The position numbers and the translations under genes were made by a program. Of a DNA stretch of 32,301 nucleotides, positions 1 to 32,301 are shown piece after piece (within the stretch, counting starts at the first letter, position 1; every line of letters begins with the position of its first letter). The stretch comes from a virus. The notes beneath the pieces are model-generated. The model searched no databases and was not told the DNA's origin. It worked only from the letters and a program-made list of their open reading frames with translations. Location: positions 1 through 32,301 of IMG/VR virus record IMGVR_UViG_3300025070_000139; one strand, 5' to 3'.

Positions 1-719
1 ATGGCACAGGTAATCTAAGTCTTTCAACAACTATTGCTGATGACCAAATTACTAACGATATGCTTGTTAATCCAGGATTTACCGTTTCTGATACATCTAA
101 CTCAGAGACACTTGAGCTTGGTAGCACACTATTTATCGGCGGAACTTCTTCTGAGGTTGAAGTTGCATATAGTGCTGCTCTTAACAAATTCACAGTTGGT
201 CTCCCAGCTTCTGTCAATGTTACAACTAACCTTGATGTTGGCGCTGGTCTTTCTGTAGGTGGTAATGCTGTTATTACAGGTAATATTTCAGCGGCCGGTC
301 TTTCTGCAACAGGAGCTAACGTTTCATTCGCAGATAACTTGTTAGAGCTCGGTGTTAGCAATACAGACCTTGAAGATATTGGCTTCTATGGACAACGTGG
401 TGATGGTATCGGTGGTTCTAACGGATTTGCTGGTGTTGCTTTTGACGAAAGTGCTGATGAATTCATCGCATTTACTTCTTCAGGTGAGCCAACAACAACT
501 GTAGGAACACACTCAGCTGCTGACTTTAAGGTTGCTAAGATGACCACATCAGAAGTTGATTGCTCTGGTGCAGTTGCTGGTCAAATAAGACTTGAAGGTT
601 CAGAACCTGCTTCTGCTTCTGCAAGTGGGACAGCTGGTGATATTCGCTTTGACTCAGGCTTTATCTATGTTTGTGTCTCAACTAATACTTGGAAAAGAGT
701 AGCTATAGGCTCATTCTAA
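1..719 (+). CDS. Tail fibre protein, 3' part (5' end outside window)
   Basis: The reading frame is open from base 3 with no stop before TAA at 717-719, so the gene enters from the left and about 238 residues are visible. The ATG at 60 lies inside the frame and has no ribosome binding site, so it is not the start. The visible part begins with a GTGNLSLSTTIADDQITND stretch like the fibre repeats in the gene at 25339. It continues with Gly/Ser/Ala/Thr-rich, Val-alternating sequence typical of trimeric beta-fibre shafts. The C-terminus (GTAGDIRFDSGFIYVC then TNTWKRVAI) matches a tip segment common in phage fibre proteins. The role would be host-receptor contact. A rho-independent terminator follows 14 bases downstream, so this is the last gene of its transcript. 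The family call is firm; which fibre it is cannot be told. Confidence 0.8.
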   Translation, partial: GTGNLSLSTTIADDQITNDMLVNPGFTVSDTSNSETLELGSTLFIGGTSSEVEVAYSAALNKFTVGLPASVNVTTNLDVGAGLSVGGNAVITGNISAAGLSATGANVSFADNLLELGVSNTDLEDIGFYGQRGDGIGGSNGFAGVAFDESADEFIAFTSSGEPTTTVGTHSAADFKVAKMTTSEVDCSGAVAGQIRLEGSEPASASASGTAGDIRFDSGFIYVCVSTNTWKRVAIGSF

Positions 720-732
720 GATTATTAGGATT

Positions 733-758
733 AACGCAGTTTAAACATTGCGTTTTTT
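733..758 (+). terminator. Rho-independent terminator after the fibre gene
   Basis: AACGCA at 733-738 pairs with TGCGTT at 749-754 around a 10-base loop containing GTTTAAAC. The 3' arm runs into a T tract at 753-758. It sits directly after the fibre stop codon and separates the fibre from the next block. Confidence 0.75.
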
Positions 759-807
759 ATTATTGTTTATATAGAATATTACTTTCTATTAAACAGAGAC
801 AAATGTA

Positions 808-866
808 GACTCCCTATTTTAATAGGTGGAGCCATTTAAGGCACCCACAGGCTGGCGGGGCCTGTG
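808..866 (+). promoter_or_regulatory. Two adjacent leader hairpins, the second GC-rich
   Basis: In the leader of the gene at 907, CTCC (810-813) plus CTAT (814-817) can pair with ATAG (822-825) plus GGAG (828-831), leaving a 2-base bulge. Fifteen bases on, CACAGGC (846-852) pairs perfectly with GCCTGTG (860-866) around a 7-base G-rich loop. The second stem is strikingly GC-rich for this AT-rich genome and no T tract follows, so it is not an intrinsic terminator. It could be an mRNA 5' stability element, a protein-binding site or part of a small RNA. The function is unknown. Confidence 0.45.
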
Positions 867-906
867 ATAGTATGTAGATAAGCCAAAACACAGGAGCAAA
901 AAAATA

Positions 907-1170
907 ATGGGAGCAGAAACACAATTAGTAATGAGTTTAGGGAGTATTTTTGGCCTTGTGGGCTTATTCTATACTTTTCATAAAGATAGCAAAGATACTG
1001 CTAAACAAATTCAAAAATTAGAGACTGAAGTAGAAACATTAAAAGAACATAAGCAAGACATTAAGGAAATAAAACAGGAGATTGACGCGCTTAAAACGAC
1101 AACAGGCTCCATTCAACTAACCTTAGCGAGAATTGATACAAATGTTCAGCATTTAATGGAAGAACGTTAA
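907..1170 (+). CDS. Small membrane-anchored coiled-coil protein (holin-like candidate)
   Basis: An 87-residue protein with AGGAG at 891-895 upstream of the ATG. Residues 7-24 form one hydrophobic, probably membrane-spanning segment. Residues 27-85 are charged and heptad-like (KQIQKLETEVETLKEHKQDI), predicting a coiled coil. A short TM plus coiled coil is a common layout for phage holin-associated or haemolysin XhlA-like proteins, although XhlA usually carries its membrane helix at the C-terminus. It is followed by another small coiled-coil gene at 1235 and then the portal gene. No endolysin is adjacent, so a lysis role is only a guess; a membrane tether during assembly is equally possible. 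Confidence 0.7.
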   Translation: MGAETQLVMSLGSIFGLVGLFYTFHKDSKDTAKQIQKLETEVETLKEHKQDIKEIKQEIDALKTTTGSIQLTLARIDTNVQHLMEER

Positions 1171-1234
1171 AGTTTTACATTACTTTTCACGTTTAAGAGA
1201 TATTTATTAATATATACTTAAAAGGAGAGACACA

Positions 1235-1399
1235 ATGAAAAACGAAAAACAATTTGAAGAAGTTTCAGTTAAAATCAAAACAACACTTGACGAGATTAAT
1301 GCTATGGCAAACTCTATGAATGATAGACTTGATAAAATCATAGCAAATCTCGATATAATATTAGAAAAAGATAAAAAGCAAACTAACAATGAGGAGTAA
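1235..1399 (+). CDS. Small coiled-coil protein, 54 aa, unknown function
   Basis: ATG at 1235 is preceded by AAGGAG at 1222-1227 and the frame ends at TAA 1397-1399. The product is charged and helical, with hydrophobic residues spaced as in a coiled coil (INAMANSMNDRLDKIIANL). It has no membrane segment and no cysteine. Its last codons (GAG GAG) provide the Shine-Dalgarno sequence for the portal gene at 1405, so the two are translated in close succession. The good ribosome binding site and tight fit between neighbours argue that it is real. It could be a partner of the coiled-coil protein at 907. Confidence 0.7.
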   Translation: MKNEKQFEEVSVKIKTTLDEINAMANSMNDRLDKIIANLDIILEKDKKQTNNEE

Positions 1400-1404
1400 A
1401 TTAG

Positions 1405-3960
1405 ATGGCTTGGTATGACATTTTTACAAGAAAATCTGAAGATGAGAACGCTCTTACAAAAAGTGTTGAGCCTTTGGATGTTACTCCCAGTGGTGAGCAC
1501 GTTTTAGAAACAATAGCTAAAGAAGCTAAATATCATAACGTTGACCCATACGACCACGCAAACGCGATGATGATGAATAGTTATGAAGGTAGTGGGAAAA
1601 AATATTACTTTGAAGAAGCGCAATCAGACAAATTAAATGTAGATGCACTAAAAAATCTTTCAAAGCACCATATTATCAGCTCAATCATAGGTAGTCGTAT
1701 AAATCAGTGTGCAGAGTTTGCTCAATATTCACCTGATGAGGATTTAGGTTATAAAATCGTTTTAAAAGACGAACATCAAGAGTTATCAGATGATGATAGA
1801 GAAAACATAAAAGCACTTCAACGCTTTCTTCATCAATGTGGCTCATCTATAGAAGATTACGAGTTAACTTTTGAGAGTTTTATTAGACAAATTATTAGAG
1901 ATAGTTTGATTTATGACCAAGCTTGCTTCGAAATAGTTAAAAATAGAAAAGGACAAATCAGTAGATTTATGCCTGTTGATGCAACAACTATTAAAAAAGC
2001 TCCACTAACTAAAGAAGAAGTAGCAAGAGGTCGTAGAGACGCTGATGGTATTCGTTATGTTCAAGTAATAAACAATAAAGTTGTTGCTGAATATAAACAA
2101 GATGAACTCTGTTTTGGTGTTAGACGTCCTCGTAGTGAGATTAAATCAAAAGGATATGGATATTCAGAGTTATTTGAGTTATACGGTGTGCTTAACAATC
2201 TATTTAATGCAGAAACATATAACGCAGCAAACTTTACAAACGGTATAAATGCAAACGGTATTATTGCTATTAAGTCTAAGATGAACCCTAAGCTATTTAG
2301 AAGTTTTAGACGTGAATTTTATCAAATGCTTAATGGTGTAGGCAATGCAAAACGCACACCACTTATACAATTAGACCCTGATGAGAAAGAAGACATCTCG
2401 TCAATCAATCTTCAGCCTTCTAACAAAGAGATGGAGTATGATACTTGGGTAAACTATTTAATTAAGATTACTTGCTCAGTTTATCAAATTGACCCTGCTG
2501 AAATAGGATTTGTTTTTGGTAATGAGAGCCAAAACAGTAGTTTATTTGGGACAGACCCTTCTGCTCGTGTTTTAATGGGCAAAGAAAAAGGTTTACGTCC
2601 TTTAGTTAGGTCATTACAATCGTGGATTAATCGTTATATTATCGACCAGATTGATGACAGATATAAATTAATATTTACAGGTCTTGACAGTGTTTCTCTA
2701 ATGGATAAGATGAAGTTAGAAGAGCACAAGATGAAATATATGACCTTAAATGAGATACGCACATATCACGATTTACCTGAGTTAGAAGACGGTGATATTC
2801 TTGCAGCTGCTTATACAGCAATTAAGACTGCAGTTATTAAAGAGCAAGGTATTCTTGTTGCCAACGAAGTAGGTAAAGATGATATTGACAGTGATTTAGA
2901 AGAAGTTATTAATGAAGAGCACGAAAAAGAGCTTCAATTAGAAGGTGAAGTAGCACCTAAAACTCCTTCAGAAGACGTAGTCAAAGCAGAGTTTAGTGAT
3001 AAGGAAGTTGAAGCAGAAATGAAGGAAGTAAAAGACCTTACATTTAACTTTGACTATTTAGATAAGATTAACTGGGATAAATTCAGTGATGATGATGCTA
3101 TATTTGAAGTCCCATCTGAAGTAGTAGCTGTTGCTAAAGAATATTATAAACTTAAAGAAGAGTTTGGTGATGAAGTTCAGGGTGGAACAGCTGTAGGTAA
3201 AAAGAGAGTTAATCAATTAGCAAATGGAGAAAAACTCTCGTTAAACATCATTGAAAGAATGTATAGCTTTCTTATAAGGCATAAGAAAAACGCAAAGCCA
3301 TCAAACGAGGATAAACCTTGGACTGATAGAGGATATATCTCATATATGTTATGGGGTGGATTTGAAGCATTAGCTTGGGTAGAAGAATTATTATACGAAG
3401 TAGATAGAAAAACTTCAGAAGATATGGAAAAAGCTAAGGTAGATTTTGACGGAGACGGAGAAGGACACCCAGCACAATACTTTGAAGGATTACCTGAGGA
3501 TATTGCGAGAGAAAGAGAAAAAGAAATAGAAAGACGCCAAGAACATTTCAAGGAGACTGGTGAACAGATTTATGGACCACTCCCTGGAGATGATTACGAT
3601 TTTGATAAAGCTGAACAAAATAAAGGCACTAAGTCTAAGAAAGCTGATGAAGTAAGAGAAGAGATTAAAAAGCCCGGTAAAGATGAATTTATTCGTGCTG
3701 CAAGTAAAGTAAGTGGTGTTTCTAAGAAGATTATTGAAGAAGTATATGATAAAGGTTTAGCTGCTGCAGCAACAAGTGGACATAGACCGGGACAAACACC
3801 ACAATCTTGGGCAAGAGCCCGTTGCTATGCCTTCTTATTTGACAGTAAGAGTGGAGCACGTAAAGCTGATAAGCACTTATGGGATAAACATTTAGAAAGT
3901 AAAAAATCTCTGTCTATAAAAGAAACTAAAGAAATATTTGTAGAAGGATTAAAAGATTAA
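1405..3960 (+). CDS. Portal protein with a long C-terminal extension
   Basis: An 851-residue protein starting 8 bases after GAGGAG (1391-1396). Residues about 60-460 form the portal core: the dodecameric ring at the capsid vertex through which DNA passes and on which the connectors assemble. The stretch at 353-370 (ITCSVYQIDPAEIGF) is typical of phage portals, as is the following segment leading into RPLVRSLQSWIN. The usual portal length is 400-550 residues; this one continues for about 300 more. Residues 593-666 (GKKRVNQLANG, MYSFLIRH, WGGFEALAW) and 754-828 (SGHRPGQTPQSWARARCYAF, GARKADKHLW) look like two small conserved modules that recur at the ends of other phage virion proteins. Their function is not known to me. 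Protease and capsid genes follow, as expected for a portal. Confidence 0.88.
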   Translation: MAWYDIFTRKSEDENALTKSVEPLDVTPSGEHVLETIAKEAKYHNVDPYDHANAMMMNSYEGSGKKYYFEEAQSDKLNVDALKNLSKHHIISSIIGSRINQCAEFAQYSPDEDLGYKIVLKDEHQELSDDDRENIKALQRFLHQCGSSIEDYELTFESFIRQIIRDSLIYDQACFEIVKNRKGQISRFMPVDATTIKKAPLTKEEVARGRRDADGIRYVQVINNKVVAEYKQDELCFGVRRPRSEIKSKGYGYSELFELYGVLNNLFNAETYNAANFTNGINANGIIAIKSKMNPKLFRSFRREFYQMLNGVGNAKRTPLIQLDPDEKEDISSINLQPSNKEMEYDTWVNYLIKITCSVYQIDPAEIGFVFGNESQNSSLFGTDPSARVLMGKEKGLRPLVRSLQSWINRYIIDQIDDRYKLIFTGLDSVSLMDKMKLEEHKMKYMTLNEIRTYHDLPELEDGDILAAAYTAIKTAVIKEQGILVANEVGKDDIDSDLEEVINEEHEKELQLEGEVAPKTPSEDVVKAEFSDKEVEAEMKEVKDLTFNFDYLDKINWDKFSDDDAIFEVPSEVVAVAKEYYKLKEEFGDEVQGGTAVGKKRVNQLANGEKLSLNIIERMYSFLIRHKKNAKPSNEDKPWTDRGYISYMLWGGFEALAWVEELLYEVDRKTSEDMEKAKVDFDGDGEGHPAQYFEGLPEDIAREREKEIERRQEHFKETGEQIYGPLPGDDYDFDKAEQNKGTKSKKADEVREEIKKPGKDEFIRAASKVSGVSKKIIEEVYDKGLAAAATSGHRPGQTPQSWARARCYAFLFDSKSGARKADKHLWDKHLESKKSLSIKETKEIFVEGLKD

Positions 3961-4064
3961 TGAGTGATTTAGAACAACAATGGGCATACTGGATATCTAT
4001 TCAAAGTAAACAACAAGATAAAGTCCCACCTTCAGAATACGGTAAACGTAATAAGTCTAAATAA
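3960..4064 (+). CDS. Tiny protein, 34 aa, translationally coupled to portal
   Basis: ATG at 3960 overlaps the portal stop as TAATG and the frame ends with TAA at 4062-4064. The product is short, Trp/Gln/Lys-rich and hydrophilic (MSDLEQQWAYWISIQSK, then a basic end GKRNKSK). There is no recognisable domain. The coupled start is the same arrangement used at 10320, so translation by re-initiation is plausible. It could also be a chance frame; it needs proteomic support. Confidence 0.5.
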   Translation: MSDLEQQWAYWISIQSKQQDKVPPSEYGKRNKSK

Positions 4065-4068
4065 TATA

Positions 4069-4153
4069 ATATATAACATTGATAGGCAGTTAAGAGTTAA
4101 TCCAAACTAAAAAACAAATAATAATATATATAATACCAATGATAGGCAGTTAA
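4069..4153 (+). repeat. Duplicated leader element, GATAGGCAGTTAA twice 60 bp apart
   Basis: GATAGGCAGTTAA occurs at 4081-4093 and again at 4141-4153. Both copies are preceded by a TATA-rich box: ATATATAACA at 4069-4078 and ATATATAATA at 4126-4135. The second copy ends 2 bases before the ATG at 4156, so the repeat carries its ribosome-binding region (weak AGGCAG). This looks like a tandem duplication of a promoter/leader, giving two possible transcription starts. A conserved regulatory stem or protein site is the alternative. Confidence 0.55.
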
Positions 4154-4155
4154 CA

Positions 4156-4611
4156 ATGACAACATTTCAAGACATATTAAAAAAAGCAAGGTCAGAAGCA
4201 AGACAAACTCTAAATAAATCAAAAGATGTTAGTCGTTTAGCTGACGTTCATAATTTAGATGAACAACCTATAAATACTCATAAAGAAGAAATAAATAAAA
4301 CAGAAGAAAACGTCATTACTATTGGTGATGCTATTATCGAACAGTCTGCAGCTGCAATACAAAAAGTAAAGAAAAGTAAACTAAAAGGTCCTAATGGGGC
4401 AAGTAGAAGAATAGCAAAAGCTATAGCTGCTAAAAACATTAAACTATCACAATTACAAAAAGCATTTACAATTCAGCAAAGATTTGGTTATAAAAGACCT
4501 GAGTGGCACGTTGTAGGAAGTTATGCTTTAGAAGAGCTTCAAAAACTATTAGATAGTGGCAAGCCTCTCAATGAGGCGTTAAATACACAATTTGAGAGGA
4601 AAGATAAATGA
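4156..4611 (+). CDS. Unknown head-module protein between portal and protease
   Basis: A 151-residue protein I do not recognise. The N-terminal half is hydrophilic and probably helical (KKARSEARQTLNKSK). Residues 70-105 are rich in Lys and Ala (AAAIQKVKKSKLKGPNGASR), followed by helices ending RFGYKRPEWHVVGSYALEEL. Its TGA overlaps the protease ATG by 4 bases (ATGA), so the two are co-translated. The position between portal and protease suggests a head-assembly or internal virion role, such as a core or DNA-binding protein given its basic middle. This is inference from position and composition only. Confidence 0.75.
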   Translation: MTTFQDILKKARSEARQTLNKSKDVSRLADVHNLDEQPINTHKEEINKTEENVITIGDAIIEQSAAAIQKVKKSKLKGPNGASRRIAKAIAAKNIKLSQLQKAFTIQQRFGYKRPEWHVVGSYALEELQKLLDSGKPLNEALNTQFERKDK

Positions 4612-5882
4612 GCAAACTTGACGTATTTAGTAAATTTCAGCCTCTAACTTTAAATCTTAATAAAGATGATGAGAAAGAGACTATAGATATTGAAGGCATA
4701 GCAACAACAGAACATCAAGATAGTGCAGGAGAGATTATTCTGCAAGATGGTATTGACTGGAGCTATTGTCTTAAAAATGGTGCATTTAATTACGACCACC
4801 AGAATGAACCACGTTTTATTGTAGGTGCTCCTCAATCCGTTAATAGGATTAAACATAGAGGTAAAAACGCAACATCAATTAAAGGCATTCTTTATGCTAA
4901 AAAACAAATAGTTAAAGACTTAGTCGAAAACTATAAAGCAATGAAGAGCGCAGGAGATATTAGACAATTAGGCTTTAGTATAGAAGGCCAAGTCTTAGCA
5001 AGAGATAATAAAAATCCACATATTATTACTCGTGCGAAGGTTTTAAATGTTTCATTGACACATCAACCTTGTAATACTGAAGCAACTGTAGCTTTAGTTA
5101 AATCTATTTTGACAGATATGGAGAAAACAGAAACTATGGAAAAACAATACGATGATTTGCCTATGACATATAAGCAAAGTAAAATGCTCGAAGACTATTC
5201 TGAAAAGCTTTGTGCATTACTCAAATCAATGCCAATGGATGCAGACTTACCAGAATGGGTCCAAGGAAAGATTACAAAAGCTCTTGATTACCTTCAGGCA
5301 GCATATCACTATCTTGAAGTAGAGATGCAAGAAGAGATGGATAAAGATATTGACGCACTGCGAGAAGAAGTAGTAGATGCTCCCGAAGATGTTGAGCCAC
5401 CACTTTACGATAGAGATAATGATTATCCTCAATCTTTTGAGATGGAAAAGGGATATTATAAGTCTGACGAAGAGATGGATAAAATGGACAGACAACAAAT
5501 GATGGAATATGCTCGTTTCTTAGAAGGTCTTAAGAAAGAGAAAATCGATTACGAAGACGGTGAAGACCCAAAGAGTAAAGCCCAAAAACTTTTAGAAATT
5601 CATCCAGAATTAGCAGACCCTGAGATTATGGCAGAAATACATAGTCAAATGGATAAAATGTCTGACCTAAGTCCTATTCAGCCTGAAAGCTTAGAAGACG
5701 ATGAGCAGCCTTTAGCTTCAGAAGATATGAATATGGAGCCTATGGATAAAGAAGATATGCCTGAGGTAGAAATGCCAGAAGGACTTTCACCTGAAGAATT
5801 GAAGCAACTTATTTTGGGTATGCTTGAAATGGGATTACCTGTCGATAAAATGCAAGAATATATCAAACAATATTGTAGCTAA
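4608..5882 (+). CDS. Prohead maturation protease (U35-like) with acidic C-terminal extension
   Basis: A 424-residue protein starting in an ATGA overlap, with a GAGAGGA Shine-Dalgarno sequence just upstream. Residues 20-165 look like the HK97/T4-type prohead serine protease that trims scaffold and capsid proteins inside the prohead. A candidate catalytic His is H64 (FNYDHQNEP) and a candidate Ser is S124 (RQLGFSIEGQ); the family's beta-strand pattern ends in VLNVSLTHQPCNTEA. Residues 170-424 are strongly acidic and Met/Glu-rich and could be a fused scaffolding segment. They contain DLPEWVQGKITKALDYL at 213-229, a motif I have seen in other phage head proteins. The C-terminus (residues about 390-424) is helical. 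It lies next to the scaffold and capsid genes, its substrates. Confidence 0.85.
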   Translation: MSKLDVFSKFQPLTLNLNKDDEKETIDIEGIATTEHQDSAGEIILQDGIDWSYCLKNGAFNYDHQNEPRFIVGAPQSVNRIKHRGKNATSIKGILYAKKQIVKDLVENYKAMKSAGDIRQLGFSIEGQVLARDNKNPHIITRAKVLNVSLTHQPCNTEATVALVKSILTDMEKTETMEKQYDDLPMTYKQSKMLEDYSEKLCALLKSMPMDADLPEWVQGKITKALDYLQAAYHYLEVEMQEEMDKDIDALREEVVDAPEDVEPPLYDRDNDYPQSFEMEKGYYKSDEEMDKMDRQQMMEYARFLEGLKKEKIDYEDGEDPKSKAQKLLEIHPELADPEIMAEIHSQMDKMSDLSPIQPESLEDDEQPLASEDMNMEPMDKEDMPEVEMPEGLSPEELKQLILGMLEMGLPVDKMQEYIKQYCS

Positions 5883-5900
5883 TAGACAACCCAGATTAAC

Positions 5901-5963
5901 TCTGTTTTTATAGAATTTAAATATATTATTAAACATATAAAAAAATATTTCTATAAAAACAGA
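5901..5963. repeat. 15-bp perfect inverted repeat after the protease gene
   Basis: TCTGTTTTTATAGAA at 5901-5915 is the exact reverse complement of TTCTATAAAAACAGA at 5949-5963, separated by a 33-base AT-only-like spacer. No T tract follows on the + strand. It may be a factor-assisted terminator, an RNase processing stem, or a protein-binding site. Confidence 0.6.
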
Positions 5964-5976
5964 ATAATAAATAAAT

Positions 5977-6010
5977 AAAACTTGCTTTTAATATATAAAG
6001 ATAAAGTTTT
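5977..6010 (+). repeat. Inverted repeat AAAACTT/AAGTTTT just before the GACATC motif
   Basis: AAAACTT (5977-5983) pairs with AAGTTTT (6004-6010) around a 20-base loop containing TATATAAA. The motif CGACATCTAAA starts at the very next base. The same layout (inverted repeat, TATA-like loop, then GACATC) is seen at 8445-8502 and 28001-28055. Confidence 0.4.
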
Positions 6011-6021
6011 CGACATCTAAA
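6011..6021 (+). promoter_or_regulatory. GACATC motif, copy 1
   Basis: CGACATCTAAA. It is one of four intergenic copies (with 8493, 13312 and 28047), all on the + strand at the start of a new gene block, 218 bases before the scaffold start. The function is unknown. Confidence 0.4.
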
Positions 6022-6076
6022 CTAACAAAACATAAAAAAAATATACTTATAACTAAATAAATTAATCAGTTGCAGT

Positions 6077-6086
6077 ATATATAATA
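6077..6086 (+). promoter_or_regulatory. ATATATAATA motif, possible -10 element
   Basis: This exact 10-mer also occurs in the gaps at 4126-4135 and 22036-22045. It contains TATAAT. No good -35 box is visible, so it may be a phage-specific promoter element or chance in AT-rich DNA. Confidence 0.35.
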
Positions 6087-6123
6087 TAGGAACGCGCTAA
6101 AATTCGCTCTAATTGTTTTTCTA

Positions 6124-6152
6124 TTGTCAAGTAAGGTATATTTGTATATATT
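6124..6152 (+). promoter_or_regulatory. Sigma70-like promoter for scaffold and capsid genes
   Basis: TTGTCA at 6124-6129, then 17 bases, then TATATT at 6147-6152. The spacing is ideal and both boxes are one or two mismatches from consensus. Transcription would begin near 6159 and give a leader of about 70 bases for the gene at 6229. Confidence 0.55.
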
Positions 6153-6228
6153 GCACAAACAATAGCAACAAGCAAAGCCTATGCAAACGGCATCAAATAA
6201 GATTATAAATTCTATAGGAGAAAACACA

Positions 6229-6753
6229 ATGTCAGAAACTAATAATAATGTTGAGACAATCCTTACTGAGATTAAGGAAACTCTCGAAATTGAAAATAAA
6301 GTTTCAACAGAGCTTGCTAAGTCAGCAGACGCCTTAGTAGCCGAGCATACGGCTAAGTTTGAAGGTCTAAGCAAATCTGTAGATGAACTTTCAGCAAAAC
6401 TTGACAGCATCCTTAACGCAGTAGCTGCTCTTAACATCCCTTCACAAGAGGATATTGAGAAAGCAATTGAAGTTAAAGCTGAAGAGATTACGAAAAACGT
6501 TGAAGAAAAAACTGAAGAGCTTAATAAAAAGGTAGAAGACCTTGAGAATGAGCCAGTAGTTAAATCAGCAACTGTAGTCGTAGAAGAAGAAGTTAGCGTA
6601 GAAGCTCCAGAAGCTGCTGCTCCAACTCGCACCGAATTAATTAACAAAGCTATGGCAGAGCTATCTTCTGCCTCTTTCGAAAGAAAAGCCCAACTCTTTA
6701 AAGCGATTAGTCGTCTTGAGGCGGGTGTAGATATTGATAAAGTAAATTTTTAA
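6229..6753 (+). CDS. Probable scaffolding (prohead core) protein
   Basis: I chose ATG 6229 because AGGAG at 6216-6220 lies 8 bases upstream; an in-frame ATG at 6181 has no such site. The 174-residue product is acidic and almost wholly helical. Residues 5-65 and 80-115 have heptad patterns (EEITKNVEEKTEELNKKVED). A Glu/Ala/Pro linker follows, then a compact C-terminal helix region (RTELINKAMAELSSASFERK). Small size, acidity, coiled coils and placement directly before the major capsid gene fit a scaffolding protein that templates the prohead and is removed by the protease. No sequence motif proves it; a capsid-associated minor protein is the alternative. It ends 12 bases before the capsid start. 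Confidence 0.65.
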   Translation: MSETNNNVETILTEIKETLEIENKVSTELAKSADALVAEHTAKFEGLSKSVDELSAKLDSILNAVAALNIPSQEDIEKAIEVKAEEITKNVEEKTEELNKKVEDLENEPVVKSATVVVEEEVSVEAPEAAAPTRTELINKAMAELSSASFERKAQLFKAISRLEAGVDIDKVNF

Positions 6754-6765
6754 GGAGAATACATA

Positions 6766-8283
6766 ATGTTACCTAATATCAATGAAAACGTTACTATTAA
6801 CGAACTTACCCGTCTAAATGATACTCTTCGCAAAAGCAGCGAAGTAGGTTATCAGAGCAACACTATGGGCGCAGGCTCACTTTCACCTATCGTCCCTCAG
6901 TCAATTGAAGGAACTTTAGCTTCTGCTGCTCACACTATGCGCGATTTGGCTCTATGGCCAATGCTTCCTAAGGTCCAAGCAACTAACACTCTTCACGAGT
7001 ATGCAGTTATTCGCGACCACGGTGAAGACCTCGACCCATTCATCAGCGAAGGTGGCGGTAGTGAGTTTGGTGCATCAGCATCACAATACGAGAGAAAATC
7101 TGTAAAGATTAAATATATGGCAGAAAAACGCAGCATCTCTGACGTTGCAAGCCTTGTAGGTATTGTTGGTCCTAACGCAGACGCTCTTGCTGAAGAGACT
7201 GAGCGCGGCACAATGAGCCTTCTTCGTAAAATGGAGGTTCAACTTTTCCACGGTGATGAAGACGTAAATGTTAATGCATTTGACGGTGTTCTTAAGCAAA
7301 TTGAGCGTGGCGATAGCGGTCGACGTAATCCATTCCGTTTTGGCCGTGATTTCTCTGACAACCAAGAGGACCTAGGCGGTTCTGCTTTAACTGGTGAGAA
7401 GCTTCACGAAGTTCTTGGTGAGCTTTACTCTGCTCCTCGTTTTGGACAGCCTGACGCAATCTTTATGTCTCCTAAGGCATACAGCAAGCTTATCAGCGAT
7501 AGTGCACAGAATGGTCGCCACGACTCAATGATTATGGTTAATCAAGGAGACCAAGGCGTTCACACTATTGGTGCTGGACCTCGCATCCACGTTATGGGAC
7601 CTATGGGACCCGTACCTGTAGTTGCTGCTCCATTTATCAGCCGTCGTCTTGCTCCACCTTCAGTTAAATCTGCAAGCTCTGACCTTACTCTCCAAAACGG
7701 CGCTGCACGTTTCACTTCACAAGGTGTTGATACAGATGTAAATTATCGCGCTGCTGTTACTGCATTAAATGCTGACCTTGATACTTCAGTAGGTTGGGAC
7801 CCAACTGGTAATGGCGACCACCAAGGTGATTATCGCTATGTATTCGTAATGGTTAATAAGAAAGGTTATTCTGACCCTATTCTTTCTGACGCTGTTGATG
7901 CACACGACGGTCAAATTCCTAAGTTCAACCTCGCTGCTCAAACTGCAGGTGATGCTCCTCTTTACGTTCGTATCTATCGTTGCAAAGGCGACCTTAGTGA
8001 TGCACAGTGTCTTCGTAAAGCACAGCTCATCGGTGAAGTTAAGGCTGATGAGATTATTGGTGCTGATTGGTTTGACGCAGGATTTGAGCAAAATGATTGC
8101 GACAGCGTTCTCATTACTCAGCTCGACCAAGGTGTTATCGAGTTTGCACGTCTTCTCGACTTCATCCGTCGTCCTCTTGCAGAAGTTGGCGCTGCTAAGC
8201 AATTCCTTCTTATGCTCTTCGGTGCTCCATCAGTTAAGGTGCCTAAGAAGAACTTCGTTCTTAGAAACGCAGCTTCTAAATAA
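6766..8283 (+). CDS. Major capsid protein (HK97 fold, SPO1/A511-like) with inserted beta domain
   Basis: A 505-residue protein with AAGGAG at 6752-6757. It looks like the large-myovirus capsid proteins of the SPO1/A511 type. The N-terminal helix region, an E-loop-like segment (DPFISEGGG), the stretch ERKSVKIKYMAEKRSISD and the strand LLRKMEVQLFHGD all fit that group. Residues about 298-443 interrupt the C-terminal domain with a beta-rich Ig/fibronectin-like insertion (NYRAAVTALN, YRYVFVMVNKKGYSD, LYVRIYRCKG). The fold resumes with VIEFARLLDFIRRPLAEV. Such insertions usually project from the capsid surface. Arg is nearly always CGC/CGT here but AGA in neighbouring genes, in keeping with high expression. 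A terminator-like structured RNA follows. Confidence 0.9.
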   Translation: MLPNINENVTINELTRLNDTLRKSSEVGYQSNTMGAGSLSPIVPQSIEGTLASAAHTMRDLALWPMLPKVQATNTLHEYAVIRDHGEDLDPFISEGGGSEFGASASQYERKSVKIKYMAEKRSISDVASLVGIVGPNADALAEETERGTMSLLRKMEVQLFHGDEDVNVNAFDGVLKQIERGDSGRRNPFRFGRDFSDNQEDLGGSALTGEKLHEVLGELYSAPRFGQPDAIFMSPKAYSKLISDSAQNGRHDSMIMVNQGDQGVHTIGAGPRIHVMGPMGPVPVVAAPFISRRLAPPSVKSASSDLTLQNGAARFTSQGVDTDVNYRAAVTALNADLDTSVGWDPTGNGDHQGDYRYVFVMVNKKGYSDPILSDAVDAHDGQIPKFNLAAQTAGDAPLYVRIYRCKGDLSDAQCLRKAQLIGEVKADEIIGADWFDAGFEQNDCDSVLITQLDQGVIEFARLLDFIRRPLAEVGAAKQFLLMLFGAPSVKVPKKNFVLRNAASK

Positions 8284-8305
8284 TCTTTAATTAGGATTTA
8301 GAAAA

Positions 8306-8396
8306 ACTGGGAGAGGCACTATTAGTCTTTCAAAAAATCAGAAGTTCGATATATTCAGATTTTTTAACCTCTCGAAATGGCTCTTGCTCTCCCAGT
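8306..8396 (+). promoter_or_regulatory. Alternative RNA fold after the capsid gene (attenuator-like)
   Basis: ACTGGGAGAG (8306-8315) is exactly complementary to CTCTCCCAGT (8387-8396). Between them, AAAAAATC (8332-8339) pairs with GATTTTTT (8358-8365), extended by GAA/TTC across one mismatch. CCTCTC at 8368-8373, the 5' arm of the following terminator, can instead pair with GAGAGG at 8311-8316. When the outer 10-bp stem forms, the terminator arm is trapped inside it. This gives mutually exclusive terminator and antiterminator folds. It may tune how much transcription passes from the capsid gene into the connector genes. Confidence 0.55.
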
Positions 8397-8417
8397 CAGA
8401 TTAGAGAGGTTTTTTTT
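8366..8417 (+). terminator. Rho-independent terminator after the major capsid gene
   Basis: AACCTCTC at 8366-8373 pairs with GAGAGGTT at 8404-8411, followed by T through 8417. The 30-base loop is long and holds the 3' arm of the competing outer stem, so termination may be conditional. Confidence 0.65.
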
Positions 8418-8444
8418 CATACGCAGATTAGACGTAGTTAAAAA

Positions 8445-8490
8445 GAAACTTAGATTTATTATAATACCATAGATAATCAAAGAAAGTTTC
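8445..8490 (+). repeat. Inverted repeat GAAACTT/AAGTTTC around a TATAAT box
   Basis: GAAACTT (8445-8451) and AAGTTTC (8484-8490) are perfect complements. The enclosed 32 bases contain TATAAT at 8460-8465, a possible -10 box for the connector genes, though the -35 region is poor. The GACATC motif follows 3 bases later. Confidence 0.4.
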
Positions 8491-8492
8491 AC

Positions 8493-8502
8493 CGACATCA
8501 AA
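8493..8502 (+). promoter_or_regulatory. GACATC motif, copy 2
   Basis: CGACATCAAA, 25 bases before the connector start at 8528. See copies at 6011, 13312 and 28047. Confidence 0.4.
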
Positions 8503-8527
8503 CAGATAACTCATAAGGACAACAAAT

Positions 8528-9529
8528 ATGGCATTAGTATTAAGAGACATTATTACAGCAGACCTATTAAAAAAGACAATGCTTACAGGTGTTGACCTAA
8601 CAGACGACGCTGGTAATGCATATCCTGATGAGCTTTTTGAAGAAGCTATAGAACAAGCAATAAGTTTAATAGAAGAAGAATTAGAAATAACAATAGACCC
8701 ATTTACAGTCAATAACGAAAGACACGATTTATATAACGACCAAAGAAATGCTTGGTATGGACAACAATTAGATAGAAGGCCGCTTAAAGAAGTTAAAGAT
8801 TTAACAATTTCATATGGCAAATATACACCAGTTCAAATACCAGACGCTTGGCTTAATATAACATCCCCAGAAACATCATCTGTCAGCTTAATACCAACTG
8901 CTGAAAGTATTGGGACTTTTAGATTTAGTAATGTTTTACCTCTTTTGATTGACCCAATAGCAAATCACGGTGTATATAGCAGAGTGCCTGCATACTTTAG
9001 TTATGACTATACAGCAGGATTTACGATGTTAGAAGGCACTATTACGGTCCCACAAGGTCAAACAGAAGTTTCTGATATTTCTATTAGCGAAAACTTAATT
9101 GATAGACCAAGATTTATTTTTGAAATCACAGACGATGGCAATGGTAATCAAGCAGGTGCAACACCTCCCACTGTTAAGCCATTCGGATTATCTGATAAAT
9201 CATTTAGTGTAGAGATTAGCACAGCTGGAGCACAAGGTGATGTAGTTATTAGTTATAAATTACACACAGTGCCACCTCTTATTGTTAAGGCAATACTATA
9301 CACAGCTGCTATTTTACCTTTAGATACTGCAGGTGATTTACTTGCAGGAGCAGGTATAGGACAGTTTAGTGTTGCAGTTGACGGACTAAGTCAAAACATT
9401 GCAACAACATCTTCAGCAACTTCAGCAGGTTATGGCGCTAAGATTATTTCTTACAAAGACCAACTGAAAACTGCTATGGCAACACTTAAAAAGAAATATA
9501 AAGTTTCTAAGATTGCTGCAGGCTTCTAA
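8528..9529 (+). CDS. Head-tail connector / adaptor protein
   Basis: A 333-residue protein with AAGGAC about 8 bases before the ATG. The N-terminal 60 residues (DELFEEAIEQAISLIEEELE) are acidic helices like those of gp6/gp15-type head-tail adaptors that dock on the portal ring. The pattern LRDIITADLLKKTMLTGVDL followed by a helix and a beta-rich region is usual for connectors in myoviruses with this gene order. Residues 150-330 are beta-rich and end in a basic tail (KKKYKVSKIAAGF). It is the first gene after the capsid terminator and is 2 bases from the next gene. Family assignment rests on position and general pattern. Confidence 0.7.
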   Translation: MALVLRDIITADLLKKTMLTGVDLTDDAGNAYPDELFEEAIEQAISLIEEELEITIDPFTVNNERHDLYNDQRNAWYGQQLDRRPLKEVKDLTISYGKYTPVQIPDAWLNITSPETSSVSLIPTAESIGTFRFSNVLPLLIDPIANHGVYSRVPAYFSYDYTAGFTMLEGTITVPQGQTEVSDISISENLIDRPRFIFEITDDGNGNQAGATPPTVKPFGLSDKSFSVEISTAGAQGDVVISYKLHTVPPLIVKAILYTAAILPLDTAGDLLAGAGIGQFSVAVDGLSQNIATTSSATSAGYGAKIISYKDQLKTAMATLKKKYKVSKIAAGF

Positions 9530-9531
9530 TT

Positions 9532-10320
9532 ATGATTTTACAAACACCACAACAAAGCTTAACAAAAACAAGAGCCGATTTTAGAATAGAAGAGTTTAGA
9601 AAGCTCATTCAACAAAAAGGCATTAGACTTCAATGGGAGCAAACCGTTTCTTGTCCTTGTTTTCTTAAGTCTTCAACAAGTGTTGGTATGAATTTAATAG
9701 AAGTTCAAGATATTGATGCTAATGAAGCAGGTCCTAATCCAAACTGTCCAGCTTGTAAAGGGACAGGGCAGATAAGACATTCAGCACAAGAAATCAAAGC
9801 AATAATGACATCATCAGCAGGCGAAGAAACAGTAGAAAAATTCGGTCTGCACAGAAAAGAAAGATGTAAGATTACATTAGAGCCTGAGCATTTGCCAAGC
9901 TATGGTGATAAATTTTTACTATTAGACAGTGTCTATGTTAAACGTGAAGTAGTTGATATTGTAGCACAAGGTAGTGCAACACTAAGAAATCCTCCACAAA
10001 CAAGGACATTAACATTAGCCGGAGGACAAACTGATGTAAATATTTTACATATCTATCCTTCAGACGCTAATGGTATTGCTCAACTTAATGCAGAAATACC
10101 TGTAAGTGATATAACACTAAACGGCGATACAATAACGTTTAATAACGCAGCAAATTCACCTCCACAAGGAGCAAAGATTTCTGTATCGTATTATCATTCA
10201 CCAACTTTCATTGCTGTTGGGCATCCTCATACAATAAGAGACACATTCGTAAGAACAAATCAAGTTGAAGTCCCTTCTCCTATGCCAGTTCAAGTAGAAT
10301 GTATAATGGAGATTGACTAA
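9532..10320 (+). CDS. Neck/connector protein with a cysteine pair motif
   Basis: A 262-residue protein 2 bases after the connector gene and overlapping the next start as TAATG. Residues 41-43 (SCPCF) and 72-79 (CPACKGTG) supply four cysteines as CxC and CxxCxGxG, the second like half of a DnaJ-type zinc centre, so a structural zinc site is likely. The rest is beta-rich (CKITLEPEHLPSYGDKFLLL and a C-terminal strand pair). Its place between connector and tail terminator suggests a head-completion or stopper protein that seals the head before tail joining. The zinc site is unusual for a small stopper, so this is a position-based call. Confidence 0.65.
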   Translation: MILQTPQQSLTKTRADFRIEEFRKLIQQKGIRLQWEQTVSCPCFLKSSTSVGMNLIEVQDIDANEAGPNPNCPACKGTGQIRHSAQEIKAIMTSSAGEETVEKFGLHRKERCKITLEPEHLPSYGDKFLLLDSVYVKREVVDIVAQGSATLRNPPQTRTLTLAGGQTDVNILHIYPSDANGIAQLNAEIPVSDITLNGDTITFNNAANSPPQGAKISVSYYHSPTFIAVGHPHTIRDTFVRTNQVEVPSPMPVQVECIMEID

Positions 10321-10898
10321 TGAGTGTTGTTGACTTACACATAACACATACTATTGCTAACGGCATTAAGTATTATGCTGATAATGAGAATGCATTCAAC
10401 GAACTGTTTTATGACATTGGTGCAAACTTAAAAGCTGCTTATCACGATAAACTTTTAGCTTTAGACATAAAATATGATGTGGCGTTTCGTAAAAAGCACG
10501 ATAAATTCCCATTAATAACAGTGTCTGTAGAAGAAAAGAGCAGTGATGCAATTCAACCTTTAGGTAATAGAGGCATTCAGTCAAACTTATCTCTGCTCGT
10601 TAATCAAGTATGCGATATTAATATATATGTTGACGATTTAGACAGTATTAGGATATTGCATAGACTAATTCAGGCTTCAATGTTGATTTTTAAGAAAAAT
10701 TTCTTAGCTATTGGATATTTAAATATACAGTTTCAAAAAAGCACAAACTTAGAAGTTGAAGATGAGTTAATCACATCAGGCGTAGATATTTACGCTCGTT
10801 CATTGACATTTACTGCACAGAAGCAAATTAACGCCAAGCCTCCAGTAGTTGTTTGGGACGGACCTTGGGAGTTAAATCCTAACATCATCGAAAGCTAA
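10320..10898 (+). CDS. Probable tail terminator / tail completion protein
   Basis: A 192-residue protein whose ATG overlaps the previous stop (TAATG). It has an alpha/beta pattern: N-terminal helices (YYADNENAFNELFYDIGANL), a strand carrying ITVSVEEK, a DINIYVDDLDSIRILHRL segment and a final strand set. The layout is like tail terminator proteins, which cap the tube and sheath and join the tail to the head. It lies directly before the sheath gene, the normal place for this function in contractile-tailed phages. No diagnostic motif is visible. Confidence 0.65.
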   Translation: MSVVDLHITHTIANGIKYYADNENAFNELFYDIGANLKAAYHDKLLALDIKYDVAFRKKHDKFPLITVSVEEKSSDAIQPLGNRGIQSNLSLLVNQVCDINIYVDDLDSIRILHRLIQASMLIFKKNFLAIGYLNIQFQKSTNLEVEDELITSGVDIYARSLTFTAQKQINAKPPVVVWDGPWELNPNIIES

Positions 10899-10930
10899 CA
10901 TTATATTTATTAAATAAACAAGGAGATAAT

Positions 10931-12622
10931 ATGCCATCATCAATTACATTTAGAGGCACAAGGCTTTATGAGCCAAGCGTTGTTGTCGATGTTGTAAATA
11001 CACTCGATACCAGTGGTCAGCTTGGAGCAAAAAATCTTTGTGTAGTTGGGGAGTTCCCCATACTCAAAAAAGATACACCATACAAATTCGGTCAAGGAGG
11101 CTTCGATTTAACTGAAGTTTATCCTATGGACGCGAAATTGCTAACACTTGATAAAATTTGGAGACGCTCATTAGCTGTTGCAGACGGCATTTCCAAATCT
11201 ATCACTTACGTTAGTGCAGCACAAAGCACACAGGCTCAATGGGTCTTGCAAGACGCAACTGCGACGGATGCACTCACACTTAAGTCAACATATTACGGCA
11301 CAAGCGGCAATGATATTAGACTTCAACTTGACGACCCTTCATCGTTGCCTGCAGAGCTTTCCGCTTCCGGACCATACTATAAACTAAGTCTTCGCGCACC
11401 CTGGCAAGACACAGATGCTGAATATGTAATCGACGGCGGTGACCAATTGCAACTTACTCTTGCAGACGGAGACCAGCTTGAGATTACAACTTCTAAGACA
11501 ATGGTTTATACGCCAAGCGGTCAAGCTGCACAAACATTCATACTTTCAGATTATTCTCGTATGGATGAATTAGTTGCTGTTTTACCTGCTGCTTTAGCTG
11601 GTATCGCTTTATCATTTAGCGTCCCATCAAAGCTCGACGTATTAGATTATACATCAGTGGGACAAAACACAATCGCATTACACGCACATACTGCAGAACT
11701 TATCGATACTATCGAGTCTTTCTCAAGCCTTCCATTTGATGTTGAGCTTGCTGATGGATATAGATTACTTCCAGACTTTGTATATACTGGTCCATCAACT
11801 GCTGCAGTTAACGGTGGAGCTCCAACAGATGCACAGTATTCTGCTGCTTTTGCTTCTGTTGAGAATAAAGACATTACAACAATCACAGTTTTCTCAACAG
11901 ACCAGGACCATCACGACCTTCTTAAAGGACACTTAGACCTTGCATACATTGCAGGTCGTGAGAGAAATGCTTGGGTCGGTGCACCTTCACAAACAAGTCT
12001 TGCTGATATTTACAGTGGATACGTTTTAAAGATGAACGACTTTAGAATATCAGTTGTTGGTCAAGACATTACTTTTGCAGACCATAAAGGCGCACGTAGA
12101 GATGAAGGACCTGAGTATTTAGCATTTATGTTGATGTGTGCTCAAGGTGCATTGCCTCCTGCAGAGCCACTAACTCGTAAAGCACTTAACATCTTTGATA
12201 CAAAAGAAAACTGGGATAGAGAGCGTGCCAGCAATAGCGTTGCTCAAAAGAGTATCGTTGCTGTTAAACTTGGGTCAAGCAATGAACTTGAGGTTATTCG
12301 CTCACTAACATCTTGGCGTAAAGATGACCTTTCAGTTAATACTGAAGTATCTTGTAGAGAAAGTATTGACGTATGTGTAAGAGAACTTCGTAAATTTTTA
12401 ACATCCGAGCTTGGCTCACGTATTACTAATTCAACTGGTAATAGAGTATCAGCGCTTGCTAAGCAGCGTTTAACTCAACTTCGTGATTTAGGTGCTATCC
12501 AAGACTTTAGAAATATTCAACTCCGACGTGAGGCTGATACTATTTTTATTGACTTTGACGTTGCACTTATCGAGCCACTCAACTTCATTCGCATTACTGC
12601 TAATATCGTAGCAGGCCAATAA
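10931..12622 (+). CDS. Contractile tail sheath protein
   Basis: A 563-residue protein with AAGGAG at 10920-10925. It forms the outer tail layer that contracts to drive the tube through the host envelope. The C-terminal third has the conserved sheath domain: NSVAQKSIVAVKLGSSNELE, then SVNTEVSCRESIDVCVRELR, then IFIDFDVALIEPLNFIRITA. That last strand is the one that interlocks neighbouring subunits. A beta-rich insertion domain fills residues about 90-230. Length and the tube gene 11 bases downstream agree with the family. Confidence 0.9.
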   Translation: MPSSITFRGTRLYEPSVVVDVVNTLDTSGQLGAKNLCVVGEFPILKKDTPYKFGQGGFDLTEVYPMDAKLLTLDKIWRRSLAVADGISKSITYVSAAQSTQAQWVLQDATATDALTLKSTYYGTSGNDIRLQLDDPSSLPAELSASGPYYKLSLRAPWQDTDAEYVIDGGDQLQLTLADGDQLEITTSKTMVYTPSGQAAQTFILSDYSRMDELVAVLPAALAGIALSFSVPSKLDVLDYTSVGQNTIALHAHTAELIDTIESFSSLPFDVELADGYRLLPDFVYTGPSTAAVNGGAPTDAQYSAAFASVENKDITTITVFSTDQDHHDLLKGHLDLAYIAGRERNAWVGAPSQTSLADIYSGYVLKMNDFRISVVGQDITFADHKGARRDEGPEYLAFMLMCAQGALPPAEPLTRKALNIFDTKENWDRERASNSVAQKSIVAVKLGSSNELEVIRSLTSWRKDDLSVNTEVSCRESIDVCVRELRKFLTSELGSRITNSTGNRVSALAKQRLTQLRDLGAIQDFRNIQLRREADTIFIDFDVALIEPLNFIRITANIVAGQ

Positions 12623-12633
12623 GGAGATAAACA

Positions 12634-13161
12634 ATGGCAAACATAATTACAGGAGCTAAAGCAATAGTTAAGGTCGACGGCAAAGTATGTGGATATGCAA
12701 CAGGCATTTCTATACAAGAAAGTCAGCTTAATGGACGTGTAGAGAGTTTAGGTTTTATTGATAGTCGAGAGATTACACCTATTTCACGCATCGTTACAGC
12801 AACTATTAACTTTATACGTATTTTTAAAACTAATTCTAACAACGGACTTGTTGAGGCCGAAGAAGTAGATGAAAGCTCAATGATTACAACTGAGCAAGTT
12901 GCTGAAGGACAAAATCCAACAGCTTCTGCAAGAACTGACAATGCACTTTCATCTTCAGCATTCGACTTAGAGATTTACGACAGTGCTGCACCAGGCGAAG
13001 CTGACGGCAGTATTCAAGATGAAGACCGTAAGATTTATACAGTTGTGGGATGTCGTCCATCATCACAAAGCATCGTTGTTGACCGTGGCTCACTTATGGG
13101 TGTGCAGGTCTCTGTTGACGCACTCTATCTTATCAGACACCCTGATGGCATAGAAGCATAA
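12634..13161 (+). CDS. Tail tube protein
   Basis: A 175-residue protein with AAGGAG at 12622-12627. It begins MANIITGAKAIVKVDGKVCG, the usual opening of myovirus tube proteins, followed by alternating beta strands (ESLGFIDSREITPISRIVTA) that build the hexameric ring barrel. An acidic loop lies at residues 75-125. It ends VSVDALYLIRHPDGIEA. It sits directly after the sheath and is the last gene before a terminator, as is typical. Good confidence from sequence pattern plus position. Confidence 0.87.
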   Translation: MANIITGAKAIVKVDGKVCGYATGISIQESQLNGRVESLGFIDSREITPISRIVTATINFIRIFKTNSNNGLVEAEEVDESSMITTEQVAEGQNPTASARTDNALSSSAFDLEIYDSAAPGEADGSIQDEDRKIYTVVGCRPSSQSIVVDRGSLMGVQVSVDALYLIRHPDGIEA

Positions 13162-13208
13162 TATAAAGAAACGACGTTTATCTCTGTTTATATATTTACG
13201 AAATCACC

Positions 13209-13216
13209 TATAAATA
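13209..13216 (+). promoter_or_regulatory. TATAAATA box, T4-late-promoter-like
   Basis: The exact T4 late -10 sequence TATAAATA lies 47 bases after the tube stop. The terminator stem begins only 8 bases downstream, so any transcript starting here would be a short RNA of about 60 bases unless it reads through. An exact 8-mer can also arise by chance in AT-rich DNA. Confidence 0.35.
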
Positions 13217-13223
13217 TATACTT

Positions 13224-13281
13224 AAATACCGGCTAAGTTGCTGCACGTTATTCTGTGTATCAATTTAATCGGTATTTTTTT
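13224..13281 (+). terminator. Terminator after the tube gene, with 38-base loop
   Basis: AAATACCG (13224-13231) pairs perfectly with CGGTATTT (13270-13277), followed by T through 13281. The loop is unusually long at 38 bases and is the least AT-biased part of the gap (GTTGCTGCACG). It may hold further structure or a small RNA. Confidence 0.65.
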
Positions 13282-13311
13282 ATTTAATAAAAGTAATAAA
13301 AGTATTCGTTG

Positions 13312-13321
13312 CGACATCAAA
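13312..13321 (+). promoter_or_regulatory. GACATC motif, copy 3
   Basis: CGACATCAAA, 30 bases after the terminator and 118 before the chaperone start. This copy lacks the directly abutting inverted repeat seen at the other three. Confidence 0.4.
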
Positions 13322-13392
13322 AACATACAACTTATTAAGTCAAATCCACAATATTGTAATAAACATAGCAAATAAAATAAAAAAAACGCGAT

Positions 13393-13422
13393 TTGACATA
13401 TAATTATATATAGTAATATAAA
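13393..13422 (+). promoter_or_regulatory. Promoter-like site before the tail chaperone gene
   Basis: A consensus -35 box TTGACA (13393-13398) is followed after 18 bases by TATAAA (13417-13422). TATAAT also occurs at 13399-13404. If the downstream box is used, the start would fall near the Shine-Dalgarno sequence of the gene at 13439 and give almost no leader, so the exact -10 box is uncertain. Confidence 0.45.
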
Positions 13423-13438
13423 ATCTGGGAGTAGCAAA

Positions 13439-13924
13439 ATGGATTTAAATAAACTTAAAGAAGAAGTAGACAGTGCAGAAGCACCGAGCATTACTGAAAT
13501 TAAAAAGCAAAAGAAAACATCACAAATCAGCGAAGAAGACAATACTTTTGAGCCAAGAGTAAAAGAGTTTCCTCTTGAATATATGCTTGATGATGGCACA
13601 ATAAAGAAATGTAAACTTATTTCTAAAGTTATGAACAGTAAGTCTCGTTTAGAGTATGAAAGAGTATTATCAGCTCTATCTGATGGTGTTTATTTTGATA
13701 GATTACCTTATGAGACTAAAAATAGACATTTATGCGTTGCGCGTATTGTTTGTCAGCTCGACGCACCACCAAGTTGGGTATTAGAAGCAGCAGGAGAAGA
13801 CTTAGAGTTTTGTTTTGAGTTAGGAGGGAGGCTTCTTCAGCACGAAGGCGCATTTTTTCGAAACAATAGTCCCGAGGATGAAGAAACAGAGAGCAAACCC
13901 CGCTTTCGTTTTGGTAAGGACTAA
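13439..13924 (+). CDS. Tail assembly chaperone, short form (gpG-like)
   Basis: A 161-residue protein with GGGAG upstream of the ATG. It has a disordered charged N-terminus (residues 1-45), then a compact helical domain (RLEYERVLSALSDGVYFDRL, RHLCVARIVCQLDAPPSW) and a charged tail. It lies directly before the tape measure gene and overlaps a second frame. This is the classic gpG/gpGT arrangement, in which the short and frameshifted products bind the tape measure during tail assembly. The sequence is not conserved enough to prove the family alone; context makes it strong. Confidence 0.75.
   Translation: MDLNKLKEEVDSAEAPSITEIKKQKKTSQISEEDNTFEPRVKEFPLEYMLDDGTIKKCKLISKVMNSKSRLEYERVLSALSDGVYFDRLPYETKNRHLCVARIVCQLDAPPSWVLEAAGEDLEFCFELGGRLLQHEGAFFRNNSPEDEETESKPRFRFGKD
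13824..13924 (+). other. Probable programmed +1 (or -2) frameshift zone
   Basis: The gpT-like frame is free of stops only from 13824, and the gpG-like frame stops at 13922, so any shift must happen between them. Candidate slip sites in the first frame are TTT TTT CGA at 13853-13861, where six T and a C allow Phe re-pairing, and CCC CGC at 13898-13903, where CCC can slip one base onto CCC. CCC GAG at 13871 is a weaker option. A +1 shift would give a 268-residue fusion; a -2 shift would give 269. Confidence 0.6.
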
Positions 13925-14246
13925 ACTCGAACACTCAGCTTTGCCTGTATTAGATACAGAAAATATCACTTGTTGGGAGAATTTAGAGTTCTCTTTACTG
14001 TCTTTAGAGAACGAGCAATTTGACATATTATGGAGAGACTTTAAAAGTAAATCCAAAGAACAACTTAAAAAGAAAGAAATCATTAAACTTAAAGCTGCAC
14101 CTAAGAAAACTTCAGACGAAGAGAATATTGACATTGAAAGTATCAAAGATGAAATTGTTGCTGAACAATCAATATTTGAAATGGAGAAAGCTTTCGCAGA
14201 AGGTGATAACAGTTCATTAATGGATATGCTAAAGAAATACCAATAG
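13878..14246 (+). CDS. Tail assembly chaperone extension (gpT-like frame)
   Basis: The frame is open from 13824; the first ATG is at 13878, but GAGG abuts it with no spacing, so independent initiation looks poor. The encoded 122 residues are helical and charged (ENLEFSLLSLENEQFDILWR, KSKEQLKKKEIIKLK, a final DMLKKYQ). Relative to the upstream frame it is in +1. The likely product is a fusion to the short chaperone made by ribosomal frameshifting, as in lambda gpGT, except that lambda uses -1. It ends 10 bases before the tape measure gene. A separately translated second chaperone is the alternative. Confidence 0.7.
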   Translation: MKKQRANPAFVLVRTKLEHSALPVLDTENITCWENLEFSLLSLENEQFDILWRDFKSKSKEQLKKKEIIKLKAAPKKTSDEENIDIESIKDEIVAEQSIFEMEKAFAEGDNSSLMDMLKKYQ

Positions 14247-14256
14247 GAGTTATTAT

Positions 14257-16284
14257 ATGGATGCCTTGTCATTATTAGGGAGTGCAAATAAAAACGCTGC
14301 ACCCCAAGGAGCATTAGACGCTCTATCAGCCTTTGGTCAAGCAGGGCCTAAGATGCCTGACTTTAGTGGTGCTCAATTTGGAGGTCAAAATAATCTGGCA
14401 GCCGCAGGTGCGACTAATCCATTCGCTATGAGTGGTGCTGCAGGTGCTGCTGCTTCTAAATTACCTATGATGTCCGGCCCTGGTGGAGGCCAAAGTGGCG
14501 GAGGGATGGCAGGTCTTAGTAGCTCTATAAATAAACTTATTGCAAGCAACAATAAACTTGTAGGTGCATTAAATAAATTAGCAGCAGCTATGGGCAAAAG
14601 TGGAGGTGGATTTGGTATGGGCTCTATGGGTGGCGGAGCCGGTGGCGGAGACCCAATGGGTATATTCGAGCAGTTAAACCTTCAGAAAGACCCTAAAATA
14701 CGTGGAGGAGGCGGAGGCCGCGGTGGTGGAGGTGATGACGGAGATTTCCCAGATGACCCAAATTCAGGTTCAAAAATGTCGCAGCCTATAGTGGGTGGAT
14801 TAATGTTGGGTTTAGGTCTTGGTGCTAAACACATCCCAGACTTTAAAATACCTAATCCATTACACAGATTTGGAGGACCTAAAAACTTATTTGAGTTTAA
14901 AATACCTAAGGCTGTTAGAGAATTAGGTGGTATTTCATCAACAATTGGTAAACACCTTTTAGGCATCGGTCAAATAGGTGCTGGGACAACTGTTAGTGGC
15001 ATTTTTAGTAATCTTCCTTTTGGACTTGGCGCTGAAAAGGCACAGGATGCTGCTGTTTTAGAACATAGAGCAAGTCAAATGGCTGGCCTTGAAAGAATGG
15101 CTTTTAGAACAAGTGCTTCTATTGGTGGCGGCTTTGGTGGAGTTGCAAATATGGTCGCGACTGCAAATGGTGGGGGGATGGCAGCGAAATATGGATATTC
15201 ACCTGAAATGGCTATGGAGAACATCTTAGACGTATATACAACAGGTGGATTTAGGACTAATAGAATAGGTGGCACTGGACGTGATGCTTTAGAGAAAAGC
15301 TTTACAGTTGGTGATATTTTTAAATTTAAAAACGTAGGTTTTGGCTCAACTGTTTTAGGTGGCATACAAGAAATGCAGATGAGGGGTAGTGGAGCTCGAG
15401 GATTAATAGGTGGTGCCATAAGTAATATTGCTAACTTTGGTGCAGGTAATCAATTAGGTGCTCGAGGTATGAACGTTCTTACAGAAAGTATGAAAGCTTT
15501 AGGACAACAAGCAAATATGTTTGGTATGACAGGAGGTCGTAGAAGATTATTCGAAGAAGCTATGGGATTTGAAAATCAAGATGGCAATCCCACATCCTTT
15601 AAAGGTTTTCAGAATGCAATAAACAGGTCATTTATGACACATCAGCAAATGTTTGAAGGCACTTCTGGTCAAATGGGTAGAATGTTTGGAGGTATGGCTG
15701 ATAATCTTGGGTTTGCTATGGATGTTAGAGCTGCAAGACAAAACTTAGGTGCTGGAGCAAGTGGTGTTCAAATAATGAGAGAAGCTAATAGACTTAGCAG
15801 AGCTCGCACACCACAACAAAAAGTCCAGCAAATGAGAGAAGCAGGTATGTCTGAGGATGTCATACAAGCAAGATTGTTAGGTGAGGGATTAGATGAAGCA
15901 CAAATTCAGTTTGCTTTAGACGATACACAAGCAGCAGGTAGTGCCAGAATAACATCAGATATTATAGCAGGTAGAGCTGCTGTAAGAAAAGGTGGCCCTG
16001 GTTCAAAAATGAAAATCACGTCAAAGCAAGCTGCGGGACAGTTTGAAAGAGTTAAGCAAACATATGACAATATAGACAAAGTTACAACTCTTGTTGACTC
16101 GAACAATGCTCTTCAAAAACAATTATTTGACAATGCTGAGCTTCAAAAAGCACATACAAACGCAGTATTATCTTTAAATACAGTTTTTGAGCAGACCTCA
16201 GGTGATTTAGTTAAAACGATGAACGAGTTAATAAAAGCAATTAATAAGAAATTGCCTAAAGGTAAACAAATACCATCAATTTAA
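14257..16284 (+). CDS. Tape measure protein
   Basis: A 675-residue protein with TAGGAG upstream. It is extremely Gly/Ala/Met-rich at the N-terminus (residues 20-160, with several runs of glycine). A middle section has glycine-rich hydrophobic stretches (VGGLMLGLGLGAK, SASIGGGFGGVANMVATANG). A helical C-terminal half has many Gln/Arg/Met residues (ARTPQQKVQQMREAGMSEDV). Low-complexity hydrophobic and helical composition plus location right after the chaperone pair identify the protein that sets tail length. At the usual 0.15 nm per residue it predicts a tail near 100 nm. No lytic or peptidase domain is visible, unlike many tape measures. Confidence 0.82.
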   Translation: MDALSLLGSANKNAAPQGALDALSAFGQAGPKMPDFSGAQFGGQNNLAAAGATNPFAMSGAAGAAASKLPMMSGPGGGQSGGGMAGLSSSINKLIASNNKLVGALNKLAAAMGKSGGGFGMGSMGGGAGGGDPMGIFEQLNLQKDPKIRGGGGGRGGGGDDGDFPDDPNSGSKMSQPIVGGLMLGLGLGAKHIPDFKIPNPLHRFGGPKNLFEFKIPKAVRELGGISSTIGKHLLGIGQIGAGTTVSGIFSNLPFGLGAEKAQDAAVLEHRASQMAGLERMAFRTSASIGGGFGGVANMVATANGGGMAAKYGYSPEMAMENILDVYTTGGFRTNRIGGTGRDALEKSFTVGDIFKFKNVGFGSTVLGGIQEMQMRGSGARGLIGGAISNIANFGAGNQLGARGMNVLTESMKALGQQANMFGMTGGRRRLFEEAMGFENQDGNPTSFKGFQNAINRSFMTHQQMFEGTSGQMGRMFGGMADNLGFAMDVRAARQNLGAGASGVQIMREANRLSRARTPQQKVQQMREAGMSEDVIQARLLGEGLDEAQIQFALDDTQAAGSARITSDIIAGRAAVRKGGPGSKMKITSKQAAGQFERVKQTYDNIDKVTTLVDSNNALQKQLFDNAELQKAHTNAVLSLNTVFEQTSGDLVKTMNELIKAINKKLPKGKQIPSI

Positions 16285-16296
16285 GGGAGAGAATAA

Positions 16297-19290
16297 ATGG
16301 CAACACAAAATCAACCATCATCAGGAGGTAGCGGAGGCAGCACTGCTGTTTTTACTGTTACTCATCGAAATGGCGAACCTGTTACACCTGTAGATGAACA
16401 AGGCACACTTCCAGCAAGTCAAAGACAACCTTTTCCAGTAGCAGATGCTGCTAAACTTAGAGATAAGCAAGGTGGTAAACACGGACAAAGTATTGTTACA
16501 CTTATTCAATGGATGGTGCAGAAAGTTAAAGAATACTTAAAAGTAGATAAAACAGATTTTGGTGCTAAGTTTTCTGTAATGTATCATAATCACGATATTC
16601 CTATTCCGCTCCCTTTAACACCTTTTATAACAAATCTATCAGTAAATGAAATCATTGATGCTCCATATACAACAGCAACAATAAATCTTAAATTACCTTT
16701 TGAGCATATTCAAGTTTTATTTAAAAACGGTGGAGGCAGATTAGATACTGGTGGATTTATTTCTATCAGACAAAAAAGTGCTCCAACGTCTAATAATAAA
16801 ATAGATGACCCACTTTTACGCAGTGAGCACTTTTTAACACATTTACTTGTTATTACAAATATTAGTTATTCCTTAACAACAGATACAAATACGGGACTGA
16901 TAATGACTAATTTGACACTTGCTTGTGGCTCATTTATTTCGCCACTAATAACAGGTCAATATGTTGTTTCACCCACAGTCCATAAATCATTAGGACCTGA
17001 AGACCCACGTATTAGAAAAGACTTTGGGCAAATCAATAGAAGCTTAGATGCCTTAGGCGTCCCTGCTGATAGTCCTAAGAGAAGAGCATTTACAAGAAGT
17101 TTTAGCACAAAACGTCAGACAGAGACAAAAGGTGATTTAGTATCAGAATTTTTCTTTGATAATGACCTATATAATCAATTTCTTCAGTTAGTAGTTGATG
17201 GTAGTATAATACGTAAGGACAATGGCAAGGATTTAAAGGACGTTTTAACGTTTTTAGGTTATCCTAAGTTTCCCACATCTCTAACAGCAAAGTTTACGTT
17301 AGAACAATGGGTGGCTGATATTGAAAAAGAATTAGACAAAGGTGCTGTTAGTTATATCAGACTTCTAAGGACGCAAGGTGTTTCTGAAAAGAAGATTAAA
17401 CAAATAGGCAAAGACATATTAGCAATCTTAGACGAAGTTACTAAAAATCCTGACCCAACTAAGCCTGGAGTTTTTGAAAGTAGAGAAGTTAATAGAGCTG
17501 TTCAATATAGAGATGTAGAAATAGGTGATAGCGACCAAGAATTTGCAACTCAAAGAACTGCACCGGGTGATACAACTGTTGCTGCAAGACTTTTACAAGA
17601 AGAGTTAGTCAGAGGTGAAGCTAAGTTGCCAACAAGTGGTGAGTTTACTGAAGGTTTTGAGCAAAGAATAGGTGATGTTATACGCGTTATCTCATCAACT
17701 CAAGACTTTCCTTCTAATATTCAGAGTGAAGACCTTAATCAATTTCCTTGGGTGCAAGGATTAGCAGCAAAACCCCTATTTAGCGAAAACTTAAATAAAA
17801 TAAATAATCTATATTCTAAAGGTCAAACAATATGGGGAGCTTGCATATCAACATTTCAGCCTGATGATAAAACACACGAGTTATTCCCAGTCATTATACC
17901 TATAACAAACAAAAGATGGTATGCAGCTGCTAATGACTATGAAAGAAAATTAGGTGGCATCGTTGCTCTTATTTATAGAAAAAAGCCAATGCACCCATAT
18001 ATTCAGATAAACAAGGACAGCTTAAATGCTGAATATCAAAATTATCAAAGAATATTCTCATCAGAACCACCTAAAACTGCGAAGGGACAAAACGAGCCAT
18101 ACTATAGAAATATAACATACACACCTCAGAGCGAAATGTTAAGAGAAAATCAAGAAGGGTTTATGAGTATTGATAGTGTCATAAACAATTCTAATGTTAA
18201 ATTGCAAAACGAAGCTCCTGAAAAAGTAAAAGAATATTTTCCAGATTTAACTTATATGCCAGTTTTACCATTTAGAGATGTTATAGACTTTAATTTTTCT
18301 TATAACGAAAGTGTTAGAGTTAATGGTGTGCAAGTTATGCATCCTTATTCTCTAATTGACCCTAAAGCAGGTGATATATTAACTGAGCCTTATATTAACG
18401 TTTATGATGCAAGCCGTTATGGATTAAGATACTATCAAACTAACTATCCATTCCAGACTTTATCACCTAAAGAAAAAGGTGCAGTTAATGAAAGCAATTC
18501 AACAGCTGAACGTTTATATATGACAATGGGTGATGGCTCTAAATATGCTGAAGGCACATTAATAATATTTCTTGAGACAACTTACGCTATTAAACAAGGT
18601 TGCTGGATAGCTGTTAACTTCAGTGACAAAGCTAACACAGAGTTTATGAATGTTAAGTCAGATAGAATGAATTACTTTATATGTTATGTTAATCAAATAA
18701 GCTATGACCTTCAAACAGACCCAATTACAGGTAATATTCTTGCAAGGTCTATTATATCTTATTCAAGAGGCTCTTGGGGTGGCATTATACCTGAGCTTCC
18801 AGCATATAGAACTATTTCGTTCGAAGGAGAGCAAAAACAACAAGCTATTACATCAACAGTTGAAAAACGCCCAGTTTCACCTCGAAGACCACAACAACAG
18901 CCACAGACAAAAGTGCATCAAGCCACAGCGTCCACAGTAAGATTTCATTCTGATGAATGGGGTAGTTATGGCGACCCTGCAGCTTTAGAAAGAAGAAATG
19001 AAGCTTTCTTCTCAGCTTTTACAAATCTTCCAACAAATGCTGTTATATCAAAATCTTTTGACACAAAAACGGCAACTCAATATCTTGATTTAGACAATGA
19101 TGGATTTTTCGAATGGTATCAACACGCCGATGGCAATTTTGTTTTCATACCTAAAGATAAACGACCAGCAGTCAAAGGATTTACACCTGCACCGTTTACA
19201 AAAATAGTAGGTGAAGGATTTATAACACCAATAACAGTAAATCAAACACCTTCAACTAATCCATCACAAACAAAAACAGTAGGACAGTAA
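16297..19290 (+). CDS. Large baseplate hub protein candidate
   Basis: A 997-residue protein with GGGAGAG before the ATG. A Ser/Gly-rich N-terminus is followed by a beta-rich domain at residues 85-230 (FITNLSVNEIIDAPYTTATI) like the barrels of hub proteins. A helical section spans 245-500, and a second beta-rich section at 590-860 (MPVLPFRDVIDFNFSYNESV, GTLIIFLETTYAIKQGCWIA). Near the end, DLDNDGFFEW at residues 929-938 has the DxDxDG spacing of a calcium-binding loop. It lies between tape measure and spike, where the hub (T4 gp27 or P2 gpD role) is expected. It is much larger than those, so it may combine hub with other baseplate parts. No motif proves it. Confidence 0.65.
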   Translation: MATQNQPSSGGSGGSTAVFTVTHRNGEPVTPVDEQGTLPASQRQPFPVADAAKLRDKQGGKHGQSIVTLIQWMVQKVKEYLKVDKTDFGAKFSVMYHNHDIPIPLPLTPFITNLSVNEIIDAPYTTATINLKLPFEHIQVLFKNGGGRLDTGGFISIRQKSAPTSNNKIDDPLLRSEHFLTHLLVITNISYSLTTDTNTGLIMTNLTLACGSFISPLITGQYVVSPTVHKSLGPEDPRIRKDFGQINRSLDALGVPADSPKRRAFTRSFSTKRQTETKGDLVSEFFFDNDLYNQFLQLVVDGSIIRKDNGKDLKDVLTFLGYPKFPTSLTAKFTLEQWVADIEKELDKGAVSYIRLLRTQGVSEKKIKQIGKDILAILDEVTKNPDPTKPGVFESREVNRAVQYRDVEIGDSDQEFATQRTAPGDTTVAARLLQEELVRGEAKLPTSGEFTEGFEQRIGDVIRVISSTQDFPSNIQSEDLNQFPWVQGLAAKPLFSENLNKINNLYSKGQTIWGACISTFQPDDKTHELFPVIIPITNKRWYAAANDYERKLGGIVALIYRKKPMHPYIQINKDSLNAEYQNYQRIFSSEPPKTAKGQNEPYYRNITYTPQSEMLRENQEGFMSIDSVINNSNVKLQNEAPEKVKEYFPDLTYMPVLPFRDVIDFNFSYNESVRVNGVQVMHPYSLIDPKAGDILTEPYINVYDASRYGLRYYQTNYPFQTLSPKEKGAVNESNSTAERLYMTMGDGSKYAEGTLIIFLETTYAIKQGCWIAVNFSDKANTEFMNVKSDRMNYFICYVNQISYDLQTDPITGNILARSIISYSRGSWGGIIPELPAYRTISFEGEQKQQAITSTVEKRPVSPRRPQQQPQTKVHQATASTVRFHSDEWGSYGDPAALERRNEAFFSAFTNLPTNAVISKSFDTKTATQYLDLDNDGFFEWYQHADGNFVFIPKDKRPAVKGFTPAPFTKIVGEGFITPITVNQTPSTNPSQTKTVGQ

Positions 19291-19291
19291 A

Positions 19292-20158
19292 ATGAAACAA
19301 GCACCACTATATGCATCTGTAGGACAACAAATAGGTGAAATATCAGACCCAGAAGTTGTTGTCGGACAAATAAAAAATATAGCGCCCAGAGCCACTGACT
19401 TAAAGCCTGTCATTTCAGTATTACTTAATGATGGCACTTTACATCATAACGTAGATGTTCTGTTTTGTGGTGGGACAAACGGCGCAGGATATGTCCATCA
19501 ACCTTTAGAAATAGGTGGATATGTTTACTGTCTTAAAACATTTAGTAATGCACCGCTTGTTGCAATAGGAGGAGCTTTAAAGCCGGCTGAAATAGGATTT
19601 GAGCAAGGATTATCAGTTGCTGATGATAATAGTGATAGAAAATCATACAACGTAAGAGATTTAGTCTTATATAACGATGGCAATAAAATAAATTTAACTC
19701 ACTTAAACGGCATAGTTATAGATAGCGAAAGAACTATTAGAATGCAATTAGGTGAAAATGCTGCATTAAGAGTAAGTAGATTTGGACAAACTCAAGATAA
19801 TACGCTTGATGGGTCTGAGTTTATTGACAATCTGTTTGCTTATATAAAAGAATTAGAAGATAAAATAAATCAACATTCACAATGGATACAAAATGCAACT
19901 CCTATTGTTAATCAACAGTTTGTAGCAGCAGCAGGTGTGCATACAACTGCAGCAACAGCAGCAAGAGCATTACAGCCACCTAATGAGCCTTTAGCACAAT
20001 TAGAAGATGCAAACGCTCGAGAAGATAATCAAGCTGCAGCTGATACATTAGCTTTAGGAGAAGGAGCAGGCACTGCTTTATCAACAACAACTGAAGTAGC
20101 TAAGGATTATGCAAGACAAGCACTAAATCCATACATTCAGACACCATTTAAAGGATAA
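19292..20158 (+). CDS. Baseplate spike / OB-fold protein
   Basis: A 288-residue protein starting 1 base after the hub stop. Residues 15-95 look like the OB-fold at the N-terminus of gp5/gpV spike proteins (VVVGQIKNIAPRATDLKPVI, then GGYVYCLKTFSNAPLVAIGG). A beta stretch at 125-165 follows (NDGNKINLTHLNGIVIDSER), then a helix (FIDNLFAYIKELEDKINQHS) and an Ala/Thr-rich tail. This fits the central spike or its adaptor, which sits under the hub. There is no lysozyme domain and no long beta-helix, so it is a short spike. Confidence 0.65.
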   Translation: MKQAPLYASVGQQIGEISDPEVVVGQIKNIAPRATDLKPVISVLLNDGTLHHNVDVLFCGGTNGAGYVHQPLEIGGYVYCLKTFSNAPLVAIGGALKPAEIGFEQGLSVADDNSDRKSYNVRDLVLYNDGNKINLTHLNGIVIDSERTIRMQLGENAALRVSRFGQTQDNTLDGSEFIDNLFAYIKELEDKINQHSQWIQNATPIVNQQFVAAAGVHTTAATAARALQPPNEPLAQLEDANAREDNQAAADTLALGEGAGTALSTTTEVAKDYARQALNPYIQTPFKG

Positions 20159-20175
20159 ACATAAAAGGAGTAATG

Positions 20176-22005
20176 ATGTTTAGCACAAAGTCTCTAACAA
20201 CTGGTAAAAAAATACCCGGAGCACGTAAAGAAATCCCAGGTTTTAATCGATTTGGTGCAGACCCTAACTCTTTTTGGGGACAGCTGCAAAGAATACCAGC
20301 TAAATACTATCTTGAAATAAGAAAAGGTGGTCAAGTTGATAGTGTCATATCTTTTCCTTACGACCCGTCAACTATGAATTATGCCAGACAAAATCCTCAT
20401 AACGTTACATACACATTAGGTGGAGTAATAAGAGAAGCAAATACTATCAGGTCTCACGAAATAACATTCGAAGGACGAAGTGGTATTGCTCAACGTATAT
20501 CATATACACGTGATGGAGGCATATCAAACTTAGTAGGTCTTGACGCATTTAAAGAATTTGATGAGTTTCTTAAACGATATACTGAGCTTTCTAATTTAGA
20601 TTACGGCATTAGAAACAAACTTATTACTTCACCAGACGAATACGTTAAAAAGGTTACACAAACTGGTGCATCATCAAATTCTGTTCAAATGGTTGTCAGA
20701 TGTATACAAGAAGACTTACATTTGTTCGTAGAGCCTATGAGATTTCAATATAGTAGAAATGCAGCAGCAAATAAACACGATATAGCATATCAATTAGTAT
20801 TGAAAGCATATGATTATGCATATTCTTCAGCATATAGCAATAAAATATTAAATGCTTTAGATACAGCAGACGCTTATATTAATGCAGCAGCTGGAGCAAT
20901 AGGCACAGTCTCTAACGTTATTGACAATGTATCTAATGACTATGTTAGTAGAGTAAGAAAACCTTTAAGAAGTGTTTCTTCTGCTATGAATAGGATTAAA
21001 GATATCCCGCAGACTGCAGGCTCTTTAGCAAGAAATGTTGCAGGTGTAGTATCAGACTTTAATAAAGCAGTTGAAGATGTTACATCTTTATATCCATCTT
21101 CTGAAGAGTTTAATCAGTATTTTGATGGTTTAAGCGAAGATGTAGTTTCATTATCATCAACTAAACATTCGTTAAGACAAACTGCACAAAGTATGTTAAA
21201 TACTCCAGCGCTAACAGGTGATGACATATTAGATACAAGAACATCTCAATTTGTTGCATCATTAAGTGCATTACAAAATGATAGTCAAGTGCTAAGAGGA
21301 TTTGTCCCAAGAGAATATTTTAACGAGAGACATACAGGTTCTGAATATAGACTGGGTGAATGGTTATCAAACGAAAGTAATCTTTCTTCTATTAATCAAA
21401 ACGGTAATAATGGTAGTGGTGAAATAGATACACGTTTTACTATACCATATGAAATAAGTAAGTATGATGATTTAATACAAATCGCAACTAAAATTACAGG
21501 GACAGCAGCTAATGCAAGACTTTTACAAGACTTAAACGGCTGGAGAGATTTTAGAAGAAATGCACAAGGTGATTATCCTCAGCCCGGAGATAAGATTTTA
21601 ATACCAAACAGTCTGCTTATTGAGAACAATCCTTTTCTTGCTGAAGGTGACTTAATAGGATTTGACATTAGAATGCCCTATAATGACGCTGTTTTAAACG
21701 ATAGATTACAAGAAATAGAATTAATAAGTGGTATAGATAACGTTAAACAAGCAGTAAAGAATGCACTATTTACAGTAGCTGGAGAGCTCCCTGGATTTGA
21801 AACATATGGACTAAGAAATCTAAGTAGGATTAACGATAGCTCATATCTTGCAACACTAATAAGAGACTTATTGATATCAGACCCAAGAATATCGGATGCA
21901 AACAATATTATTATTGAGATTGAACAAAGCACTGTTAATGTAAGCTTAGACTTAAAAACAATTAATAATGAGACGTTTCCGCTTCGTGCTCCGTATCCTA
22001 TTTAA
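20176..22005 (+). CDS. Baseplate wedge protein: LysM-like domain fused to gp25-like domain
   Basis: AAGGAG at 20165-20170 is 5 bases from ATG 20176 and only 2 from ATG 20173, so I prefer 20176 (609 residues). Residues 25-120 resemble the N-terminal domain of LysM-bearing baseplate proteins (LEIRKGGQVDSVISFPYDPS). Residues about 426-480 are LysM-like (DDLIQIATKITGTAANARLL, ending QPGDKILIPNS). Residues about 481-609 match the gp25/GPW wedge domain: VKQAVKNALFTVAGELPGFE, YGLRNL, then LATLIRDLLISDPRISDANN. In T4 the LysM-type protein gp53 and the wedge protein gp25 are separate, so this is a fusion. It is followed by the baseplate J gene, gp25's usual partner. Confidence 0.78.
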   Translation: MFSTKSLTTGKKIPGARKEIPGFNRFGADPNSFWGQLQRIPAKYYLEIRKGGQVDSVISFPYDPSTMNYARQNPHNVTYTLGGVIREANTIRSHEITFEGRSGIAQRISYTRDGGISNLVGLDAFKEFDEFLKRYTELSNLDYGIRNKLITSPDEYVKKVTQTGASSNSVQMVVRCIQEDLHLFVEPMRFQYSRNAAANKHDIAYQLVLKAYDYAYSSAYSNKILNALDTADAYINAAAGAIGTVSNVIDNVSNDYVSRVRKPLRSVSSAMNRIKDIPQTAGSLARNVAGVVSDFNKAVEDVTSLYPSSEEFNQYFDGLSEDVVSLSSTKHSLRQTAQSMLNTPALTGDDILDTRTSQFVASLSALQNDSQVLRGFVPREYFNERHTGSEYRLGEWLSNESNLSSINQNGNNGSGEIDTRFTIPYEISKYDDLIQIATKITGTAANARLLQDLNGWRDFRRNAQGDYPQPGDKILIPNSLLIENNPFLAEGDLIGFDIRMPYNDAVLNDRLQEIELISGIDNVKQAVKNALFTVAGELPGFETYGLRNLSRINDSSYLATLIRDLLISDPRISDANNIIIEIEQSTVNVSLDLKTINNETFPLRAPYPI

Positions 22006-22035
22006 AAAAAAATCAATAAAAAACGCTTAAAATGA

Positions 22036-22045
22036 ATATATAATA
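22036..22045 (+). promoter_or_regulatory. ATATATAATA motif before baseplate J
   Basis: This is the third exact copy of the 10-mer also found at 4126 and 6077. It lies 19 bases upstream of ATG 22065 and includes TATAAT. No convincing -35 box is visible. Confidence 0.3.
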
Positions 22046-22064
22046 AAGAACGACAGGAGAATTT

Positions 22065-23510
22065 ATGCCACGTTTTACACCGAGATTGCCACTCCCAGTA
22101 TTAAGGGATTTGTTGAGCAAAGTTGTAAATAGAACTGACTTAAACGATATAAACGTTGGGTCTTCTCTTTTTACACTTATGAATGCAATAGCACACGAAA
22201 TTTCTAATACTGAAGGTCGTATGTTTAACTTGCGACAAAGTTATGCACTTGAAAATGCAAGTGGGTCCGATTTAGATGCTCGTGTTTCTGAATTGCCTCC
22301 TGTTGGCATTGCAAGAAAAAGAGGCACTTCAGCAAGTGGTAGTGTTTTGACTATCACAAGACTTGAAGCAGACCCAACAGCAAATCTAATAATACCAGCC
22401 GGCTCAACAGTAGCATCCTCAGAAGATGGCACAGTTTATACAATCACACAAGATGCCGTAATACTTGCAGGATTTACAGAAGTTGAAAACGTGAGCATTG
22501 TATGTAATGCCACAGGCTTAGTAGGTAATGCTGCAACTGGAGTTATTAATCAAATAATCAATATGCCCGGTGAGATATCAGAAGTTACTAACTCATCACC
22601 ACTTGTTAATGGTATCGAAGAAGAAAGTGACCAAAGTCTTAGAGATAGAGCTATTCGTTATCTTAACTCTATGGGTAGAACATCAATTTCAGCTTTAGAG
22701 TTTTTAGCAACATCTTTTATTGATACAAATAATACAACTTTTCCGTTTGCAGCAGTTTATGAAGACCCAACTAAGCCAGGGCTTTGCGAACTTATTGTTG
22801 ATGACGGCACAGGAGAATACAACTCTAAGGGCAGAGGCTATGGAGTTTCTTTTAGAGCTCCTGAAGGTGGAGCAAACTTTGTTTCATTCGAAAGACCTGC
22901 AGTTAAAGACACATTTGACCACGAATTTGATTTTACAGTTGTTGACTCAAATGGCAACGAAAAAATAGACGCATTCGGTAATCCATTTAATTTCGAAGGC
23001 AAATATCAAGTTATACCTGAGAGAGGTATAATATTTTTTGATGATGGAGTATTAGAAGAAGGTGATGTATTTAGATTAGCACCATACGATGTCTATAAAG
23101 GATTTATTGCTGAGCTTCAAGAAGAGATTGAAGGCAATGTAAATAGAGGCAATATACTTCGAGGATGGAGAGCAGCTGGGACAAGAGTTAGAGTGGTGCC
23201 ACCTGATGTTCAAGACTTAATATTTGATATTGTCATTCGTCCTATAAATCCTGGCAACGTAGATTTAAATGCATTGTTTGACCAAGTTAGAAATGAAGCT
23301 ATTAATTTTGTTAATCAACTCTCTCCTGGGCAACCTTTCTATCCAGCTCAACTTGTAAGACAGCTTCTAAACACACAACCTATTATTTCAGCTAATATTT
23401 TAATTGCTGGACAAAGAGATGCTTGCGCATTATTAAATGACAGGTATCCTTCGTCAAACAGGGTCGTGTTTAGAACTAACGAAAACTTTATAACAGTTGA
23501 TATAACTTAA
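22065..23510 (+). CDS. Baseplate assembly protein J-like (gp6 family)
   Basis: A 481-residue protein with CAGGAG upstream. It has the Baseplate_J pattern: an N-terminal region ending in YALENASGSDLDARVSELPP, a strand set NLIIPAGSTVASSEDGTVYT, the turn VGNAATGVINQIINMPG, and the signature ESDQSLRDRAIRYLNSMGRT. A C-terminal ferredoxin-like section (DIVIRPINPGNVDLNALFDQ) follows. These proteins form the ring of baseplate wedges around the hub. Position after the gp25-like gene is standard. High confidence. Confidence 0.9.
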   Translation: MPRFTPRLPLPVLRDLLSKVVNRTDLNDINVGSSLFTLMNAIAHEISNTEGRMFNLRQSYALENASGSDLDARVSELPPVGIARKRGTSASGSVLTITRLEADPTANLIIPAGSTVASSEDGTVYTITQDAVILAGFTEVENVSIVCNATGLVGNAATGVINQIINMPGEISEVTNSSPLVNGIEEESDQSLRDRAIRYLNSMGRTSISALEFLATSFIDTNNTTFPFAAVYEDPTKPGLCELIVDDGTGEYNSKGRGYGVSFRAPEGGANFVSFERPAVKDTFDHEFDFTVVDSNGNEKIDAFGNPFNFEGKYQVIPERGIIFFDDGVLEEGDVFRLAPYDVYKGFIAELQEEIEGNVNRGNILRGWRAAGTRVRVVPPDVQDLIFDIVIRPINPGNVDLNALFDQVRNEAINFVNQLSPGQPFYPAQLVRQLLNTQPIISANILIAGQRDACALLNDRYPSSNRVVFRTNENFITVDIT

Positions 23511-23523
23511 ACGGAGCTTAATA

Positions 23524-25323
23524 ATGAAGAAAAAAATAAACTTTAGCGAATTGCAAAGATTTGACAAAGTAGATGCAAACGACTTACAAGAGCATATTTA
23601 TGCTCAACTCGAAGAATATACTGGAGCACAGTATAAAAGCAGTCCTTATGGTCTTGCTGATATAAGTGGTCAGTTAGACACTGCCAGGTTTAGAGCTATG
23701 AATGGTCCTCTCACTATTATACAATATATTGGAGTTGACCAAGTAAATGATACTTATAGCATACAAACACCATTTTCAGTTGTTGAAAGAAATACAGGTG
23801 ATATTATCACTTTTTCTCAAGAAGACATTGATTTGGGTTATGGTGTTATGCCACTTACTTCTGTCCAAGCATTTGTTGATGAAAATGCCGCAGACTTTAG
23901 ACTTAATGATGTAAATTCAGTCTATACCTCTCTCGCTATTTTTGCTTATCCTGTTTCTGACCAAGAACGTGAAGACAGAGCATTCTTTGATGTAAATACA
24001 AATTCAACAGTGCAGCAAAATACAATTATTAGAAATAGAACAAGACTGCAGCCTTTTGTTGATATTTATGAAATAGGTGTTAATAAACAGGATGCTAATG
24101 GCAACTATCCCACATTCTTAGGTAAATGGGAGTTTGGTCGTATTGAAAGCTCTATGAGGACTGATAGTGGTGGAGGCAACTTTACACTTAATCCTGTTAG
24201 TGGATGGGCAACTCAAGCTGGATGGATTGCAAATTCAGTCTGGAACAGCATTTTATCTGATGAATTGAACGTAATGAATACAATCGTTCACTCTGATAGA
24301 GCTGTTGCTAATGCAGATAAATTACCTAATACAATCACAGAGCCGTTTTCATTAAGAAACACATCAAGTCGATTAGCTAAAAATGATATTAGATTAGCTT
24401 TTGACCATATTATAAGACTAATCAATAGAATACAGTGTGCTGGTCTTAACGACCCAGCTGATACTGATTTGGGTGTTAGAAATGATGTTAATATAGTTTA
24501 TGATGCTTACGGTATCGAAACTGGAGTAAACAAAACTGTTACTAACGCTCTCGAAGCGGAGCACCCTCCTTATTCATTACGTGGTCTTAAAGCTGTTATT
24601 GATGCAAAAGAAGATAATACACTCCACTCAAGCAAAACATTTCAGTTTGAAAAATATGTTGCAACTGGATATCCTGACAATGTAGCAAGAACAGCTATTA
24701 AGATGACAACAAACTCAGGGTCCGGTAATGATTTTGATTTTACAATATTGCCAGACTTTTATGAACTATTTACATCCAGCTTGTCAATCACTGAGCCTCA
24801 AGGCGTTCAACCTGCAATGGATGTTGGCTCTGCAGGTGCAGAAACTGCGACTGGTAAAATTTTTAACACTTCAGGTCAAGGTATTTCTAATGCAGGACTT
24901 TACGAAGCAATGTTTAGAAGCCTTGTAATCTCATTACCTCCAGAATATCTTGGATATAAGATTACACATTTTTCTATTACAAAAACATTAACTTATCCTG
25001 ACCATCCAGACGGGACATATTACTTTGAACAAGGGTCTGGTCATAGACAAATAACAGCTAATAGAGAATTTGTAGAAGCATTTGTTATCTTTGATGATGA
25101 CAATGCAAGACCGGGCGCAACAACTGGATGGAGCACATCACAGTCATTATCGAATGCTAATATTGCGACTTCAATTGGACGGACTAATAATCAAGGTGTT
25201 AAAGTTAGTGCTCCTGGTATTAGATTACAAATGGGTCCAAGCGGCATATTTACATACGCATATCAATCGACAAACTTTAAGCCCGGATTTAATGTTTCGA
25301 TTGGTCTGAAGAAAATAACTTAA
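23524..25323 (+). CDS. Baseplate / fibre-attachment protein, unknown family
   Basis: A 599-residue protein with GGAG upstream, 13 bases after baseplate J. I do not recognise its family. The N-terminus (FSELQRFDKVDANDLQEHIY) is helical. Residues 60-330 are mixed. Residues 400-599 are beta-rich with Gly/Ser/Thr, ending in IRLQMGPSGIFTYAYQSTNF, like a virion surface protein. Between J and the long fibre, phages usually encode tail protein I or other wedge and fibre-network proteins, so a baseplate-periphery role is likely. Confidence 0.6.
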   Translation: MKKKINFSELQRFDKVDANDLQEHIYAQLEEYTGAQYKSSPYGLADISGQLDTARFRAMNGPLTIIQYIGVDQVNDTYSIQTPFSVVERNTGDIITFSQEDIDLGYGVMPLTSVQAFVDENAADFRLNDVNSVYTSLAIFAYPVSDQEREDRAFFDVNTNSTVQQNTIIRNRTRLQPFVDIYEIGVNKQDANGNYPTFLGKWEFGRIESSMRTDSGGGNFTLNPVSGWATQAGWIANSVWNSILSDELNVMNTIVHSDRAVANADKLPNTITEPFSLRNTSSRLAKNDIRLAFDHIIRLINRIQCAGLNDPADTDLGVRNDVNIVYDAYGIETGVNKTVTNALEAEHPPYSLRGLKAVIDAKEDNTLHSSKTFQFEKYVATGYPDNVARTAIKMTTNSGSGNDFDFTILPDFYELFTSSLSITEPQGVQPAMDVGSAGAETATGKIFNTSGQGISNAGLYEAMFRSLVISLPPEYLGYKITHFSITKTLTYPDHPDGTYYFEQGSGHRQITANREFVEAFVIFDDDNARPGATTGWSTSQSLSNANIATSIGRTNNQGVKVSAPGIRLQMGPSGIFTYAYQSTNFKPGFNVSIGLKKIT

Positions 25324-25338
25324 GGAGATTAAATAGAA

Positions 25339-27993
25339 ATGGCAATTACAGTTACGTTAAATAATAACGAATATACAGTCAGTCAAACAGACCTAAACTT
25401 TGAAGCAATATTAACAGGCACCGCGTCAGACACAGCTGAGCCAAATCGTGTGCCTGATAACTTTACATATTCTTGGTCTGTTGTTGACAAGCCTGTAGGT
25501 TCAAACTTTGCTCTGCCCAATAATGGTAGAACTGTTTCAGGATTTATGGATGTATGGGGCACAGTCAGAGTTTTCTGTATTGCCACAAATCCGGCAACTG
25601 GACTATCATCAGAGACAGACCCCCTTCTTGCACCTAATGAAGCTTTTTGTGATATCAAGGTAAGGCATAGCCCAACACTATTACAAAAGCCTGCTAAAAG
25701 TCAAAGAAACTGGCACGATGAATATTATGCATTAGTTGATTATGTAGCAAACTTAGATACAGCTGCTGATGTTAATAATGCATTCGGATTTAGCACTGCA
25801 GACCCAACAACAAGGACTTCTGGTATTGTAGAGTTAGCTGCTTCACAAGATATTGCAAAAGCAAATGACTATGATGGAGTTACTTATACTCAAGCACAAA
25901 TGGATGCTGGTCAAGGCCCATTCTATGCTCTTATACCATCACAACTAATTACAGCTATAAAAGACGCAGACAGCTTAGGTATCCCAGGTATTGATGTTAA
26001 TGGTGAAAATCTAATGGCTAAAGCTGTTGAAGACCGTGCTCTTGTAATGCTTCAAAGACAAGATGCTGATATATTAGCTGATATTGAATATACAAGACAA
26101 ATTAACGATGGAGATAGATTACGTTGGGATAACGCTAACTCTTATTGGAGACCTTACGACCACAGAAGATTTGATACTGGCATTATCTTAAACTCTGCAG
26201 ATGAAGCATTTACTCCAACACAAAATACAGGTGATGTAGGTGAAATCTTATGGACTAAGCTCGACAATACTTATGCAAGAATGGGATATGATATTGAAGA
26301 GAATGAAATCCAAGTTGCAGACATAATAGCTTTCACTCCTCAGTCAAATAAAGGCATAGACTTAGGTGCAGAAAATAGAAGATGGAATGACCTATATCTA
26401 AGTGGAGAAAGCATAGATATGGAGAACGGTGTTATTTCTATAGCTTCTGGCGGTGTAATGAGTATCACTGCAAGTAGTGTTGCTAAAGAAGTGCCAAGTA
26501 TTTTAGGGACTAAGGTGACAAACGGCTTCGTTAAATGGGATGGCACAAACTTTGTGACCGAAACAATTTCAGCTGCTAATGGAGATATTACTGAAGTAGT
26601 TGCTGGATTAGGTTTAACTGGAGGTGGCACTGCTGGCACTGTTACTTTAAACGTGTCAAACCTTGATACATCACATCTCAATGCTTCTGCTTTATTGACA
26701 AGCGGAGAAAGTTTTGTTGATAACGATGCATCTCTAATGAGTGCTGCTGCTATTAATGATTTAATTGAGAGTAAAGGTTATGTAACATCTGCAGGTGATA
26801 TAACTTCAGTCGTTGCAGGCACAGGATTAACTGGCGGAGGGACAACTGGTGATGTTACATTAAACGTTAGCGGTCTAACTCTCACACAGTTTGCAAACAG
26901 TAGCGTTTTACTTTCTTCAGAAACTTTTGCAGATACAGACGACCAACTTATGACAGCAGCAGCTATTGCAGATTATGTTGCAGCAAATGGTGGGAGTGGG
27001 AGTAGCTCTTCAGGTAGTGCTGATGATATACAGTTAGCAGATGGCAGTGGTGGATTTACTGCAGCAAATTGGAATATCTCATCTAATCATTTACTCCCAG
27101 AAGTTACTGGCACATATGACGTAGGCTCTTCTAATAAACGTGTTAGAAAGCTTTGGGCTGAAGATGCTTCATTTGGTGACGATGTTTCTGTTGGTGATGC
27201 ACTTACAGTAAGTGGCCAGATAATTTTACAAGATTTCTCTTCATTGAATGATAATGGCTCTGCAGGCACACTTAAGTTCTTAGCAGGAGATAACGGAGCT
27301 TCTTTATCAGGTAATATATTACTTAATACAGACGAAGTCCAAGTTCAAGCAACAACAGCTTCATCTGAGCCTAAACTTGCTCTTGTTGATAGTAGTGGAG
27401 ATAAGTTAATCCTTACAACACAGTCTAAACAAGGTGCTGACCATACTATTGAGTTGCCATCTGGTGCTGGAGCTTCTGGTGATGTTATGGTCATTACAAG
27501 CACAAGCACTGGCGTATCAACAGTAGAGTTTGAGTCTCCAGTTGAGAAAATTATTTATTCAACACACGTTACACGAGAAGTTGCTGGTGAAGCTTCATTT
27601 ACTGGTGGCAGTATGAATAGTTTTGCAGATGCATCACAAGCTTGCATTTATTGGGTCAAGAATACAACTGGTAATCCTATTACTCTTAATGCAACTCACG
27701 TATTCTGTGGTGAGATGAAGAATGTTTCTCTTGGGTTTAGTCTTTGTAAAGCTGCAAGTGATAGTGCTGCTATAGCAAATACTTGGACACAGGTAGGCAC
27801 TTCATTTACACTAACAAACTCTTCAGGGAGTGATAATGTTTTAGGTCAAGCTGCATCAACAAGAACAACATCAACGACTATTAACAATGGTGAATATATT
27901 GGTCTATGTGTTACAGATATACCTCAATCTAACAGAAATGATAAGCGTATCGTTATTACTTTCGAATGTAGTCAAACAACATACTTTAGTTAA
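25339..27993 (+). CDS. Long tail fibre protein
   Basis: An 884-residue protein with AAGGAG upstream. Residues 1-110 look like an Ig-like attachment domain (FTYSWSVVDKPVGSNFALPN). A helical stretch at 115-160 follows, then fibre shaft modules. Two tandem units of about 71 residues begin at 415 and 486 (GDITEVVAGLGLTGGGTAGT and GDITSVVAGTGLTGGGTTGD). Flanking knob-like segments carry GAENRRWNDLYLSG and GSSNKRVRKLWAED. The C-terminal 160 residues, with VTREVAGEASFTGGSMNSFA and several Cys, form a different tip from the fibre at the window start, so the two fibres may have distinct receptors. Confidence 0.85.
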   Translation: MAITVTLNNNEYTVSQTDLNFEAILTGTASDTAEPNRVPDNFTYSWSVVDKPVGSNFALPNNGRTVSGFMDVWGTVRVFCIATNPATGLSSETDPLLAPNEAFCDIKVRHSPTLLQKPAKSQRNWHDEYYALVDYVANLDTAADVNNAFGFSTADPTTRTSGIVELAASQDIAKANDYDGVTYTQAQMDAGQGPFYALIPSQLITAIKDADSLGIPGIDVNGENLMAKAVEDRALVMLQRQDADILADIEYTRQINDGDRLRWDNANSYWRPYDHRRFDTGIILNSADEAFTPTQNTGDVGEILWTKLDNTYARMGYDIEENEIQVADIIAFTPQSNKGIDLGAENRRWNDLYLSGESIDMENGVISIASGGVMSITASSVAKEVPSILGTKVTNGFVKWDGTNFVTETISAANGDITEVVAGLGLTGGGTAGTVTLNVSNLDTSHLNASALLTSGESFVDNDASLMSAAAINDLIESKGYVTSAGDITSVVAGTGLTGGGTTGDVTLNVSGLTLTQFANSSVLLSSETFADTDDQLMTAAAIADYVAANGGSGSSSSGSADDIQLADGSGGFTAANWNISSNHLLPEVTGTYDVGSSNKRVRKLWAEDASFGDDVSVGDALTVSGQIILQDFSSLNDNGSAGTLKFLAGDNGASLSGNILLNTDEVQVQATTASSEPKLALVDSSGDKLILTTQSKQGADHTIELPSGAGASGDVMVITSTSTGVSTVEFESPVEKIIYSTHVTREVAGEASFTGGSMNSFADASQACIYWVKNTTGNPITLNATHVFCGEMKNVSLGFSLCKAASDSAAIANTWTQVGTSFTLTNSSGSDNVLGQAASTRTTSTTINNGEYIGLCVTDIPQSNRNDKRIVITFECSQTTYFS
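26581..27000 (+). repeat. Tandem fibre-shaft repeat inside the tail fibre gene
   Basis: Two units of about 71 codons, starting near 26581 and 26794, encode GDIT-VVAG-GLTGGGT--VTLNVS followed by a helix with LMSAAAI or LMTAAAI. The repeats are diverged at DNA level, so they are old. The partial fibre at the window start contains related GTGNLSLSTTI sequence. Confidence 0.7.
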
Positions 27994-28000
27994 TACGTAG

Positions 28001-28043
28001 ATTAAATCCAGTTAATCCTTCTATAGTTTTATATGGGTTTAAT
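28001..28043 (+). repeat. Inverted repeat ATTAAATCC/GGGTTTAAT after the tail fibre gene
   Basis: ATTAAATCC (28001-28009) pairs with GGGTTTAAT (28035-28043) with one G-T wobble around 25 bases that include TATAGT. No T tract follows, so it is not a standard terminator. The GACATC motif begins 3 bases later. Confidence 0.4.
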
Positions 28044-28046
28044 CAA

Positions 28047-28055
28047 GACATCAAA
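28047..28055 (+). promoter_or_regulatory. GACATC motif, copy 4
   Basis: GACATCAAA, 35 bases before the start of the gene at 28090. It lacks the leading C of the other copies but keeps the following AAA. Confidence 0.4.
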
Positions 28056-28089
28056 TAAAATAAAACAGACAACAAACAGGAGATAGTTA

Positions 28090-30024
28090 ATGGCTGACAT
28101 TATTAGTAATGGTAAAGAAATAGGATTTGGCTCTGCTAACTGGAGTGGTAATCCTCGAGACGCTGGCTTTGGTGCTCCTTGGCCATTGTCTGTAGGCAAT
28201 AATGAGTTTTATCACAATTCTGAAGCAGGATTTGGGGACCCGTTTATATTACCCAAACTTCAGATTGACGACCCTAAAGACCCACCTCCTGGCAAATATC
28301 AAAACTTTAATAAATTAGCTGATAATGGTGGTGAGGTATTAAGAATATTTGGAAACCTTAATGGGATTAGAAGAATATTGCCTCAAGACCCAGGTGCAGG
28401 TGTGCCTTTAGGTCCATTTGTAGTTGAATTTTATCAATTAAACTTAGGATTGCAAGAAACTGGCGTAAAATATAAGGCAGAAAGTGCAATCCCAGGACTT
28501 AGACATAATTTATATTCAAATGCTGACCAGACAGAAATATTATTTACAACTCCTGTTTTACCTAAAGGCTCATATAACGTTAAAATAAGCCTGTCAGGTA
28601 GAGGTAGACCACAAGTTCTTAAGTCATATGAAGTTATAACTCGTCTTAGATTTGATAAAACAATGTCAATTAAGCATAATTTGCCTTCATATTGGGCACT
28701 TGGTGAGAAAACAGATGCATACGACGCAAGTGGAGGATATGTTAGAGGTCAAGATGGCACTTGGGATACACTAATTCAGTCAACAGGTGAGACTTTTAAT
28801 AATCTATACAATAATGCATACACAGTAGTTACACAAACTTATACTCAAGAAAGCTCTAATAACCTATATGTCGAAACATCATTAGGATTTAATCCAGATG
28901 GTGGACGTTTAATAATCGGAAACGATGAATATGAATACTCAGGTGTAGGTAGAGATGCAACAGACGCAAACGTCCACTTTATTACAGGTGTTAAAAAACT
29001 TGTAAGAGGCAGTGGATTACATCCAAGACAACATCCGATTGAAAATCCAAAGATTTATAGTGGACTTGACCAGAATTTATTGCACGATGATATATTTGAC
29101 CCTATTAAAAATGAATTAGCTCTTTCAGAAGGGCCTGATGAGCCTATAATCCAAACGGGTGAGAGAGTTTATTTAAGTCATTACAATTTCAGTGAGATTG
29201 ATTTATTTTACAAGTTGATTAATACAGGATTTCAAAATCCCGGTCTGATAGTTAAAGAAAACTTTGAAAGAGCATATAACAGAGTAGAATACGGCGAAAG
29301 AGAGCTAATGAGAGTTATCTTTGAGTATTTCTATGAGATGTTTAGACAATTAAACTTTAAACCTAAGTTCAGCGATACACAACTAACGTTTAGAAAATTC
29401 GCAGACGAGATAGGTAATCCTGATAGATGGGGACTTGGTAATGAGTGGAGAACAGATGAAAGTTATCGTCCTGATGTAGGTGTTTTATATGACATTGGTG
29501 ATAGTAGTTTAAATTGCTCACACGTCCAAAGACTTGTTAGAATATTTAATAAGTTTTATTTCATAAACAATAGATTTATAGATAATAGTGGCAATATGTC
29601 ATATCAGATTGACCACGTCGGATGCACATACTGGAATGGTATGGATGAAGACTTAGCTCAAAGCCTTGAAGATTTAAATGTTGCTGAGTTAAATGGTAAT
29701 GTTGAGATACTGCCTTGGATTATATTTAAAGACCACGGAGGACGTTTTCATATTAGATTTGAAAGAACGTGTTTTAGAGGATTTGATAGCTATTTAAATA
29801 GAGACTTCATTGAGTTTGATTTATTTATTAGTGGATTAAATGGTGAAGAAGAAATGGGCAATACACGTAATAGAAACTTAAACTTCTTAATAATGTGTGC
29901 TGCTAATATAGATGATAAAATTTATTTAAAACAAAGATGCGGAGATAATTTTGGGACTTATCTTAATCCTAATCAAAATCCGTCAAATGACACATATGTT
30001 CAAGTTACAAGGAATTTATTATGA
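28090..30024 (+). CDS. Large probable virion protein with N-terminal GFG repeats
   Basis: A 644-residue protein with CAGGAG upstream. The first 60 residues hold three spaced copies of a GFG motif (EIGFGSANWSG, AGFGAPWPLS, AGFGDPFILP), perhaps a docking segment used in multiple copies. Residues 80-190 are strand-rich and may be an IPT/TIG-type or Ig-like domain (VVEFYQLNLGLQETGVKYKA). Residues 200-330 are mixed, and 380-644 are alpha/beta with many Phe, Tyr and Asn (ELMRVIFEYFYEMFRQLNFK, FIEFDLFISGLNGEEEMGN). It follows the tail fibre block, so a tail-tip, fibre-adaptor or receptor-binding role is likely. I do not recognise the family. Confidence 0.6.
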   Translation: MADIISNGKEIGFGSANWSGNPRDAGFGAPWPLSVGNNEFYHNSEAGFGDPFILPKLQIDDPKDPPPGKYQNFNKLADNGGEVLRIFGNLNGIRRILPQDPGAGVPLGPFVVEFYQLNLGLQETGVKYKAESAIPGLRHNLYSNADQTEILFTTPVLPKGSYNVKISLSGRGRPQVLKSYEVITRLRFDKTMSIKHNLPSYWALGEKTDAYDASGGYVRGQDGTWDTLIQSTGETFNNLYNNAYTVVTQTYTQESSNNLYVETSLGFNPDGGRLIIGNDEYEYSGVGRDATDANVHFITGVKKLVRGSGLHPRQHPIENPKIYSGLDQNLLHDDIFDPIKNELALSEGPDEPIIQTGERVYLSHYNFSEIDLFYKLINTGFQNPGLIVKENFERAYNRVEYGERELMRVIFEYFYEMFRQLNFKPKFSDTQLTFRKFADEIGNPDRWGLGNEWRTDESYRPDVGVLYDIGDSSLNCSHVQRLVRIFNKFYFINNRFIDNSGNMSYQIDHVGCTYWNGMDEDLAQSLEDLNVAELNGNVEILPWIIFKDHGGRFHIRFERTCFRGFDSYLNRDFIEFDLFISGLNGEEEMGNTRNRNLNFLIMCAANIDDKIYLKQRCGDNFGTYLNPNQNPSNDTYVQVTRNLL

Positions 30025-30290
30025 GTGATACAAACAAAATGCCTTTGCAAAGTAAAAAGTTTTTAGCATACCTAATATCAGAAATAACAACTAAGGCAGG
30101 TATGTTTTATATGCTGATGCATTTACAATCAAAGTTAGACTATACTGAACTGGCTTTACTTATTGCAATGTTAGTATCATCTTCAGCCTTAACAGTAGGT
30201 TATGTTTTAGGTGTAGCAAGTCTCGAAAAATATTTAAGCAGTGCTGTAGAGATATTAGATAGGGACCACAATGAAAAAGAGAAAAAATAA
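30021..30290 (+). CDS. Small membrane protein (holin-like)
   Basis: An 89-residue protein whose ATG overlaps the previous stop as ATGA. Residues 43-65 are a clear membrane helix (ELALLIAMLVSSSALTVGYV). Residues 14-34 are weaker and may be a second one. The C-terminus is highly charged (EILDRDHNEKEKK). Size, hydrophobic helices and charged tail are holin-like, but many phage membrane proteins look the same and no endolysin is nearby. It overlaps the next gene by 20 bases. Confidence 0.65.
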   Translation: MSDTNKMPLQSKKFLAYLISEITTKAGMFYMLMHLQSKLDYTELALLIAMLVSSSALTVGYVLGVASLEKYLSSAVEILDRDHNEKEKK

Positions 30291-30558
30291 ACACTTAATA
30301 CCACCTTCAGAAATAGCTCCACCATCTTGGGACCCAAGTAAAACTATTAGAGACTGGGACCCTGAAAATATTAGGTTTGACGATGAACCGACTGTTTGTG
30401 CATTATGTAGTAATATTGATTGCATATGCACAATTCAAATTTGTCCTTGTGGTCAACAAGCACCTAAATGTAAATGGCCTTCAGACGCTTGTCCTTGTCC
30501 GATTTGCGATGAGTTGATGAAAAACTGTGAATGCAATATAACTATAAAGGATGAATAA
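30271..30558 (+). CDS. Cysteine-rich small protein (12 Cys), probable metal binder
   Basis: A 95-residue protein starting inside the previous gene (20-base overlap), with AGGGA upstream. The first 40 residues are Pro/Trp-rich (PPSEIAPPSWDPSKTIRDW). Cysteines lie at 43, 46, 51, 53, 58, 60, 67, 74, 76, 79, 86 and 88, in pairs CxxC, CxC, CPC, CPCPIC and CEC. This spacing suggests several zinc or iron-sulphur sites, or a disulphide-rich fold if exported; there is no signal peptide. A CxC then CPC arrangement also appears in the lipoprotein at 32100. The function is unknown. Its neighbour downstream, 5 bases on, is the nucleotide cyclase. Confidence 0.7.
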   Translation: MKKRKNKHLIPPSEIAPPSWDPSKTIRDWDPENIRFDDEPTVCALCSNIDCICTIQICPCGQQAPKCKWPSDACPCPICDELMKNCECNITIKDE

Positions 30559-30563
30559 ATAGT

Positions 30564-31433
30564 ATGACTGCACCATTACCAGAAAATATAATTGAGGCTA
30601 AAATAGCTATTGTATTGACTGATATAATAGGTAGCACAAAGTTTGTTCAGAAAAATGGTTCAAGAGCTGCTGCTCAATGGTTTGGCATACACGATAGATT
30701 TGTTATGAATTTGATTGCAAGACATAACGGTCAGCTTATAGATGCTTCTGATGGGCATTTAATGTATTTTGGTAATGTTGTAGAAGCATTAGAGTTTGGA
30801 TTTGAATATAAGAAAGTTTTAAGAACAAAAAAGTTTCCGTTTAGAAGCCGTGTAGGTATTCATTGGGACAAAATGTTAATAGTCAAATCTGCTGAACATA
30901 TGGTCAGAGCGGGTGGTAAACGGATAAACTTAGAAGGCATTGGTAAGAATGTTGCTGCAAGAACAATGTCATTATGTGGTCCAGAGCAAATCTTATTATC
31001 TAAATCAGCATTTATGCAATATAAAAAGTTTGGACATAGAAGCAATTACATACCTAAAAAAGCGCAAACTGCATTAGTAGGTCTTTATAAATTTAAAGGT
31101 ATATCAGAGCCAGAGCAACTATATGCTGCAGGATTAATAGAAGCACAATTACAACCTCCACCTGACAGTGAAAAAGCTAAGCGAATAGGTGGTAAGAAGA
31201 AAATAAGGACAAGACTAAGAAACAAGAATTTGCAAGAAAAGTTTTGGTGGTTTTTTTATAGATTAGGATTTCTTTCTTCAGCTTTCTGGCTATATATGTT
31301 ATGGCCTTTTCTATCTAATGAAAGAGCAAAACGCTTATGGGACGTAGATTATTTAATTTTCAGACCATTTGAGTGGATAAACACAGCAGCAATATTTATA
31401 TTTGAATTCGTGAAAGGATTTTTAAATGGTTGA
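30564..31433 (+). CDS. Class III adenylate/guanylate cyclase-like protein with C-terminal membrane anchor
   Basis: A 289-residue protein. Residues 10-150 match the class III cyclase catalytic domain, which makes 3',5'-cyclic nucleotides from NTPs as a dimer. VLTDIIGST carries metal-ligand D20, ASDGHLMYF carries D63, RVGIHWDKM is the central strand, and KNVAARTMSLCGPEQILLS carries transition-state N129 and R133. By hand alignment the base-selecting Lys is Ile59 and the Asp/Thr position is Asn122, so the substrate is not predictable; ATP, GTP or a pyrimidine nucleotide are possible. Residues 204-226 are strongly basic, followed by hydrophobic segments at 227-250 and about 263-287, so the catalytic domain probably faces the cytoplasm from the inner membrane. 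Its stop overlaps the next gene by 8 bases. Such an enzyme is unusual in a phage late region. Confidence 0.82.
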   Translation: MTAPLPENIIEAKIAIVLTDIIGSTKFVQKNGSRAAAQWFGIHDRFVMNLIARHNGQLIDASDGHLMYFGNVVEALEFGFEYKKVLRTKKFPFRSRVGIHWDKMLIVKSAEHMVRAGGKRINLEGIGKNVAARTMSLCGPEQILLSKSAFMQYKKFGHRSNYIPKKAQTALVGLYKFKGISEPEQLYAAGLIEAQLQPPPDSEKAKRIGGKKKIRTRLRNKNLQEKFWWFFYRLGFLSSAFWLYMLWPFLSNERAKRLWDVDYLIFRPFEWINTAAIFIFEFVKGFLNG

Positions 31434-31926
31434 TAGCGGTCAAAAGCCTAAAGAAATAAGTCAAAAACAGTTTTCATCACAGGATAAAGCTAAAAAAGGC
31501 TGGTGGTTCTCTGTTTTCTTTATGTTGTTAGTTGTAGGATTAATAATGTTTCTATCCTTTGTAGAGATACAAGAGAAAAACAGGGACGTTCTGGTAGGTA
31601 TGCTTGGTATGTTAACAGGTGCCATAAGTTCAATGCTGGCAATAGCTTCTGGACGAGACCCGTCTGAAGTTGAAGAGCTAAAAGATAAATTAGCAAAGTC
31701 TGATGGAGATAGAAATGCTCTAATAGCACGTTTAAGAGACAGTCAAATACAAATGCAACTGTTACGTGAGCAAATATTTGAACTCCAGAATGCTGTAATA
31801 AATAAACTATCAGTATTTCAAAATGAAAACCCTATTAAAACAAAAGATGTTAAACAAGTTATATTACATCCAGAAGTAGATGAATGGACACCTTTATCAG
31901 ATAACGATAAATTTAAAAATAGATAG
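31426..31926 (+). CDS. Two-helix membrane protein with cytoplasmic coiled coil
   Basis: A 166-residue protein overlapping the cyclase gene by 8 bases, with AAAGGA as ribosome binding site, so the two are co-translated. It has membrane helices at about 26-46 (WWFSVFFMLLVVGLIMFLS) and 55-75 (VLVGMLGMLTGAISSMLAIA) with a short loop. SGRDPSEVEELKDKL then leads into a coiled coil at 82-128. The second helix followed by SGRD resembles the GSS-type end of some phage holins. No cyclic-nucleotide-binding domain is visible. It may be a holin-like pore or a membrane partner of the cyclase. Confidence 0.7.
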   Translation: MVDSGQKPKEISQKQFSSQDKAKKGWWFSVFFMLLVVGLIMFLSFVEIQEKNRDVLVGMLGMLTGAISSMLAIASGRDPSEVEELKDKLAKSDGDRNALIARLRDSQIQMQLLREQIFELQNAVINKLSVFQNENPIKTKDVKQVILHPEVDEWTPLSDNDKFKNR

Positions 31927-31951
31927 GACAACTCACCGTTTAGAGCATATT

Positions 31952-31959
31952 TATAAGTA
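31952..31959 (+). promoter_or_regulatory. TATAAGTA, possible late-type -10 box
   Basis: One mismatch from the T4 late TATAAATA, 25 bases before ATG 31984. It sits within a small palindrome (GCATA...TATGC). No -35 box. Weak evidence. Confidence 0.25.
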
Positions 31960-31983
31960 TGCAATAAACAAGGGAGAGTTAAA

Positions 31984-32103
31984 ATGCATTTATTTGAAAA
32001 AAAATATCCACAAATTCATAAAACATTATATAATTATCAGAGAAAAAAATTAATCAACGTTATACACAAATATTACTTAAATGAAAGGTTTAAAACGTTA
32101 TGA
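31984..32103 (+). CDS. Small basic protein, 39 aa, coupled to the lipoprotein gene
   Basis: ATG 31984 has a strong GGGAGAG site 5 bases upstream and the frame ends in TGA 32101-32103, overlapping the next ATG as ATGA. The product is basic and aromatic (MHLFEKKYPQIHKTLYNYQR), with no signal peptide or membrane helix. The strong ribosome binding site and the coupled stop-start support a real gene. It may act mainly as a leader that sets lipoprotein translation. The function is unknown. Confidence 0.6.
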   Translation: MHLFEKKYPQIHKTLYNYQRKKLINVIHKYYLNERFKTL

Positions 32104-32301
32104 AGAAACTATTGAGTATTGTTCTTATTGTTATGTTATCTGTATTACCATTCGGATGTGATGATAAAGAAGAAAAAGAAGAATGTAAATGCGACAACTG
32201 TCCTTGTGAGCAAATCCGCGATGCAGAGCCAGAGATGGAGCAAGAAGCTGATATGGAGCAAGAAGAGCCAGAAGCTGATATGGGCCTGGTCGAAGAACTC
32301 C
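32100..32301 (+). CDS. Cys-rich acidic lipoprotein, N-terminal part (3' end outside window)
   Basis: 67 residues are visible. A signal peptide at 1-19 (MKKLLSIVLIVMLSVLPFG) ends at lipobox LPFGC, so C20 would be lipidated. D21 and D22 follow; D at +2 favours inner-membrane retention in enterobacteria, but this rule does not hold in all hosts. Next come CKCDNCPCEQ with Cys 29, 31, 34 and 36, then acidic repeats built on EADM and EQEEP. Phage lipoproteins of this size are often superinfection-exclusion factors or outer-membrane spanins. The cysteine cluster argues for a metal site or disulphides. The gene runs off the window, so length and class remain open. Confidence 0.75.
   Translation, partial: MKKLLSIVLIVMLSVLPFGCDDKEEKEECKCDNCPCEQIRDAEPEMEQEADMEQEEPEADMGLVEEL

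Follow-up and report, generated by a model that had tools for sequence, protein, structure and literature searches.

A phage-encoded class III nucleotidyl cyclase and its constant membrane-protein partner: a putative signalling cassette of uncultured bacterial viruses

Most of what is known about cyclic nucleotides as signals during phage infection concerns the bacterial side (CBASS, Pycsar, CRP), and a putative nucleotide cyclase gene on a viral contig raises the question of what use a phage would make of such an enzyme. The gene lies in the virus record IMGVR_UViG_3300025070_000139, which was analyzed over its full length of 32,301 bases and is referred to here as the window. Judging by its genes for a portal, a head protease, a major head protein and tail/baseplate proteins, the contig is that of a tailed phage. 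The portal is closest to those of SPO1-type phages, with only distant similarity to the nearest isolates, and a relationship search with the terminase returned one weak match. A tRNA scan of the window found none, and promoter and terminator scans gave a yield no greater than chance. The cyclase stands in a series of genes running in one direction: a large open reading frame (ORF) ending at 30024, c2, c12, the cyclase and c1, with ends that mostly overlap (Table 1).

Table 1. Positions of the cyclase gene, its catalytic codons and the adjacent genes in the window.
Feature	Position	Strand	Remarks
Class III nucleotidyl cyclase, 289 aa (289-codon ORF)	30564..31433	+	Catalytic domain at about residues 11-191; sequence, NCBIfam, PDB and fold matches
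D20 codon, first metal Asp	30621..30623	+	Invariant in filled viral rows
D60 codon, aligned with the Lys that specifies ATP in Ma1120	30741..30743	+	Ma1120 alignment; invariant in viral and cellular relatives
D63 codon, second metal Asp	30750..30752	+	Invariant in filled viral rows
N129 to R133 codons, transition-state Asn and Arg	30948..30962	+	N in 100/102, R in 102/102
C-terminal helices 223-288, probable membrane anchor	31230..31427	+	Model; hydrophobic stretch in 98/101 relatives; weak in the window protein
c1, partner gene, 166 aa	31426..31926	+	8-base overlap of its start with the cyclase stop; two TM helices and a 53-residue helix (79-131)
c2, 89-aa membrane protein	30021..30290	+	Frequent but not constant neighbour, 31/104 loci
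c12, Cys-rich 95-aa protein	30271..30558	+	Neighbour in 14/104 loci

The initial annotation of the window had described a phage-encoded class III cyclase with a membrane anchor, and the 289-codon ORF that it named is present. One of the profiles that it proposed for checking the assignment, the Pfam family Guanylate_cyc (PF00211), gives the window protein no score even at E 0.1 and scores 4 of 14 relatives weakly (best 0.0078). Rejection of the cyclase on Pfam alone is overturned by the NCBIfam, PDB and fold searches. The cyclase region of NCBIfam TIGR04510 matches the window protein at 4e-36, with 124.8 bits against a curated cut-off of 400 and over model positions 7-204 of 814; full-length membership of this family (mod_pep_cyc) was rejected, the score being below the cut-off and the rest of the model unmatched. 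A phmmer search of the PDB retrieves the cyclase Ma1120 (4.5e-8) and LipJ (4.3e-5). An AF2 monomer model built from 17 relatives is of moderate confidence (pLDDT 68.6, pTM 0.58, residues 102-126 poor), and a Foldseek comparison of this model with the PDB again ranks Ma1120 best (9.3e-11, target-normalised TM 0.78), in agreement with the fold expected by the initial annotation. The catalytic fold and sequence family, the two metal aspartates and the Asn/Arg pair all place the protein in class III: by homology and fold, the gene encodes a class III nucleotidyl cyclase. The proposed anchor is plausible and, on the model, probable. The modelled C-terminus forms two helices (223-251 and 267-288), and a hydrophobic stretch is found there in nearly all relatives, while the window protein itself is aromatic-rich at this end and of weak hydropathy (maximum 1.2).

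The viral alignment comprises 104 unique relatives, with 101-102 rows filled at the catalytic columns. Among filled rows, D20, D63 and R133 are invariant, as are K119 and K128, and N129 is kept in all but two; the four catalytic residues named by the initial annotation were correctly placed. Only 40 of the 181 columns of the catalytic domain reach at least 98% identity; for four named positions to lie by chance entirely within this conserved set, P is ~0.002. The cellular TIGR04510-type relatives (loci L035-L070) mostly carry Pro, Ala or Ser at the position of N129. Catalytic activity is predicted from the kept active site. Ma1120 from Mycobacterium avium and Rv1900c/LipJ are the best solved-structure matches by both sequence and fold, and have the metal Asp and the Arg in common with the phage proteins. 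The phage proteins differ from Ma1120 in keeping the Asn, in a metal hairpin shorter by one residue, in the probable C-terminal anchor, and in lacking the ATP-specifying Lys—invariant D60 stands at its position in viral and cellular relatives alike, a replacement that bears on the substrate and not on class III membership. In Ma1120, ATP is specified by Lys and Asp, Ala occupies the Asn position, and Lys-to-Glu is among the changes used to shift the preference from ATP towards GTP (PMC4215837); the recognition residues of the UTP-specific BcPycC include an Asp (PMC11224242). Since the base-recognition Lys is replaced by invariant D60, ATP does not suggest itself as the substrate. The Asp may instead point to GTP or UTP, and the predicted product is likelier to be cGMP or cUMP than cAMP.

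The initial annotation was right about the cyclase gene itself and passed over its partner. When the first 33 loci were compared, the gene following the cyclase, c1, recurred, and nearly all other neighbours differed. Scans of viral contigs returned 308 stretches with cyclase relatives and 315 with c1 relatives, of which the best 80 each were fetched. By profile search both genes are present in 186 of 189 viral loci, a set that counts some contigs twice and draws on the best 80 of ~300-500 matches per scan, so that rarer unpaired forms may escape. The three loci with one gene (L201, L106, L122) lack the other because the stretch ends there. The two genes share a strand in every paired locus. 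They mostly overlap or lie within <~100 bases of each other; in some loci they are 1.2-3.9 kb apart and both are still kept. The order is reversed in loci L132, L192 and L204, where c1 precedes the cyclase on the same strand. We conclude that c1 is an obligate partner of the viral cyclase, the two being almost always found together. No c1 was found beside the cellular cyclase relatives (0 of 36 loci); a search of 398 genomes from a single bacterial phylum, run without a positive control, did not find it either. Cyclase and c1 distances show a rank correlation of 0.56, which we do not take as proof of co-evolution, because linked core genes correlate as highly.

The surroundings of the pair vary. 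The cassette is preceded, in about half of the 104 unique loci, by genes for terminase and thymidylate synthase and followed by those for the portal, protease, scaffold and major head protein. In other loci it stands beside PhoH, nudix and helicase genes, and in the window it follows the tail genes. The setting, which the initial annotation called a virion/late region, is therefore not specifically late. A portal-based scan gave 503 relatives, of which the best 80 were fetched, and 59 of their contigs extend at least 2 kb upstream of the portal. The terminase-portal gap of this lineage contains both genes in 57 of the 59 and neither in two; in no case is one found alone. Here c1 and the terminase are conserved to about the same degree (mean distances of 0.23 and 0.24, respectively). 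In L245, one of the contigs without the pair, the terminase and portal proteins share ~95% identity with their counterparts in cassette-bearing phages. At positions 5780-5960 of L245, the start of the cyclase (about nine codons) is joined to the sequence just past c1, which suggests that both genes were lost jointly in one deletion. L245 looks like a clean natural two-gene deletion, and the cassette is accessory, lost as a unit.

To what extent is the pair related to known systems? In sequence, the closest family is TIGR04510, annotated as a "putative peptide modification system cyclase", which shares the D60-x-S-D63-G hairpin. Its cellular relatives come from Variovorax, Lysobacteraceae, Burkholderiales, Myxococcota and Acidobacteriota and are 28-39% identical to the phage protein. 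By contrast, the phage protein is unmatched outside the cyclase region, and these relatives mostly lack N129 and are never accompanied by c1. In a tree with 32 cellular relatives, all 102 viral cyclases group into a single clade with support of 100, obtained by a quick method and with long branches. Searches of 50,697 isolate/GenBank phage records gave no match to the window cyclase at E 10, none to a second member of the family at E 1, and one insignificant match to c1. Apart from one membrane-sensor-type protein from a phage and cyclases from giant viruses, a viral structure library contains no near relative. We found no earlier description of the cyclase–c1 pair in the open-licence literature, and it looks like an undescribed viral signalling cassette in many uncultured bacterial viruses.

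The view of the initial annotation that such cyclases are known mainly from cellular genomes holds with one caveat. Pelagiphages carry another phage-encoded class III cyclase, HTVC008M gp019 (PMC9599517), the main precedent: a protein of 611 aa with a long N-terminal region, located in a CsgG/CsgF curli cluster. It has no similarity to the present family detectable by blastp or with the family profile, and CsgG is absent from 29 cassette contigs; on both counts we rejected an identity with the curli-associated cyclase. Pycsar systems (PycC with PycTM or PycTIR) likewise consist of a cyclase with a partner gene, which in one branch encodes a membrane protein. The present pair differs in being carried by phages, in its weak scores with PycC profiles, and in a partner without a recognised cyclic-nucleotide-binding domain. 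The PADLOC PycC profiles match the window cyclase at 0.002-0.045, far more weakly than TIGR04510 does, and Pfam/profile and fold searches recognise no nucleotide-binding domain in c1. Cyclic-nucleotide receptors of family PF00027 do not exceed the cut-off in 13 cassette contigs of 105-376 kb, some possibly incomplete. Pycsar membership was rejected on these grounds, and the kinship with Pycsar cyclases suggested by the initial annotation is not supported.

The predicted structure of c1 combines a two-TM hairpin with a long helix that displays a strong heptad-like hydrophobic pattern. A fold search of the c1 model against the PDB found no match, so the fold itself is uninformative. Weak matches to SLATT (PF18142) occur in 12 of 18 c1 members (best 0.0032), the window protein scoring 13.9 bits against a cut-off of 26.5. 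Assignment of c1 to the SLATT two-TM effectors was rejected, with scores far below that cut-off.

A cyclase without a sensor of its own, probably membrane-bound and firmly tied to a membrane protein that carries a conserved helix, is most simply read as part of a signalling unit. Our preferred reading, held tentatively as possible rather than probable, is that cyclase and c1 form an accessory two-gene membrane signalling cassette, in which c1 is a dedicated regulator or sensor and the receptor belongs to the host. The C-terminal helices would hold the cyclase to the inner membrane, where it would work as the usual class III homodimer. In the same membrane, the hairpin of c1 would present the conserved helix to the cytoplasm, where it probably oligomerises and contacts the cyclase. 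A membrane change during infection would be relayed by this helix to the cyclase dimer, itself devoid of any other regulatory domain, and the cyclase would then make a cyclic nucleotide, one of the two favoured above sooner than cAMP. The product would act on host receptors, which are favoured because no PF00027 receptor exceeds the cut-off in the 13 large phage contigs, and the infected cell would be altered to the benefit of the phage, either in its physiology or through exclusion of other phages.

The main rival to a regulatory c1 reverses the direction of signalling: the cyclase would sense another phage or a late state of infection, and the cyclic nucleotide or the cyclase itself would open a pore formed by c1, as in a phage-borne, Pycsar-like exclusion or abortive system. 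We consider this unlikely. The pairing resembles Pycsar and is equally compatible with an effector role, c1 is short with two TM helices and weak SLATT matches, and the cassette, an accessory element, is lost as a whole; however, c1 has no recognisable nucleotide-binding domain, its SLATT scores fall far under the cut-off, and the PycC profiles match weakly. An improbable alternative is counter-defence, in which the receptors of host defences would be occupied or misdirected by a flood of cyclic nucleotide from the cyclase. The cassette is accessory and widespread, and anti-Pycsar strategies exist in phages (PMC9117128), but such receptors answer to nanomolar agonist (PMC11224242), which would require a product that is not an agonist, and the constant membrane partner is left unexplained. 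Still less probable is a catalytically silent cyclase fold serving as a scaffold or regulator for c1. The shortened metal hairpin and the lost Lys would fit such a role, yet the four catalytic residues are kept over a large divergence, whereas cellular relatives have mostly lost the Asn. The least probable reading makes c1 (and c2) holin-like proteins that time lysis and are tuned by the cyclase: both are membrane proteins, c1 with two TM helices, weak matches to a holin PHROG occur in 3 of 18 c1 members (0.022, other weak matches being to unknown PHROGs) and the cassette follows the tail genes in the window, but the reading is weakened by the natural deletion of the pair and by its varied contexts, as it elsewhere occupies the terminase-portal gap or lies near replication genes, and c2 is often either missing or encoded on the other strand.

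Across hundreds of phage contigs, several of them >200 kb, a cyclase is encoded together with its obligate membrane partner, in settings that range from head-gene clusters to replication regions. If active, the pair would constitute a widespread viral second-messenger system and would give class III cyclases a new type of regulator or effector. It is doubtful whether several unrelated phage lineages share a self-contained system of cyclase and membrane partner that protects or reprograms the host against competitors; if true, phages would possess an equivalent of Pycsar of their own, with an effector or sensor of a new kind. As a two-gene unit whose active site is defined and whose double deletion occurs in nature, the system is directly testable. 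The cassette contigs reach 376 kb, and six of them (L010, L014, L182, L185, L190 and L200), at 211-376 kb, are of jumbo-phage size.

Further genes near the cassette deserve mention. At 32100-32301 of the window, an acidic lipoprotein-like ORF begins and is cut by the contig end. The c2 gene has no family match and occurs in either orientation near the cassette. The c12 protein, encoded directly upstream of the cyclase, contains CxxC-type cysteine pairs.
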